A stretch of 64,000 nucleotides of DNA, taken from NCBI GenBank assembly GCA_027482185.1, contig JAIXWF010000022.1, positions 124,001-188,000 of the forward strand, given 5' to 3'. The DNA is from Opitutaceae bacterium. Lineage in GTDB: Bacteria; Verrucomicrobiota; Verrucomicrobiia; Opitutales; Opitutaceae. This document shows, in pieces, positions 1-64,000 of the stretch; position 1 is the stretch's first letter, and each line of letters starts with the position of its first letter. The position numbers were made by a program, and so were the translations under genes. The notes beneath the pieces are model-generated. The model saw only the letters and a list, made by a program, of their open reading frames with translations, was not told the origin of the DNA and made no database searches.

Positions 1-577
1 CCGGGGCGAGGAGCAGCGATTCCACCGCGAGCCCGGCGATGGCGCCGAGTTTCGAGCGTTTGCGGCTGAGACTGTATGCGCCCCAGGTGCCGGCCAGCGC
101 GAGCGCGATCCACGGCGGCCGCTCGAGCTGCACAAACATAAGCACGACGCCGGTGGCCGCGAGGGCGATGGCGAACCACTGTGCGCGGCGCAGGTGCTCG
201 CGGAGGATCCAGCGGCCGGCGGCGACATTGACCAACGGGACGAGGAAGTAGCCGAGGCTGCACTCGATGACGTGGCCGGTGTTGACGCCCCAGACGTAGA
301 CCAGCCAGTTGCCGGTCAAGAAGGTGGCGTTGAGCAGATTGAGTCCGACGGCGCGCGGATCACGGAGCGTGGAGCGGATCTCGGCGGCGCCGCCTTGGAA
401 AACCAGCAGGCCGAGGAGCAGCGCCAGCGACCAGACATGGCGATGGGCAATGAGCTCGACGGGATCGACGGCCGAAAGGCGCGTCCAATACAGGGGCACG
501 AGGCCCCAGAGAAAGTAGCAGAGGGCGGCGGCACCGGCGCCGCGAAGCGGGTCGGAAGACGAAGCGGGTGCAGCCAC
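1..577 (-). CDS. rarD: RarD-like EamA-family transporter (3' part beyond window)
   Basis: The open frame runs off the left window edge, so about 192 N-terminal residues are visible and roughly 100 C-terminal residues of a usual ~290-residue protein are missing. The start is a GTG at 575-577, because an in-frame TGA lies a few codons upstream and no ATG is available. Conserved RarD text is visible near the N terminus: a WGLVPLYW helix followed by VDPVELIAHRHVWSL, then further hydrophobic helices including a GNWLVYVWGVNTGHV segment and a GYFLVPLVNV segment. Family knowledge: RarD proteins are ten-helix drug/metabolite-type inner-membrane permeases of uncertain substrate. Assignment to the RarD branch is good; the substrate is unknown. 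Confidence 0.85.
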   Translation of the reverse strand, partial: MAAPASSSDPLRGAGAAALCYFLWGLVPLYWTRLSAVDPVELIAHRHVWSLALLLGLLVFQGGAAEIRSTLRDPRAVGLNLLNATFLTGNWLVYVWGVNTGHVIECSLGYFLVPLVNVAAGRWILREHLRRAQWFAIALAATGVVLMFVQLERPPWIALALAGTWGAYSLSRKRSKLGAIAGLAVESLLLAP

Positions 578-636
578 GGCCGGACCGTCGGGAAGAGCGA
601 AACGGAAGCGTCAACCGCCGGCGGTCGACGCCGCGG

Positions 637-897
637 TCACTTTTTGGCGCCGGGTTTGCCGAAGCCGTAGCGATCCTCGAATTCCTTCTCGGCTTGCGCA
701 CGGGCGGCTTCGGCGGCGGTGCCGGCCGCGGCGAGTTCGCCGGTGCGTTTTTCGACCCAGCGGCGGCGGAAAGTGGCTTCGACGTCGCCGGCGATCGCGG
801 GGTTTTCCTTCGGCTTGTCGGATTTGCGGAAAAGCGAGCAGCCCGGGGTCAGGGCAACGGCGGCGGTGAGCAGCACGAGGAGCGACGGTTTGGTCAT
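637..897 (-). CDS. small putative lipoprotein, 86 aa
   Basis: An 86-residue protein starts with a short signal peptide (MTKPSLLVLLTAAVALTPGC). Cys20 could be lipidated, although the residues before it (TPG) are a poor lipobox. The mature part is short, charged and probably helical (ATFRRRWVEKRTGELAAAG, then AQAEKEFEDRYGFG). I do not recognise a family. It lies 59 bp upstream of the rarD-like gene in the same direction and is divergent from the proline-rich membrane protein at 1039. An outer-membrane or periplasmic location is inferred only from the signal. Confidence 0.6.
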   Translation of the reverse strand: MTKPSLLVLLTAAVALTPGCSLFRKSDKPKENPAIAGDVEATFRRRWVEKRTGELAAAGTAAEAARAQAEKEFEDRYGFGKPGAKK

Positions 898-1038
898 GGT
901 GGCGCGGGGGTGGTGAACGTGGGGAGCAGGGGTTCCGACCGCGAGGGAAACTTTTGGGTTCGCGCAATTCGCGGCCGGGCGGCGGTGGGTAGGCTTTTTG
1001 TTTTCGCGCTTCGGAGGATTTTCATTTTCGTGGCCGCC

Positions 1039-2601
1039 ATGAGCGACGAGCAAACGCCACCGCCCCCCGCGCTGCGCCTGAAGCCACGCTTGCGCCCGGC
1101 GGAGGCCCCCGCCGAGTCCGCCGCTCCGCCGAGTCCGCCGCCGGCCGTCGTGCCGCCGGTTGCTCCCGAGGTGCCGGCCGAGCCGCCGGCGGCGCCGAAA
1201 ATCCGTTTCAAACCGCGGCTGAATGCCGAAGCGGCCGCTCCGGCCGCGGCGGAAAGCGCAGCGGCACCGGCCGAAGCGGCGCCGCCGCCGGCCGTTATCC
1301 CGGCGGTGATTCCGGCCGCGGTGCCGCCGCCTCCGCCCGCGGCGGCGTCCGGGGAAGCGCCGCGGATCCGGTTGAAGTCGAGGCTGGGCGGTGAAACCGC
1401 CGCCGGTGCGGCGCCGGTCCCCGTCGCTCCTCCGCCCGCTGTGATTCCTGCGCCGCCGGTCGAGCCGGTTGAGCCCGTTGCGCCGCCGCCGCCGGTTGCC
1501 GTGGTGCCTCCGCCTGCGCCGGTCATCCCGCCTCCGCCCGCGGTGCCGCGGCCGGTGCCCGGCGGTTCGCGGCCGCCGTTGCCCTTGCCGCCTCCGCCCG
1601 CGCTGCCGGCGGTGGCGGTCGAGCCGGGCGGGAAATTCAAACTCAAGCCCAAGGTCCCCCCGCTCGGCGGTCCGGCGGTCCCGGCGGTGCCCGGGGCCGT
1701 GATCCCGGCCGTGCCGGCTGCGGTGCCCCCGGTGGCGGCGGCGCCGGCCGGAATTCCTCCGGCTCCGGCGGCGGACGGTGCGCCCAAAGCTCCGCCGCCT
1801 TTCCCGGTGATGGCGCCTCCGGCCAGCGGCAAAACCACGCCGCCGATCCCGCATGTCGCGATGAAGGCCGCGGCGGTCGATGCGCCGCCGCCCGCCGCGT
1901 TGGCGAAGCCCAAGGCGAAGGGGAAAAAGAATCTCAAGCTGCCGCTGATCGCGGCCGCGGCGGTGCTGGTGCTCGGTGGCGGCGGCTTCGCGGCGTGGAC
2001 GTTGTTCCTCCAGCCCGAACCTCCCCCGCCGCCGCCGCTTGTGATTAAGCCGAAGGCCCCGGCTCCGGCCGCGCCGGCGCCTGCCCCGGCGGCCGCAGCC
2101 GCGGCCAAGGCCCCTGCGGCGGGATCGGCGGAAAACGCGACGCCCGTCGACGCGCTGAACAAACTTGCGCACGCTCCGGCGGATGCGATCCAGAAGGCGC
2201 AGGATGCGATCGCCGCCCGGCGGGAAAGCGGCCAAGGGCGCGTCGAATCCGCGTTGGCGGCCGAGGATCTCGGCAACAAGCCGGCGCAGGCGGCGACACC
2301 TGCGACTCCGGCGATGACGACGTCGACGGGTACCCGCTCCGTGGGCCAGGGTTTGACCGCGATGATCGAGGTCAACGCGGTGGCCGAGGCCAGCCAGGAG
2401 TTCCGATCCTTTGTCGCGAATGCGCGCGTGAGCGGCGTATTCCAGGGCGCGCCGTCCCGCGCCTTCATCAACGGCCGGTTGACCCGCGCCGGCGAAACCG
2501 TGGAGCCGAATCTCGGGATCGTCTTCGAGGCGGTCGACGCGGAGACCAAGCAGCTGATTTTCCGCGACAAGTCCGGCGCGTTTGTATCGCGCCGCTACTG
2601 A
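1039..2601 (+). CDS. proline/alanine-rich single-pass membrane protein with repeated RLKPRL boxes
   Basis: A 520-residue protein. Residues 1 to about 290 are low-complexity Pro/Ala/Val and carry four basic boxes (RLKPRL near 13, RFKPRL near 56, RLKSRL near 111, KLKPKV near 200). One transmembrane helix (LPLIAAAAVLVLGGGG) lies near 300-320 after a Lys-rich stop (KGKKNLK), then a second Pro/Ala linker. The C-terminal 80 residues are folded-looking and non-repetitive (VSGVFQGAPSRAFINGRL ... FVSRRY). That tail faintly resembles the periplasmic C domain of GspB/PilP-type secretion proteins, but this is a guess. Expected topology is cytoplasmic N terminus, periplasmic C terminus. I chose the ATG because the compositional pattern starts there; no good Shine-Dalgarno is close. 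Its stop codon lies inside a perfect hairpin. Confidence 0.7.
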   Translation: MSDEQTPPPPALRLKPRLRPAEAPAESAAPPSPPPAVVPPVAPEVPAEPPAAPKIRFKPRLNAEAAAPAAAESAAAPAEAAPPPAVIPAVIPAAVPPPPPAAASGEAPRIRLKSRLGGETAAGAAPVPVAPPPAVIPAPPVEPVEPVAPPPPVAVVPPPAPVIPPPPAVPRPVPGGSRPPLPLPPPPALPAVAVEPGGKFKLKPKVPPLGGPAVPAVPGAVIPAVPAAVPPVAAAPAGIPPAPAADGAPKAPPPFPVMAPPASGKTTPPIPHVAMKAAAVDAPPPAALAKPKAKGKKNLKLPLIAAAAVLVLGGGGFAAWTLFLQPEPPPPPPLVIKPKAPAPAAPAPAPAAAAAAKAPAAGSAENATPVDALNKLAHAPADAIQKAQDAIAARRESGQGRVESALAAEDLGNKPAQAATPATPAMTTSTGTRSVGQGLTAMIEVNAVAEASQEFRSFVANARVSGVFQGAPSRAFINGRLTRAGETVEPNLGIVFEAVDAETKQLIFRDKSGAFVSRRY

Positions 2602-2627
2602 AACCGGCCGTTCGCGGCCGGTTTCAG
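2598..2627. terminator. 13-bp hairpin enclosing the stop codon of the proline-rich gene
   Basis: Left arm 2598-2610 (CTGAAACCGGCCG), TTCG loop 2611-2614 and right arm 2615-2627 are perfectly complementary. The TGA stop at 2599-2601 is part of the stem. No T-run follows; a heptad array begins immediately. It is probably a transcript 3'-end structure, possibly bidirectional. Confidence 0.75.
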
Positions 2628-2628
2628 A

Positions 2629-2749
2629 TTTGGGGTTCGGAGTTTGGGGTTTGGAGTTCCGGTGATCGGCTCCTTGGTGCGGCTGAATCTGCGCCCGAGG
2701 TAGGCGCGACGCTTCCCAACTCCAAACTCCGAACTCCAAACTCCGAACC
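2629..2749. repeat. inverted pair of 7-bp-period arrays (GGAGTTT / ACTCCAA-ACTCCGA)
   Basis: The left arm 2629-2660 reads as successive seven-base units of the GGAGTTT/GGGGTTT type. The right arm 2715-2749 is its inverse, with units ACTCCAA and ACTCCGA. The arms flank about 54 bp of unrelated spacer, so the transcript of either strand could fold into a long stem. It lies between two convergent genes and between two stop-codon hairpins. Confidence 0.85.
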
Positions 2750-2756
2750 GTTAACG

Positions 2757-2780
2757 GTGACGCGCCCTTCGGCGCGTCAC
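2757..2780. terminator. 10-bp hairpin enclosing the stop codon of the metalloprotease gene
   Basis: Arms 2757-2766 (GTGACGCGCC) and 2771-2780 (GGCGCGTCAC) flank a CTTC loop. The minus-strand TGA (2777-2779) lies in the stem. This mirrors the hairpin at 2598-2627 on the other side of the heptad element. Confidence 0.75.
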
Positions 2781-5700
2781 GGGACTTCGTAGATCTCGAC
2801 GAGTGCGACCCCGTTGGCGCCGCCGTTGCCGCTGATCTGGGCGGTGTACGTGCCGGGCTGGAGGCGGGCGAGCAGGGCGGCGTCGCGGGCGGCGGCCGGC
2901 AGGGCGAAGGCGCCGACGCTGGCGAAGGCGGCGGTGAGTTCGGCGGTGCCGCCCCAGTTGTCGTTTTCCTGCACCTTCACGGCGGAGCTGTTGAAGAGTT
3001 CGAGTTTCGGATCGGCGAGGACGTCGGTGACGCCGAAGGCGGAGAGGGTCGGACCGATGGCCCGGATGAGGACCGTCTTCGGGGTCGGGCCGGCGATCGC
3101 GAATCCGGCGATGAGGGTCTCGGCGCCGGAGCCGCTGACGGTGCGGGCCGAGACGTTGACGAGGCGCGGGGTGGTCGCGGTGAAGGCGGCGGACGGCGTC
3201 GCGTCGTAGATCTCGGCCAAGGTGACGCCGGTGGCTCCGGCGTTGCCGGAGATCTGGGCGGAGTAACCGCCGGCGGCAACCGTGGGATTGTAGATCGCGG
3301 CATCGCGGCTGCCGATGGTCAGGGCGAAGGCGCCGACGCTGGCAAATATGCCGGCGTCCGAGGACGACCAGTTGTCGTTTTCGGCGACTCGGACCGTGCC
3401 GGCGTACACTTCCATGCGCGGATCGACGAGGGCGCCGGTCACGCCGAAGGCGGCGAGGGTGGGGCCGATGCCGCGGATCACCAGCGGCTTGGAGCCGGTG
3501 GTGGCGCCGCCGCCGACGACGAAGCCGACGATCAGGGTCTGCGCACCGGTGCCGGCGTTCGTGCGGATGGAGAGGTTGGCGATGCGGCTGACCTCGGGGC
3601 CGGCGGCGACGGCGGTGACGGTGACGACGGCGGGAGAACTTTCGATGGTCCGGCCGGCGCCGGTGACGACGACGGTGTAGCGCCCGGCGTTGGCCGCGGT
3701 GGCCGCGGCCAAAGTGAGCGTCGCGGCGGTCGCGCCGGGCACGGCGACGCCGTCCTTGCGCCACTGATACGTCACGGCGCCGGCGGCGGCGGCCTCGGCC
3801 CGGAGGACGGCGGTGCCGCCGGCGGCGACGGTGGCGTTGGCCGGAGCCTGCGTGAGGTAGAGCCCGGCGCCGACCACGGCGAAACTGCCCTGAGCCGAGG
3901 CGGCGAGCGTGTGGGCGCGGGGCAGGCCGGACGGCACGGTGGTCTTGCCGCCGGTGGCGCTGCCCCAGGCGACGACGGTGCCGTCGGACTTGAGGGCGAG
4001 GGAGTGGAAATCGCCGGCGGCGACGGCGACGACGTTGTTCAGGCCGGCGGGGACGTTGATCTGGCCGTTGCCGTTGTTGCCCCAGGCGGCGACGGTGCCG
4101 TCGCCGCGCAAGGCCAGCGCATGGGTGCCACCGGCAGCGACGGCGACGACGCCCGTGACGGCGGCCGGGACGGTGCGGATGCCGGTGCCGCCGAGGGCGA
4201 CGACGGCGCCGTTGCGGCGCAGGATCACGGAGGTCTGGTTCCCGGCGGCGATGTCGACGGCGTCGTCGAGCCCGGCGGGCAGGGCGGTTTGGCCGACGGC
4301 ATTGCTGCCCCAGGCGACGACAGTGCCGTCGGTCTTCAGCGCGAGGACGTGGTTGTTGCCGATGGCGAGTTTGCGGACGCCGGACAGCCCTTCGGGCGGG
4401 GTGAGGAGTTGGCCGATGCCGGAGCCCCAGAGGATGGCGCGGCCGTCGCGCAGGACGGCGCCGCTGACATTGCCGCCGGCGGCGACGGACGCGACGAGGT
4501 CGTTGATCTGCGGGACAGTGGCCTGGCCGAAGACGTTGTCGCCCCAGGCGACGACGGTGCCGTTGGCCCGGAGGGCAACGGCGTGGCCGGTGCCGCCGGC
4601 GAGGGCGCGGATGCCGTTGAGCCCGATGGGCGTGTTGGTGACGGCGGTGGGCGTATCCAGAAAATTGAGTCCGGTGCCCCAGGCGGCGGCGACGTCGGGC
4701 GGCGCGGCGGGCAGGGTGACCTCGATGTCGAGCCACTGGGCGGGTTCGGCGCCGCCCTGGGCGGCGGTGCGGAGTTTCACGCCGGCAACGGTGTCGTCGA
4801 GGGTTGCGCCGACCGGGAGAGCGGAGTCGTTGGGGTTGGTGCCCGGGGTCGCGAAGTCGATGAGCTGGCTTTCCTGCTGGGCGTTGAAGCCCCAGATGAC
4901 GTTGGCGCCGCCGCCGAGCGTGCTGCCGGGCAGGGCCTGGCGGTGGCCGACCCAGTACCAGCGGACGCCGTCGCGGAAAACCCGGAGGGCGAGCGGGGCG
5001 GCCCGGTTGGCGGCGGGGCTGTCGTATCGGCTGATGCGGTACGTGCCGCTGGCCGCCGGGACGGTGACGGCGGCGTCGGGCAGCCAGCCGAGCTGGTTTT
5101 TGCACCAGTGGTTGAAATGGTAGCGGCCGTCGCGGGAGGCGTTGTCGCCCATCATGTCGAAGGGATCGCCGTACTCGCGGCTGCTGCCGGCGGCGGAGAG
5201 GGGGTTGCCGTCGTTGACGACCCAGAGGCTGGAGTGCTTGAGGCCCCAGTTGTGGCCGAGTTCGTGGGCGGTGACGCCGAGGCCGAAGGAGCCGTTGAGC
5301 CAGGAGTTGGTGCCGCCGACGGTGGCGAGGCCGCCGAAGCCGAACTGCGAGCCGGGCACGCGGGTGGAGCGGAGATTGGTGAACACGACCATGATCCGGT
5401 CGTAGTCGGCCATGGTGTAGTCGGCGGCGGCGGCGGTGCGCGCGGCGGTGTGGAGGCCGCTGCTGTTGTTGGCGGTGGCGTAGCTGGCGCCGGTGGCGGG
5501 CATCCGGTAGACCGTGGGGCTGACGGTGGCGGTGAACGTCGTGAGGCCGTAGCTGTTTTCCTCGAAGAATTCGCGGACGGGGCCGTTGATGGTGTCGGAA
5601 AACGTGCCGGCGGCGATGGGTTCGCCGGGGAAGTCGGGGAAGTCGACGCGGATCACGAGGATCTTCTTGGCGCCGATGGTCCACGGCGTGGCGGGGTCGG

Positions 5701-6664
5701 CGGCGCGGGGCGGGGCGACGGTGCCGTTGGGCGCGAGGGCGGGCACGATCGGACCCTCGCGTTCCTCGGCGGCAATGAGGCGCTGTTCGAACTGTTCGAG
5801 GGCGTCGTCGCCGGCGTCGAGTTGCCAGAGCCGGCCGTGGGCAAAGACGACGAGGGCGGCTTCGCCGACCGGGGCGGCGGGATCGGCGGGAGCGAGAGCG
5901 CGATGGGTGACGGGGCAGCGGTCGACGATGTCGGCGCCCGGGATTTCGTCCGCTTCAAGGAGGCGGAGCGGGCTCTCGTGGAGGGCGAATTCGCCGGCGA
6001 GGGCGATGCCGTGGAGCGAAGCGCCTTCCTCGGTGGTCTGGGCGAGGCGGCGGCCGTAGGGATGGGCGGTGAAGGTGGTGTCCTCGAGATAAACGGTGCG
6101 GCGGCTGGTTTCGCCGCGGCCCGGGGCGGCGTCGGGCGCGAGTTGGGCCTGCTGCAGGGCGAACTCGCCGGTGCCGGCGACGCGGGATTCGAGTTGGGCG
6201 AGGACGGCCGGGGGCAATTCGCGGCGGATGGCGGCGGGGACGGTGACGGCGAGGGCCTCGGCCGGTTGGCGGCGAATCAGATGGAGCATCGCGGCACGGC
6301 GTTGGCGGGCGAGGAACACGCCTTCGCCCTCGAGGGCGGCGCGGGCGGCGGGATCGGCGGCGCGGCGGTAGCGCTCGGTCCAGGCGCGGAAGGCGGCGAG
6401 CGTCGGGATGGACGTGTTTTCCCACCGGTGGGCGTAGGCGAGCCGGGTGCGGCGCTCGGCGCGGCGAGCGACGACATCGCCGGCATCGGTGGCGGCGGGG
6501 GAGGATGCCGGGGTGGCGGCGGCGGCGAATGCAGTCGCCGGGGCGGGAGGAAGGATCGGCCGGGAGGCCGCGGGAGCCGGGCGCTCGGGGGCGCGGTAAA
6601 GCCAGGAGAGCGAGCCGGCGGCGACGGCGACAAGGAGAAGGACCGCGGAGCGGGAGAAGCGCAT
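2777..6664 (-). CDS. secreted zinc metalloprotease (M11/M6-like) with RCC1-like, Ig-like and two C-terminal modules
   Basis: A 1,295-residue secreted protein. It has an N-terminal signal segment (AVLLLVAVAAGSLSWLY), a long propeptide-like region, and a catalytic domain whose zinc site HELGHNWGLKHS lies near residues 466-477, matching HExxHxxGxxH. A run of about six RCC1-like repeats (VVAWGxxxxGQ, about 660-920) follows, then an Ig-like domain (about 925-1020, TYQWRKDGVAVPGAT). Two copies of a roughly 130-residue module end the protein (about 1026-1165 and 1166-1295), the last finishing in LVEIYEVP. The same module ends the dehydrogenase at 34701-37817. Role inferred: extracellular or cell-surface proteolysis. 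M11 (gametolysin) versus M6 cannot be settled by eye. The ATG at 6662-6664 is chosen because the signal peptide follows directly. Confidence 0.85.
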   Translation of the reverse strand: MRFSRSAVLLLVAVAAGSLSWLYRAPERPAPAASRPILPPAPATAFAAAATPASSPAATDAGDVVARRAERRTRLAYAHRWENTSIPTLAAFRAWTERYRRAADPAARAALEGEGVFLARQRRAAMLHLIRRQPAEALAVTVPAAIRRELPPAVLAQLESRVAGTGEFALQQAQLAPDAAPGRGETSRRTVYLEDTTFTAHPYGRRLAQTTEEGASLHGIALAGEFALHESPLRLLEADEIPGADIVDRCPVTHRALAPADPAAPVGEAALVVFAHGRLWQLDAGDDALEQFEQRLIAAEEREGPIVPALAPNGTVAPPRAADPATPWTIGAKKILVIRVDFPDFPGEPIAAGTFSDTINGPVREFFEENSYGLTTFTATVSPTVYRMPATGASYATANNSSGLHTAARTAAAADYTMADYDRIMVVFTNLRSTRVPGSQFGFGGLATVGGTNSWLNGSFGLGVTAHELGHNWGLKHSSLWVVNDGNPLSAAGSSREYGDPFDMMGDNASRDGRYHFNHWCKNQLGWLPDAAVTVPAASGTYRISRYDSPAANRAAPLALRVFRDGVRWYWVGHRQALPGSTLGGGANVIWGFNAQQESQLIDFATPGTNPNDSALPVGATLDDTVAGVKLRTAAQGGAEPAQWLDIEVTLPAAPPDVAAAWGTGLNFLDTPTAVTNTPIGLNGIRALAGGTGHAVALRANGTVVAWGDNVFGQATVPQINDLVASVAAGGNVSGAVLRDGRAILWGSGIGQLLTPPEGLSGVRKLAIGNNHVLALKTDGTVVAWGSNAVGQTALPAGLDDAVDIAAGNQTSVILRRNGAVVALGGTGIRTVPAAVTGVVAVAAGGTHALALRGDGTVAAWGNNGNGQINVPAGLNNVVAVAAGDFHSLALKSDGTVVAWGSATGGKTTVPSGLPRAHTLAASAQGSFAVVGAGLYLTQAPANATVAAGGTAVLRAEAAAAGAVTYQWRKDGVAVPGATAATLTLAAATAANAGRYTVVVTGAGRTIESSPAVVTVTAVAAGPEVSRIANLSIRTNAGTGAQTLIVGFVVGGGATTGSKPLVIRGIGPTLAAFGVTGALVDPRMEVYAGTVRVAENDNWSSSDAGIFASVGAFALTIGSRDAAIYNPTVAAGGYSAQISGNAGATGVTLAEIYDATPSAAFTATTPRLVNVSARTVSGSGAETLIAGFAIAGPTPKTVLIRAIGPTLSAFGVTDVLADPKLELFNSSAVKVQENDNWGGTAELTAAFASVGAFALPAAARDAALLARLQPGTYTAQISGNGGANGVALVEIYEVP

Positions 6665-6756
6665 CGGGTGGGGCGGGGCGCGGCCGGGATGGCCGCGCGG
6701 GAACGCGGGGGAACTAAGCGCGAACGGTCCGCGCCGCCAGCCAAACCCGGAAGGGA

Positions 6757-8025
6757 TCAGGCCGCGGGCGGACGACCGGCGGTGTTGCCGGCGAGGTAGA
6801 CGGTCTGCGAGGGGAACGCGAAGGCGAGACCGCGCGATTCGACGAGACGCATGAGACCGAGGTTGATGCGTTGCCGGACGGCGAGGGATTGGGGGAGGTC
6901 GGGCGAGGTCACCTCGTAGGCGTACCAGAGGTCGAGCGACGAGGGTCCGAAGTCGCGGAAGAACACCAGGACGCCGGCGGCGTCGACCTCGGGTTGGGCG
7001 GAGATGAGGTTCCGCACTTCGGGCACGAGGGATTCGAGTTGGGCGGGGCGGGTGTCGTAGGTAAGGCCGACCACCTGCTCGATGCGGCGGCGGGTGAAGC
7101 GGGAGAGGTTGGTGATCGTCTCGGCGGCGACGGTCTTGTTCGGGATCACCATGAGGGATTTGTCGACGAGGCGGATGCGCGTGGAGCGCAGGCCGATGTC
7201 CTCGACGGTGCCGGTGTTGGCGCCGATCTTCACCGTTTCGCCGACCTTGAAGGGTTGGTCGACGGCGACGACGATGGCGCCGAAGATGTTCGCGAGGGTG
7301 TCCTGCGCGGCGAGGGCGAAGGCCAAGCCGCCGATACCGAGACCGGCGAGGATGGCTTTCACGTCGTAGCCGAGGCTCTGGACGGTGAGCAGGACGCCGA
7401 CGATGGCGAAGGCCGTGAGCAGCGATTTCGAGATCCACGGCATGAACGCGGCGATGCCGAGGGATTTCTCCCGGGCCAATTCCGAGCCGTGCTGGAGAAG
7501 GGCGGCGAGGCCGCGCCAGAGGCCCCAGAAGATCACGAGGGAAAACGCGACCTGGGAGCCGGAGGCGATGTAGAGGTCGGCCTGCGGGGAGAGCTTGAGG
7601 ACCTTGAGGGAGGAGAAAACGCCGACGACCATCACGAAGGTGGCGGCCGGGGCCTCGAGGGCGGGGAAGAGTTTGTCGTCCAGCGTGGTTTCGGTCTTGG
7701 CCGCGAGTTTGCGGAGAACGGCGAAGACGACGTTGGTGATCAGACGGCGCGCGAGCAGGGCAACGACCAGCAGGAAGATGCTGATGGTGTAGTGGGTGAG
7801 CGTGTTGCCGCTGGCGCGGATGTTGAAGGCGCCGAGGATAGAGTCGACGAGGTGCTCGAGGAAATCCGGGGTGTGGGGCGCGGGGACCTTGCCCGAGGCG
7901 ACGGCGGCGGCGGCAAGGGTGGAGTTGTCCGGTCCGGCCGGCGGCGGGGTTTCCTGGGCGCGGAGGCCGGAGACGAGGAGGCCGAGCAGCAGGCAGGCGA
8001 AACGGACGTGCAACCGAGTCAGCAT
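6757..8025 (-). CDS. MscS-family mechanosensitive channel with cleavable signal peptide
   Basis: A 422-residue protein. A signal peptide (MLTRLHVRFACLLLGLL ... LRAQ) is followed by a short periplasmic segment and about three membrane helices. The pore-lining helix is Gly/Ala-rich (ILAGLGIGGLAFALAAQDTL) near 195-215, and the MscS beta domain follows (FKVGETVKIGANTGTVEDIGLRSTRI written in part; then LMVIPNKTV). Family role: a tension-gated channel that releases solutes on osmotic downshock; some members conduct specific ions. It lies 92 bp upstream of the metalloprotease gene in the same direction. Confidence in the family is high. Confidence 0.92.
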   Translation of the reverse strand: MLTRLHVRFACLLLGLLVSGLRAQETPPPAGPDNSTLAAAAVASGKVPAPHTPDFLEHLVDSILGAFNIRASGNTLTHYTISIFLLVVALLARRLITNVVFAVLRKLAAKTETTLDDKLFPALEAPAATFVMVVGVFSSLKVLKLSPQADLYIASGSQVAFSLVIFWGLWRGLAALLQHGSELAREKSLGIAAFMPWISKSLLTAFAIVGVLLTVQSLGYDVKAILAGLGIGGLAFALAAQDTLANIFGAIVVAVDQPFKVGETVKIGANTGTVEDIGLRSTRIRLVDKSLMVIPNKTVAAETITNLSRFTRRRIEQVVGLTYDTRPAQLESLVPEVRNLISAQPEVDAAGVLVFFRDFGPSSLDLWYAYEVTSPDLPQSLAVRQRINLGLMRLVESRGLAFAFPSQTVYLAGNTAGRPPAA

Positions 8026-8135
8026 GGGCGGGTGATCGAAGGAGGGGGGGCGAGGTTGTCAAAGGCATTGCCCGGCCCGGCGCGCATCAACTCCCCGCTT
8101 GCCTGCGGGAAGACTCCGTGCCCCGTTTGCCGGCT

Positions 8136-9092
8136 ATGTTTTCGCTGCTCGCCGTGCTTGATGTGATGCCGATCTGGGCGTGGGTCGGTTTCTTCGTGTT
8201 CATCGCCGCGATGCTCGCGCTCGATCTCGGGGTCTTCCAGCGCGATTCGCACGAGGTGAAGATGAAGGAGGCGCTGGTCTGGTGCGGCGTGTGGTTCGCG
8301 CTGGCGATGGGCTTCAACGCGCTGGTGTGGCACTGGCGCGGGCCGGAGCTCGGGCAGCAGTTCCTCGCTTCCTACCTGATCGAGCTCTGCCTGAGCATCG
8401 ACAACGTCTTCGTCTTCATCCTCGTCTTCGCGTACTTCAAGGTGCCGTCGAAATGGCAGCACCGCGTGCTGTTCTGGGGCATCATCGGCGCGGTGGTGAT
8501 GCGCGCGGTGTTCATTCTGGTCGGCGTCAGCGTGATCCAGCGCTTCCATTGGGTGCTGTATATCTTCGGCGCGTTTCTCGTGTACACCGGCATCAAGATG
8601 GCGCTGCCGGGCAAGGACGAGGAGGTGCATCCCGAGAACAATCCCGTGGTGAAACTGTTCCGCCGCTTCTATCCCGTGGCGCCGCACAACGAACACGGCC
8701 ATTTCTTCACGCAGCACCAGGGCCGCCGCATGGCGACGCCGCTCTTCATCGTGCTGATCGTGATCGAGACGACGGATGTCGTCTTCGCCCTCGATTCGAT
8801 CCCGGCGGTGCTCGCGATCACCAAGGACGGATTCGTGGCGCTGACCTCGAACATCTTCGCGATCCTCGGCCTGCGGTCGCTCTACTTCGCGCTCAACGGC
8901 ATCATGCAGCTCTTCCGTTTCCTCAAGGTCGGGCTCGCCTTCATCCTCGTGTTCATCGGCGTGAAGATGCTGATCGAGCATTGGTTCAAAGTTTCGACGA
9001 CGACCTCGCTGGCCGTCATCGGCAGCGTGCTGACGGTGTCCGTGCTGATGTCGGTCCTGATCAAGGCCGCGCCGCAAAAGAAGTCGCATTGA
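8136..9092 (+). CDS. TerC/Alx-family integral membrane protein
   Basis: About 318 residues from the ATG at 8136; an in-frame GTG at 8118 would add six residues. It aligns by eye along its whole length with Alx/TerC: the acidic helix text YLIELCLSIDNVFVFILVF, then WVLYIFGAFLVYTGIKMAL and TDVVFALDSIPAVLAIT, with conserved Asp residues in the membrane. Family knowledge: Alx/TerC proteins are multi-spanning transporters linked to manganese export and metal or tellurite homeostasis. No yybP-ykoY-like leader is recognisable in the 110 bp upstream. The gene is convergent with the hsp20 pair and followed by a strong hairpin. Confidence 0.9.
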   Translation: MFSLLAVLDVMPIWAWVGFFVFIAAMLALDLGVFQRDSHEVKMKEALVWCGVWFALAMGFNALVWHWRGPELGQQFLASYLIELCLSIDNVFVFILVFAYFKVPSKWQHRVLFWGIIGAVVMRAVFILVGVSVIQRFHWVLYIFGAFLVYTGIKMALPGKDEEVHPENNPVVKLFRRFYPVAPHNEHGHFFTQHQGRRMATPLFIVLIVIETTDVVFALDSIPAVLAITKDGFVALTSNIFAILGLRSLYFALNGIMQLFRFLKVGLAFILVFIGVKMLIEHWFKVSTTTSLAVIGSVLTVSVLMSVLIKAAPQKKSH

Positions 9093-9126
9093 CGCCGGCC
9101 GGCCCCGTCCCGCGGGGCCGCGAAAA

Positions 9127-9153
9127 CGCCGGGTGCAGCGGCTGCACCCGGCG
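9127..9153. terminator. 12-bp perfect hairpin between convergent terC-like and hsp20 genes
   Basis: CGCCGGGTGCAG (9127-9138) pairs with CTGCACCCGGCG (9142-9153) around a CGG loop. No U-tract is present on either strand, so it may act bidirectionally with Rho or as a 3' stabiliser. Confidence 0.6.
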
Positions 9154-9193
9154 GTTGGGTTCTGCGGATCCCGCGGCCGCGGGAAGGAAACGT

Positions 9194-9613
9194 TCAGGCG
9201 ACGGCGATGCGGCGCGGCTTGACCGCGCCGGCCTTCGGGAGCGAGAGGCGGAGGACGCCGTCGTTCAACTCGGCCGCGATGCGGTCGGTGTCGACCGTGC
9301 GGTCGTGGGCCAGCACGAGTTCGAACGTCTCGTCGCCGGATTCCCGATACAGCGGCGTCCAGCCGGCGGGCCGCGACCAGGCGCGGCGGCCGACGACGCG
9401 GATTTCGTCCGCGGACGCCGTCAGATCGAGGCCGGTCTTGGCGACGCCGGGCAGATGCACGGTGACGGCATAGGCCTCGGGCGTTTCGCGCACCTGGTAG
9501 ACCGGCTTCACGGTCGGGCCGAGGTCGGCGGGCGCGGTCTCGGCGACCGGCGCGGGCGCGGCGGGCTCGGCGTTGCGGTTGAGGGCAGGGAGGATGGATT
9601 GGAGAAGGGACAT
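9194..9613 (-). CDS. Hsp20 small heat-shock protein (second of pair)
   Basis: 139 residues. A short variable N-terminal arm is rich in Ala/Pro, then an alpha-crystallin domain runs from about residue 38 (VYQVRETPEAYAVTVHLPGV) to the C-terminal strand motif DGVLRLSLPKA and a basic tail RRIAV. Family role: ATP-independent holdase for unfolding proteins in the cytoplasm. It starts 35 bp after the stop of the other hsp20 gene, so co-transcription is likely. It is clearly diverged from its neighbour, including an insertion (SRPAGWTPLYRESGDE) before the dimerisation strand region. Confidence 0.9.
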   Translation of the reverse strand: MSLLQSILPALNRNAEPAAPAPVAETAPADLGPTVKPVYQVRETPEAYAVTVHLPGVAKTGLDLTASADEIRVVGRRAWSRPAGWTPLYRESGDETFELVLAHDRTVDTDRIAAELNDGVLRLSLPKAGAVKPRRIAVA

Positions 9614-9648
9614 GGCGGGAGGGAAGGTTGGAGGTGGATGGGACGGGT

Positions 9649-10098
9649 TTACTGGACGCTGATCGCGATCTTCTTCGGCTTGGCCTCTTCGCGCTTCGGG
9701 AGCGTGACGGTGAGGATGCCGTTTTCGTAATGGGCGGAGATCTTGTCGGTCTGGACGGCGTCCGAGACGGTGACGGAGCGGGTGAACGCGACCGACTGCT
9801 CGGGCTGGCCGTCGCGGGCGGGCGTCTTGCGGGCGGCGGTGATGGTCAGGTAGCCGTCGACCAGCTCGACGTTGACGTCGGCGCGGTTGACGCCGGGGAG
9901 TTCGGCGCGGACGTAGGTGTTGTCCTTGTCCTCGTACAGATCGACCGGGAAGCGCTGCGGCTGGGCCGCGGCGGCGAGGTCGGTGACGGTGGAGGCGAAC
10001 CAGCGGTCGATCTCGTTTTCGAGTCCGGCCCACGGGGAGCGGGCGAAGACGGGCGAGAAGGAACGGGCGGTCGGATAGGTGTAGCGGATGAGTCTCAT
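9649..10098 (-). CDS. Hsp20 small heat-shock protein (first of pair)
   Basis: 149 residues. An aromatic N-terminal arm (NEIDRWF) is followed by an alpha-crystallin domain with the hallmark ELPGVNRADVNVEL, a VAFTRSVTV strand and the terminal NGILTVTLPK motif, then an I-x-I type tail (KKIAISVQ). A good Shine-Dalgarno (AGGAGA) lies about ten bases before the ATG. It heads a two-gene chaperone operon with the paralogue at 9194. I looked for CIRCE in the 210-bp divergent gap upstream and did not see it. Confidence 0.93.
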   Translation of the reverse strand: MRLIRYTYPTARSFSPVFARSPWAGLENEIDRWFASTVTDLAAAAQPQRFPVDLYEDKDNTYVRAELPGVNRADVNVELVDGYLTITAARKTPARDGQPEQSVAFTRSVTVSDAVQTDKISAHYENGILTVTLPKREEAKPKKIAISVQ

Positions 10099-10308
10099 GG
10101 TATGGGTTCTCCTGTGAGTGGATGGTTGGTGACGCACCTCTTGCATCCCGCGGACCAAGCGCGTGCCGGTCCTTAAGTGGCGCGGCGACGGCAGTTTGCC
10201 GCCGGCGGTCCGCGGCTGCACCGGGCCGATGCGTCACAGACTGTGCCGTCGCACCCGGAAAAATCGTCGCGCCGGGCCGGCATTCCGTGCTGCTGTGGCG
10301 GTTTTGGC

Positions 10309-11478
10309 ATGAGCTCCTTCGATTTCGACACCGTCCCGCAACGCCTCGGCACCGATTCCCAGAAATGGCAGAAGTACGCCGGCCGCGATATCCTGCCCCT
10401 GTGGGTGGCCGACATGGACTTCAAGTCGCCGCCGGCGGTGATGGCGGCGCTGCACGCGCGGGTCGACGCAGGCATTTTCGGCTACGCCCGGCCGGTGAAG
10501 TCGACGGTCGACGCGATCGTCGAGGCGATGGCGCGGCGTTACGGTTGGGAAATTGATCCGGCGTGGATCGTGTGGCTGCCGGGTCTCGTCGTCGGACTCA
10601 ACGTCACCGCCCAGGCCTTCGCGGAGCCGGGCGACGAAGTGCTCACGCTGTCCCCCGTTTATCCGCCGTTCATGAGCGCGCCGAAGAACAGCGCGCGGGC
10701 ATCGGTGAGCGTGCCGTTTGTCCTGCAGCCGGGCACGGGCCGCGCGGACGGCACCTGGACGATCGATTGGGAGGCGTTGGAAAAGGCCGTCACGCCGCGG
10801 ACGAAGCTCTTCTACCTTTGCAATCCGCACAACCCGCTCGCGCGCGTGTGGCGCCGCGACGAACTCGTGCGGCTGGCGGCGTTCTGCGAGCGGCACGACT
10901 TGGTGCTGTGTTCCGACGAGATCCATTGCGACCTCATCCTCGATCCGGCGCTGCCGCATCTGCCGACGGCGAAGGTGGCGCCGGAGATCGCGGCGCGGAC
11001 CGTGACGCTGATGGCGCCGAGCAAGACCTACAACGTGCCGGGCCTCGGCACGTCGTTCGCGATCATCCCGGACGCGGAGCGACGCACGCGTTTCCTGCGG
11101 GCGACGTCCGGCATCGTGGCGGAAGTGACGAGCCTCGGCTTCACGGCCTGCGAGGCGGCCTACCGCGACGGCGAGGCGTGGCGCCAAGGGCTGCTGGCGT
11201 ACCTGCGGGGCAACCGCGACTACCTGCTCGAAACGATCGCGCGCGAATTGCCCGGCGTGCACGTCGAGGCGCCGGTGGAGGCGACGTATTTGCTTTGGCT
11301 CAACGTGGCGGCGCTCCGATGGGAGAACCCAATTGCGCACCTCGAAAAGCACGGCCTCGGGTTGAGCGACGGCGCGGCGTTCGGCGCGGCGCGCGGGACG
11401 CACGTGCGGCTGAACTTCGGCTGCCCGCGGGCCACGCTGGTCGAGGCGATGCGGCGCTTCCGCGCGGCGCTGGGTTGA
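10309..11478 (+). CDS. patB: MalY/PatB-type PLP-dependent C-S lyase / aminotransferase
   Basis: 389 residues, the usual length for the family. The N terminus PLWVADMDFKSPPAV is characteristic of MalY/PatB. Further fold-type I landmarks are FYLCNPHNPLARVW, LVLCSDEIHCDL (Asp binding the pyridine nitrogen) and the Schiff-base lysine, Lys239, in APSKTYNVPGL. The family reaction is beta-elimination on cystathionine or cysteine conjugates giving pyruvate, ammonia and a thiol; some members also repress maltose genes. It acts in the cytoplasm. It stands alone, divergent from the hsp20 operon, and its 3' end faces a heptad-array element. Confidence 0.9.
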   Translation: MSSFDFDTVPQRLGTDSQKWQKYAGRDILPLWVADMDFKSPPAVMAALHARVDAGIFGYARPVKSTVDAIVEAMARRYGWEIDPAWIVWLPGLVVGLNVTAQAFAEPGDEVLTLSPVYPPFMSAPKNSARASVSVPFVLQPGTGRADGTWTIDWEALEKAVTPRTKLFYLCNPHNPLARVWRRDELVRLAAFCERHDLVLCSDEIHCDLILDPALPHLPTAKVAPEIAARTVTLMAPSKTYNVPGLGTSFAIIPDAERRTRFLRATSGIVAEVTSLGFTACEAAYRDGEAWRQGLLAYLRGNRDYLLETIARELPGVHVEAPVEATYLLWLNVAALRWENPIAHLEKHGLGLSDGAAFGAARGTHVRLNFGCPRATLVEAMRRFRAALG

Positions 11479-11483
11479 AGGGC

Positions 11484-11557
11484 GGTTGAGAGTTGAGAGC
11501 TGAGAGTTGAGAGATCGATCCGGCGGAATTCCGATTCAGCTCTCAACTCTCAACTCC
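11484..11557. repeat. inverted 7-bp-period arrays (GAGTTGA family)
   Basis: The left arm 11484-11516 consists of GGTTGAGAGTTGAGAGCTGA-type heptads. The right arm 11535-11557 is the inverse (CAGCTCTCAACTCTCAACTC). The loop holds GATCGATCCGGCGGAATTCC. It lies between the convergent patB-like gene and the small membrane protein gene. The left arm carries TGA every seven bases on the plus strand. Confidence 0.88.
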
Positions 11558-11569
11558 ACCGGCCGCCGC

Positions 11570-11977
11570 CTAAAGCCGGCGCCAGGCCATCACCGAGAGC
11601 GAGAGCAGAAGTCCGATGCGGATCGCGCCTTCGAAGGTGAGGATCACGAGGATCCATTTCAGGGGACTGCCGCGGCGGAGGGAGTAGCCGATGAGCGTGA
11701 TGATGAGCAGACCGAGACCATGGATGCGGCCGAACTGCACCGTGAGGAGCAGGGCCATCCACGCCCAGTAGCCCAGCAGGGTAACGCTCCAGACAAAGGC
11801 CGTGGGTTCGCCGAGGCCGAGGGTGCGCGGGTCGGCGCCGCGGGCGATCTGCTTGATGCCGAGGTAGCGTTCGCTGAGCACAAGCTGCCAGATCTCGAAG
11901 ATCAAAAACAGCGGGGCGAAGGCGACGAGGACGGACACGACCGGAGCAAACCGCGGCGTGCGCGGCAGGGGAAGCAT
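11570..11977 (-). CDS. small integral membrane protein, 135 aa, unknown function
   Basis: 135 residues with four probable membrane helices: VVSVLVAFAPLFLIFEIWQL near 13-32, a segment around AFVWSVTLLGYWAWMALLL near 59-77, HGLGLLIITLIGYSL near 86-100, and LVILTFEGAIRIGLLLSL near 110-127. Both termini carry basic residues. I do not recognise the family and no catalytic motif is visible. The gene is bounded on both sides by heptad arrays (11484-11557 and 11990-12052). Confidence 0.65.
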   Translation of the reverse strand: MLPLPRTPRFAPVVSVLVAFAPLFLIFEIWQLVLSERYLGIKQIARGADPRTLGLGEPTAFVWSVTLLGYWAWMALLLTVQFGRIHGLGLLIITLIGYSLRRGSPLKWILVILTFEGAIRIGLLLSLSVMAWRRL

Positions 11978-11987
11978 GAAGCTGAAG

Positions 11988-13138
<1,151 letters not shown>

Positions 13139-13260
13139 GCCGAACAATCCGGCACTTCACGGCGTGGACAGGGGCAGGCAACGCCGATTCCAGCTTGCGG
13201 CGCCCGACAGTCAGAATCCGGGCCGCGCCGGCGACCGCGCAAATTCGCCGAACCCCTACC

Positions 13261-15675
13261 ATGACCCACCGTTCCCGGCGCTCGACGCGCCATCCGTTGA
13301 CCGCGGCCGCGACCGCGTTTGCCCTCGTTGCCACGGCGTCCGCCCAGCCCGCCGCGCCGGCCGCCGCTCCCGCCAAGCCCAAGGAGGACGCGGTGATGCT
13401 CGCCCAGTTCGTCATCACCGAAAACGCCGCCAATCCCTACCAATCGCAGCAGGCGCTCTCGGCCTCGCGCGTGGCGATGGCCGTGCAGGACATCCCGCAG
13501 ACAATCTCCGTGGTGCCGCGCGAGTTCATCGTCGACACCGGCGCGAACCGCATGCTCGACGCCGCGAAGTACGTCACGCCGATCGTCGAGAACACGCTGC
13601 CCTTCGGCGGCGACCGCTACACGATCCGCGGCTTCCAGGTTTCCGCCGAGTTCATCGACGGCACGATGATCTCCGGCGCGGACGGCTACAGCATGTCCCA
13701 GTCGACGGCCAACATCGAGCGCCTCGAGATCATCAAGGGCCCGAATTCCATCCTCGTCCCCGGCGGCAGCCCCGGCGGCGTGATGAACCCGATCACGAAG
13801 TCGCCGCTCTCGAAGAACGCCGCGTCGATCACGGTCGGCGCCTCGAATTACTCGGGCAATACCTTCGACCTCGATTACAACCGCGTGCTCACGAAGGACG
13901 GCCGCGCCGCCATGCGCCTCGTGTATTCGCTGTGGCGCGTCGACTACTACATCAAGGGCCAGTACCGGAACGGCTACGAATTGGCGCCGTCGTTTTCCTA
14001 CCAGCTGTCGCCCGCGCACAAGCTGACCCTCAAGGCCGACTTCGTGCAGAACCGCGAGACCAACCTCGGCGGCCTGCCCATCGACCCGAGCGTCGGCGGC
14101 ACGAGCTACGCCCGCATCCCGCGCGGCCTCCCGCGCGACTGGCAGTTCGGCGACAAGACCGACACGCGCCACCGTTCCACCGAGCGCGTCAGCGCCGAGC
14201 TGCTCTCGACCCTCGGCGACCACGTGACGTCCCGCCTCTACGTGATGGGCGACCACATCCGCCGCTACGACATCGGCGGCACCTCCGCCGGCCTGACCAA
14301 CGCCGGCGGCGGCAGCCGCAATCCGTTCACCGGCCTCTACGAGCCCGGCGTCAACTGGAACACCGCCGCCTTCAACGCCAACGGCGCCGTCGCCCTCGTC
14401 GGCACGCCCGCGCCGGTCACCGATCCCTCGACCTGGATCTACGTCCGCAACGTCGGCAAGAACGACCTCGAGTACACCGAGGGCCACGTGAAGAACGACT
14501 ACGCGGCCACCTTCGAGACGCCGTTCCTCAAGAGCACCACGCTCGCGGGCTTCGCCGCCAACACGTCCAAGGTCCGCTGGCGCACGCCGGCCTCGGCCTC
14601 CCGGCCGCCGGTCCCCGCCAACAACCTCGGCTCCATCACGTATCCGGGTTATGTGTATCCGCCGATCCTCCCCGGCTTCACCACGCAGGGCCTCGGCACC
14701 GACCGCACCGGCAAGCAGGACGATCTCCAGATCTTCCTCTACGAAACGCTCGGCCTCTGGAAGGACCGCCTGCAGGTGTCCGGCGGCGTGTCGCGTTTCT
14801 TCGGCACGCTGGCGCGCACCGACAACACCGGCACCGCGATCAATCCCGCCTTCCCGAATTCCCCGGCCTACAACCTGACGAACAACGCCACCTCCTTCGG
14901 CGTCGTCGCCAAGCCGATCAAGGAAGTCTCGTTCTTCTTCAGCCGCAACACGACCGGCAGCACGATGCCCGGCTCGCTCAACGCCGGCGTCACCGATCCG
15001 GCGCTCAAGCTCGCGACCGGCGGCCAACGCGAGTACGGCATCAAGACGTCGTTCCTCGAGGGCCGGCTCACGACCTCGCTCGCGTACTTCGATATCGCGC
15101 AGAAGAACACCTCGGTCACGAATTCGGAGTTCTTCCGTCTCCAGGCGCTGGGCCAGTCGACGGCGGGCCTGCCGCAGTTCCTGCTCTTCGACCTGAATTC
15201 CAAGGGCTGGGAATTCGAGGCCACGTACTCGGTCGGCAAGAACTTCACGATCCTCGGCAACTTCTCCGACGTGAAGATCCGCCAGCCCGTGACCAACGTC
15301 CGCCTCCGCGGCGTGCCCGACAAGTCCTACGCCGTTTACGCCGATTACCGTTTCACGACCGGCCCGCTGACGGGCTGGGGCGCGAACGTCGGCGTCGACT
15401 ACAAGGGCGACGTCGCCGGCGAGAACGCGTCCGGCTACACCACGACGCGCCCGCTGCCGACCGGCCCGGCCTTCGTGCCCGTGCAGCCGTCCTTCCTCGT
15501 CGAAGGCCGCACGCTGGTGAACGCCGGTCTCACCTACCGCCGCGGCCAGTGGTCCGGCGCGCTCATGCTGCACAACGCCCTCGACAAGGAGTACATCCTT
15601 GCCGCCGGCAGCCGCGGTGCCGTGACCGTCGGCACGCCGCGCGACTGGAAGGCGTCCGTCACGTACAAGTTCTGA
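13261..15675 (+). CDS. TonB-dependent outer-membrane receptor (siderophore-receptor-like)
   Basis: 804 residues. A signal peptide (ATAFALVATASAQ) and a short linker with the TonB-box-like region (AVMLAQFVITENAANPY) precede a plug domain with VAMAVQDIPQTISVVPREF, a FhuA/FecA-type signature. The usual ERLEIIKGPNSIL plug motif follows, and a large beta-barrel ends in aromatic residues (SVTYKF). Family role: energised uptake of iron chelates or other ligands across the outer membrane. The substrate cannot be read. The divergent LacI-type regulator hints at a carbohydrate-linked ligand rather than iron, but that is inference. The gene ends in a strong intrinsic terminator. Confidence 0.92.
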   Translation: MTHRSRRSTRHPLTAAATAFALVATASAQPAAPAAAPAKPKEDAVMLAQFVITENAANPYQSQQALSASRVAMAVQDIPQTISVVPREFIVDTGANRMLDAAKYVTPIVENTLPFGGDRYTIRGFQVSAEFIDGTMISGADGYSMSQSTANIERLEIIKGPNSILVPGGSPGGVMNPITKSPLSKNAASITVGASNYSGNTFDLDYNRVLTKDGRAAMRLVYSLWRVDYYIKGQYRNGYELAPSFSYQLSPAHKLTLKADFVQNRETNLGGLPIDPSVGGTSYARIPRGLPRDWQFGDKTDTRHRSTERVSAELLSTLGDHVTSRLYVMGDHIRRYDIGGTSAGLTNAGGGSRNPFTGLYEPGVNWNTAAFNANGAVALVGTPAPVTDPSTWIYVRNVGKNDLEYTEGHVKNDYAATFETPFLKSTTLAGFAANTSKVRWRTPASASRPPVPANNLGSITYPGYVYPPILPGFTTQGLGTDRTGKQDDLQIFLYETLGLWKDRLQVSGGVSRFFGTLARTDNTGTAINPAFPNSPAYNLTNNATSFGVVAKPIKEVSFFFSRNTTGSTMPGSLNAGVTDPALKLATGGQREYGIKTSFLEGRLTTSLAYFDIAQKNTSVTNSEFFRLQALGQSTAGLPQFLLFDLNSKGWEFEATYSVGKNFTILGNFSDVKIRQPVTNVRLRGVPDKSYAVYADYRFTTGPLTGWGANVGVDYKGDVAGENASGYTTTRPLPTGPAFVPVQPSFLVEGRTLVNAGLTYRRGQWSGALMLHNALDKEYILAAGSRGAVTVGTPRDWKASVTYKF

Positions 15676-15718
15676 GGTTCTAGACTTGGTCAGCAGACGC
15701 GCCGCGCGAGCGGCGCCG

Positions 15719-15758
15719 GCCGGGATGCGGAGTGGTTCCCGCATCCCGGTCTTTTTTT
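15719..15758 (+). terminator. intrinsic terminator after the TonB receptor gene
   Basis: CCGGGATGCGG (15720-15730) pairs with CCGCATCCCGG (15739-15749), followed by TCTTTTTTT. This is a classical Rho-independent terminator for the plus strand. Confidence 0.92.
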
Positions 15759-15834
15759 ATCCGGACTTGCGGCCCGCCCGGCGGCGCCGGTTTGCTGGCA
15801 GTATCGGCTGAGGCGTCGTTCCAGCCCCCACCCC

Positions 15835-17969
15835 ATGACGCTATCCGCGCTGCTTTCCGTTTTCCGGCGCCGCCCCTGGCGGCTGGTTCTGCTTGGGCTG
15901 GTCACCGTGCTGGTGTGGTGCGCCCATTACGACCGTTGGTCGTGGGCGGCGTGGCAGCTGCCGACCGACTACGAGGGCGACGCCCCGGAGGTGCTCGCCG
16001 AAATCAGGGCCGCCTCCGAGGGGGCGATCGGCCCGTTGCAGCCCAAAGTGGTGGATCGGCTCGGGGCCCCGTTCGGGGCGCATTGGAACGGCTATCCCAC
16101 CCCCGAAAAACCCCTCCTGGGACTGCTGGGCGGGCTCGCGCGCCGCTTCGGGGTTTTTGCCGCGGCCAATTTCGGCATGGTTTTGGCGCAGGTGCTCGCC
16201 GCGCTTTCTTTCTTCGGGGTCGCGCGGTGGCTGCGTTGCCGCTGGGAATGGGCCTTCGCGGGGGCGTTGCTGTTTGCGTTCTCGTACCACACGTTTCACC
16301 GGGGGCTGGCGCACTTCTTCGTGGCCATCAGCTGGACGGTGCCGTTGGGCGTGCTCGCCGCCGGATTGGTCGCGCGGAGCCGCCGCCTTGGCTGGGGCCG
16401 GCCGACGGCGTGGTTTTGTCTCGCCACCGCCGCGGTGCTCGGGGCCGGCAACCCCTACAACCTCTTCTTTTGGCTGCAGCTGATGGGCTGGGCGCTGCTG
16501 TTCCAGTGGGTCGGCGGCAAGCGCCGCGAAAATTTGGCGATCGGCCTGGCGGCCATGGCGGTGGCGGTGGCCACCTTCTTCCTCGCGAACATCGAGTATT
16601 GGATCCACGTGCAGGAGCCGGAAGCTCTGCCGTTGGTGACGCGCAATTACGCGGGGACCGAGATGTATGCGCTGAAGCCGATGGAGATGCTGATCCCGCC
16701 GATTTTCCACCGGTGGGATGCGGTGGCGTTTCTCGGCCAGCGATACGTGCGCTGGTCCATTTGGCGGGGCGAAGTGTTTTTCCCCTATCTCGGCTTGGTC
16801 GGGATCGCGGGCCTGTTGCTGCTGCTGGCCGGGGCGGTGCGCCGGCTGCTGCAGGGCCGCCGCGTGCCCGGCGCTGCCATGTCGGTGGGTTGGCTGGTCG
16901 TCTACGCGACCGTCGGCGGTATCACCAATCTGGTGGCGCTGATGATGGAGGTACAGGTCTTCCGGGCGACGAATCGGGTGGCCATTTTTGTCTCGGCGAT
17001 CGTCCTGCTTTACCTGATGCGGCGATTGTCGGGTTGGACGGCGGCATGGCCCGCCGGTTGGCGGTTGGGTTTGGCGGCGGGACTCGGGGGCTTCGGACTG
17101 TTGGATCAGATTCCGCGCGCGGTGCCGGCAGCGGATCGGGCGGAGATCGCGGCCCGCGTCGCCTCCGATCTGGATTTGGGCCGGCGAATGGAGGCCGCCT
17201 TGGGGCCGCACGCGCTGGTTTTCCAGCTGCCGGTGATGGGTTTTCCCGAAGTGGTCCCGCCGGGGAAGTTGTCGGACTACGAGCTGTTTCGTCCCTATCT
17301 GACGACCGAGACGCTGCGCTTCAGCTACGGCGCCGCAAAGTTCCGCGCGCGGAGCCGATGGCAGCGGGACCTGGAGAACGTGCCGCCGGCGACGCTCGTG
17401 AAACGGCTGGAAAGCTACGGGTTCGCAGCGATTCATCTGAACCGGAAGGGCTACGAAGATCGCGCGGACCAACTTTTGCGTGAGCTGGCAGGCCTCGGCT
17501 ACGAAAAGAGAATCGAAGGCGCGCGCGGGCATCAGGTCGTGATTCCGCTGCGGCCGGTGCCGTTGCCGAAATGGCCGCTCGGGCGCAGCCTGACGTTCGG
17601 CCAAGGCTGGCATCCGCGGGCGCCCGACGGCGTGCGCTGGGCCAACGACGACGCCGTGATTTCCTACCACAATCCGTATCCCGTGCCCTTGCCGGTCGAG
17701 CTGAAGCTGGTGCTGGAGGGAATCGATCGCCGGCGCGTGACGCTGGCTTGGGAAGAGAAGGTCGTCCGGACCTTCGAGATCGGGCGGGGGGAGCGGACTC
17801 CGGTCCAGCTCGACCGGTTCGAACTGCAGCCGGGTGTGAACCACTTCTATCTCACGTCGGATCGCGCTGCCGTCCGGCTGGGGTCCGGACGCTACCAGCT
17901 GCGGACTTTCGGCCTGCGGGAATCGGGGATCAGGGCGGTAGGCGCGCCGCCCCGGCGTTCGGATCCCGC

Positions 17970-17976
<7 letters not shown>
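15835..17976 (+). CDS. large polytopic membrane protein, GT-C-like, unknown function
   Basis: 713 residues. About eleven or twelve hydrophobic helices occupy residues 15-440, then a roughly 270-residue soluble C-terminal domain faces the periplasm by prediction. After the first helix there is an acidic loop (DYEGDAPEVLAEI) and a conserved-looking HWNGYPTPEKPLLGL, an arrangement similar to GT-C glycosyltransferases such as Wzy/YfhO-like proteins. I cannot assign a substrate. It stands alone with its own start 160 bp after the upstream gene. Its stop overlaps the stop of the convergent ggt gene by 7 bp. Confidence 0.7.
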
Positions 17977-19760
<1,784 letters not shown>

Positions 19761-19852
19761 GCGGGCAATAAGAGAAGCCGGACCGCGCAAGGCAAACGTC
19801 CGGCGCGAGGGCTGACGGCTGGAAATTCGGCGGGTTTCGGCTTTGGTTGCGC

Positions 19853-19884
19853 GGTGCCGGCTCCGAACCCCGCGGGCCGGCACC
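19853..19884 (+). promoter_or_regulatory. leader hairpin before the second TonB receptor
   Basis: GGTGCCGGC (19853-19861) pairs with GCCGGCACC (19876-19884), 13 bases before the ATG. There is no U-tract. It could shape translation initiation; no known RNA family is recognised. Confidence 0.4.
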
Positions 19885-19897
19885 CACCACCGCAACC

Positions 19898-22561
<2,664 letters not shown>

Positions 22562-22586
22562 GCCGGCCGGGCGATTCGATCTTGCG

Positions 22587-22620
22587 CGGGGCGGACTTCG
22601 GTCCGCCCCGTTTTTTTTTT
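22587..22620 (+). terminator. intrinsic terminator with TTCG tetraloop
   Basis: CGGGGCGGAC (22587-22596) and GTCCGCCCCG (22601-22610) flank a TTCG loop, followed by ten T residues. It ends the second TonB receptor transcript. Confidence 0.95.
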
Positions 22621-22665
22621 GCGGCCTTGCGGCCCGGCGGGACGGGGCCTCCACTCCCCGCCACC

Positions 22666-24081
22666 GTGGTGAACCCCGCCGCTGCGACCCCCGAAGCTTC
22701 CGCGCCCCCGGCCGGCCGCTGGATCGGCCTGGCGGCCGCCGCCGGCGCGTTGGGGTGGGGCATCCGCGGGCAATACGGCCACGAGACGGGCGCGATGTTC
22801 GCGGGCGGGCTCGTTTCCCTCGTCCTCGTCATGCTCGCGGGCCGCGGGGCGCCGCCCGGGCCCGCCCTCCGCGCCGCCGCGTGGGGCACGGTCGCGATGG
22901 GCATCGGCGGCTCGATGACCTACGGGCAGACGATCGGCCTGACGCAGAGCGCCGGGTTGGTCGGCCGCTGGGACGCCCTCGCCTGGGGCCTGCTCGGCCT
23001 CGGGCTCAAGGGCGCGATCTGGGTCGCGTTCGCCGGCCTGCTGCTCGGCATGGGGCTCGGCGGCGTGCGCTACACGTGGCGGCAGATCGCCGGGCTGCTC
23101 GCGGGGATGGGTCTGCTGTATTGGCTCGGTATCCGGATCTTGAATTCGCCCTTCGAGCCGGCGCAGCGGGTCCTGCCGGCGGTCTACTTTTCCGCTTCGT
23201 GGTCGTGGCAGCCGGAGGCGGGGCCGGAGCTGAAGCCCCGGCCCGAGGTGTGGGGCGGCCTGCTGTGCGCGCTCGCGGGCGCGTGGGTTTGGGCCGGGTG
23301 GCGCCGCGGCGATGTCCTTGCGCGCCGGCTTGCGGCGTGGGGCGCGCTCGGCGGGCTCGGGTTTCCGCTCGGCCAGCTGCCGGCCGCATGGCACGCGTGG
23401 CACCGCGACTGGTTCGTTGCTGGCGCCGCGGCGGAAATCGCCGCGCGGATCAATTGGTGGAACTGGATGGAAACGATTTTCGGCGCGGTGCTCGGGGCCG
23501 CCCTCGGCGCCGGCCTGTGGCGCAACCGGGCGTTGATCCGCTGGCGGGAAACGGAGGCCGCGGACCGCCTGGCGGTTCCCGTCGCGTGGTCTCTCCTCGG
23601 CCTCCACGTCGTGCTGCTCGTCCTGAGCCACTTCACCGCCGTCGCCTGGGCGAACGCCCTGTACGATCCCGGCCTGGTGCTGGCGGCGATCCCGCTGCTT
23701 GCCGTGGCCGGGGACCGGATCTGGCCCGCGGCACTGGTGTTGCCTGTCACGCTGCTGCCGCTCGCGGGGAAGACGCTGCGGCGGATGGTCGGGGAAGAGT
23801 CGCAGCTCGCACCCACGGTGGGCTGGTCCGTTTACCTCGCGCTGCCCATGGCCGTCGCCGTGGCCGGCGCGGTCTGGGCCCGGCGGGCGCCGACGGCGGA
23901 AACGGCCGCGGCGCGGGCGCTGCCAGTGCTCGCCGCGCTCGGCTTCGGGCTGAACTTCGCGTTTTTCCAATTTCCGTGGCCGTGGTTGCCGTGGACGGCG
24001 CGGACCCCGAATGCGCTCGCGTTCGCGCTGTGTCTGGCGGCGTTGGCGGCGGCGGCCTGGGCGCGCCGGCGCGCGGCCTGA
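22666..24081 (+). CDS. polytopic membrane protein with GWGIRGQYGHETGAM motif, unknown function
   Basis: About 471 residues, starting at one of two consecutive GTG codons (22666 or 22669); no ATG precedes the conserved part. Around ten hydrophobic helices cover the whole length. A striking early motif GWGIRGQYGHETGAMFAGG, then WGTVAMGIGGSMTYGQTIGLT, looks conserved and may line a binding site. I recall similar uncharacterised proteins in Planctomycetota/Verrucomicrobiota but know no function. A 60-bp gap separates it from the transglutaminase-like gene, so they may share a transcript. Confidence 0.65.
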   Translation: MVNPAAATPEASAPPAGRWIGLAAAAGALGWGIRGQYGHETGAMFAGGLVSLVLVMLAGRGAPPGPALRAAAWGTVAMGIGGSMTYGQTIGLTQSAGLVGRWDALAWGLLGLGLKGAIWVAFAGLLLGMGLGGVRYTWRQIAGLLAGMGLLYWLGIRILNSPFEPAQRVLPAVYFSASWSWQPEAGPELKPRPEVWGGLLCALAGAWVWAGWRRGDVLARRLAAWGALGGLGFPLGQLPAAWHAWHRDWFVAGAAAEIAARINWWNWMETIFGAVLGAALGAGLWRNRALIRWRETEAADRLAVPVAWSLLGLHVVLLVLSHFTAVAWANALYDPGLVLAAIPLLAVAGDRIWPAALVLPVTLLPLAGKTLRRMVGEESQLAPTVGWSVYLALPMAVAVAGAVWARRAPTAETAAARALPVLAALGFGLNFAFFQFPWPWLPWTARTPNALAFALCLAALAAAAWARRRAA

Positions 24082-24140
24082 GGGGCCGATTTTCTGCGGT
24101 TGTCGGCGGGAGGGCGGCGGGCAAGCTCGCCGGCCCTGCC

Positions 24141-24926
24141 ATGAAGCTCTCCGTCGGTTGCACGCTCGGATACCAGATCGCCACACCCACCGCGGCGTTC
24201 ACGTTCAACGTGCTCGCGAACACCGATGCGCAGCAGCGCCTGCTGGCGGAGGAGATCCGGTGCACCCCCGAGGTCGCCACGGAGATCATAGAGACGGCGA
24301 AGGGCGTGCGCGTGCTGCGCTGCGAGGCGCCGGCGGGCCTTTTCGAGTTCCGCTACGCCGCCACCGTCGAGGTGGCGCGGCCGCCGCTGCCCGCGGCGAT
24401 CAAGGCCGACAACCCCGGCCGGCTGCCGCTGAGCATTCTGACCTACACGCTGCCGAGCCGCTACTGCGAGAGCGACCGCTTCGGCCCCATCGCCTGGGAG
24501 CTCTTCGGCAAGACCGAGGACCGCGGCGAGCAGGTGCGCGCGATTTCCCGCTGGGTCGGCGAGAAGATCGCCTACGCGCCGGGCGCGACCGATTCGCGCA
24601 CGTCGGCGTGGGACGTGTGGCTTTCGCGGCAGGGCGTGTGCCGCGATTGCACGCACCTCGCGATCGCGTTTTGCCGGGCGCTGAGCATTCCGGCGCGCTA
24701 CGTGGGCGGGTACGCGGCCGGCCTCGAGCCGATGGATTTCCACGCCTGTTTCGAGGCCTACCTCGGCGGGGAGTGGCGGCTGTTCGATCCGACGGACGAG
24801 ATCCCGCCGGAAAAGATCGCGGTGATCTCGCGCGGCCGCGATGCGGCGAGCGCGGCGCTGACGACGATCTTCGGCCGGATCACGGCGGTGCCCCTGAAGG
24901 TGAGCTGCGAGGTCGTGGCGGAGTGA
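24141..24926 (+). CDS. transglutaminase-like cysteine protease-fold protein
   Basis: 261 residues without a signal peptide, so cytoplasmic. The N-terminal half resembles the transglutaminase N domain (SVGCTLGYQIATP, LFEFRYAATVEV). The core carries the catalytic triad Cys167 (QGVCRDCTHLA), His201 (MDFHACFEAYL) and Asp216 (LFDPTDE). These proteins hydrolyse or ligate amide bonds; the substrate is unknown. The gene follows the 22666 membrane protein by 59 bp. Confidence 0.88.
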   Translation: MKLSVGCTLGYQIATPTAAFTFNVLANTDAQQRLLAEEIRCTPEVATEIIETAKGVRVLRCEAPAGLFEFRYAATVEVARPPLPAAIKADNPGRLPLSILTYTLPSRYCESDRFGPIAWELFGKTEDRGEQVRAISRWVGEKIAYAPGATDSRTSAWDVWLSRQGVCRDCTHLAIAFCRALSIPARYVGGYAAGLEPMDFHACFEAYLGGEWRLFDPTDEIPPEKIAVISRGRDAASAALTTIFGRITAVPLKVSCEVVAE

Positions 24927-24944
24927 GGCCGGGGAAGGCCGTTG

Positions 24945-25005
24945 GACACGGAGGACACGGAGGCAAACCGGAGAAACACAGAGGGAGGCGGACGGGAGAT
25001 CGTTT
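24945..25005. repeat. CACGGAGGACACGGAGG-type intergenic repeat
   Basis: Tandem near-copies of GGACACGGA are followed by GAAACACAGAGGGAGG. The same wording recurs at 56285-56320 and, as an inverted pair, at 62838-63003. The spacer 24927-25199 holds no gene. Confidence 0.7.
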
Positions 25006-25150
25006 TGGGTCCACACGACCGGTGCAGGCCGCGAACCCAACCTAGGATCCGGCGAGTCGTTTTCCGCTGCCCGGTGCATTGCCCGGCGATCCCCGGGACC
25101 GCGCGCCCCCGCGAAAGTCAGGTCCGTGACCCGTGAGTTTCCGGGCGGGC

Positions 25151-25182
25151 AAAAAAAATCCCCGGCCTGGCGGGCCGGGGAT
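25151..25182 (-). terminator. intrinsic terminator for the cytochrome/sugar-dehydrogenase gene
   Basis: On the minus strand ATCCCCGGCC pairs with GGCCGGGGAT (25158-25167 with 25173-25182), followed by eight T residues (A-run 25151-25158 on the plus strand). Confidence 0.93.
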
Positions 25183-25199
25183 GTAAGGGCAACGCGGGC

Positions 25200-26669
25200 T
25201 CAGTTCGAGGCCATCGCCTTGCCGGCGGCGGACAGGCGGGCGATGCGCGTGGGCAGGAGCACGTAGAGGGCGCCGTCGGGACCGCCGATGACGTGGCGGA
25301 TGCGGCCGAGGTCTTTGAACATGATTTCCTGATACACGACCTTGCCGTCCTTCACCTCGAGCCGGCGGAGTTCCTGGGCGGCGAGGGTGGCGAGGAACAG
25401 ATGGCCCTGCCACTTCGGGAACTGGCTGCCGGAGTAGACCGTGAGGCCGCAGACGGCGAGGGACGGGACCCAGTAGGTCACCGGCTGCTCCATGCCTTCC
25501 TTGGCGGTGAGCTCGGTCATCGTGGAACCGTCGTAGTTCATGCCGTAGCTGATGACGGGCCAGCCGTAGTTCCGGCCCTTCTGGACGAGATTGAGTTCGT
25601 CGCCGCCGCGGGGGCCGTGCTCGACGTTGAAGATCTGGCCGGTCTCGGGGTGGATCACGAGGCCCTGCGGGTTGCGGTGGCCGTAGCTCCAGATGGACTT
25701 CATCGCCTTCGGGTCGTTGACGAAGGGGTTGTCCGCGGGGAGGCGGCCGTCGTCGTGGAGGCGGTGGATTTTGCCGTTGGGCCGCGAGAGGTCCTGGGCG
25801 TGCGGGCCTTGGCCGCGTTCGCCGATGCTGAAGAACAGGTAGCCGGCGCGGTCGAAGGCGATGCGGCCGCCGAAATGCACGCCGCCGGCGGGGCGGTAGA
25901 GGTCGAGCGGAGCCTGGAAGATCGTTTCCTGCTGCACCAATTGGCCGCCGGCGAGTTTGCCGCGGATGATGCGGGTCATGCTGATGTTCTTGTCGGCGCC
26001 GTCCTTCTGGAGGTCGGAGAACGCGAAGTAGAGCCAGCCGTTTTCGGCGAAGCGCGGGTGCGGGACGACGTCGTAGAGGCCGGCCTGGCCGCCGGTGTCG
26101 ATCGCGGGCAGGCCGCCGATCGGTTCCTTGGCGACCTTGCCGTTCTCGATGACGAAGAGTTTGCCCTTCTTCTCGGTGACGAGGGCGCGGCCGTCCGGCA
26201 GGAAGGCGAGGGACCAGGGTTCGGCGACGCCGTCGACCCACGTGTTCAGCTGGAAGTCGTGGAGGGCGCTTTTGGCGACAACGTTGTCGGCGGGCTTGGG
26301 AAACTCGATCTGGCCGCGGGCGAAGGCGGCGCGCTGTTCGCGCATGTAAATGACCATGGCGCGGATTTCCTTTTCCGGGAGGGAAGCGCCCCACGCGGGC
26401 ATGCCCTTGTCGGGAAAACCGTTCCGGATGCTGCGGGCGAGGCTCTCGTCGTCGCCGCCGTTGATCCAGATGTCGTCGAGCATCGAGGGCGCCTGCGCGC
26501 CCTGCATCTTGTCGCCGTGGCAGCTGGCGCAGTGCTGGGCGTAGGTGGCGGCGATGTGGTTGGGCCGCGGCTGCTTCTGGGTCTGGGCCGGGAGGACGGC
26601 GGGCAGCAAGGCGGCAGCGAGGGCCGCCAGCGCCGCGCGGGAGGCGGGGGAGGAACGGTGGGGGGACAT
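25200..26669 (-). CDS. cytochrome c / PQQ-dependent aldose sugar dehydrogenase fusion
   Basis: 489 residues. A signal peptide (ALAAALLPAVLPAQ) is followed by a class I cytochrome c domain (about 38-115): CASCH at 47-51 and Met90 in DKGMPAW as the probable axial ligand. Residues about 135-480 form a Glucose/Sorbosone-dehydrogenase beta-propeller (WSLAFLPDGRALVTEKKG, GGVHFGGRIAFD, WSYGHRNPQGLVIH, EHGPRGGDELN, NYGWPVISYG). Inferred role: periplasmic oxidation of an aldose, passing electrons straight to the fused heme. The gene order cytochrome then propeller is unusual compared with YliI, which lacks the heme. Confidence 0.9.
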   Translation of the reverse strand: MSPHRSSPASRAALAALAAALLPAVLPAQTQKQPRPNHIAATYAQHCASCHGDKMQGAQAPSMLDDIWINGGDDESLARSIRNGFPDKGMPAWGASLPEKEIRAMVIYMREQRAAFARGQIEFPKPADNVVAKSALHDFQLNTWVDGVAEPWSLAFLPDGRALVTEKKGKLFVIENGKVAKEPIGGLPAIDTGGQAGLYDVVPHPRFAENGWLYFAFSDLQKDGADKNISMTRIIRGKLAGGQLVQQETIFQAPLDLYRPAGGVHFGGRIAFDRAGYLFFSIGERGQGPHAQDLSRPNGKIHRLHDDGRLPADNPFVNDPKAMKSIWSYGHRNPQGLVIHPETGQIFNVEHGPRGGDELNLVQKGRNYGWPVISYGMNYDGSTMTELTAKEGMEQPVTYWVPSLAVCGLTVYSGSQFPKWQGHLFLATLAAQELRRLEVKDGKVVYQEIMFKDLGRIRHVIGGPDGALYVLLPTRIARLSAAGKAMASN

Positions 26670-27070
26670 GTGGGAGAAAGGGAACTAAGGGGCCGGCGGC
26701 CGCGGCGCAATCGCCGAGGCGGGTTCAGGCGAACTCAAGCCGTTGAGGGAGCTTGGCTGAAAGTTGAGAGCAAAACCGTTCGGTTTTTCAGGCTGTTGGC
26801 TGCGGCGGTGTTTTCCGTGGCTCGGCGAATCGGTCTCTCAACTCCCAACTTTCAAGGAGCCTCTGAAAACCTGCGGGTGATTTGGCAGTCTGCGGAATTC
26901 GGCCCCTGGGATTGCCGCAAAGAAACTCAAAACCGCAAAATCTGCGACCGAGGCAGCCGATCTTGCGCTCTTTGCGCCTCTTGGCGGCAATCTGCCCTCC
27001 GGCGCTGGGGCAAGAAACTCAGCCACGCGTTTTTCAGAGCTTCCTCTACTTTCGACGGTCTTATTCCGCC
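26670..27070. other. 401-bp gene-free spacer with heptad arms and a 19-bp duplicated string
   Basis: The spacer holds two inverted heptad arms (26740-26770 and 26835-26855, GTTGAGAG / CTCTCAAC type) and a small hairpin AAAACCG-TT-CGGTTTT (26772-26787). It also holds the string CGTTTTTCAGAGCTTCCTC (27028-27046), which recurs exactly at 43232-43250. I see no convincing coding region. Confidence 0.7.
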
Positions 27071-28327
27071 TCAGACGGCGGGGCCGTTTTCCCGGACGCG
27101 GGAAAGCAGCCACATGCCGCCGCCGAAGAGCAGGAGCAGCGCCAGAATCGAGGCCCGCGTGCCGGTGAGCAGCGCCGTCGCGCCCATGAGCGTCGGACCG
27201 ATCACGGAGGCGAACTTGCCGACCATGTTGTAGAAACCGAAGTACTCGCCGCCTTTTTCCGGCGGGATCAGGCGGGCGAAGTACGAGCGGCTCAGCGACT
27301 GCACGCCGCCCTGCACGAGACCGATGACGACGGCCATGACGAAGAAGCCGCGCGTGGTCTCGAGCTGGGTGGCGAAAACGCACACGCCCGCATACACCGC
27401 GATGCCGAGCATGAGGCCGCGTTTGGCGCCGAATTTCTCGCCGATGCGGCCGAAGGCGATGGCCGCGGGAAACGCGACGAACTGCGTCACGATGAGCGCC
27501 GTCAGCAGCCCCGCCGTGTCGAGGCCGAGGGCCTTGCCGAAGTCGGCGGCCATCTTGATCACCGTATTCACGCCGTCGATATACAGGATGTAGGCGGCGA
27601 GAAAGAGCAGGAGCGTGCGCTCGCGGCGGATCTCGCGAAAGGTCGCGGCGAGCTGGCGGAAGCCGCGGCCGAGGACGGAACCGCCGCCCGCGGCGGGCAC
27701 GGCCGGGGTCTCGCGCACCCAAAGCAGGCAGGGCAGCGTGAAGACGAACCACCAGCCGGCGGTGAGCAAAAACGAGAGGTTCACGGCGGCGACGGCGTCG
27801 GCCAGGCCGAACGCCGCCGGCTTCGCGACCATGAACGAGCAGACCGCGAAGAGGGCGCCGCTGCCGACGTAGCCGAGGGCGTAGCCCAGAGCCGAGATGC
27901 GGTGGTAGTGCTCGGGCGCGGCGACGTCGGTGAGGAGGGCATCGCTGAACATGTTGTTGCCGGAGAAGCCGAGGGCGGCGGCGGCGTAGAGGCAGGCCGC
28001 GAGCGCATAGTCGCCTTTGGCCGCGAGCGGCAGGGCGGCGGTCGCGGCGCAGCCGAGCAGCGTGAAGCCGAGCAGGAAGCGTTTCTTCCCGTTGCCTTGG
28101 TCGGCGATGGAGCCAAGCAACGGCGCGAGCAGGGCGATCACGAGGCTGGACCCGGTGTTGGCGAGACCGAGGTACCAGGTGCTGCGTTCCGGGGTCATGC
28201 CGGGCACCGCGCTCCAGTAGTCTTTGAAGAAGATCGGGAAGAACGCCGTCATCACGACGATCGCGAAAGCGGAGTTGGCCCAATCGATGAACGCCCAGGA
28301 CCAGACGGCGCGGCGGTTTTCGGTCAT
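27071..28327 (-). CDS. UMF1/Atg22-like major facilitator superfamily transporter
   Basis: 418 residues with twelve predicted helices. The N terminus SWAFIDWANSAFAIVVMTAFF is diagnostic of the UMF1/Atg22 branch. Loop 2-3 reads PLLGSIADQGNGKKRFL (MFS motif A variant), and the second half contains GLVQGGVQSLSRSYFARLIP and GEYFGFYNMVGKFA, also family hallmarks. Family proteins are implicated in amino acid or nutrient efflux; the bacterial substrate is unknown. It is divergent from the porin gene at 28612. Confidence 0.92.
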   Translation of the reverse strand: MTENRRAVWSWAFIDWANSAFAIVVMTAFFPIFFKDYWSAVPGMTPERSTWYLGLANTGSSLVIALLAPLLGSIADQGNGKKRFLLGFTLLGCAATAALPLAAKGDYALAACLYAAAALGFSGNNMFSDALLTDVAAPEHYHRISALGYALGYVGSGALFAVCSFMVAKPAAFGLADAVAAVNLSFLLTAGWWFVFTLPCLLWVRETPAVPAAGGGSVLGRGFRQLAATFREIRRERTLLLFLAAYILYIDGVNTVIKMAADFGKALGLDTAGLLTALIVTQFVAFPAAIAFGRIGEKFGAKRGLMLGIAVYAGVCVFATQLETTRGFFVMAVVIGLVQGGVQSLSRSYFARLIPPEKGGEYFGFYNMVGKFASVIGPTLMGATALLTGTRASILALLLLFGGGMWLLSRVRENGPAV

Positions 28328-28611
28328 AGGGTGCGGGGCGGGTTCGGTGATTCCAGAGGGGGGCAAAAGGGCAAGCGCGGACCCGGATCGGCAGGTCCGG
28401 CGGCGCAACCGGCCTGCAACAGATGCGGGGATACCTAAGGGATTTCCATATATCTCTCAAGGGGACGTCCGGGCCAACCGATGCCAGCGGTGCGCCCGGA
28501 ATCGGATTGCCGGTTTCGCGGCCCGGCCTGTGTCGCCCGCGAGCCCGCGCTCCGGGGGTTCAGGCGGCATGTTCCCAATCCGTTCCCGCCGTTGTCAAAA
28601 TCCTGAATCCC
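28328..28611. promoter_or_regulatory. divergent spacer between UMF1 transporter and porin genes
   Basis: 284 bp without a gene. It contains the most AT-rich patch of the neighbourhood (TTTCCATATATCTCTC near 28442-28457), which could hold a promoter, and a GC-rich leader for the porin. I cannot define -35/-10 boxes or a known RNA motif. No heptad array is present. Confidence 0.3.
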
Positions 28612-29820
28612 ATGTTCTTGCCCAATCTCAAATCGACCCTGAAGCACCTGTTTTCCGGGGTTTTGGCCGCGGCCGGCGTGCTGCCGGCCGGCGGTGCCGA
28701 AGCCGCTTTGGTGGACCGGATCGCGCGGCTGGAGGAACAGTTGGCGCGGATCGAGTCCCGGCTGGCCGCCGCGCCGACCCCGGTGGACGTGGCCCCTGCG
28801 ATCAAGGAATTCCGCGATCTCTCGCAGCAGCTGGGCTGGGACGGCAAATCTCCGCTGACGGTCGTGAAAGCGGCCGGCCGGGAGCAGAGACTGTCCGTCG
28901 GCGGCTACGCCCAGATCCAGGGCGAGTTCGGCGATTCGCCCGACGTGCGCTTCAACGGCGTGGGCGACCGCTTCCAGCTGCGCCGCATGCGCATCACGGT
29001 GAAGGGCGCGTTCCAGGAGAACTTCGAATTCACCCTTCAGCCCGAGTTCGGCAACAATTCCATTTCCGGCGTGAGCGGCTACCGTGCCCAGTTCGCCGAC
29101 GCGACGATCGCGTGGACCCGCTACCCGGCCTTCAACGTCCAGGTGGGCCAGTTCAAGACCCCGTTCGGTTTCGAACAGCTGCTGCCCGACACCAAGGTCT
29201 TCACCGTCGAGCGCTCGCTGCCCAACGACCAGCTCACCGTCAGCCGCCAGATCGGTATCGGAGCTTCCGGTACGCTGCCGGGCAACGTCTTCGCCTATTC
29301 GGTCGGCGCCTTCAACGGCAACGGCGTCAACAACGGCGCCAACGACAACGACCAGTTCATGTACGCCGGCCGACTGGCCGCGACGGTCTGGTCGAAGGGT
29401 TCCAACCGCGTCGCGGTCGGCCTCGACGGCTTCACCACCCGCGACAACGGCACCTTCGTCGGCCGCCGCACCGGCGCAGGCGTCGACGCGCAGGCGACCT
29501 TCGGCCGCTTCGACACGCAGATCGAGTTGCTGAGGGTGCACTCCGACCGCCTGCTCGGGACCGACTTCACCGCCCACGGCGGCAGCGCTCTCGTCGGCTG
29601 GTACTTCGTGCCGAAGTCGCTCCAGGCGATCGTGCGCTACGAACGCTACCGCGCCAACACCGCCGTCGCGGGCACGACGAGCGACGGCTGGGTCCTCGGC
29701 CTCAACTACTACGTCAAGGGCGACGACATCAAACTGGTCTTCAATTACCACCTCGGCGATCCCGCGGGCCCGCTCTCCGACCAGGGCCGGTTCTTCTCCC
29801 GCGTGCAGGTCGCCTTCTGA
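28612..29820 (+). CDS. OprP/OprO-family (phosphate-selective type) porin
   Basis: 402 residues. A signal peptide ends near AGGAEA. A short coiled coil follows (LVDRIARLEEQLARIESRLA, about 32-52), typical of trimeric porins. The beta-barrel contains RLSVGGYAQIQGEF, FQLRRMRITVKGAFQENFEF and NVQVGQFKTPFGFEQL, hallmarks of the porin O/P family. The last residues VQVAF give the terminal Phe needed for outer-membrane insertion. The family is anion-selective; phosphate is only one possible ligand. It is first in a row with the secreted protein at 29858 (37-bp gap) and the chemoreceptor at 30464. Confidence 0.9.
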   Translation: MFLPNLKSTLKHLFSGVLAAAGVLPAGGAEAALVDRIARLEEQLARIESRLAAAPTPVDVAPAIKEFRDLSQQLGWDGKSPLTVVKAAGREQRLSVGGYAQIQGEFGDSPDVRFNGVGDRFQLRRMRITVKGAFQENFEFTLQPEFGNNSISGVSGYRAQFADATIAWTRYPAFNVQVGQFKTPFGFEQLLPDTKVFTVERSLPNDQLTVSRQIGIGASGTLPGNVFAYSVGAFNGNGVNNGANDNDQFMYAGRLAATVWSKGSNRVAVGLDGFTTRDNGTFVGRRTGAGVDAQATFGRFDTQIELLRVHSDRLLGTDFTAHGGSALVGWYFVPKSLQAIVRYERYRANTAVAGTTSDGWVLGLNYYVKGDDIKLVFNYHLGDPAGPLSDQGRFFSRVQVAF

Positions 29821-29857
29821 TTCCCGCTCCACCCGATTCCGCCAACCCCTCCCATTC

Positions 29858-30415
29858 ATGAATTCCGTTTCCCTCTTCCGCCGTCTCGTCTTCGCGGCTG
29901 CCGCCGTCGCCACCGTCGCCGTATCCGCCCAGGGACTCGATCCCGCGCTCCAGGCCAAGCTCGACGCCAAGGCCAAGGAAGTTGCCGGCTGGGCCGCCGA
30001 CCCCGTTCTGGTCGAGGCCGCCCGCAAGCAGAACGCCGCGCCGCCGGCGGACTATGCCGCGATGACCAAGGAAAAATGGAAGGGACTCACGGTCCTCGAT
30101 CCGTTGGTCCGCGGGCTGGCGAAAAATCCCGTCGGGGCTTTCCTCAAGACCAAGCAGGGCGATCTCCTCACGGAGGCCTTCGCCTCCGATGCGAAGGGCG
30201 CCAAGCTGGGCTTCATCGCCAAGACGTCGAACTGGTCCCACGCCGGTGCGCCGAAACACGAAGTTCCGATGACCGGCAAAGTCTGGTTCGGCGCCGTCGA
30301 GGTCGACGAGTCCACCGGCAAGCAGCAGATCCAGCTCGCCGTGCCGATTCTCGACGGCGGCAAGCCGATCGGGTCGCTGGTGGTCGGAGTCAGCATCGCC
30401 GGTCTGAAATCCTGA
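29858..30415 (+). CDS. secreted single-domain protein, Cache-like sensor fold suspected
   Basis: 185 residues with a signal peptide (RLVFAAAAVATVAVSAQG), so periplasmic and soluble. The body has a helical N-terminal half and a C-terminal half that reads like a Cache/PAS strand set: LTEAFASDAKGAKLGFIAKT, VWFGAVEVDESTGKQQIQLAV and VPILDGGKPIGSLVVGVSI. The final GKPIGSLVVGVS is typical of the last strands of extracellular Cache domains in chemoreceptors and kinases. It has no signalling module of its own but is followed, 48 bp later, by a methyl-accepting protein. That suggests a detached sensory partner; this is inference. Confidence 0.6.
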   Translation: MNSVSLFRRLVFAAAAVATVAVSAQGLDPALQAKLDAKAKEVAGWAADPVLVEAARKQNAAPPADYAAMTKEKWKGLTVLDPLVRGLAKNPVGAFLKTKQGDLLTEAFASDAKGAKLGFIAKTSNWSHAGAPKHEVPMTGKVWFGAVEVDESTGKQQIQLAVPILDGGKPIGSLVVGVSIAGLKS

Positions 30416-30463
30416 CCGGCCCCGGCCGGCAACCTGGCCGCACCGCGGCCGCCTTGTTTCCCG

Positions 30464-31999
30464 ATGTTCACCACCGTCCGTTCCCGTCTGCTGGGGTTTT
30501 CCTGCGCCGCGATCCTCGCGACACTGCTGGTCGCGCTCGGCGCGGGCTGGCTCGTGCGCTCCGAATCGCACCGGCACGCGGAACTGACGCGCCATATGAC
30601 GGGGAACTACCGGGTCGCGCAGCATTCGCTGGAGCGGATCGTCGCGACGCAGTCCACGGTGCAGATTTTGCTCCGGCTCAAGGACGCGGACGAGCTCGAG
30701 GCCGCGCTGAAGCAGTACGAGGCGGCGCGCGCCGCGATGACGGGCGCGCTCGAGGGCTTCCCGGAAGTGAAGCCGCTCGGCGCCGAATTGTCGGCGATCG
30801 GGCAGCTGATCATCGATGAAGTGCTGAAAGCCAACGCCTCCGGCGCGCTCGATCTCTACGTCGGCAAATTCAACCCGCAGGTCGACCGCGTCCTCGCCGC
30901 GCTCCGCCTGCGGACCGAGGTCGCCGACCGGGCGGGGGCCGCGGAACTGGAAGCCACGGCTGCGGCGACGCGGCGGCTGCTGCAGCTCTCCGGCGCGGCG
31001 ATCGCGGGGCTGGTACTGGGCCTGTCCCTTGCGGCGTGGCGGTTCCAGCGCGCGATCTCGCGGCCCCTGACCGCCATTGCTGGCCGGCTCGGCGGCACCG
31101 CCGATTCGCTCGCGCATCTTTCGGGCAGCATCGCCGAGACGAGCCAGACCGTGGCGGATGGCGCCAGCACCCAGGCCGCCTCGCTCGAGGAAACCGGCGC
31201 TTCCCTGGAGGAGATCTCGGGCACGATCGGCCGCAACGCCGAGAACGCGAACCGCGCGAAACACCTTACCGGCCAAACGCGGGCCGCCGCCGATGCCGGC
31301 GCGGGCGACGTCCGGAGCATGACCGAGGCGATGGACGCCATCCGGGTCGCCAGCGGCAACATCGGCAAGATCATCAAGACGATCGACGAGATCGCGTTCC
31401 AGACCAACATCCTTGCCCTCAACGCGGCCGTCGAAGCCGCGCGCGCGGGCGAAGCCGGGCTCGGGTTCGCCGTCGTCGCCGACGAGGTGCGCAGCCTCGC
31501 GCAACGCGCGGCCCACGCTGCGCGCGAAACCGCGGAGAAGATCGAGGATTCGGTGCAGAAGAGCGAACGCGGCGCCACCATCAGCGCGCAGGTGGCGCAA
31601 CGCCTCCACGAGATTGTCGGCAAGGCCCGCGAAGTGGACGACCTGGTCGGCGAGATTGCGACCGCCTCCGCGGAACAGAGCCAAGGCATTGTCCAGGTCA
31701 AATCGGCCGTGGGCCAGATCGACCAAGTTACGCAGGCCAACGCCGCGGGCGCGGAGGAGACGGCTTCGGCCACTTCCGACATGCACAACGAAGTCGAGAC
31801 GCTGCGCCGGGCCGTCGGCGAACTGCGCGCTTTGATCGGCGGGATCGGGGCGTCGGCGCAGGCAACCGCGGCGGAACCCGCGCCGATCCGCCCGACCGCC
31901 GGTTCTTCCGCGCCGTCGCGGGGTTTCTCGGCGAAGACGGCCGGCGCGGCCGCCGACGCGTTTCACGACGCCGAAGCGGAGCAGCCGGTCGGCCGCTGA
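30464..31999 (+). CDS. methyl-accepting chemotaxis protein
   Basis: 511 residues. TM1 is near 12-28 (CAAILATLLVALGAGWLV), a four-helix-type periplasmic sensor spans about 30-180, and TM2 is near 175-195 (AIAGLVLGLSLAAW). Only a short HAMP-like stub (ISRPLTAI) precedes the cytoplasmic coiled coil. The signalling tip IDEIAFQTNILALNAAVEAA with GFAVVADEVRSLAQRAA is canonical. No C-terminal CheR/CheB pentapeptide is visible. It links to CheA/CheW, which are not in this window. Its place behind a porin and a Cache-like secreted protein suggests sensing of a ligand that enters through that porin. Confidence 0.93.
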   Translation: MFTTVRSRLLGFSCAAILATLLVALGAGWLVRSESHRHAELTRHMTGNYRVAQHSLERIVATQSTVQILLRLKDADELEAALKQYEAARAAMTGALEGFPEVKPLGAELSAIGQLIIDEVLKANASGALDLYVGKFNPQVDRVLAALRLRTEVADRAGAAELEATAAATRRLLQLSGAAIAGLVLGLSLAAWRFQRAISRPLTAIAGRLGGTADSLAHLSGSIAETSQTVADGASTQAASLEETGASLEEISGTIGRNAENANRAKHLTGQTRAAADAGAGDVRSMTEAMDAIRVASGNIGKIIKTIDEIAFQTNILALNAAVEAARAGEAGLGFAVVADEVRSLAQRAAHAARETAEKIEDSVQKSERGATISAQVAQRLHEIVGKAREVDDLVGEIATASAEQSQGIVQVKSAVGQIDQVTQANAAGAEETASATSDMHNEVETLRRAVGELRALIGGIGASAQATAAEPAPIRPTAGSSAPSRGFSAKTAGAAADAFHDAEAEQPVGR

Positions 32000-32018
32000 C
32001 AGGTCCGCCCAGGCCGGT

Positions 32019-32921
32019 TCAGAACGAGCCGGAGACGGAGAGGTTGAACTGGACGGCGCCGTCGCCGTTGAGGAGCAGGTTGCGTTTCTCGTACTCGAAG
32101 CGGCGGTCGAGCAGGCGGCCGACGCCGAGTTCGGCGGTGATCGATTTGTCGATCGTCCAGCGGACGCCGACGCCGGCGCTGAGTTCGCGGAAGTCGACGT
32201 CCTGGTTGTCGAGCGCGGCGCGGCCCCGCTTGCGGCCAAAGTCTTCGGCGACGCGGAACGTGCCGCCGCGCAGACCGGCGCCGGCGTAGAGGCTGACCGT
32301 GGGCGAAACGGCGTATTCGATCCGCGGTTCCGGCAGAAAAAAGAGCAGCGTCCAATCCGGGGCGAAGACCCAGCGGGCGCCGACCCCGCCGATGACGGGA
32401 TTGCTGCCGCGCGGATCGACGAAGAGGGCGAAGCCCCACTGGAGCTCGCGGCTCTGCGCGTAGAGCAGGCGCACGCCGAAGGGCGCGTTGAAATCGTCGC
32501 CGCTCACGTCCTCGAAGTCGCTGTACACGCCGGGATCGATCTCGGCGCGCAGGGACCACTGCGGCGAAAGTTGCCGGGCGTAGCCGAGCTTGAGGGAGAG
32601 TGCGGTGAGGCTTTCCGGGGCATCGGCGCGGCTGCCGGAGAAATCGAACCGCTTCCAGGAGCCGCCGAGGATCAGGGCGGAGCCTTGGTCGAGCGCAAGG
32701 GTCGTCGAGGCTTCGGCCGCGGCGTAGCTGTGGCGAATGTCGCCGAGCGCGCGTGTGCCTTCGGCGATGGCGCTCTTGCCGGAGGCGGAAAACTCCGTGC
32801 TCCAGGCGAAGGCCGGGCCCGGGCCGCCGGGCGCGGTGATGGTCTGGGCGGGCAGAAGCGCCGGGACCAAGGTCAGGAGCGAGAGCGGCAGAAAACGGCG
32901 GAGGCGGAAAATGGAGGACAT
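32019..32921 (-). CDS. outer-membrane beta-barrel protein (DUF6268-like)
   Basis: 300 residues with a signal peptide (LLTLVPALLPAQ) and alternating hydrophobic strands throughout, ending QFNLSVSGSF with a terminal Phe. Text such as LSLKLGYARQLSPQWSLRAE and SLYAGAGLRGGTFRV fits a ten- to twelve-stranded barrel of the DUF6268 type. The function is unknown. It converges on the chemoreceptor gene with only 19 bp between stops and is divergent from the Nramp-like gene at 33071. The stop codon sits within a weak hairpin (CCGGTTC ... GAGCCGG). Confidence 0.65.
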   Translation of the reverse strand: MSSIFRLRRFLPLSLLTLVPALLPAQTITAPGGPGPAFAWSTEFSASGKSAIAEGTRALGDIRHSYAAAEASTTLALDQGSALILGGSWKRFDFSGSRADAPESLTALSLKLGYARQLSPQWSLRAEIDPGVYSDFEDVSGDDFNAPFGVRLLYAQSRELQWGFALFVDPRGSNPVIGGVGARWVFAPDWTLLFFLPEPRIEYAVSPTVSLYAGAGLRGGTFRVAEDFGRKRGRAALDNQDVDFRELSAGVGVRWTIDKSITAELGVGRLLDRRFEYEKRNLLLNGDGAVQFNLSVSGSF

Positions 32922-33070
32922 AGGTTCGGGGGTGTTACGGATGGGGTGGCCGGACGGTTGCGCAAGGATTCCGCCGCAGGAAAAGCGGAATTCGGTTTCC
33001 AACCGGCCGCGCGGTCGGTTCGTGACAAGCCGGCGGCGCCGCGTTTTCACTGGGTGCGCTTTCGCATCCC

Positions 33071-34615
33071 ATGTCCACCCCCGCTGACGGCGCGGCCACC
33101 CCGCTGCCCGAATCCCGCACGGGCCTGCCGCCGTGGTCGACCGGCGAATTGCCGGCGCCGCCGCACCGCACCGCCCGCGACCTCCTTGGCCCCGGTATCG
33201 TCATGGCCGGCGCCTCCCTTGGCGCCGGCGAATGGCTGATCGGCCCCGCCGTCACCGCCCGCTACGGCGGCGCCTTGCTCTGGATCGCCGCGCTCACGCT
33301 GATCGCGCAGTACATCTACAACGTCGAGGCCAGCCGCTACACGTTGTACACCGGCGAAGGCATCATGACCGGCAAACTGCGGCTGCGGCCGGGTTCGCGG
33401 TTCTGGACCGTCACGTACGCGCTCGTGGATATCTGGTCGATGCTGCCGTACCAATTGGCCGGCGTCGCCGTGACGCTCGCGGCCGTCCTGCTCGGCCGGA
33501 TACCCAATCCCGCCACGGAGACGGAGCTGATGCGGACGATCACCTACGTCGTGCTGCTGCTGTTTCCGCTGCCGCTGATTTTCGGCGGCACGGTTTACCG
33601 CATGGTGAAGGCGCTCGTGGTGGTGAAGGTGTTCTTCGTCCTCGGGTTCACGCTCGCGATCGTGATTTTCCTCGGCTCAAGCAAGACCGTGATCGACGTG
33701 CTGTCCGGGTTTTTCGCTTTCGGGTCCCTGCCCGCGGCCGACGGCTCCGTGGTCAACGTGCCGATGGCGCTCTGGCGCGGCGAGACGCTGCCGGCGCTCG
33801 ATCTCGAATCGCTCAAGTTGATCACGACGCTGGCGGCGATCGCGGGCGTCGGCGGACTCACGCAGTCGACGATCTGCGCCTATATCCGCGAGCAGGGCTG
33901 GGGCATGGGCGGGCAGGTGGGCGCGATTCCGAGCGCGGTGGGCGGCCGCGCCCTCGAGCTCGCGCACAGCGGCACGGTTTTCAAACCGACGCCGTCGGCG
34001 CTGGAGCGTTGGCGCGGTTGGCTGCGGCTGGTGCGGCTCGACCAATGGTACGTGTGGATTCCCGCGTCGCTGATCGGGCTCGCGTTGCCCGCGATGATCT
34101 CGGTGGAAATGCTGCCGCGCGGCACGGTGGCGGACCGCTGGGTGCTCGCCGGCATGATGGCGGGCGGCGTCGGCGAGCGCGTCGGCGGGGCGCTGGGCCA
34201 GGTGCTGTGGTACGGCATGCTGCTGTGCGGCTTCCTCGTTTTCTTCCCGGTGGTGATCACGACGGTGGACGGCTTCCTGCGGCGTTGGGTGGACGTGACG
34301 TGGACGGCGTTTGCCACGTTTCGGGAGATGGATCCGCGGCGGGTGCGCTGGCTCTACTACGGCTTCCTGCTCGTTTACCTCGTGATGGCGGCGATCTTCC
34401 TGTCGTTCGCGAATCCGCTCTGGCTCGTGATTGTCTCGGCCAACGTCGGCAATCTGGCCCTCGGTCTGAGCTGCCTGCACACTCTCGCGGTCAACGTCAC
34501 GTTGCTCCCGCCGGAATTGCGTCCGGGTTGGGGCTCGCGCCTCGGGCTCGCGGCGTCGGGTGTCTATTTCCTCTCGCTCGCCGGGCTCACGCTGTACGTG
34601 GCGTTGAACAGCTGA
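33071..34615 (+). CDS. Nramp-superfamily transporter with altered metal-site motifs
   Basis: 514 residues, about eleven helices. TM1 reads GPGIVMAGASLGAGEWLIGP. Aligned by eye with Nramp TM1 (GPG ... MDPGNW), the metal-binding DPGN is replaced by GAGE. The TM6 region GVGGLTQSTICAYIREQGW has no MPH motif. The rest (AQYIYNVEASRYTLYTGEG, FFPVVITTVDGFLRRW) matches a group of Nramp-related proteins seen in Planctomycetota/Verrucomicrobiota. It probably moves something other than Mn2+/Fe2+, or binds metal differently. Family confidence is good; the substrate is unknown. Confidence 0.8.
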   Translation: MSTPADGAATPLPESRTGLPPWSTGELPAPPHRTARDLLGPGIVMAGASLGAGEWLIGPAVTARYGGALLWIAALTLIAQYIYNVEASRYTLYTGEGIMTGKLRLRPGSRFWTVTYALVDIWSMLPYQLAGVAVTLAAVLLGRIPNPATETELMRTITYVVLLLFPLPLIFGGTVYRMVKALVVVKVFFVLGFTLAIVIFLGSSKTVIDVLSGFFAFGSLPAADGSVVNVPMALWRGETLPALDLESLKLITTLAAIAGVGGLTQSTICAYIREQGWGMGGQVGAIPSAVGGRALELAHSGTVFKPTPSALERWRGWLRLVRLDQWYVWIPASLIGLALPAMISVEMLPRGTVADRWVLAGMMAGGVGERVGGALGQVLWYGMLLCGFLVFFPVVITTVDGFLRRWVDVTWTAFATFREMDPRRVRWLYYGFLLVYLVMAAIFLSFANPLWLVIVSANVGNLALGLSCLHTLAVNVTLLPPELRPGWGSRLGLAASGVYFLSLAGLTLYVALNS

Positions 34616-34623
34616 GGGCGGAA

Positions 34624-34690
34624 AATCGGAAGACGGGGAAGAGGGGAAGATGGTAAGATTGGAAGACGGGGAGATTGGAAGACGGGAAGC
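34624..34690. repeat. GGAAGACG-type short-period purine array
   Basis: Units of seven to eight bases (GGAAGACG, GGGAGATT, GGGAAGAT) follow one another between the convergent Nramp-like and diheme dehydrogenase genes. It is related in style to the heptad arrays but less regular. Confidence 0.6.
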
Positions 34691-34700
34691 GGGCGCGGGG

Positions 34701-37700
34701 TCAGGGGACTTCGTAGAGTTCGACGAGGACGTTGCCGGTGGCGCCGTTTTCGCCGGCGACCTGGAGGGTGTAGGAACCGGAAGGGAGCGTAACGAGGAGG
34801 GCGGCGTCGCGGCTGCCTTCGGGAAGGGCGAAGGCGCCGACGCGCGCGGCGGCGGCGCGGATCTCGGCGGCGTTGGCGGCGCCGTTCCAGCCGCGGTTGG
34901 CGGCGACGGTCTGGCTGCCGACGAAGAGCGTGAGCCCGGGCTGCGCGAGGACGCCGGGCACGTTGAACGGCGCGGCTCCGAGCGTGGGGCCGACGGCGCG
35001 GAGCAGGAGCGTCTTCGGGGCGCCGGGGCCGACGACAAATCCGGGGATGAGCACCTCGGCGCCGGTGCCGACATGGGCGCGGATCGCGGTGTTGACGAGG
35101 CGGGCGCCGCCGCCGGCGACGGTGGCATCCTCGACATCGTAGACCTCGACCAGGGCGACGCCGGAGGCGTTCGCGCCGGTGACGCGCGCGGTGTAGGCGC
35201 CGGGACCGAGATCCGCGAGGACGGCGGCGTCGGCCGAGCCGACGGGAAACGCGAACGCGCCGGCGGCGAGAAAGGCGCGGCCGAGAACGACCGACGTCAC
35301 GCCGGGCAGATTGGCGGTCCAATCGTCGTTGGCGGCGGCGACGCGGATGGAGGAGTCGGGGCCATAGACGGTGAGCGCGGGATCGGCGAGGGCGGCGGCG
35401 ACGCCGAAGCCGGCGAGCGCGGGGCCGGCGGCGCGGACGAGCAGGCGGCGCGTGGCGCCGGGGCCGAGGACGAAGCCGGCGATCAACTCGCCGGCGGGCG
35501 AAACGGGGGCGCGGGCGGCGAGGTTGACGATGCGCGCGGGCGGGGCGGCGGGTGCGGGCGCGGCGAGGGCGAGGATCCAGGCGCGGAGCAATGCCTCGCC
35601 GGCGAGATCGCGTTCGCGGGTGGCGACCGCGGGCATCTGGCCGGGACCGCGGACGGAGATGCGTTGCAGGAGGCGGGAGCGGGCGGGGTCGCCCGGCACG
35701 ATCACGCGGGTGGCGGAGTCGCCGCCGTGGTCGACCAGCTGGCCGTTGACGAGGCCGGCCAGCGGAAGCGGCACGAGGGAGCGGGCGTCCCAGGAACCGA
35801 GGGCGGTGCCATCGGGGCGATGGCAGGAGGCGCAGTTGGCGTCGAGGTAGGAGCGGGCGCGGTGCTCGAGCGACGCGGCGGGGTCGTCGGCGCGGGCGAG
35901 GGCGGGCAGGCCGGCGGCGGACGCGGGCGCGCCGGCGAGGTAGCCGGCGGCGGCGAGTGTAGCCAGAAAGTCGTTACGGTTGAGCTGGCGGGTGTTGAAG
36001 CTGAGCGCGTGGCCGGCGGCGGGGGTGTGGCAGGCGAGGCATTCGGCGCGGCTCGGGAAACGCCACGACTGCGGGCGGGCGAGGCTGTTTTCGACCACGG
36101 TGATCGTCTGGTCGGCGCCGGCGTCGGGGACGAGGACGGCGTCGGTCTGCGCGTCGTTCCAGCGGTAGGTGATGCCGTAGCTGCCCTCGGCGGTTTTCAC
36201 GAGGAAGCGCGTTTCGACGCGGCGGGCGGTGGCGGGATTGCCGCGCGTGGTTTCGAGGTCGAAGTGTTTCACCCAGACGGCGCCGGCGGGGAGGTTCCAG
36301 TTGCCGTCGGCGGAGAAACCGAAGCGGGCGGCGGGATCGGTGAGCGCGAACCAGCGGCGCTTCACGGCGTGGTCGGACCAGAACGAAACGTTGGGTTCGT
36401 AGGCGACGAGGCCGGGGGCGGGCGCGAGCGTGGCCAGATTCGCGAACGCGCCGGTGGCGGAGAGCGTTTCCGGCAAAGGCGCGGCGCCGGCGGCCGGGGC
36501 GGCGACGAGGCGCTTGAGGCTGTTTTCCGTGAGGTCGCAGAGCAAAATGTCGCCGGTCGCGGGATCGAGGCCGAAGCCGGCGATACCGCCGTCGGCGGCG
36601 AGGAGGCGGACCCGGTCGGCGCCGACAGGAGCCTCGGGGCGGACGGCGTCGGGCTCGAGGCTCCAGATGCGGCCGCTGACGAAATCGGCGAAAAGGTATT
36701 TGCCGACGAGGTCGGGGTATCGGGAGCCCCGATACACGAGACCGCCGGTGACCGACTGGCCCTGGGCGGGATTCGGGTAGTCCCAGACGGGCGGGAGGAA
36801 GCCGGCGGCGGCGGGCGGGTTGGCGCGGGGGCCGGCGAGATTGCCCTCGCGGAAGCTCCAGCCGTAGTTGCCGCCGCGGACGACGACATTGATTTCCTCG
36901 CGGGAGCCCTGGCCGACATCGCCGAGCCAGAGGCGGCCATTGGCCGGATCGAAGCTCATGCGCCACGGGTTGCGCAGGCCGACGGCCCAGAATTCGGTGC
37001 GCACGGCGGCGGGGTTGAGGGCGGTGCCGTTGAAGGTCGTCACCCCGACCCAGGGGTTGTCGGGCGGGACGGCGTAGGTGCCGGGGTGGACGGCGGGGTG
37101 CGGGTTGGGGGCGAGGGAGCCGGGGCGGAGATCGACGTCGAGGCGCAGCACGCCGGCGAAGAAATCGCGGTCGAGGCGTTGGCTGTTGGCGTACTGGTCG
37201 TTGGCGCCGCCTTCGTCGCCGAGGGAGAGATAGAGGTAACCGTCGGGACCGAAGAGCAGTTCGCCGCCGTTGTGGTTGGAGGCTTCGTCGCGCTGGGTGA
37301 GGAGCGGGGTTTCGGAGGCGGGATCGGCGATGTTGGGGTCCGCGGGGTTCACGCGGAAACGGGCGAGGCGATTGTGGAGACCGGAGCCGGCGGCGGTGGT
37401 GGCGTTGACGGTGTACCAGACGTAGAAGAAGCCGTTGGTCGCGAAGCGCGGGTGGAAGGCGAGGGCGAGGAGGCCGCGTTCGTCGCTGGTGCTGGTCGGG
37501 GTGACGGCGACGCGATCCGTCAGGTCGAGGAAGACGCGGCGTTCGGGAGCCGCGGCGGCGACGTCGGGGATGAGCGCGATGCGGCCCGTTTTCTCGACGA
37601 CGAAGAGGCGGCGGGATTCACCGGGCGGGGTGACGGCGGAAACGGGTTGGGTGAACGTGAGGCCGGGGAAGGCGCGCGCCGTGGTGTAAGCGGTGGCCGG

Positions 37701-37817
37701 GGCGGCCAGCGGCAGGCGCAGGCCGGTGGCCGTGGTGCGCACGAGGGGCTGGGCGACGGCCGGGGAAACGGCGACACCGAGGCCGAGAGCGAGCAGCAGG
37801 ACGGCGGGGCGGGGCAT
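34701..37817 (-). CDS. secreted sugar dehydrogenase with diheme c-type region and two C-terminal modules
   Basis: 1,038 residues. A signal peptide (LLLALGLGVAVSPAVAQ) is followed by a Glucose/Sorbosone-dehydrogenase propeller (about 45-440: RRLFVVEKTGRIALI, NHNGGELLFGPDGYLYLSLG, GLRNPWRMSFDP, NYGWSFREGN). A middle region then carries two heme motifs, CLACH near 600 and CASCH near 680. Residues about 771-904 and 905-1038 are two copies of the module also found at the end of the metalloprotease, finishing LVELYEVP. Inferred role: an extracytoplasmic oxidase of sugars or polysaccharide ends with built-in electron transfer. The domain order propeller, heme, module differs from the cytochrome-first enzyme at 25200. 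Confidence 0.85.
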   Translation of the reverse strand: MPRPAVLLLALGLGVAVSPAVAQPLVRTTATGLRLPLAAPATAYTTARAFPGLTFTQPVSAVTPPGESRRLFVVEKTGRIALIPDVAAAAPERRVFLDLTDRVAVTPTSTSDERGLLALAFHPRFATNGFFYVWYTVNATTAAGSGLHNRLARFRVNPADPNIADPASETPLLTQRDEASNHNGGELLFGPDGYLYLSLGDEGGANDQYANSQRLDRDFFAGVLRLDVDLRPGSLAPNPHPAVHPGTYAVPPDNPWVGVTTFNGTALNPAAVRTEFWAVGLRNPWRMSFDPANGRLWLGDVGQGSREEINVVVRGGNYGWSFREGNLAGPRANPPAAAGFLPPVWDYPNPAQGQSVTGGLVYRGSRYPDLVGKYLFADFVSGRIWSLEPDAVRPEAPVGADRVRLLAADGGIAGFGLDPATGDILLCDLTENSLKRLVAAPAAGAAPLPETLSATGAFANLATLAPAPGLVAYEPNVSFWSDHAVKRRWFALTDPAARFGFSADGNWNLPAGAVWVKHFDLETTRGNPATARRVETRFLVKTAEGSYGITYRWNDAQTDAVLVPDAGADQTITVVENSLARPQSWRFPSRAECLACHTPAAGHALSFNTRQLNRNDFLATLAAAGYLAGAPASAAGLPALARADDPAASLEHRARSYLDANCASCHRPDGTALGSWDARSLVPLPLAGLVNGQLVDHGGDSATRVIVPGDPARSRLLQRISVRGPGQMPAVATRERDLAGEALLRAWILALAAPAPAAPPARIVNLAARAPVSPAGELIAGFVLGPGATRRLLVRAAGPALAGFGVAAALADPALTVYGPDSSIRVAAANDDWTANLPGVTSVVLGRAFLAAGAFAFPVGSADAAVLADLGPGAYTARVTGANASGVALVEVYDVEDATVAGGGARLVNTAIRAHVGTGAEVLIPGFVVGPGAPKTLLLRAVGPTLGAAPFNVPGVLAQPGLTLFVGSQTVAANRGWNGAANAAEIRAAAARVGAFALPEGSRDAALLVTLPSGSYTLQVAGENGATGNVLVELYEVP

Positions 37818-37834
37818 GGGGGAGCGGAAAAGCG

Positions 37835-37872
37835 GGAAATTGGAAAACCGGAAACCGGAAACCGGAAACCGG
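37835..37872. repeat. GGAAACC heptad array upstream of the diheme dehydrogenase
   Basis: Units GGAAATT, GGAAAAC, CGGAAAC, CGGAAAC repeat with a seven-base period just before the start of the gene. The same unit family is found at 39505-39579. Confidence 0.8.
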
Positions 37873-37952
37873 GCGCGCAGGGTCGGTACTTCGGGATCGC
37901 GACAATCGCAACCGCGGGCGGGTAAAGCGGGCGCGAATCGGGGGCGGCTACG

Positions 37953-38052
37953 ACCCAAAACTCAAAACCCAAAACTCAGAACCCAATCTTCCGAGAACCC
38001 AAACCCGAGACCCGAAACCCGAATCCCCAACTCCGAACTCCGAACTCCAAAC
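37953..38052. repeat. 100-bp mosaic of ACCCAAA, ACCCGAA and ACTCCGA heptads
   Basis: Nearly the whole stretch can be cut into seven-base words (ACCCAAA, ACTCAAA, ACCCGAG, ACCCGAA, CTCCGAA) and runs directly into the NamZ stop-codon hairpin. There is no inverse arm on the far side, unlike the element at 2629. Confidence 0.85.
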
Positions 38053-38078
38053 CGCTGACCGCGCCAGCGCGGTCAGCG
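38053..38078. terminator. 12-bp hairpin enclosing the namZ stop codon
   Basis: CGCTGACCGCGC (38053-38064) and GCGCGGTCAGCG (38067-38078) are perfectly complementary with a two-base centre. The minus-strand TGA of the gene (38073-38075) is inside the stem, and the arm contains the GGTCAGC unit seen at 11990. Confidence 0.78.
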
Positions 38079-39458
38079 ATAGAGCCAGTACTTCTTGCTT
38101 TGTTCCTGGTAGACGCGGGCTTGTTCGCGCCATTGGCGGAGCCAGGCGTCGATGTCGATGCGGGCGCCTTTGGCGACGAGGTCGTCGTAGAAAGCCTTGG
38201 AGCCGACATGGACGAGGAAGGTGCGGCGCTGGGCGTCGGTGAGACCGGCGAAGGGATTTTTCGGGCCGAGTTTGCACGCGAACTTCATGAGCCAAAAACT
38301 GAGGTCGCAGGGCTGCCAGGCGTCGTAGTCGTTGATCTCGACGTAGAGGCCGACGGAAGGTTTGCCGGTCTTGGCGTTGGGGACGCTGATCTTGCGGAAA
38401 CCGAGGCCGGGGAGATTCAGGGCGCGGAGATCTTTTTCCAAAACGTCGAACGGGATCTTCGCGTGCCACACGCCGCGGAAGTCGTGCTGGTTGCCGACGC
38501 CGTGGCTGAAGCCGGTGAACATCGTGCCGAGGCCGGTCATCGGGTAGCCTTGGACGGCGCCGAAGTCGCGGACGCGCGTCGACGTGGGCGCAAACGTGAG
38601 GCCGGTCTCGCTCCAGCGCATGGCGCGGGTCCAGCCGCGCATGGGAATGACGGTGAGTTTGGCGGCGGCGCGCTGGGCGTCGGTGATGGCGAGACCGCCG
38701 GGGGGCTGGGTGGCTTTGGCGAGCTGGGCGAGTTCGCCCATGGTGAGGCCGTGGACGTAGGGGACGCGGAAGCGGCCGACGTCGCTCATCCATTCGGCGT
38801 CCATGGGTGGGCCGCCGACCTTGAGGCCGCCGAGGGGGTTGGGGCGGTCGAGGACGATGACTTCTTTCCCGTTGGCGAAGCAGATCTCCATCGCGCTCTT
38901 CATCGCGCCGCTGAACGTGTAGCTGCGGGTGCCGATGTCCTGCAGGTCGATGACGAGGGCGTCGATCGGCTTGAGCTGCGCGGGCGTGGGGCGGAAGTTT
39001 TTCCCTTTCCCGCTGTAGAGCGAGTAGACGGGGATGTTGGTGCGGGGGTCGACGGCGTCGGGGAAGTATTTCTCCGCGGGGTGCTCGTTGTAGAGACCGT
39101 GTTCGACGGCGTAGAGGGCGACGAGTTGGACGCCGGGGGCGCGGCGGAGGACCTCGATGGTGGGGACGCCCTTGCGGTTGACGCCGGCGGGATGGGTGAG
39201 GAGGCCGATTTTTTTGCCCTTCACGGCGGCGAAGCCGTCGGCTTCGAGCACATCGATGCCGAGCAGGACGCGCGGGCCGGAGGCGGGAACGGGAGCCGGC
39301 GCGGGCGCGGGGACGGCGATCGGCGGGGTGAAGAGCGGCTTGGCGGGGGCGGCGGACTTTTTCGGCGCCGAGCTGGAGCTGCAGCCGAGGAGGCCGCAGA
39401 GGACGACCAGGCAGGAGAGCAGATTGGGGAGCGAGAAGGGGCGGGCGGCGCCGGGCAT
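38073..39458 (-). CDS. namZ: NamZ-type exo-beta-N-acetylmuramidase lipoprotein (DUF1343/GH171)
   Basis: 461 residues. The signal peptide ends in the lipobox LLGC with Cys26 as the lipidated residue; a Pro/Ala linker follows. The DUF1343 domain starts near 63 (RVLLGIDVLEADGFAAVKGK) and shows GLLTHPAGVNRKG, the acidic AVEHGLYNEHPAEK region (Glu119/Glu125 likely catalytic area), DLQDIGTRSYTF, and VLDRPNPLGG. Family knowledge: NamZ removes MurNAc from the non-reducing end of peptidoglycan fragments. Anchored in a membrane facing the periplasm or outside, it would serve cell-wall turnover or scavenging. It lies next to a TonB receptor and close to a dipeptide epimerase. Confidence 0.92.
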   Translation of the reverse strand: MPGAARPFSLPNLLSCLVVLCGLLGCSSSSAPKKSAAPAKPLFTPPIAVPAPAPAPVPASGPRVLLGIDVLEADGFAAVKGKKIGLLTHPAGVNRKGVPTIEVLRRAPGVQLVALYAVEHGLYNEHPAEKYFPDAVDPRTNIPVYSLYSGKGKNFRPTPAQLKPIDALVIDLQDIGTRSYTFSGAMKSAMEICFANGKEVIVLDRPNPLGGLKVGGPPMDAEWMSDVGRFRVPYVHGLTMGELAQLAKATQPPGGLAITDAQRAAAKLTVIPMRGWTRAMRWSETGLTFAPTSTRVRDFGAVQGYPMTGLGTMFTGFSHGVGNQHDFRGVWHAKIPFDVLEKDLRALNLPGLGFRKISVPNAKTGKPSVGLYVEINDYDAWQPCDLSFWLMKFACKLGPKNPFAGLTDAQRRTFLVHVGSKAFYDDLVAKGARIDIDAWLRQWREQARVYQEQSKKYWLYR

Positions 39459-39848
39459 CGGCGCGGAGATTCGGGGAAGGCCGGGCGGGCGGTCGAGGGA
39501 AAATATGGAAACCGGAAGGCGGAGACCGGAAACCGGAGAGTGGGAAAACCGGAATTCGGAAACCGGAGACCGGAGATGGAATTGCGGAATGCGAATTGCG
39601 GGTTGCGGATTGGTTCAAGACCGGAGACCGGAAACTGGAGATGAAATTGCCGGATGCGGATTGGGAAAACGGGAATGCCGCGGGGCCAATATTCTCTGGC
39701 TGATAGCTGAACGCTGACGGCTGACCGCTCCGCGCGGGCTTGGGCGCGCGCCCGGGCGAAAAGCAAAGAGCCGAACCGCGGGGGCGGCTCGGCTCTTTCA
39801 ACTGCTAACTTTCAACTTTCAACTGCTGCTGCTGCCGCAGCAGCAGCA
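39459..39848. other. 390-bp gene-free spacer built of several heptad families
   Basis: This spacer contains no plausible gene. It holds, in order, GGAAACC-type words (39505-39579), ATTGCGG-type words (39580-39612), a second degenerate set (39617-39690), four GCTGANN units with TGA at 39701, 39708, 39715 and 39722, and TTTCAAC units (39795-39822). A CTG-rich hairpin (39824-39848) abuts the stop of the TonB receptor gene. Confidence 0.85.
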
Positions 39849-42800
39849 TCAGAACGTGGCGCGGACGCCGGTGGCCCAGATGGCGCCGGTCTCGACCCAG
39901 CGGGTGCGGAGATCGGAGCGGAGGCGGTAGGTGCCGCCGTCCTGGTTGAAGACGTTCCGGGCGTTGAGGAAGAAGTCGAGGTTGCGGCGGAAGTTCCACG
40001 TGAAGTCGACGGTGTGGCTCAGGCTTTCGCGGACGTAGTTGGGCCAGCCGTTCGAGGCGGTGACGACTTCGGTGCGGTAGCCGGGGCGCCAGTTGGTGTT
40101 CCACTGGAGGCGGAAGGCGCGGTACGGCATGAACCAGCTGAGATTGGCGACGTTGGTCGGGCGGTAGTAGTTCTCGTAGCTGTCGTACCGCATGCGGCTG
40201 TAGTTCGCGTTGACGCGGAGGCGCGAGAACGGGCCGGGGAGGAAGCTGAGCTCGCGGGCAAAGGAGAATTCGAGCGAGGTCATGTGGGCTTTGCCGACGT
40301 TGTCGACGGTGCTGATTTCCCAGTCCTCGGGGGAGACGGTGGACGGCAGCGGCTCGCCGTTCCACGAACCGCCGGCGGGCACGAGGAAGGTGCGGCTGCG
40401 GATGAGGTCCTTGAAATCGCGGCGGAAGCCGGCGACGGAGATCTGGCCGATGCCGCGGGTGTAATACTCGAGCGTGACGTTGATCGTCTTGGAGAGCTCG
40501 GGTTTGAGGTTGGCGTTGCCGGCGTTGGCGCGGTTGGGGAGCGGGTTGGCGGGGTCGTCGTTGGTGACGACGAGGCCGCCGATGAGGCGGTTCATGTCGG
40601 CGCGGGAGATGGCCTGGTTCCACGAGCTCTTCAGCACGAGGTTGTCGGTGAAGCGGTAGGTGGTGTGGAGGTAGCGCAGCCAGGTGTCGTAATCGGTGCG
40701 CGCGAACTGGCGGCCGCCGCCGTAGCGGGTGGTGAGGTATTCGGCGGAGTTGCGGTCGACGGCGATGGGCGGGACGGCGGCGGCGGGATTGGTCGTGCCG
40801 TAGACGCGGCGGTCGGCCTCGCGCTGGCCGATGTCGGAGGGTCCGGCGGCGCGGCCGCGCGTATGCTCGAACCGGATACCGGGGGCGACGGTGAGGCGTT
40901 TGCCGAGGCGGAAGACGGTCTGCTGGTAGAGGGCGTCGATCTGCTCCTGGGCGTCGCGGGCGTTCTGGAGTTTGAAGGCGACGACCTGCGCGGCGGACGG
41001 GGGCGTCCACGCGTTGGGATTGGCCTGGAAGACCTTGTAGGCGGCCCAGCGGTCGACATTGGCCATGCCGTCGACGTTGCCGCCGAAGTCGAAGTTCATG
41101 CGGTAGGAAGGCTCGGCGAAGAGGGCGAGGGATTCGTCGGCGGAGGCGGCGACGCCGTCGCGGCCGCGGAAAGCGACGGCGTAGTTGTTGACGGGGCGGT
41201 CGCTGTTGTTGACCCACTCGCTGATGTGGAGGCCCCACTTGAAGATGGTGGGGAGCTTGGCCTGGAGGGTGTACTGGAAGTCGGACTTGAACTGGTAGCG
41301 CTGGTCCTCGCCCTGGCGGTCGTTCATGCGGGCGGCGAAGCCGTTGGGGTGGTTGGCGAGGTTGCGGTAGTCGGGGCCGGCGGTCTGGGTAATGTAGAGC
41401 GCGGGATCGGCGGGGCCGTTGCGGTTGAAGCGGAGGCCGAGGTTGGAGAGGGTGCCGGGCTCGATGGACCAGAAAAAGCCGAACTGCTGGTCTTTGTACC
41501 ACGTCATCGAGCGGGAGAAGCTGGCGCCGAAGTCGGCGCGGAAGGCGCCCTTCTTGTAGTACGAGGCGAGGCCGAAGTTGGCGGTGGAGCCGTACTTGTT
41601 GGTGGCGCCGCCGCCCTGCTGGATGCCGACCCCGCCGCCGGTGGGCGTGGTGCTCTGGCTGCTGAGCGAGTACTCGACGCCGGGCTGGAGGTTGGTCGTG
41701 GCGCCGGGTACGTTGAGGGTGTTGGTGAAGTTGAAGGTCAGGTCGCGGCTGAAGAACTTGGCGTGGTAGCTGTTGTATTCGGCGCGGGCGGACATCCAGA
41801 ACGCGTCGGAGAACTTGTAGTCGACGCGGACGTTGCCGTTGTAGCGGACGGTGGGCTTGGGCGAATCGCGGAAGCTGAAGCTGGTGACGCGCGGGATCTC
41901 GGAGTCGTTGTTGGTCTGGACGGTGTCGAAGGCGTAGTTGACGACCTCGGCCTTCTGTTCGGCGAAGGTGTAGGAATAGTTGTAGCCGGCGCGGACGCCG
42001 AGACGTTTGCCGAGAAACACATCGCTGTAGTCGACGCCCCAGTTGGGCTGGACGCGGTAGTGGTCCTCGTCGTCCCAGCCGGGCTGTTTCTTCCACGGCG
42101 TGCCGCTCATGGAATTGAAGGCGAAGCCGGCGCGGACGCCGATGAGGCGGCCGGCGCGGTCGAAGGCGCCGCGGCTGCGGAGATTGACGGTGCCGGCGAG
42201 GGCGCTGCCGGGATTCTCGGGCTGGGGCGTGCGGCTGAGTTCGACGGTCTCGATGCCGTTGATCGACATCTGCTCGAATTCGAAGGCGCGGTTGGCGGTG
42301 GCGCCGCTGGCGGCGGCCATGCCGGAGCTGGCGAGGGGCGAGCCGTCGAGGGTGACGGACGTGTACTTGGGATCGAGGCCGCCGAGGGAGACGGAGCGGG
42401 CGTCGGCTTCGACGTAATCGATGAGCACGCCGGGCAGGTACTTGAGGAATTCGCCGACGTTGCCCTCGGAGATGGAGCCGAAGGTGTCGGTGGCGAGGAC
42501 GCGTTTGGCCTCGATGGACTGCTTCTGTTCCATGATGGCCTTGGCGTTGCCCTCGCGTTCGGCGGCGACGACGAACTGGCTGAGCTTCAGGATCTCGGCG
42601 TAGGCGGCGCTGGTGAGCGAGACGTCGAGCTTGGCGGTCTGCCCGGCAACGACGTTGACCGTCTCCTCCTTCGGATCGAGACCGACGTAGGAGATGCTCA
42701 CGCGCTGCGGGCCGGCGGGGACATTGCTCAGCGTGAACACGCCGCCGGCTTCGGCGACGGTCGCGAGATCGGTGCCGACGACGGCGACGGCGGCGCTGCG

Positions 42801-42920
42801 GAGATACTCGCCCGTACCCTGGTTCAGGATACGGCCGGTGATGGTGCCGGTGGCGGGGCCTTGGGCGCGGGCGGCGGCCAGGCAGAGGAAGGCCGGGATC
42901 AGGAAACGGAGGAGTTTCAT
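39849..42920 (-). CDS. TonB-dependent receptor with carboxypeptidase-regulatory-like N domain
   Basis: 1,023 residues. A signal peptide (LIPAFLCLAAARAQ) is followed by a CarboxypepD_reg-like domain (about 22-100: TGTITGRILNQGTGEYL, FTLSNVPAGPQRVSISYVG), then the Opitutaceae-style plug (KQSIEAKRVLATDTFGSISE, VGEFLKYLPGV, INGIETVELSRTPQPEN) and a barrel ending in GVRATF. These SusC-relative receptors usually import oligosaccharides, peptides or cell-wall fragments. Proximity to NamZ and a dipeptide epimerase suggests muropeptide-type ligands, an inference only. The upstream leader holds two TGTCGGACA palindromes. Confidence 0.93.
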   Translation of the reverse strand: MKLLRFLIPAFLCLAAARAQGPATGTITGRILNQGTGEYLRSAAVAVVGTDLATVAEAGGVFTLSNVPAGPQRVSISYVGLDPKEETVNVVAGQTAKLDVSLTSAAYAEILKLSQFVVAAEREGNAKAIMEQKQSIEAKRVLATDTFGSISEGNVGEFLKYLPGVLIDYVEADARSVSLGGLDPKYTSVTLDGSPLASSGMAAASGATANRAFEFEQMSINGIETVELSRTPQPENPGSALAGTVNLRSRGAFDRAGRLIGVRAGFAFNSMSGTPWKKQPGWDDEDHYRVQPNWGVDYSDVFLGKRLGVRAGYNYSYTFAEQKAEVVNYAFDTVQTNNDSEIPRVTSFSFRDSPKPTVRYNGNVRVDYKFSDAFWMSARAEYNSYHAKFFSRDLTFNFTNTLNVPGATTNLQPGVEYSLSSQSTTPTGGGVGIQQGGGATNKYGSTANFGLASYYKKGAFRADFGASFSRSMTWYKDQQFGFFWSIEPGTLSNLGLRFNRNGPADPALYITQTAGPDYRNLANHPNGFAARMNDRQGEDQRYQFKSDFQYTLQAKLPTIFKWGLHISEWVNNSDRPVNNYAVAFRGRDGVAASADESLALFAEPSYRMNFDFGGNVDGMANVDRWAAYKVFQANPNAWTPPSAAQVVAFKLQNARDAQEQIDALYQQTVFRLGKRLTVAPGIRFEHTRGRAAGPSDIGQREADRRVYGTTNPAAAVPPIAVDRNSAEYLTTRYGGGRQFARTDYDTWLRYLHTTYRFTDNLVLKSSWNQAISRADMNRLIGGLVVTNDDPANPLPNRANAGNANLKPELSKTINVTLEYYTRGIGQISVAGFRRDFKDLIRSRTFLVPAGGSWNGEPLPSTVSPEDWEISTVDNVGKAHMTSLEFSFARELSFLPGPFSRLRVNANYSRMRYDSYENYYRPTNVANLSWFMPYRAFRLQWNTNWRPGYRTEVVTASNGWPNYVRESLSHTVDFTWNFRRNLDFFLNARNVFNQDGGTYRLRSDLRTRWVETGAIWATGVRATF

Positions 42921-42935
42921 ACGGGGGTTGGTTGG

Positions 42936-42944
42936 TGTCGGACA
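42936..42944. promoter_or_regulatory. TGTCGGACA palindrome, proximal copy
   Basis: TGTC-G-GACA is flanked by GG/CC, extending the dyad to GGTGTC-G-GACACC (42934-42946). It lies 16 bases before the TonB receptor start codon and overlaps an alternative stem CGGGGGT/ACCCCCG (42922-42950). It is a possible operator or leader switch. Confidence 0.4.
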
Positions 42945-42976
42945 CCCCCGCGCGGGACCGGTTGGTCGGGGCGGAA

Positions 42977-43025
42977 GCATCCAGAGTCCCAAAGTGGGAT
43001 GCGGTGCACGCCCGTACGATGCACC
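42977..43025 (-). promoter_or_regulatory. two successive leader hairpins of the third TonB receptor
   Basis: GCATCC (42977-42982) pairs with GGATGC (42997-43002), and GGTGCA (43003-43008) pairs with TGCACC (43020-43025). They abut one another between the two TGTCGGACA sites. No known riboswitch is recognised. Confidence 0.35.
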
Positions 43026-43029
43026 CGGC

Positions 43030-43038
43030 TGTCGGACA
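43030..43038. promoter_or_regulatory. TGTCGGACA palindrome, distal copy
   Basis: Same nine bases as at 42936-42944, 94 bp further upstream, here flanked as GCTGTCGGACAGT. Paired identical dyads upstream of one gene suggest a dimeric repressor or activator site. Confidence 0.4.
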
Positions 43039-43106
43039 GTCGGGGTCGGCGGCTTATGACGGAGGGAGACGCCTCCGCGGGCCGGCCGGCTCAGCCTGAA
43101 TTGTGC

Positions 43107-43275
43107 AGTTGAGCGTTGAAAGTTGAGAGTTGAGAGATCGATCGGCCGAGCCACGGAAAATCGGCTGAAGCCGGCAACCTGACGGACCGAACGGGTTTGC
43201 GCTCGCGGCTACACGTCGGTCGCGGCCGGGGCGTTTTTCAGAGCTTCCTCAACTCTCAGCCAAGCTTTCTCAACG
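43107..43275. repeat. inverted GAGTTGA-family arms in the TonB receptor/SDR spacer
   Basis: The left arm 43107-43138 consists of AGTTGAGCGTTGAAAGTTGA-style heptads. The right arm 43239-43275 contains AGCTTCC, TCAACTC, TCAGCCA, AGCTTTC and TCAACGG. The arms are about 100 bp apart. The spacer 42921-43288 has no gene. Confidence 0.8.
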
Positions 43276-43288
43276 GCATGCGTTCGGC

Positions 43289-44071
43289 TCAGAGCCGGTG
43301 CAGGTGGAACCCGCCGTCGACGTCGAAGCAGGCGCCGGTCGAGAACGGGAAACGGTCCTCGGCGATGGCGCGGACGGCGCGGCCGATGTCCTCGGGTTTG
43401 CCCCACCGGCGGATCGGCGTGATGCCGCGTTCGTCGGTGATGATGAGCTTGTCGTACTTTTCCTTCACGCCGCCGGTCATGTCGGTGGCGATGACGCCGG
43501 GGCGGATTTCGTAGACGTTGATGCCGTCGTTCGCGAGGCGGTCGGCGAAGAGCTTGGTCATCATGGCGAGGCCGGCCTTCACCATGCAGTAGTCGCCGCG
43601 GTTGATGGAGGCGGTGTAGACGGAGATCGAGGTGATGTTGACCATGCGGCCGCGGAAGCCCTCGGCGTCGCGTTCCTGTTTCAGCATCTGCTTCGCGACC
43701 AACTGCGAGAGGAAGAACGGGCCCTTGAGATTGATGGCGTAGAGGCGGTCGAAGCTTTCCTCGCCGGCATCGAGCAGATCGGCGCGGACCTTGGGGGCGA
43801 CGCCGGCGTTGTTGACGAGGAGATCGATGCGGCCGAACTGCGCGACCGTCTCGGCGACGAGGCGCTCGCGGTCCGCGGCGACGGCGACGTCGCCCTGGAC
43901 GATGAAACCGTCGCCGCCCGCGGCCTTGACGAGGGCGAGGGCCTCGGCGGCGGCTTCGGCGTTGCCGGCGTAGTTGATGGCAACGCGGTAGCCGGCGCGG
44001 GCGAGTTCGATGGCGATGCCGCGGCCGATGCCGCGCGAGGCGCCGGTGACGAGAGCGGATTTCCGGGTCAT
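43289..44071 (-). CDS. short-chain dehydrogenase/reductase (3-oxoacyl-ACP-reductase-like)
   Basis: 260 residues, classical SDR length. The nucleotide-binding [10 protein letters not shown] is at about 9-18, the NNAG motif is in [10 protein letters not shown], the catalytic Ser/Tyr/Lys set is in [10 protein letters not shown] and GDYCMVKAG, and the end is FDVDGGFHL. The C-terminal insertion with [12 protein letters not shown] before [12 protein letters not shown] is also seen in sugar-acid or short-chain ketone reductases. The substrate is not readable. The stop codon lies in the loop of a small hairpin (CGGCTCAGAGCCG). It is downstream of a dipeptide epimerase gene in the same direction, separated by 305 bp of repeats. 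Confidence 0.88.
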
Positions 44072-44376
44072 GGCCGGCGAGGCAAACGCGCGCGTTGGGC
44101 GCGGGCAAGCTTGCAGGCGGGAGGGCTGGATGGGCGATGCGGGCGGGGTGGGGTGGGCGGACGGTTCTTGGGGAGGACAGCATCGACAGGACGGCGGAGG
44201 ACGGGATGGACAGGACGGAGGGCGAAGCGCTGGACAAAGGCGTGTCCGGTCAATCCGTGGTTTGGGTCCGGTTCATCCTGTCCTCAAAAATAAAGCGGGA
44301 CAGCGCGATGGACGCGGCCCCTTGCGAGGGCCCGGTCTTTCAACTTCAGACTTTCAACCTTCCAACCGCCCGCGCG
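44072..44376. other. 305-bp gene-free spacer with GACAGGAC and TTTCAAC repeats
   Basis: Copies of GACAGGACGG (44185 on) and ATGGACAGGACGG (44206-44218) face an inverse TTCATCCTGTCCTC (44272-44285). A TTTCAAC-type heptad array (44336-44367) then leads into the epimerase stop-codon hairpin. No coding region is seen. Confidence 0.7.
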
Positions 44377-44390
44377 CTATGCGCGCGGGC
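44368..44390. terminator. 10-bp hairpin with the epimerase stop codon at its tip
   Basis: GCCCGCGCGC (44368-44377) pairs with GCGCGCGGGC (44381-44390) around TAT. The minus-strand TAG stop (44377-44379) spans the last stem base and the loop. Confidence 0.72.
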
Positions 44391-45471
44391 TCACGCCGTG
44401 GCCGGCGGGGATGTGCGCGACGGAGAGACGGCCGCCGTCGACGGCGTAGCCGCCGGCGAAAGGGTTTTCCGAGAGGAAGAACGGCGTATCCAGATCGGCA
44501 AAACGGAAGCCGCCCTGGCCCGCGGCGAAATGCGCGGACACGGTCATCGCGAGAATCGACTCGACGTTGCCGCCGATCATGAGCGCGAGGCCGGCATCGC
44601 GCGCGACCTGCGCGATGGCGAAGGCTTCGGCGAGACCGCCCTTCATCAGCTTGATGTTGATCACCTGGGCGGAGCGCGCGGCGACGACCTTGCGCGCGTC
44701 GGCGGCGGTCGTGACGGTTTCGTCGGCGGCGACGAGCCAACCGCTTTCGGCCATGAGGGCGCGGGCGCCGTCGAGGTCGTCCTTCGCGAGCCATTGCTCG
44801 AGCAGCGCGGGCACGATGCCGAGTTGCTTGAGACCGCGGACGAGCTCGGTGGCGGCGGCGCGGGAAACGCCGGCGTTGCCGTCGAGGATGAGCGGCGAAT
44901 CGGGGGCGGCGTCGCGGATGGCGGCGATGCGCGCGAGGTCGTGGGCGGGGCCGAGTTTGCCGCCGACCTTGACCTTGATCATGCGGATGCCGCGCCGGCG
45001 GATGGAGCGGGCGGCGTCCGCGGCCTCGGCTGCAGTGCCGGTCGTCACGGTCATGTCGGTCTCGAGTTCGGTGCCCGCGCCGCCGCAGAATTTCCACAGC
45101 GGGAGGCCGGCCTGGCGCGTGAGCGCGTCGAGCAGCGCCATCTCGAAGGCGCATTGCGCGGAGCCGCAGCCGGCGCCGCCGCGGGTGCGGAATTCGGCCG
45201 CGAGCGCGGTCCACGAATCGAGTCCGACGCTGCGGCCGGGCAGCCAGGCGGCCGCGGCGCGCAGGACGGCGAGGGCGTCGGCCTGGGTCTCGCCGTTGTA
45301 AGGCGGCAGCGGGGCGGCCTCGCCGTAACCGACGGTGCCGTCGGCGAGTTCGAGCCGGGCGAGGACGTTGTTGGCCATCGCTTGGGCGCCGCCGGAAATG
45401 CCGAACGGCTCGAAGAGCGGAATATCGAGGAGAGAAACGTCGAAGGCCCGGATGGCCGGCGCAGCGTGCAT
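44377..45471 (-). CDS. enolase-superfamily dipeptide epimerase (L-Ala-D/L-Glu epimerase-like)
   Basis: 364 residues. The N-terminal capping domain is VGYGEAAPLPPYNGET. The barrel has the MLE-subgroup catalytic lysine pair KVKVGG, metal ligands Asp in LILDGNAG, Glu in ALLEQW and Asp in VAADET, and the second lysine in INIKLMKGGL. The C-terminal DLDTPFFL carries the DxD signature of dipeptide epimerases, which binds the substrate amino group. Known role: epimerisation of L-Ala-D-Glu from peptidoglycan to L-Ala-L-Glu in the cytoplasm. With NamZ and a TonB receptor nearby, murein-peptide use is likely. Other dipeptide specificities are possible. Confidence 0.85.
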   Translation of the reverse strand: MHAAPAIRAFDVSLLDIPLFEPFGISGGAQAMANNVLARLELADGTVGYGEAAPLPPYNGETQADALAVLRAAAAWLPGRSVGLDSWTALAAEFRTRGGAGCGSAQCAFEMALLDALTRQAGLPLWKFCGGAGTELETDMTVTTGTAAEAADAARSIRRRGIRMIKVKVGGKLGPAHDLARIAAIRDAAPDSPLILDGNAGVSRAAATELVRGLKQLGIVPALLEQWLAKDDLDGARALMAESGWLVAADETVTTAADARKVVAARSAQVINIKLMKGGLAEAFAIAQVARDAGLALMIGGNVESILAMTVSAHFAAGQGGFRFADLDTPFFLSENPFAGGYAVDGGRLSVAHIPAGHGVSPRA

Positions 45472-45531
45472 CCGGTCAGCACACCGCGCGGCTGCGCGCG
45501 GGGCAATCGCGATGTCGGGGGAAGGGAGCGA

Positions 45532-45648
45532 TCAGCTTTCAGCTGTCAGCGGTCAGCTGGAGCTGAGAGCTGAGTGCCATCCCAAAACCCAAAACCGAGC
45601 TGACCCCGAACCCCAAACTCCAAACTCCAAACTCCAAACTCCGAACCG
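45532..45648. repeat. CAGCTNN and ACTCCAA heptad arrays, back to back
   Basis: The left set 45532-45575 (CAGCTTT, CAGCTGT, CAGCGGT, AGCTGAG) is followed at 45580-45648 by CCCAAAA and at least four consecutive CCAAACT units ending CCGAACC. The latter matches the right arm at 2715-2749. It lies between the epimerase start and the AraC gene end. Confidence 0.88.
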
Positions 45649-45659
45649 CGGCGCCGGCG

Positions 45660-46553
45660 TCAGCCGCCGCCGCTGCCGCCGGCGCGATATTGCAGCAGCG
45701 CGCGCGGGGCGACGCCGTGGACGGACTTGAAGGCGCGGGAAAAGTGGAAGGGGTCCGCGAAGCCGACGCGCGCGGCGACTTCCTTCACGAGGCCGCCGTG
45801 CTCCACGAGGTATTCGGCGGCGAGGTTCATTTTTCGGCGGAGCAAATATTGGTACGGGCTCGTGCCTTGGTAGCGGCGGAACCAACGGCAGACACTCGAG
45901 GCCTCGACGCCGGCGGCGGCGGCGATTTCCTCGAGGGTGGAGAGTTGCTCGGCGCCGGCGTCGATCAGGGCCTTGCAGCGGAGAAACGCCTCGCGGGCGG
46001 GCTCGCTGGCCTGCGGGGCGAGGGTCGAAGTGTCCTCGATCTTGAGCAGCAGCAGTTCGAAAAGGGCGGCGCAAATGCGCGGCGCGAGCGCGCCGGAGCG
46101 TTGGCCTTCGCGCACGAGATCCTCGAGCACGCTCGTCACCTCGGCGTGCGCGGCGAGTTGGCGCGCGCTGCCGAGCGGCACGCCGCAGCGCCGCAGCCGC
46201 AACGGCACGCCGGCGCCGCTGAACGAGAGGAAGTACTTCACCATCGGGTTGCGCGGATCCGTGTGGATTTCGCAGTCGGTTGTCGGGGCGTACGCGAAGA
46301 CGGTGCCGGGCCCGAGCTCGTGGCGGTGCCGGTCGAGCCGCACCGAGCCGGCGCCGGCCACGACGTACTCGAGCACGTGGAACGGAAACGTGCGCCGCGC
46401 GACGACGTAGTCGGGGTTGCAGTGCTCGCGGCCGCCCATCACGAGCGCGAGGCGTTCCTTCGGATGCGGGGCGAGGTTGAGGAAGAAATAGCGCGCGCCG
46501 CTGACCTGGTGCGACAACAGCCCCGAGGTGTCGGGTGGGCCGATTTTATCCAT
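45660..46553 (-). CDS. AraC-family transcriptional regulator
   Basis: 297 residues from the ATG at 46551-46553; a GTG eight codons upstream would extend it. The N-terminal cupin-like sensor has [19 protein letters not shown] and [12 protein letters not shown]. The C-terminal double helix-turn-helix has [19 protein letters not shown] and [21 protein letters not shown], then [11 protein letters not shown]. Such regulators normally sense a sugar and activate a divergent catabolic gene. Here the divergent gene, 157 bp away, encodes a fucose-isomerase-like enzyme. The C terminus is a short Gly run (GGSGGG) next to the heptad element. Confidence 0.92.
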
Positions 46554-46710
46554 GATGCCGGCCAAGGTGCGGCCCACGGCTCTGTTTTTCGAGCCGATTT
46601 CCCGCCGTCAAACCGGCCGAGTTTATCCAGTTCAAAAATGGGTTTGCGGGCCGCGGGCGGGCGGCGCAAAGCACGTCCTGTCCCGCGTCCCGCCACCCCG
46701 AATTTCCGCC

Positions 46711-48333
46711 ATGGCCAAAACGAAAACCGTCCTGCTCGTCGCCAGCGGCGACCTGCGCCAATCCGCCAACGAAGTCTGCTGGCCCGCCCAGCAGGCGATG
46801 GAAAAAGCCCTCGGGGCCGCCGTCGCCAAACTCGGCGCCAAGATCGTGCGCGCCCACCCGTACAAGCCGAAGCTGAAGCACGGCTTCATCGGCTCGCAAA
46901 AGGAAGGCATGGAGGTCTTCGCCGGCCTCGACCCCGACGCGCCGCTGATCGTGGCGGAGGCCGTGTGGCAGTATTCGCACCACGTGCTCGCCGGCCTGAT
47001 CTCGCACCGCGGCCCGATCCTCACCGTCGCCAACTGGAGCGGCACCTGGCCCGGCCTCGTCGGCATGCTCAATCTCAACGGCTCGCTGACCAAGGCCGGC
47101 GTGCGCTATTCGACGCTGTGGAGCGAGGACTTCACGGACGCGAAGTTCCTCGCCGGGCTTTCCGCCTGGCTGAAGACCGGCGTCGTGAAACATCCGGTCG
47201 ATCACGTGCGCCCGCTGGCGAAGGCCAAGGTGCCGGCCAAGGCCGCAGCGCTGGCGAAACGGATCGCGGCCGATCTCCGCCGCCGCAAGGCGATCATGGG
47301 CGTCTTCGACGAAGGCTGCATGGGCATGTTCAACGCGATCATCCCCGACGAGCTGCTGTTCCAGACCGGCGTGTACAAGGAACGTCTCTCGCAGTCCGCG
47401 CTTTACGCCGCCGCGACCTCCGTCGACGACCGCGAGGCGCGTGCGGTGTACGATTGGCTGCGCAAGAAAGGCATGACTTTCCACCTCGGCACCGACGAGG
47501 CCACGGAGCTGACCGAGCGCCAAGTGATCTGGCAGTGCAAGACCTACATCGCCGCGCTGCGGATCGCGGACGAGTTCGGCTGCGAGACGATCGGCATCCA
47601 GTACCAGCAGGGCCTGAAGGACCTGTTGCCCGCGAGCGATCTGGTCGAGGGCATCCTCAACAATTCCGACCGGCCGCCGGTGAAGAACGCCGCCGGCAAA
47701 GTCATTCTGCCCGGCCGGCCGCTGCCGCATTTCAACGAGGTCGACGAGTGCTCCGGCCTCGACGGCCTCTTCACCAACCGCGTGCACGCCGCCCTCGGCC
47801 AGCCGGTCGAGAACACACTCCACGATTTGCGTTGGGGCGATCGCGACCGCAGCGGCACGACGGAGGACTACGTGTGGGTTTTCCTGATCTCCGGCAGCGC
47901 GCCCCCGGCGCACCATATCGGCGGTTACAAGGGCACCGATTCGCTGCGCCAGCCGCCGATGTACTTCCGCCTCGGCGGCGGCACGGTGCGCGGCATCGCG
48001 AAGCCTGGTGAGATCGTCTGGAGCCGCGTCTTCGTCGCCGACGGCAAACTCAAAATGGACCTCGGCCGCGCCAAGGTCATCGCGTTGCCCCGCGCGGAAA
48101 CCGAGCGCCGCTGGCAGGAAACGACCGTCCAATGGCCGATCATGCACGCCGTGACCTACGGTGTTACGCGCGACCAGATGATGGCGCGGCACCAGGCGAA
48201 CCACATCCAGGTCGCCTACGCGAATTCGGCCCGCGAGGCCGACCTTGCGCTCTACGCCAAGGCCGCGCTCGCCGCCGAACTCGGCCTCGAGGTCAGCCTC
48301 TGCGGCACGAAGGCCGACGGCGGGGCGTTCTAG
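46711..48333 (+). CDS. fucose-isomerase-family protein
   Basis: 540 residues, no signal peptide. It resembles the L-fucose/D-arabinose isomerase fold. The N-terminal Rossmann-like part has [15 protein letters not shown] and [13 protein letters not shown]. The central metal-binding stretch is [20 protein letters not shown], and the C-terminal part has [19 protein letters not shown] and THHIGG-like histidines ([12 protein letters not shown]). Family reaction: aldose-ketose isomerisation of deoxy sugars using Mn2+. It is somewhat shorter than E. coli FucI and may belong to an uncharacterised subgroup. The divergent AraC regulator supports sugar catabolism; kinase and aldolase partners are not in the window. 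Confidence 0.78.
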
Positions 48334-48347
48334 GGCCGGCGGGGAAG

Positions 48348-48443
48348 GAGTTGAGAGTACCGAGTTGAGAGTTGAGAGCGGATCGGTTTCGAACCGCGCC
48401 GGCCGTTTTCCGGTCTCTCAACTCTCAACCCTCAGCTCTCAAC
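48348..48443. repeat. inverted GAGTTGA-family arms supplying a stop codon
   Basis: The left arm 48348-48378 (GAGTTGAGAGTACCGAGTTGA ... in heptads) and right arm 48413-48443 (CTCTCAACTCTCAACCCTCA ...) flank about 34 bp. The minus-strand TGA of the EamA gene (48439-48441) is one of the repeat units. The element lies between convergent genes. Confidence 0.9.
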
Positions 48444-49344
48444 TGCCGCCGCTGCGGCGGCCCATCGCCGCCAGCGCGCGCACGCCGAAGACGTTCAGCG
48501 CGAGGCCGGTGAGCACGAGCGCGCCGGCCTGCAGTTTCCAAACGGGCAACGGTTCGCCGAGGTAGAGCGCGGAGCTGATCAGGCCGAAGATCGGCACGAG
48601 CAGCGTGAACGGCGCGACCGACGACGCGGGGTGGCGCGAGAGCAGCCAGCTCCACGTCGAATAGGCGAGGTGCGTCGACGCGTACACGATGAAGCCCACG
48701 GCGAGCAGCGTCTCGCGGCCGAGGTGCGCAAGGCTGTGGGCGATCAGCGCCGGGCCTTCGAAAATCGCGGAGGCCGCTAGCATCGGCACCGGTACGACGA
48801 GGCTGCCCCACACGACGAGCGCCAGCGGGTTCACCGGGCCGAGGCGTTTGGAAATGAAGTTCGCGTAGCCCCACGACGAGGCGCCGAGGAGCACGCAGGC
48901 GAGGCCGGCGAGACTGACGTCGCCGCCCGTGTGCACGGCGACGACCGCGAAGCCCCCGAGCGCGACGAGCGCGCCGAGAATTTGCACGGGCGCGATGCGT
49001 TCGCGCAGGACCGCCGCGGCCAACGTGAGCGTCACGACGACCTGGAACTGCAGCGTGAGCGAAGCGAGACCGGCGGACATCCCGAGTTTCATGCCGAGGA
49101 ACAGGAAACCGAAGTGCAGCGCGAACATCGTCAGCCCGTAGAGCACGAGCTTCGGCACCGGCACGGCTGGGCGCGGCAGGAAGAAGACCAGCGGCACCGC
49201 GACGAGGATGAACCGCACCGCGCAGAGCAGCAGCGGCGGCAGTTCGCGGAGCGCCACCTTGATCGCGACGAAGTTGACGCCCCAGATCGCCACGACGCCG
49301 AGGGCGAGCAGCAGATGGCGAAACGGGAAGACGGCGGTGGACAT
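48439..49344 (-). CDS. EamA/DMT-family transporter (EamA/YdeD-like)
   Basis: 301 residues, ten predicted helices in two EamA repeats. The start of repeat one reads VVAIWGVNFVAIKVALREL, the classical EamA opening; repeat two has LLGASSWGYANFISKRLG. Text AHFGFL-like (LHFGFLFLGMKLGMSAGLASL) and RERIAPVQILGALVALGGF are typical of the O-acetylserine/cysteine exporter branch. The substrate is unknown. The coding region ends SGGS with its stop codon inside the heptad array. Confidence 0.9.
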   Translation of the reverse strand: MSTAVFPFRHLLLALGVVAIWGVNFVAIKVALRELPPLLLCAVRFILVAVPLVFFLPRPAVPVPKLVLYGLTMFALHFGFLFLGMKLGMSAGLASLTLQFQVVVTLTLAAAVLRERIAPVQILGALVALGGFAVVAVHTGGDVSLAGLACVLLGASSWGYANFISKRLGPVNPLALVVWGSLVVPVPMLAASAIFEGPALIAHSLAHLGRETLLAVGFIVYASTHLAYSTWSWLLSRHPASSVAPFTLLVPIFGLISSALYLGEPLPVWKLQAGALVLTGLALNVFGVRALAAMGRRSGGS

Positions 49345-49450
49345 GGCGGAGGGCCGAGCCTGCGGGGCGGGCGGCGGACCGCAAACGCCGGTTGGCCCGG
49401 CGGCATCACAGTGCCCGCCTCCGTTGCACACACAGCGCCCGCGCTCGCGG

Positions 49451-50737
49451 TCAGCGGACCGGAATGCGGTAAAGGTAGGCGTCGGAGGTCCAGTCGCGGT
49501 CCGGATCGGGCGGCGAACGCTCGAAGAGCCGCGTGAGGTTCACGACGATCTCTCCGGTCTCCCGGTCCTCGCGCGCGGCGAAGTTGGACAGCGCGAGCAA
49601 CGGGCTGTCGCCGGGGCGGCGCGCATCGATGACACGGACGGATTCGCGCCGCAGGAGGCCGGAGCGGCGGTCGACCTCGCCGATCACGAGCGGCGTGCGC
49701 GGTTGGTTGCCGTTGGGATTCTCCGGCACGAGGTTGCCGATCCAGAAGAGGCGGCCCGAGGAATGCGGCACGAGCTGCGAGCAGGAACTCGGCGAATGGA
49801 AGTCTCCGCCGTCGGCGTAAGTCCAGGGCGCGGCTTCGGTCCAAGTGCGGCCTTCGTCGGAGGAAAACGCCGCCCAGCGCCGGCCCGGCAGGTGCGGTTT
49901 GCCGCCGTTGGAACCGCGCAGCACGAGCAGGAGCCGGCCGTCGGCGAGCGGCGCCACCGTCGGCTCGTCGAGCCCGCGCGTGCTGCGCGCCGGATCGCCG
50001 CGCACGAGGGCGGAGAGTTCCCACTCCAGCCGCAGGCCGTCGCCCCAGCGGCCGCGCAGGACGGCGGCGTCCGTGTAAGTGTAGCCGCCGCCGGGATTGT
50101 GGTAGGTGCCGTCGGGCCCAAGCGGCGAGATGATCACGGGCACGAGCATGGTGCCGTCCGCGAGCCACAGCGGCGCCGAGGCGAGATCGCCGACCATGAC
50201 GCAGTTGCGGCCGACATGGACGCCGGGGAGCGGGTGGCGGGCGGAGAATTCCGCTCCGCGCTGCACCACCGGTTCGTCGATGGGCCAGGAGCGGCCGCCG
50301 TCGGCGGAAACCTGATACGTGACGTACCATTGCCGCATGCCCTCGAGCGGATCGTCGGTCGGCAGCAGACCCTCGATCTGGAAACGCACGAAGCGGCCCG
50401 TGCGCGGGTCGGCGGCGCCGCCGCGCAGGGCGCGCCGGAATTTTCCGTCGGGACGCACCTCGAGGGTCGGCACGGCGACGGGTTCGGACCAGGTGCGGCC
50501 ATGGTCGGGGGAAAGGCGGAGAAAGGCGCGGTCGACGGTGTCGGAGCGCGACATGAATTGGTGCAGCGAGATCAGGTCGCCGCCCCCGGCCCGCGTGGCG
50601 TAGGTCGCCGCGAGGACGGCGGTGCCCGGCTGCGGCGAAGCCAGGAAAAGCTCGCGCCGGATTTCCGGCGCGGGCGCCGCGGCGGCCGCCGCGAGCGCGC
50701 AAAGCGGGACGAGGACGGCGCGGGCGGCGGCAAGCAT
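49451..50737 (-). CDS. secreted exo-alpha-sialidase-like (BNR repeat) glycosidase
   Basis: 428 residues with a signal peptide (VLVPLCALAAAAAAPAPE). It shows three Asp boxes of the S-x-D-x-G-x-T/S-W type: SPDHGRTW, SADGGRSW and SSDEGRTW. That fits a six-bladed sialidase propeller. An Arg/Asp/Glu-rich environment (LDEPTVAPLADGRLLLVLRG) could supply part of the active site. Many Verrucomicrobiota/Planctomycetota homologues are annotated as sialidases without proven activity, so the exact glycosidase specificity is open. It is divergent from the DUF1080 operon, suggesting a common glycan theme. Confidence 0.8.
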   Translation of the reverse strand: MLAAARAVLVPLCALAAAAAAPAPEIRRELFLASPQPGTAVLAATYATRAGGGDLISLHQFMSRSDTVDRAFLRLSPDHGRTWSEPVAVPTLEVRPDGKFRRALRGGAADPRTGRFVRFQIEGLLPTDDPLEGMRQWYVTYQVSADGGRSWPIDEPVVQRGAEFSARHPLPGVHVGRNCVMVGDLASAPLWLADGTMLVPVIISPLGPDGTYHNPGGGYTYTDAAVLRGRWGDGLRLEWELSALVRGDPARSTRGLDEPTVAPLADGRLLLVLRGSNGGKPHLPGRRWAAFSSDEGRTWTEAAPWTYADGGDFHSPSSCSQLVPHSSGRLFWIGNLVPENPNGNQPRTPLVIGEVDRRSGLLRRESVRVIDARRPGDSPLLALSNFAAREDRETGEIVVNLTRLFERSPPDPDRDWTSDAYLYRIPVR

Positions 50738-50890
50738 GGCGACGGCGCGACGATGGCGCGGCGCCGCCGGTTGTCGCCGCGAAAGTTTGCGCGGGGTCCA
50801 TGGGGGGCCGCTTGACTCGGCGCGCGGGCCCCGCCGCACTCACGGTTCGCGCCGGCGGAATCAATCCGTGCCGGCGCGCTTTTCCGCCCC

Positions 50891-52759
50891 ATGCCCGCCC
50901 CTGCCTTCTTCCTGCGCGCCTTCGCCGTCGCGTTCGCCCTCGCGGGCGCCTTGCGCGCCCAGAGTGTCCTGCCGCCTTTGCCCGTCGCGCTGGACTCCGC
51001 CGCCGAGCTCAAGCCCCTCGCCGGCAACTGGCGGCTCGCCGGCGACGTCGCGGGCAACCCCCGCCGCGACAAGGTGCTCGCGGCCGCGCCCGGCACGGGC
51101 GTGCTCGTCTGCAATCCGACCAAGGAGCAGCGCGGCCACCTGTTCACGGCGTGGGAGCACGGCGACGTCGAGCTGGAGCTCGAGTTCCTGCTCGCGCCGG
51201 GCTCCAACTCCGGCGTCTACCTGCAGGGCCGCTACGAGGTGCAGCTTTTCGACAGCTGGGGCAAACGCACGCCGACGGCGGCGGATTGCGGCGGCATCTA
51301 CCAGCGCTGGGACGCCGCCCGCGGCAAGGGCAACGAGCTCTTCGACGGCCAGGCTCCCTCGGCCAACGCCGCCCGCGCGCCCGGCCTTTGGCAGAAATTG
51401 CAGATCGAGTTCGAAGCGCCGCGGTTCGATGCCGCGGGCAAGAAGACCGCCAACGCGCGCTTCCGCAAAGTCGTGCTCAACGGCTTCACGATCCACGAGA
51501 ACGTCGAGATCTCCGGGCCGACGCGGTCCTCTGCCTTCAACGACGAGCAGCCGCTCGGGCCGGTGATGATCCAGGGCGACCACGGCCCGGTCGCGATCCG
51601 CCGGCTGGCGGCGAAGCGTTTCGAGGCCGGCGCGCGCGTCGAGGTCGCGGATCTCAAATACCGCTTCTACCCGGGCGCCTACGGCAGCGTCGGCGGCAGC
51701 TACGAAAAAGAAAAACCGAAGGCCGAGGGCGTGCCGGAGTCGTTCTCGCTGGCCGGGGCGGGCGCGATGGGGAAGTTCGCCGTCGTGTTCACCGGCACGC
51801 TGAAGGTGCCGAAGGCCGGCGACTACCGTTTCGCGATCGAGTCGGGCAGTGCCGGCCGTCTGCTGATCGGCGGCCGTCCGGTGGTGCTGCCGATCGACAA
51901 GGGCAGCCAGCCGGGGATCGTGACCCTCGCGGCGGGCAGCCATGAATTCCGCCTCGACCTCGCGCACGGCACCAACGCGCGGCCGGCCTTCGAATTGGTC
52001 GCCGAAGGTCCGGGCATCGCCCCGCACACGCTCACGGCCGGCACCGGGCCCGCGCGCAACCGCGGCGCCGCGAATCGCCGCGTGCTCCCCGTCGAGCCGA
52101 CGGACCGCACGCTGCTGCAGCGCGGGTTCGTGCCCTTCGAGCCGCGCAAGCGACTCTACGCGGCCGTCGTCGGCACCCCGGCCGGCGTGCATTTCTCCTA
52201 TGATTTCGAGACCGGCTCGGTGCTGCAGGTCTGGCGCGGGCCTTTTGCGGATACGTTCCAGATGTGGGACGGCCGCGGCAACGACCAGACCGCCAAGCCG
52301 GCCGGCCCGCTGCTCGCGTTCCACGGCAAGCCCACCGTCGGCCTGATCGAGTACGCCGCGAACGGCGATTGGCCGGCGCAGCCCGAGACTTTCTGGACGC
52401 CGCAGGGTTACGCGCTCGAGGCGGACGGCACGCCCGTCTTCAAGGCCGCGCTCTACGAGCTGACGATCTCCGACCGGCTCGCGCCCGTCGCCGCCGGCAC
52501 CGGGCTCGAGCGCACGCTGACCCTGGGCGGCAAACTGCCGTCGTGGTCCACCTGGGTGCTGCTTGCCGAAGCCGACCGCATCGTGCCGCAGCCCGACGGC
52601 TCCGGTTGGATCGTCGGGGACCGCGTGTGGTTCCTCGACTGGCCCGCCGATGCCGCGCACCGCCCCGTGCTCCGCACCGTCAACGGCCGGCAACAACTCG
52701 CCGTGCCCCTTGCCGGCTCCTCCCTCGCGAAGCCGATCCGCTACTCGATCGTCTGGTGA
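50891..52759 (+). CDS. secreted DUF1080 (3-keto-glycoside hydrolase-type) protein with PA14-like domain
   Basis: 622 residues with a signal peptide (FAVAFALAGALRAQ). Residues about 40-250 form a DUF1080 jelly roll (VELELEFLLAPGSNSGVYLQ, YEVQLFDSWG, CGGIYQRW, GPVMIQGDHGPVAIRRL). Residues about 265-380 look PA14-like (FTGTLKVPKAGDYRFAIES, GRLLIGGRPVV). The C-terminal 230 residues resemble the domain that accompanies cytochrome/dehydrogenase proteins (YDFETGSVLQVWRGPF). Family knowledge: DUF1080 enzymes hydrolyse 3-keto-glycosides. The next gene, 8 bp on, encodes a putative sugar dehydrogenase, so an oxidise-then-cleave pair is plausible. Confidence 0.82.
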   Translation: MPAPAFFLRAFAVAFALAGALRAQSVLPPLPVALDSAAELKPLAGNWRLAGDVAGNPRRDKVLAAAPGTGVLVCNPTKEQRGHLFTAWEHGDVELELEFLLAPGSNSGVYLQGRYEVQLFDSWGKRTPTAADCGGIYQRWDAARGKGNELFDGQAPSANAARAPGLWQKLQIEFEAPRFDAAGKKTANARFRKVVLNGFTIHENVEISGPTRSSAFNDEQPLGPVMIQGDHGPVAIRRLAAKRFEAGARVEVADLKYRFYPGAYGSVGGSYEKEKPKAEGVPESFSLAGAGAMGKFAVVFTGTLKVPKAGDYRFAIESGSAGRLLIGGRPVVLPIDKGSQPGIVTLAAGSHEFRLDLAHGTNARPAFELVAEGPGIAPHTLTAGTGPARNRGAANRRVLPVEPTDRTLLQRGFVPFEPRKRLYAAVVGTPAGVHFSYDFETGSVLQVWRGPFADTFQMWDGRGNDQTAKPAGPLLAFHGKPTVGLIEYAANGDWPAQPETFWTPQGYALEADGTPVFKAALYELTISDRLAPVAAGTGLERTLTLGGKLPSWSTWVLLAEADRIVPQPDGSGWIVGDRVWFLDWPADAAHRPVLRTVNGRQQLAVPLAGSSLAKPIRYSIVW

Positions 52760-52767
52760 TCCCGCCC

Positions 52768-54807
52768 ATGTCCCGCCTTTCCCTTCTCCCCGTCCTCTGT
52801 GTCGCCACGCTCGCTGCCGCCGCCGCGGCCGAGCCGGTCGTCCTCGTCAACAATCCCTCGTCTGCGGAACGGTTCGCAAAGCCGTCCAACGACCTCGTGG
52901 CCCGCGAGGAAATCCATTGGCAACGCACGCCGTTGCCCGTGCCCGCCGGAATTGTGCTCGAGGTCAGCGGCATCGTGCCGGTCGCCGGGCAGCGCCTGCT
53001 CGTCACGACGCGGCGCGGCGAGATCTGGTGGGTCGACGGCGCGTACGCCCCGAACCCGGAACCGAAGTTCACGCTGTTTGCCTCCGGCCTGCACGAGCCG
53101 CTCGGCATCATCCCGTCGCCGAAGGGCGGGTACTATGTGGCGCAGCGCCAGGAAGTGACGCGGATCGCGGACACCGACGGCGACGGCCGCGCGGATGTGT
53201 TCGAGACCGTCGCGAAGATCCCGGTTTCCGGCAGCTACCACGAATATGCATTCGGTCCGGTCATGGGCCCGGACGGCAACCTCCGCGTCACGCTCAACGT
53301 CGCCTTCGGCGGCGCCACGCAGGCGCCGGCGCCGTGGCGCGGCTGGATGCTCGAGATCACGCCCGACGGGCAGACGACGCCGGTCGCGGCGGGCCTGCGT
53401 TCGCCGGCCGGGTTCTTGGTGACGTCGCAGGGCGCGTGGTTCGCGTCCGAGAACCAGGGCGAGTGGGTCGGCTCCGGCCGGATCACGCATTTGGCGCCGG
53501 GCGATTTCAGCGGCCATCCGGCGGGGTTGGCGTCGAGCCGATTGCCGGGCTCCACGGTCCGGCTGCGGACCGAGGACATTCTTGATTTCGAGGCGCCGAT
53601 GCATGACGTGGCGAAACGCGTGCCCGGCGTGAAGCCGCCGGCCGTGTGGCTGCCGCACACCGTGCTCGGCATTTCCAACGCGGGCCTCGTCGAGGACCTG
53701 ACCGGGGGCAAATTCGGTCCCTTCGCGGGCCAGCTCTTCCTCGGCGACCAAGGCCAGAGCAAGATCGTGCGCATCGCGCTCGAGCAGGTGAAAGGCGTGT
53801 GGCAGGGCGCGGCGTTCGCGTTTCGCGAGGGTTTCGACGCCGGCATCATCCGCCTCGCCTTCGGCGAAGGCGGCGTGCTCTTCGCCGGCGAAACGGCCCG
53901 CGGCTGGGGTTCCGTCGGCCCGAAGCAATACGGCCTCGAGCGCCTCGCGTGGACGGGCAAGACGCCCTTCGAGATCAAGGAAGTCCGCGCGCAGCCCGAC
54001 GGCTTCGTGCTTACGTTCACGCAGCCGGTCGACCGCGCCACCGCGGAGAAACCGGAAAGCTACACCGCCGCCGGCTTCACCTACCTCTATCACAAGGCCT
54101 ACGGCAGCGCGCCCGTGCAGCGCGTCGCCTGCCCGGTGCGCAAGGTCGTCGTCGCCCCGGACGGCCTCAGCGTGCGCGTCGCGCTCTCCTGCCTGCGCGA
54201 AGGCTTCGTCCACGAGCTCAAGGCCGCCGGCCTTCGCGCCGCGGGCGCGCCGGACACCGCGCTGCTGCATCCGACGTTCTACTACACGCTGAACCGCATC
54301 CCCGATGGCAACCGCATCATCCCGCTCGATCCGAAGGACGCCGACCTCTGCGTCGCGCCGGTGCCGGCCATCGCCGCGGCCAACACGAAGAAGCATCCCG
54401 TGAAGGCCCCCGCCGATTGGCCCAACGAGGAAGGCGAGCAGCAGATCATCCTCGGCACGCAGCCCGGCCTGAAGTTCGACCAGCCGCTGCTCACGGCGAA
54501 GGCCGGCGCCCGCATCCGCCTCATTTTCCGCAACAGCGACGACATGCTGCACAACTTCGTCCTCTGCGCGCCGGGCCGCGGCCAAGCCGTCGGCGAGGCC
54601 GCGATGGCGCTCGGCGTCGAAGGCACCGCGAAGAGCTATGTGCCCGAGACCGACGACGTGCTCTACCACACGACCCTCGTGCAGCCGGAGACAAGCGACA
54701 CGATCTTCTTCAACGCGCCGACGGTGCCGGGCGACTACGATTTCGTCTGCACCTTCCCCGGCCATTCCGCCCTGATGAAGGGCATCTTCCGCGTCGAAGC
54801 GAAGTAA
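52768..54807 (+). CDS. secreted dehydrogenase-type propeller fused to an azurin-like cupredoxin
   Basis: 679 residues. The signal peptide is LLPVLCVATLAAAAAAEP. Residues about 60-420 form a glucose/sorbosone-dehydrogenase-like propeller (EIWWVDGAYAPNPEPKF, LGIIPSPKGGYYVAQRQEV, IADTDGDGRADVFETV, LGDQGQSKIVRIAL). The C-terminal 130 residues are a type-1 copper domain: LLTAKAGARIRLIFRNSDD, His in MLHNFVLCAPG, and the Cys-His-Met ligand loop in FVCTFPGHSALMKG. Thus an oxidising module carries its own blue-copper electron carrier. It is translationally close to the DUF1080 gene (8-bp gap) and 18 bp before the DUF1653 gene. Confidence 0.85.
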   Translation: MSRLSLLPVLCVATLAAAAAAEPVVLVNNPSSAERFAKPSNDLVAREEIHWQRTPLPVPAGIVLEVSGIVPVAGQRLLVTTRRGEIWWVDGAYAPNPEPKFTLFASGLHEPLGIIPSPKGGYYVAQRQEVTRIADTDGDGRADVFETVAKIPVSGSYHEYAFGPVMGPDGNLRVTLNVAFGGATQAPAPWRGWMLEITPDGQTTPVAAGLRSPAGFLVTSQGAWFASENQGEWVGSGRITHLAPGDFSGHPAGLASSRLPGSTVRLRTEDILDFEAPMHDVAKRVPGVKPPAVWLPHTVLGISNAGLVEDLTGGKFGPFAGQLFLGDQGQSKIVRIALEQVKGVWQGAAFAFREGFDAGIIRLAFGEGGVLFAGETARGWGSVGPKQYGLERLAWTGKTPFEIKEVRAQPDGFVLTFTQPVDRATAEKPESYTAAGFTYLYHKAYGSAPVQRVACPVRKVVVAPDGLSVRVALSCLREGFVHELKAAGLRAAGAPDTALLHPTFYYTLNRIPDGNRIIPLDPKDADLCVAPVPAIAAANTKKHPVKAPADWPNEEGEQQIILGTQPGLKFDQPLLTAKAGARIRLIFRNSDDMLHNFVLCAPGRGQAVGEAAMALGVEGTAKSYVPETDDVLYHTTLVQPETSDTIFFNAPTVPGDYDFVCTFPGHSALMKGIFRVEAK

Positions 54808-54825
54808 GCCCGATTCCCGACTACC

Positions 54826-55077
54826 ATGGCCACCCCGTATCCGCCCGCCCCGACCGAGCCGCGTCCCGGCCGTTACCGTCACTACAAAGGCAACGAGTAC
54901 CGCGTGCTCGGCGTGGCGCGGCATTCGGAAACCGGCGAGGCGCTTGTCGTGTACCAGGCGCTCTACGGCGAGCGCGGCCTCTGGGTGCGGCCGGCGGCGA
55001 TGTTCACCGAAAAGGTCGATGTCGGCGCGCCCGGGGCGCCCCGCGTGCCGCGGTTCGCTTTTGTGGCCGAGACGTAA
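54826..55077 (+). CDS. DUF1653 domain protein
   Basis: 83 residues. Nearly the entire protein is the DUF1653 domain: GRYRHYKGNEYRVLGVARHS, LVVYQALYGERGLWVRP, MFTEKV and PRFAFV. It is a small cytoplasmic protein of unknown role. It sits in the operon between the copper-domain dehydrogenase and glycerate kinase genes, with gaps of 18 and 21 bp. Confidence 0.93.
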   Translation: MATPYPPAPTEPRPGRYRHYKGNEYRVLGVARHSETGEALVVYQALYGERGLWVRPAAMFTEKVDVGAPGAPRVPRFAFVAET

Positions 55078-55098
55078 GCGGACAGGAACGTTTCCCGG

Positions 55099-56256
55099 AT
55101 GCACGTTCTGATCGCGTTCGACAAATTCAAGGACTGCCTGACCGCGCCGGAGGCCTGCCGGCTGACGGCCGACGCCCTGCGCGAACGGCAACCGGCGTGG
55201 ACGACGACGACGTGTCCGCTTGCCGACGGCGGCGAAGGCTTCGCGGAAATTTTGACCGACGCCGCCGGCGGGGAACACGTGGCGGTATCGGTTACGGGCC
55301 CGCGGGGCGCGCCGGTGGCCGCCCGCTACGGCCTCGTGTCCGTGGCGCGGGTACCTGCGGCGGCGCGGCGCAGCCTCGGCCTCGCCGCGGCCGAGCACGA
55401 CGGCGCGCGGATCGCGGTGATCGACATGGCGTCAGTCTCGGGCCTGGCGCTGCTGGCGCCGGCGGACCGCGATCCCTGGCAAACGACGACGCGCGGCACG
55501 GGCGAAGTGCTGCGGCTGGCCGCGGCGCGCGGCGTGGCGGCGATCGTGCTCGGCGTCGGCGGCAGCGCGACGAGCGACCTCGGTCTCGGCGCGCTGGCGG
55601 CGCTCGGTCTGGAATTTCATGGCCCGACCGGCCGGACCGGAGATCCGGTGCCGGCGCGCTGGGCCGGGATCGAGCGGATCGGCGGAGCGGTGACTCCGCC
55701 GTTGCCGCCGGTCTGGATCGCCTGCGACGTGACCAACCCGCTGCTCGGCCCGCGGGGCGCGGCGGCGACCTATGGTCCGCAGAAAGGACTCAAGGCGGCC
55801 GACCTGCCGCGGCTCGACCACGAAAGCGGACGGCTTGCGCTGCTGTTGTGCAGCCAATGTCGGCAGCCCGACGCGCTGATGGATGCGGCCGGCGCGGGGG
55901 CGGCCGGCGGGATTTCGTTCGGGTTGATGGCGGCGGCAGGCGCGAAGTTGCTGCCGGGTTTCGACCTCGTGTCGGCGTGGCTCGACCTCGAGACGCACCT
56001 CGCGCGGGCGGAGCTCGTGATCACCGGCGAGGGCCGTTTCGACGCGACGTCGTTGCAGGGCAAGGGCCCGGGCGCGGTGGCGGCACGCGCGCTCGCCCTC
56101 GGCAAGGCGGTGCACGTTTTCGCGGGTCAGGCCGCGGTGGATACGCCCCCGGCGCGGCTTGCGCTGCACTCGATCACGCCGGCGGGGCTGCCCTTGGCGG
56201 AAGCTTTGCCGCGCGGGGCGGAGTTTCTGGCCGCGGCCGTGCGGCGGGCGTTCTGA
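55099..56256 (+). CDS. glxK: glycerate kinase (GlxK/GarK type)
   Basis: 385 residues, standard length. Conserved motifs run in order: IAFDKFKDCLTAPEA, CPLADGGEGFAEI, VLGVGGSATSDLGLGALAALG, ACDVTNPLLGPRGAA, YGPQKGL, GAGAAGGISFGLMA and VITGEGRFDATSLQGKGP. Reaction: ATP-dependent phosphorylation of D-glycerate, usually at C2, in the cytoplasm. It closes the DUF1080 operon, which could reflect funnelling of sugar-acid breakdown products, though its presence there may be incidental. Confidence 0.95.
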   Translation: MHVLIAFDKFKDCLTAPEACRLTADALRERQPAWTTTTCPLADGGEGFAEILTDAAGGEHVAVSVTGPRGAPVAARYGLVSVARVPAAARRSLGLAAAEHDGARIAVIDMASVSGLALLAPADRDPWQTTTRGTGEVLRLAAARGVAAIVLGVGGSATSDLGLGALAALGLEFHGPTGRTGDPVPARWAGIERIGGAVTPPLPPVWIACDVTNPLLGPRGAAATYGPQKGLKAADLPRLDHESGRLALLLCSQCRQPDALMDAAGAGAAGGISFGLMAAAGAKLLPGFDLVSAWLDLETHLARAELVITGEGRFDATSLQGKGPGAVAARALALGKAVHVFAGQAAVDTPPARLALHSITPAGLPLAEALPRGAEFLAAAVRRAF

Positions 56257-56284
56257 GCGGGCCCGGGAGTGGGCCGGAGCGGGT

Positions 56285-56320
56285 CACGGAGGACACCGAG
56301 TCCGGGGACGGGCACGGAGC
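56285..56320. repeat. degenerate CACGGAGGACAC repeat
   Basis: GTCACGGAGGACACCGAGTCC and GGCACGGAGC resemble the element at 24945-25005. It is the only repeat in the 213-bp spacer before the kinase gene. Confidence 0.5.
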
Positions 56321-56414
56321 AAATCCGTCGGGATGGGGCCCGTGGGCGATTTCCATCCGCTGGTGCTGCGCCGACGAGCGATGAACCGACCCTTTCGAGA
56401 TCCCCAGCGCGACC

Positions 56415-56428
56415 ATGACTTTGGTCAT
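56415..56428. promoter_or_regulatory. ATGAC-TTTG-GTCAT dyad upstream of the kinase/regulator operon
   Basis: A perfect five-base inverted repeat with a four-base spacer lies 42 bp before the kinase start. A near copy (ATGACCTTCGGCCAT) lies at 58414-58428 before the permease gene. It is the probable binding site of the NarL-type regulator encoded next door. Confidence 0.5.
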
Positions 56429-56469
56429 CTTCCCAACGGGCGGGAAACCCGCTAGGGTCGCCGCCTCCG

Positions 56470-57639
56470 ATGCAATGGCTGCCTGAAAACCGCTCCTCGC
56501 TCTATGGCCATGGCGCCTTCGCGGGCGTCGTGCTGGCCTGCTATGCGGACTTTGCATTCAACACACGCGTGAACGGCGAGCCGTGGCAGGTGCCGGTCGT
56601 GTTCGCGCTCGGCGCGGTCTACCTGACCCTCAACGTGGTGTGCGACCGGCTCACCGCCGGCCGGCCGCCAAGTTGGCTCCGGGCCTACTATGCGGTGCAG
56701 ATCGCCGTGGTGCTGACGGCGATCTGGCTCAGCCCGGTGCAGGGCTTTTTCGGCATTCTCGGGCTGCCGCTCGTCAGCCAATCGATCTTCGACTACGGCT
56801 GGCGCGGGCTGCCGACGGTCGGCGCCTTGGTCTATGTCGGTTCGGTAGCGGTCTGGTTTCCCTACGGCTGGGCCGGCATGATGCGCGGGGTCGTCAGCTT
56901 CGCGCCCGGTTATCTCTTCACGATCGCGTTCACGTTCATCTCGCGGCAGGCGCTGCTGGCGCGCGAGCAATCCGAGAAACTGGCCGCCCAACTCGGCGCC
57001 GCCAACGAACAGCTCCGGGCCCACGCGTCGGCCACCGCCGAGCTGGCGACGACGCGCGAGCGCAACCGCCTCGCCCGCGAGATCCACGACGGCGTCGGCC
57101 ACTACCTCACGACCATCAAGGTGCAGCTCGACGCCGCGCAGGCCCTCCTGGCCGCCGATCCGGCGCGCGCGGCGGATTCGGTGGGCAAGGCGGCGCGGCT
57201 GGCGGGCGAGGCGCTCGACGACGTGCGCCGCTCGGTGGGTTCGCTCGCGGCGGATGCCGCGCGGCCGCCGTTGCCCGAGGTGCTGCGCAAGCTGGCCGCC
57301 GATGTGCAACCCGCACCCGACCTGCGGATCGAGGGTGCGCCGCGGCCCTTGCCGGCGGCGACCGAGCACGCGCTCTACCGCGCGGCGCAGGAAGGCCTGA
57401 CCAACGTGAGCAAGCACGCCGCCGCGAGCGCGACTGCCGTCGTCCTCGATTTCCGCGATCCGGCGCGCGTCCGGCTTACCGTGCTCGACAACGGCCGCGG
57501 CGCGGCCCCGGCCGCCGCCGGTTCCGGCGGCTACGGCCTGCGCGGCTTGGGCGAGCGGCTCGCCTTGCTCGGCGGCACGCTGCGCAGCGGCCCGCGGCCG
57601 GACGGCGGCTTCCGCCTCGAGGTGGAGGTGCCGGCATGA
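56470..57639 (+). CDS. NarL-family sensor histidine kinase (HisKA_3)
   Basis: 389 residues. The first about 155 residues form four to six membrane helices with short loops, so there is no large periplasmic sensor. A coiled coil (ARAEQSEKLAAQL-like region near 160-195) leads to the H-box RLAREIHDGVGHYLTTIKVQ with His206 as the phosphorylation site. The HATPase part has ALYRAAQEGLTNVSKHAAA, LDNGRG and GGYGLRGLGERLALLGG. This architecture is like DesK/LiaS-type membrane-state sensors. Its stop overlaps the regulator start as ATGA, so the two are translationally coupled. Confidence 0.93.
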   Translation: MQWLPENRSSLYGHGAFAGVVLACYADFAFNTRVNGEPWQVPVVFALGAVYLTLNVVCDRLTAGRPPSWLRAYYAVQIAVVLTAIWLSPVQGFFGILGLPLVSQSIFDYGWRGLPTVGALVYVGSVAVWFPYGWAGMMRGVVSFAPGYLFTIAFTFISRQALLAREQSEKLAAQLGAANEQLRAHASATAELATTRERNRLAREIHDGVGHYLTTIKVQLDAAQALLAADPARAADSVGKAARLAGEALDDVRRSVGSLAADAARPPLPEVLRKLAADVQPAPDLRIEGAPRPLPAATEHALYRAAQEGLTNVSKHAAASATAVVLDFRDPARVRLTVLDNGRGAAPAAAGSGGYGLRGLGERLALLGGTLRSGPRPDGGFRLEVEVPA

Positions 57640-58298
57640 GCGCGCCGAAGATCCGCCTGCTGCTGGTCGACGACCAATCGCTGTTCCGCGAGGCGCTGCG
57701 CACGTTGCTTTCGCTGCAGCCCGATTTCGATCTCGTCGGCGAAGCGCCCGACGGCGAGGCGGCCGTCGCGGCGGCCGCGAAGCTGAAGCCCGACGTCGTC
57801 CTCATGGACCTGCGCATGCCCGTGCTCAACGGCGTCGAGGCCACGCGGCGGATCGTCGCCGCCGGGCCGAAGCCGCGTGTGATCGTGCTGACGACGTTCG
57901 ACGAGGACGAAGAAGTCTTCGCCGCGCTGCGGGCCGGAGCCGTGGGCTATCTGCTCAAGGCCAGTTCGGCGGAGAAACTCTGCGGGGCAATCCGCGCCGC
58001 GGCGCAGGGCTCGTCGGTGCTGGAGCCGAGTATTGCCGCGAAATTGATGGCGCGCGCAACCGCGCCCGCACCCGCGGCCCCGCGCCCGTCGGCGCCGCCG
58101 TTGGCCGATCCGCTCTCCGCGCGCGAACTCGACGTGCTGCGTTTCCTCGCGAGCGGTCTGAGCAACAAGGAAATCGGCGCCCAACTCAAAATTTCCGAAG
58201 GCACGGTGAAGAACCACATGACCAACGTGCTCGGCAAACTCGGCGCCCTCGACCGCACCCAGGCCGCGCTGCGCGCGCGGGAGCTCGGGTTGATTTGA
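57636..58298 (+). CDS. NarL/LuxR-family response regulator
   Basis: 220 residues. The receiver domain has the acidic pair DD at 12-13, the phospho-acceptor Asp58 (VLMDLRMP), Thr in VLTTFDED and Lys in YLLKASS. An Ala/Pro linker leads to a LuxR helix-turn-helix (about 155-215): LSARELDVLRFLASGLSNKE, GTVKNHMTNVLGKL. Its cognate kinase is encoded immediately upstream with a 4-bp overlap. The ATGAC dyads at 56415 and 58414 are candidate targets, implying autoregulation and control of the permease gene. Confidence 0.95.
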   Translation: MSAPKIRLLLVDDQSLFREALRTLLSLQPDFDLVGEAPDGEAAVAAAAKLKPDVVLMDLRMPVLNGVEATRRIVAAGPKPRVIVLTTFDEDEEVFAALRAGAVGYLLKASSAEKLCGAIRAAAQGSSVLEPSIAAKLMARATAPAPAAPRPSAPPLADPLSARELDVLRFLASGLSNKEIGAQLKISEGTVKNHMTNVLGKLGALDRTQAALRARELGLI

Positions 58299-58303
58299 GG
58301 AAT

Positions 58304-58399
58304 AGGTTGAGAGCTGAGAGTTGAGAGCCCGGACCCGCCAATTGCCGGCTCGGTCGTAGGTCTGCGTTTCCGGTCTCCGGTTTCCGCGTTCCGGTTTTA
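58304..58399. repeat. GAGTTGA-type arm and TCCGGTT-type arm of different heptad families
   Basis: The left array 58304-58327 (GGTTGAGAGCTGAGAGTTGA) belongs to the GAGTTGA family. The right array 58366-58399 (TTTCCGG, TCTCCGG, TTTCCGC, GTTCCGG) is the inverse of the GGAAACC family. It is downstream of the response-regulator gene. Confidence 0.85.
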
Positions 58400-58413
58400 G
58401 AATTCGTCCGGCC

Positions 58414-58428
58414 ATGACCTTCGGCCAT
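58414..58428. promoter_or_regulatory. ATGACCTTCGGCCAT near-dyad upstream of the permease gene
   Basis: It resembles the dyad at 56415-56428, with one mismatch in the right half and one extra spacer base. A third half-site ATGAC follows at 58427. It lies about 60 bp before the permease start. Confidence 0.4.
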
Positions 58429-58490
58429 GACTTCCGCGCGATGCGGGCGGCGGCGGGACGCGTTATCGTGGCGGCATCGTTTTCCGCCGC

Positions 58491-60905
58491 ATGTCCGCCG
58501 TTCCGATTTTCTCCGAGTTTCAATCCGCGTTCCGCACGCTGCGGCGGGCGCCCGGATTTTCGGCGCTGGTGATCGGCCTGCTCGCGTTCGGGCTCGGCGC
58601 CAACGTTGCCGTTTTCTCGATCTTCGAGGCGATCGTGCTCTCGCCGCTGCCGTATCCGGAAGCGGAACGGCTCGTCGGCTTGAGTTCGGTCAACGCGACC
58701 AAGGCGCTCGATCAACCGGCATTGTCGGCGGCGGATTTCCGCGACGTGCGGGAACGCGCGCGCAGTTTCCCGGCCCTCGCGGCCTATCGGCCGGAGTTTG
58801 TCGGCTACCGGCCCGACGGCGGGGAGGCGCGGCAACTGGTCGGCGCGTTGGTGACGGAGGAATTCTTCGCCGTCTTCCGCGCGAATCCGACACACGGGCG
58901 CGTGTTCCGTGCGGACGAGTTTTCCGCGGCGGCGCCGCGGACGGCGGTGCTGTCGGCGGCGGCGTGGCGTCGCCATTTCGGCGGGCGGCCGGATGTGATC
59001 GGCACGACGGTGACGCTGGAGCGCCAGCCCACGACGATTGTCGGGATCATGCCCGAGGGTTTTCGCGAACCGGAGTTCGTCGACCTCTGGCTGCCGTTTC
59101 CGCCGGAGTCGGGCGAGAACCTCGCGCGCGATTCGCGTTTCTGGACGACGGTCGGACGGCTCGGCGCCGGGGTCGCGGCGGCGTCCGCGCGCGCCGAGCT
59201 GGCGACGATCGCCCGCGCGCTCGAGGCCGAGTACCCGGCGGTCAACCGCGGCTGGAGTTTCCGGGCGGAGCCGCTGTTGGAACAGCGCGTCGGCTCGCTG
59301 CGCCGTTCCCTGCTGCTCCTGGTCGGCGCGGTCGGGCTCGTCCTGCTGGTGGCCTGCGTGAACCTCGCGAACCTGCTGCTCGCGCGCGGCCTGAGGCGGA
59401 TGCCGCAGCTGGCGTTGAAACTCGCGCTCGGTGCGACGCTGGGGGCGTTGGCGCGGGGCGTGTGGGCGGAGGCGATGCTGTTGGCACTGGCGGGCGGCGC
59501 GCTGGGTACGGCGCTGGCGGCCGCGGGCCTGCCGCTGCTCGTCCGCGGATTGCCGGCCGGCCTGATCCCGCGCACCCAGGAGATCGGCCTCGACGGGGCG
59601 GCGCTGGGCTTTGCGCTCGGGGCGACGGCGTTGACGGGGCTGCTGTGCGGATTGCTGCCGGCGTGGCAGGTGCGGCGGACGAATTTGGCGGAGTTGCTCC
59701 AATCCGCGGGCGCGCGGGGCACGCCGGGCGGTTTCACCGGCAAGGCGCAGACGGCGCTCGTGGCGCTGCAATTGGCGCTGACACTTACGGTGCTGGCGGC
59801 CGCGGGCGGGCTGGCGCGCACGTTGTTCGCGTTGCAGGCGACGGCGACGGGATTCTCCGCGGCCAACGTGCTGACGGTGCGGATCGCGGGCGGGCAGGAC
59901 GCGTGGGCGCAGCCGGCCGAATTGGCGCGCTACTACGACCGATTGCTGGCGGAGCTGCAGGCGACGCCCGGGATCGAGGCGGCGGCGATCAATGCGAGCG
60001 CGCCGCTTTCCGGAATCACGCTGCGGTATCCGTTCTGGGTGCAGGGCCGGCCGCGCACGGAGGGCAACGCCGACGAAGCGGTGTTCGCGAGCGTGAGCCC
60101 CGATTACCTGCGCGCGTTGCGGATTCCGTTGCGGCAGGGCCGGTTCATCGAGGCGCGGGACGATTTCCAGGCGCCGCGCGTCTGCGTGATCAACGAAACG
60201 CTGGCGCGGCGGATTTTCCCGGACCGCGACCCGATCGGCCAGAAGATCCAGACTTTGCCGTGGTTGAACCGTGAATACCGGGAGATCGTCGGCGTCGTCG
60301 CCGACACCCGCCAGGACAACCTCTCCGATCCGCCGCCCCCGCAGCTCTACGTGCCGGCGGCGCAGTCGCCGTGGTTCTTCACGACGTACCTCGTGAAGAC
60401 GGCGCCCGGGACCGGGGCCGCGACCGTGCAGGCGGCGCTGCGCCGGGCGGATCCGACGGTGGCAATGACGGTGCGGTCGCTGGAGGACAACATCGCCCTG
60501 ACGACGACGCAGCCGCGGTTGCGGGCGTGGTTGCTGGGCGTTTTCGCGGCGGCCGCGCTCGGGCTTTCCGCCTTCGGGCTCTACGCGAGCATGGCGTTCG
60601 CGGTGAACCAACGCACGCGCGAGTTCGGCATCCGGCTGGCGCTGGGCGCGACGCCGGCGGGTATCGTGGCCCTCGTGCTCGGACGCGCGGGCCGCGTGGC
60701 CGCGGCGGGAGTGGTCCTCGGTTTGGCGGGGGCCGTGGGGACGGAGCGCATGTTGCAGGCCACCGTGCCCGGGCTGGTGCCGCTTGAGGGCGTCGGACTC
60801 GCGGGGCTGGCCGCGTTGCTCGCGGCGGTGGCGTTGGCGGCCGGGGCGCTGCCGGCGTGGACGGCGTCGCGGCTGAATCCCGTGCGGGCGCTGCAGCACG
60901 ACTGA
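58491..60905 (+). CDS. orphan FtsX/MacB-type ABC permease (ADOP-like)
   Basis: 804 residues with a duplicated architecture. TM1 near 24-45 is followed by a periplasmic MacB core domain (LSAADFRDVRERARSF, RHFGGRPDVIGTTVTL, VGIMPEGF) and an FtsX helix block (LLLLVGAVGLVLLVACVNLA). A second core domain (LTVRIAGG, RIFPDRDPIGQKI, IVGVVADTRQDN) and a second helix block follow. This is the ADOP family, common in Acidobacteriota and Verrucomicrobiota, usually without an adjacent ATPase, as here. Probable role: mechanotransmission or peptide/lipid export with an ATPase encoded elsewhere. The preceding two-component pair may regulate it. Confidence 0.9.
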   Translation: MSAVPIFSEFQSAFRTLRRAPGFSALVIGLLAFGLGANVAVFSIFEAIVLSPLPYPEAERLVGLSSVNATKALDQPALSAADFRDVRERARSFPALAAYRPEFVGYRPDGGEARQLVGALVTEEFFAVFRANPTHGRVFRADEFSAAAPRTAVLSAAAWRRHFGGRPDVIGTTVTLERQPTTIVGIMPEGFREPEFVDLWLPFPPESGENLARDSRFWTTVGRLGAGVAAASARAELATIARALEAEYPAVNRGWSFRAEPLLEQRVGSLRRSLLLLVGAVGLVLLVACVNLANLLLARGLRRMPQLALKLALGATLGALARGVWAEAMLLALAGGALGTALAAAGLPLLVRGLPAGLIPRTQEIGLDGAALGFALGATALTGLLCGLLPAWQVRRTNLAELLQSAGARGTPGGFTGKAQTALVALQLALTLTVLAAAGGLARTLFALQATATGFSAANVLTVRIAGGQDAWAQPAELARYYDRLLAELQATPGIEAAAINASAPLSGITLRYPFWVQGRPRTEGNADEAVFASVSPDYLRALRIPLRQGRFIEARDDFQAPRVCVINETLARRIFPDRDPIGQKIQTLPWLNREYREIVGVVADTRQDNLSDPPPPQLYVPAAQSPWFFTTYLVKTAPGTGAATVQAALRRADPTVAMTVRSLEDNIALTTTQPRLRAWLLGVFAAAALGLSAFGLYASMAFAVNQRTREFGIRLALGATPAGIVALVLGRAGRVAAAGVVLGLAGAVGTERMLQATVPGLVPLEGVGLAGLAALLAAVALAAGALPAWTASRLNPVRALQHD

Positions 60906-60912
60906 TTTTCCC

Positions 60913-61680
60913 ATGAAATACCCGATCCTGTTCCTCCTTCCCTTGCTCGCGCTGCTTGGTACGCCGGGCCGGCTGCCGGCCGCGAGTGCCGACGAAGCGA
61001 TCGCCGCCGCCAAGGTTGCTTGGCAAAAGGGCGATCTGGCCGCGGTGGAAACCGCGGTGGCCCCGCTGGCGGAAGCGAAACCGCCCTCGGCGCCCGCGGT
61101 GTACTATCGCGGGTTGGTCCGGCAGAAACAGGGCCGTTTGCCCGAAGCATTGAAACTGCTGGAGCAGGCGACGGCGCTCGATCCGACGCAGCCCGATTAC
61201 CATGTCGCGGTAGGCACGGCGGTGGCCGAGCAGATGCGCGGCGCGAACTTCATGCAGCTGGCGTTGCTTTCGGGCAAAATGCGCAAGGCCTACGCGAAAG
61301 CGGTGGAATTGGATCCGAAACACATCGGCGGGTTGATCGGCCTGACGCGCTATTATTCCAGTGCGCCGGAGATCGCGGGCGGCAGCAGCGAGAAGGCGCG
61401 CGAGTACGCGCAACGGATTCGCGCGCTGGTGCCGTTTGTCGGCGAACAGGAGTTGGGCCAGATCGCGGAACGCGCGGAGGACTTCGCCGGTGCGCTGCAG
61501 CACTACGAAGCGGCGGCCGCGCTGAAGCCCGACCATGCCGGCACGCACGCGGCGGCGGCCCGCGTCCTGGCCAAACTAGGCCGCACGGCCGAAGCGCGGG
61601 CGCGCTACGAGAAGGTGCTGGTCTTGGCGCCGAACAGCGAAACGGTCCGGGCCGCGCTGGCGAAGCTGCCGCCGTCGTGA
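60913..61680 (+). CDS. secreted tetratricopeptide-repeat protein
   Basis: 255 residues with a signal peptide (LFLLPLLALLGTPGRLPA). TPR-like helical pairs are visible: AVYYRGLVRQKQGRLPEALK, LEQATALDPTQPDYHVAVG, YAKAVELDPKHIGGLIGL, LQHYEAAAALKPDHAGTHAA and ARYEKVLVLAPNSETV. It is periplasmic and most likely a scaffold or partner-binding protein. It begins 7 bp after the permease stop, so co-expression with the permease is expected. Confidence 0.88.
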   Translation: MKYPILFLLPLLALLGTPGRLPAASADEAIAAAKVAWQKGDLAAVETAVAPLAEAKPPSAPAVYYRGLVRQKQGRLPEALKLLEQATALDPTQPDYHVAVGTAVAEQMRGANFMQLALLSGKMRKAYAKAVELDPKHIGGLIGLTRYYSSAPEIAGGSSEKAREYAQRIRALVPFVGEQELGQIAERAEDFAGALQHYEAAAALKPDHAGTHAAAARVLAKLGRTAEARARYEKVLVLAPNSETVRAALAKLPPS

Positions 61681-61759
61681 GCCGGGTCCGCCGTCCGCCC
61701 GTCCGGGCGCGCGGGCCGTTTTTTGTCGCCGTGGGGCCGAGGGAAAGCAGCGTCGCGAG

Positions 61760-62788
61760 GTGCTGTTTACCTGCCAGGCCGGATTCGAGGATTTGCTCGC
61801 GCGCGAGCTGAAGGAAGTGCACGGCGCCACGGTGCCGGAGCAGGGGCCGGGCTGGGTGCGCACGGCGGCGGCGTTGCCGGCGGGCGGGCCGGAGCCGGCG
61901 TTTTGCAGCCTCGCTTTCGCGGCGCCGGTCGAGGTGAAGGGCGAGTCGGTCAACGCGCTCGCGGTCCAGATCGCGGATTACTTTCTCGGCAGCCTGCGCG
62001 GCGAACGCATCGAGGGCGCGTGGCCGAATCTTTGGCTGGGACCGCAGGAGTTGGTCGGGCTCGGGCGGCGCCTCGGCGCCGTGGAATCCGCGTTCGGCGA
62101 GATCCTGAAGAAGAAACTCGGCCGGGTCGCGAAGCTCGCGGTGTCGGACCTGCCGCGCGGGGCGGGTGCGAGCCGCGGGCTCGGCGTGTTTTTTGTCGAT
62201 TTCGGCCGGGCCTATGCGACGCGCGAGATCGTGAGCCACGGGCAGCGGCGGATGGCGGACGACGATCGGGCGCCGTCGCGTTCGTACCTGAAAGTCGAGG
62301 AAGCGTACGCGGTGCTGGGCCGCGAGCCGGCGGCGGGCGAGACGGTGTGCGACCTGGGCGCGGCGCCGGGCGGCTGGAGTTTCAGCGCGGCGAAGCGCGG
62401 CGCGCGGGTCCTCGCGCTCGACAACGGCCCGCTCAAGGGCGGCGCGCTCGACCACCCGCAGATCGAGCACCGGCGGGAAGACGCGTTCCGGTTCGCGCCG
62501 GCGGACGGGCAGGTTTTCGACTGGCTGTTCTGCGACATGGTGGAGGAGCCGCACCACGTGCTGCGGCACATCGTGGAGCCGTGGTTGGCGCGGCGTTGGT
62601 GCCGTCGGTTCGTGATCAATCTGAAATTCGGCCGCGTCGACGCCGTGGCCTTGCTGCGCGAATTGCGCGCGCCGGATTCGCCGCTCGCGCGGTACGCGCC
62701 GGCGACGAAGATCCGCCACCTGTACCACGACCGCGAGGAGTTCACGTTGGTCGGGGAAGTGGCGGGGGCTGGTGCAGTTGAAAGTTGA
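61760..62788 (+). CDS. RlmM-like 23S rRNA 2'-O-ribose methyltransferase
   Basis: 342 residues from a GTG at 61760; no better start is present. The N-terminal THUMP-like part opens FTCQAGFEDLLARELKEVHG. The FtsJ domain shows Lys in SYLKVEEAYAV, the SAM loop CDLGAAPGGWSF, Asp in LFCDMVEEP, Lys in FVINLKFG and Glu in HDREEFTLVG, so the K-D-K-E tetrad of FtsJ-type ribose methylases is complete. RlmM modifies C2498 of 23S rRNA in E. coli; the same role here is inference. The stop codon is contributed by a heptad array. Confidence 0.88.
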   Translation: MLFTCQAGFEDLLARELKEVHGATVPEQGPGWVRTAAALPAGGPEPAFCSLAFAAPVEVKGESVNALAVQIADYFLGSLRGERIEGAWPNLWLGPQELVGLGRRLGAVESAFGEILKKKLGRVAKLAVSDLPRGAGASRGLGVFFVDFGRAYATREIVSHGQRRMADDDRAPSRSYLKVEEAYAVLGREPAAGETVCDLGAAPGGWSFSAAKRGARVLALDNGPLKGGALDHPQIEHRREDAFRFAPADGQVFDWLFCDMVEEPHHVLRHIVEPWLARRWCRRFVINLKFGRVDAVALLRELRAPDSPLARYAPATKIRHLYHDREEFTLVGEVAGAGAVES

Positions 62789-62803
62789 AAGGTGAAAGTT
62801 GAA
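62774..62803. repeat. AGTTGAA heptad array providing the rlmM-like stop codon
   Basis: Units AGTTGAA, AGTTGAA, AGGTGAA, AGTTGAA follow each other. The TGA at 62786-62788 in the second unit terminates the methyltransferase frame. There is one arm only. Confidence 0.85.
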
Positions 62804-62837
62804 GGATCGGAAGTTCGGGCCTCGGGCGGTGCGGAGG

Positions 62838-63003
62838 GATGGGACACAGAGGTCACAGAGGGAGGAACGGGAGGTCACGGAGGCTGCGGCGGACTTCGGT
62901 GGCGCCAAGGTTTCGCCGGGCAGGTGCGTCTCCGCACCAAGCCGGTTTGTGCTCTGGGATCTCCTCCTCCCGCCTCCGTGTCCTCTGTGACCCACAGTGA
63001 CCT
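62838..63003. repeat. inverted pair of ACACAGAGGTCACAGAGG-type repeats
   Basis: The left arm about 62838-62880 (GACACAGAGGTCACAGAGG ... GTCACGGAGG) is mirrored at about 62958-63003 (GCCTCCGTGTCCTCTGTGAC). The related single-arm copy is at 24945-25005. The spacer 62789-63059 has no gene. Confidence 0.75.
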
Positions 63004-63059
63004 TCCGCTCCGCCGCGGTTTTGTTTGGTTTTGTGGCGGGGGGCCGCACAGGCTGCGGC

Positions 63060-64000
63060 ATGAGCAAATTTTCCTTTCGCGGCGGCGATGAACGGCCGGC
63101 GGCGCGCCGGACGCCCGAGACGCGACCGGCGCCCGCGATGGCAAGGCCGCGGGCCCGCGGCGAGACGGGCGGGCCGGACGAGTTTGCGGCGCCGCCGCCG
63201 GCAGCCCCGGCGCACGATTTGCCGGGTTCGCGGAGCGGACCGGCGCGGCACGAATTGAAAGTTTGCGGCCTCACGGCGGTGCGCGCGCGTTTTGCCAAGG
63301 ACCCGGATTCGATCCAGCGGCTGTTCTTCGACTATGCGACGGGCCGGCAGGTCGGCGTGATCAGCAAGGTGCTGGCGCAGAAGAAAAAAATCTACCGCTG
63401 CGTCGAGCCGGCCGAGTTGGAAAAAGTGGCGGGCACGGTGCACCACGGCGGGATCGTCGCAGTGGTGACGCCGCCGGCGTTGCGGTCCGCGACGCCGGAG
63501 GACGCGGCAAAATGGGCGCGGCGCGGCGAAGCGTTGCTTGTGCTGGATCGCATCGGCAACGCGCACAACCTCGGGGCGATCGCGCGGACGGCGGCGTTTT
63601 TCGGCGTGCCGCGGATCGTGATTCCGGACGACCCGGCGGCGGCGCGGCCCAACGACGCGGCGTTCCGCGTGGCGGAGGGCGGCCTCGACCACGTGGAAGT
63701 GTGGACGGTGCCGGCACTCGTGCCGTTTGCGGCCGCGCTGAAGGCGGCGGGCTTCGAGGTGGTCGGCGCGGCGACGCGCGGCGGCCGGCCGGAAGCGGGT
63801 GCAAAACGCGGGCCGGACGCGAAGCCGGTGGCGTTGATTCTGGGCAACGAAGAGCACGGCCTCGCGCCGGAGCTCACGGCGGCCTGCAGCCGGCTCGTGA
63901 CGATTCCCGGCGGGGGCGCGGTCGAGTCGTTGAATGTCTCGGTCGCGGCCGCGGTGCTGCTGTGGGAATTGGTGGCGAAGGCCGCGCCGCGCGGCGCGGC
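63060..64000 (+). CDS. TrmH/SpoU-family RNA methyltransferase (3' end beyond window)
   Basis: At least 313 residues; the frame is open at the right edge. Residues 1-60 are a disordered Arg/Pro/Ala tail. About 67-155 is a substrate-binding-like domain (LKVCGLTAVRARFAKDPDSI, VAGTVHHGGIVAVV). The SPOUT core has motif 1 AHNLGAIARTAAFFGVP, motif 2 ALILGNEEHGLAPEL and motif 3 IPGGGAVESLNVSVAAAVLL, the knotted SAM site. It resembles the YfiF/RlmB branch that methylates ribose 2'-OH in rRNA or tRNA. The target is not known. Confidence 0.93.
   Translation, partial: MSKFSFRGGDERPAARRTPETRPAPAMARPRARGETGGPDEFAAPPPAAPAHDLPGSRSGPARHELKVCGLTAVRARFAKDPDSIQRLFFDYATGRQVGVISKVLAQKKKIYRCVEPAELEKVAGTVHHGGIVAVVTPPALRSATPEDAAKWARRGEALLVLDRIGNAHNLGAIARTAAFFGVPRIVIPDDPAAARPNDAAFRVAEGGLDHVEVWTVPALVPFAAALKAAGFEVVGAATRGGRPEAGAKRGPDAKPVALILGNEEHGLAPELTAACSRLVTIPGGGAVESLNVSVAAAVLLWELVAKAAPRGA

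Follow-up and report, generated by a model that had tools for sequence, protein, structure and literature searches.

What purpose, if any, is served by a 183-bp spacer in which two convergent genes of an Opitutaceae bacterium both end in a hairpin? The spacer (2598-2780) lies in a window of 64,000 nucleotides, the whole stretch of DNA that we analyzed (contig JAIXWF010000022.1, positions 124,001 to 188,000). The gene on the plus strand (1612-2601) ends in the first hairpin and the gene on the minus strand (2777-6664) in the second; the starts of both are uncertain, and these gene calls, like all others used here, were made with our own script. The plus gene matched no Pfam family at E ≤ 0.001, and the minus gene encodes RCC1 repeats and an Ig-like domain that scored below its Pfam cut-off.

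Five parts make up the spacer, and their positions, as proposed by the sequence-only reading that drew attention to the locus, proved right to the base when compared with the sequence and with a repeat search. The plus-gene stop-codon hairpin (2598-2627) has a perfect 13-bp stem (2598-2610/2615-2627), the 4-nt loop TTCG and the TGA codon at 2599-2601. It is followed by a heptad arm (2629-2659; GGGGTTC, GGAGTTT, GGGGTTT, and GGAGTTC units among others) whose G-rich strand is the sense strand of the plus gene, by a 54-bp core (2660-2713), by an inverse arm (2714-2749) with GGAGTTY units on the minus strand, the sense strand of the minus gene, and by the minus-gene stop-codon hairpin (2757-2780), a perfect 10-bp stem (2757-2766/2771-2780) with the stop codon, read as TCA, at 2777-2779. 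The best match between arm and inverse arm extends over 25 nt with 92% complementarity in the repeat search. When up to one mismatch is allowed, 12 matches to the heptad motif are present in the window, six of them inside the 183-bp spacer (shuffle mean 0.16; 100 shuffles). Essentially only the arms are shared with the 536 spacers with which we compared it: the middle of the core matched none of them (0/536), no repeated core was seen among them, and neither was a REP-like conserved palindrome common to the copies. The description of the spacer as a layered design rather than as a single simple inverted repeat is upheld.

The folds predicted for the RNA of positions 2590-2790 are strong for both transcripts (plus strand, z = -7.99; minus strand, z = -7.30), and none of 200 shuffles was as good in either case. 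An intrinsic terminator consists of a GC-rich hairpin and a U-tract. The locus shares with it the GC-rich hairpin, located at the stop codon or directly behind it; however, a terminator scan of positions 2400-3000 detected no U-tract hairpin on either strand, and the arm and inverse arm are additional. No Rfam family was matched at its gathering score anywhere in the window, nor was a tRNA found in it.

Among named genomes, the best match to the minus gene is NEUS01000113.1 from the MAG 'Opitutia bacterium Tous-C1TDCM', in a search from which records of the source genome were possibly excluded. This genome (G412) is evidently identical to the same-genus genome G387, since the listed match positions agree, and it contains 250 matches to three consecutive GGAGTTY units. 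Its orthologous spacer consists of a stop hairpin, a GGAGTTY arm, a different core, an inverse arm, and a second stop hairpin. The structural conservation on which the sequence-only reading had staked its proposal therefore holds in the closest relative, where the layout is kept together with both flanking genes. Its claim that the entire 183 bp is palindromically organized applies to hairpins and arms and is too wide for the 54-bp core, since the core has been replaced in this relative. All 13 pairs of the plus-gene hairpin and nine of the ten pairs of the minus-gene hairpin are unchanged, and the remaining one is broken; hence, the compensatory changes that had been suggested as a check are absent, and the 183-bp spacer offers no compensatory evidence in this comparison.

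The plus gene was used for a protein search of the genus; 24 of 27 genomes matched, and 12 loci were read. The element is present at this gene in the source genome and in G387. At each of the other ten loci (10/10), arrays are absent over a distance of 250 nt and a stem of 8 bp or more is lacking near the stop codon; the next gene is convergent at a distance of -7 to 228 bp and is, judged by eye, a different gene. Genus-wide conservation at the plus-gene locus is thus rejected, and structural conservation extends to the closest relative but not to these ten loci with their differing neighbor.

A broader basis was provided by 1.2 Mb of contig C3 and the window, which together comprise 1.264 Mb and 944 called genes. 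Spacers of at least 20 bp were scanned for arrays with a lag-7 score of at least 10. Convergent spacers often hold such arrays (36/121), tandem spacers less often (48/432), and divergent ones rarely (2/143); 129 arrays reside in spacers, as opposed to 21 in all called coding sequence. The other lags from 4 to 13 yielded at most 12 arrays in any spacer class (the maximum being lag 9 in convergent spacers), and lag 14, the double of 7, behaves like lag 7. In the source genome, 375 matches to three GGAGTTY units were found with up to two mismatches, and none was found for the backwards control. GGAGTTY coexists with units of other families (GTTGARA, NNTCAGC, AAGCNNT, CGGARAC, GGGTTTT, TTGCGGA, and others).

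Several observations were made alongside this census. The top-scoring lag-7 array of the window (11988-12055) consists of nearly ten perfect tandem copies of GCGGTCA and runs across the predicted end of a minus-strand gene. Convergent spacers also hold a minor excess of arrays with a 9-bp period (12 arrays, spread over 11 of the 121 spacers); one example noticed by eye is a ATGGGACGG-like array after one stop hairpin. Contigs C1 and C18 of the source genome are inside long GGAGTTC arrays within their first 90 bases, and the same holds for the starts of contigs C69 and C105 and the ends of contigs C65 and C121 of G412. The longest arrays therefore probably break assemblies and are under-counted.

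The arrays are positioned with respect to the genes that they follow. The G-rich strand is the sense strand in 70 of the 82 arrays located at most 40 nt from a stop codon. Of 33 array-bearing tandem spacers of at least 150 bp, 21 have a block that starts no more than 30 nt from the stop; random placement predicts 7.9 and reached at most 16 in 5000 trials. In convergent spacers, anchoring to the stop was not significant (13/22; p = 0.096). These positions bear on the main rival to a 3'-end element, namely that the arrays are neutral or selfish, slippage-prone DNA, seeded in part by a palindromic, MITE-like element with heptad arms and tolerated at gene ends, with hairpins and folding as by-products. 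We regard this explanation by tolerated slippage or mobile repeats as a serious contender whose probability falls somewhat short of one half. It does not lead one to expect arrays that adjoin the stop instead of lying anywhere in long tandem spacers, but stop-targeted insertion could still mimic such anchoring.

An element that acts at the level of DNA, either as an extruded cruciform or as a protein-binding array that absorbs supercoils or blocks colliding polymerases, would be in keeping with inverted pairs between convergent genes and with the perfect hairpins at both ends of the 183-bp spacer. However, the arrays are present in tandem spacers too, with the block at the stop, and the differing sequences of the unit families argue against one sequence-specific binder. 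We thus consider an element of this kind improbable.

Inverted pairing was assessed wherever a spacer holds two or more classified arrays; 32 arrays that carry no family label were omitted. The first and the last array formed an inverted pair of the same family in 13 of 19 convergent spacers (permutation mean 5.7, maximum 13 in 2000 permutations) and in 8 of 19 tandem spacers (permutation mean 2.6, maximum 7), counts that depend on unit lists drawn up after the arrays had been viewed. Two of these lists, for TCAGC and GCTGA, come close to being reverse complements of each other, which makes the family and strand labels of their units less sure. By these labels, the first array is sense in 19/19 convergent spacers and the last is antisense in 19/19. 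The tests of lag, G-content, and position are independent of the lists. Since inverted pairs occur in tandem spacers as well, the inversion is not merely the sum of two converging genes. The arms of a pair are, however, no more complementary to each other than to arms of the same family elsewhere (345.5 vs. 351, sd 15.6; p = 0.64; 21 pairs, 18 of them with same-family comparators). Compensatory pairing between the two arms and a finely matched long stem are therefore both unsupported, a result that is in line with neutral or selfish arrays.

The commonest array length is four units (52 of 127 arrays), a number that brings to mind G-quadruplex elements of the type proposed for the GGGAATC repeats of Xanthomonas and Nostoc, and GG tracts are indeed present in the GGAGTTY arrays. 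Only 4 of the 127 arrays contain a four-GGG motif, however, and hence we do not class them as quadruplex repeats; a four-GG motif is present in 39 of 127, and the four-unit peak is also seen in arrays without the four-GG motif (37/88). The arrangement is therefore independent of quadruplex potential, quadruplex formation as the common cause is not supported, and we judge this explanation most improbable.

Spacers with arrays also differ from others in their predicted folding. For spacers of at least 80 bp, the median z was -5.65 for those with inverted pairs (n = 20), -1.74 for those with single or other arrays (n = 67), and -0.85 for array-free spacers (n = 71, a random quarter). U-tract terminators are found at 2 of 110 array-bearing ends vs. 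37 of 392 other ends (pooled p = 0.0075), a depletion that is not significant within the classes (convergent, p = 0.11; tandem, p = 0.15). The link between arrays and hairpins is weak: in a set of 502 ends (gap ≥ 60), a hairpin with a stem of at least 8 bp near the stop was associated with an array (15/43 vs. 82/459; odds ratio 2.5; p = 0.014), and stems of at least 6 bp were not (p = 0.41). Of 595 3' ends with a gap ≥ 40, nine carry a perfect hairpin (stem ≥ 8 bp) whose 5' arm includes the stop codon. The 183-bp spacer accounts for two of these nine and is the sole convergent spacer among them with such a hairpin at each end. Heptads, judged by eye, follow directly after seven of the hairpins, weakly after an eighth, and not after the ninth.

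Turnover of the arrays can be followed in the closest relative, with which 239 syntenic gene pairs were established from 354 reciprocal best hits (median identity 90.2%). Where both genomes have a spacer of at least 60 bp and that of the source holds a strict array, the array of the relative is likewise strict in 10/12 convergent and 6/7 tandem cases and at least loose in 12/12 and 7/7. Source spacers without a strict array correspond to a loose array in the relative in 4/9 convergent and 7/58 tandem cases. Conversely, the relative has a strict array in 13 convergent spacers, and in 3 of these the source lacks even a loose one. This persistence at orthologous places is not what neutral or selfish arrays would lead one to expect. 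Two further observations speak for such arrays: their lengths vary between orthologues, and a whole element can be present or absent, as in one of the orthologous spacers, whose length with the stops included is 183 bp in the source but 15 bp in the relative. In the spacer orthologous to that between source genes 323 and 324 (G412 contig C84), a GGGTTTT-like unit stands against a GGAGTTC/GGCGTTC-like unit, next to an almost identical stop hairpin.

The base pairs of nine array-associated orthologous stop hairpins comprise 69 that are the same, 3 kept by a double change, 4 kept by a change on one side, 6 broken, and 2 gapped; the corresponding numbers for 25 plain orthologous hairpins are 122, 0, 11, 33, and 32. 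Four hairpins overlapping arrays and one U-tract hairpin were left out of this comparison, and one hairpin aligned as 18/18 pairs the same has, by eye, two outer pairs that are not kept. Double changes that keep pairing thus occur in 3/9 array-associated hairpins (from two spacers) vs. 0/25 plain ones; one of them is, by eye, a change from G-C to U-G. A slid control gave 175 of 438 paired. The ratio of kept to broken among changed pairs (7:6 vs. 11:33) does not differ significantly (p = 0.087). From this sequence comparison, we take the pair-keeping changes in array-associated stop hairpins as suggestive of maintenance of the pairing.

Array density is patchy within the genus, and this patchiness also favors neutral or selfish arrays. 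With up to one mismatch, three GGAGTTY units are found in 6 of 27 same-genus genomes (mainly the source, 237; G387, 173; G409, 59; G405, 22); GTTGARA triplets are found in 17 of 27 (283 in the source, where the backwards control gives 67 matches because it is itself heptad-like). When 8.5-40 kb of each of 14 relatives were sampled, five contained intergenic lag-7 arrays with a score of at least 9 (G409, G394, G411, G401, G010), and in a survey of the phylum three GGAGTTY units were present in 12 of 387 genomes, the source included.

A candidate seed for mobile repeats is available in the source genome. A dispersed, near-palindromic family of about 152 bp with inverted GTTGAGA arms occupies 28 distinct places of the 1.264 Mb (each match spanning 125 model positions or more); for 21 of these places, E is ≤ 1.3e-24. 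Copies of this MITE-like repeat, which has an ATCGATC-containing core and no Rfam match in the window, are located at 43095-43291 and 26726-26855 of the window and elsewhere in contig C3. Against a mobile origin of the spacer stands the finding that its arms alone, in essence, recur in other spacers. Y1 transposase counts do not track the heptads (source, 1; G387, 1; G010, 13; G390, 23), an observation that speaks, if anything, against REP-like mobilization by such an enzyme. The source genome has no RVT_1 match, and writing of the arrays in the manner of telomerases, retrons, or diversity-generating (DGR) systems is unsupported.

Taken together, we give about an even chance to a heptad-armed stem-loop at the 3' end of genes that serves termination or protects the mRNA end. 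The bias toward 3' ends, the anchoring to the stop in tandem spacers, and the scarcity of U-tracts at array-bearing ends are consistent with a role at transcript ends. We count in favor of such a 3'-end element the sense-strand bias, inverted pairs, strong folds, persistence at orthologous places, and double pair-keeping changes. Counted against it are the lack of complementarity specific to the own partner arm, the weak link between hairpins and arrays, the non-significant tests of kept vs. broken pairs, of class-wise U-tract depletion, and of convergent anchoring, the three of 13 relative-only arrays, the ten of ten other loci without the element, and the patchy density.

Behind the GC-rich hairpin that closes each of the two genes comes a short run of G-rich heptads. 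Since the arrays in a convergent spacer are inversely oriented, a transcript entering from either side reads the same order of parts, i.e., hairpin, G-rich arm, loop, C-rich arm, and hairpin, and could fold into a long, imperfect stem-loop. In a genome where U-tract terminators are scarce, this structure might serve transcripts of either direction by ending them or by protecting their 3' ends. Slippage and mutation may renew the arrays, with position, orientation, and the 7-nt period remaining. The proposal of the sequence-only reading that the spacer is a candidate for bidirectional termination is supported in part: it gains from the genome-wide fit to transcript ends and loses from the lack of a U-tract at the locus and of pair-specific complementarity. 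An unlikely, more specific variant is that the 7-nt period rather than the sequence is the conserved trait, the element being a two-way transcript-end module that is read with a 7-nt step; differing heptads fill the same place after the stop, and units are swapped beside an almost unchanged stop hairpin in sister species.

How does this element compare with known repeats? REP, BIME, and REPIN sequences of enterobacteria and pseudomonads are dispersed palindromic intergenic repeats found near 3' ends and rarely between divergent genes. Unlike these, the elements described here share no single conserved palindrome, and their arms are tandem heptads. In a non-exhaustive literature search, we came across no report of such repeats from Opitutaceae or Verrucomicrobiota. 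Heptanucleotide repeats are known from scattered bacteria. The TAACTGA direct repeats of Beggiatoaceae, Cyanobacteria, and Bacteroidetes, with 169 sets in one genome (MacGregor, 2015; PMC4679880), are likewise multi-copy intergenic arrays with a patchy distribution across lineages. In that study, however, they consist of one unit, are mostly placed just upstream of start codons, and include one indirect repeat only, whereas our arrays follow stop codons, comprise several units, and form inverted pairs.

The closest counterparts are the GGGAATC and GGGGA(C/T)T heptads of Xanthomonas and Nostoc that were studied as G-quadruplex formers (Rehm et al., 2015; PMC4692102). According to that work, the Xanthomonas GGGAATC repeats are over-represented in non-coding DNA and under-represented between divergent open reading frames, have the G-rich strand as sense strand within 50 bp of stop codons, form 70 and 75 inverted pairs in two genomes, favor a length of four units, and have kept their position in 83% of cases when a sister species is compared. 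The four-unit preference served as an argument for quadruplexes, and in one RNA-seq set transcript starts and stops were commoner at quadruplex-forming repeats than at controls; both studies leave the function of their repeats open (MacGregor, 2015; Rehm et al., 2015). Our arrays resemble these repeats in their 7-nt units, non-coding enrichment, sense orientation near stops, rarity in divergent spacers, inverted pairs, and four-unit peak (Rehm et al., 2015). They differ in that several unit families coexist, most arrays lack quadruplex potential, and stop-codon hairpins precede some of the arrays. The elements reported here also come from another lineage, the nearest named record being an Opitutia MAG. 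While the quadruplex idea arose from a G-rich unit, arrays of units that are mostly unable to form quadruplexes are here placed, oriented, and inversely paired in the same way and likewise peak at four units. This pattern suggests that the relevant feature is the location at 3' ends, the stem-loop, or the period of 7 nt, and the source genome and its sister genome provide a test ground for explanations by termination, slippage, and mobility.
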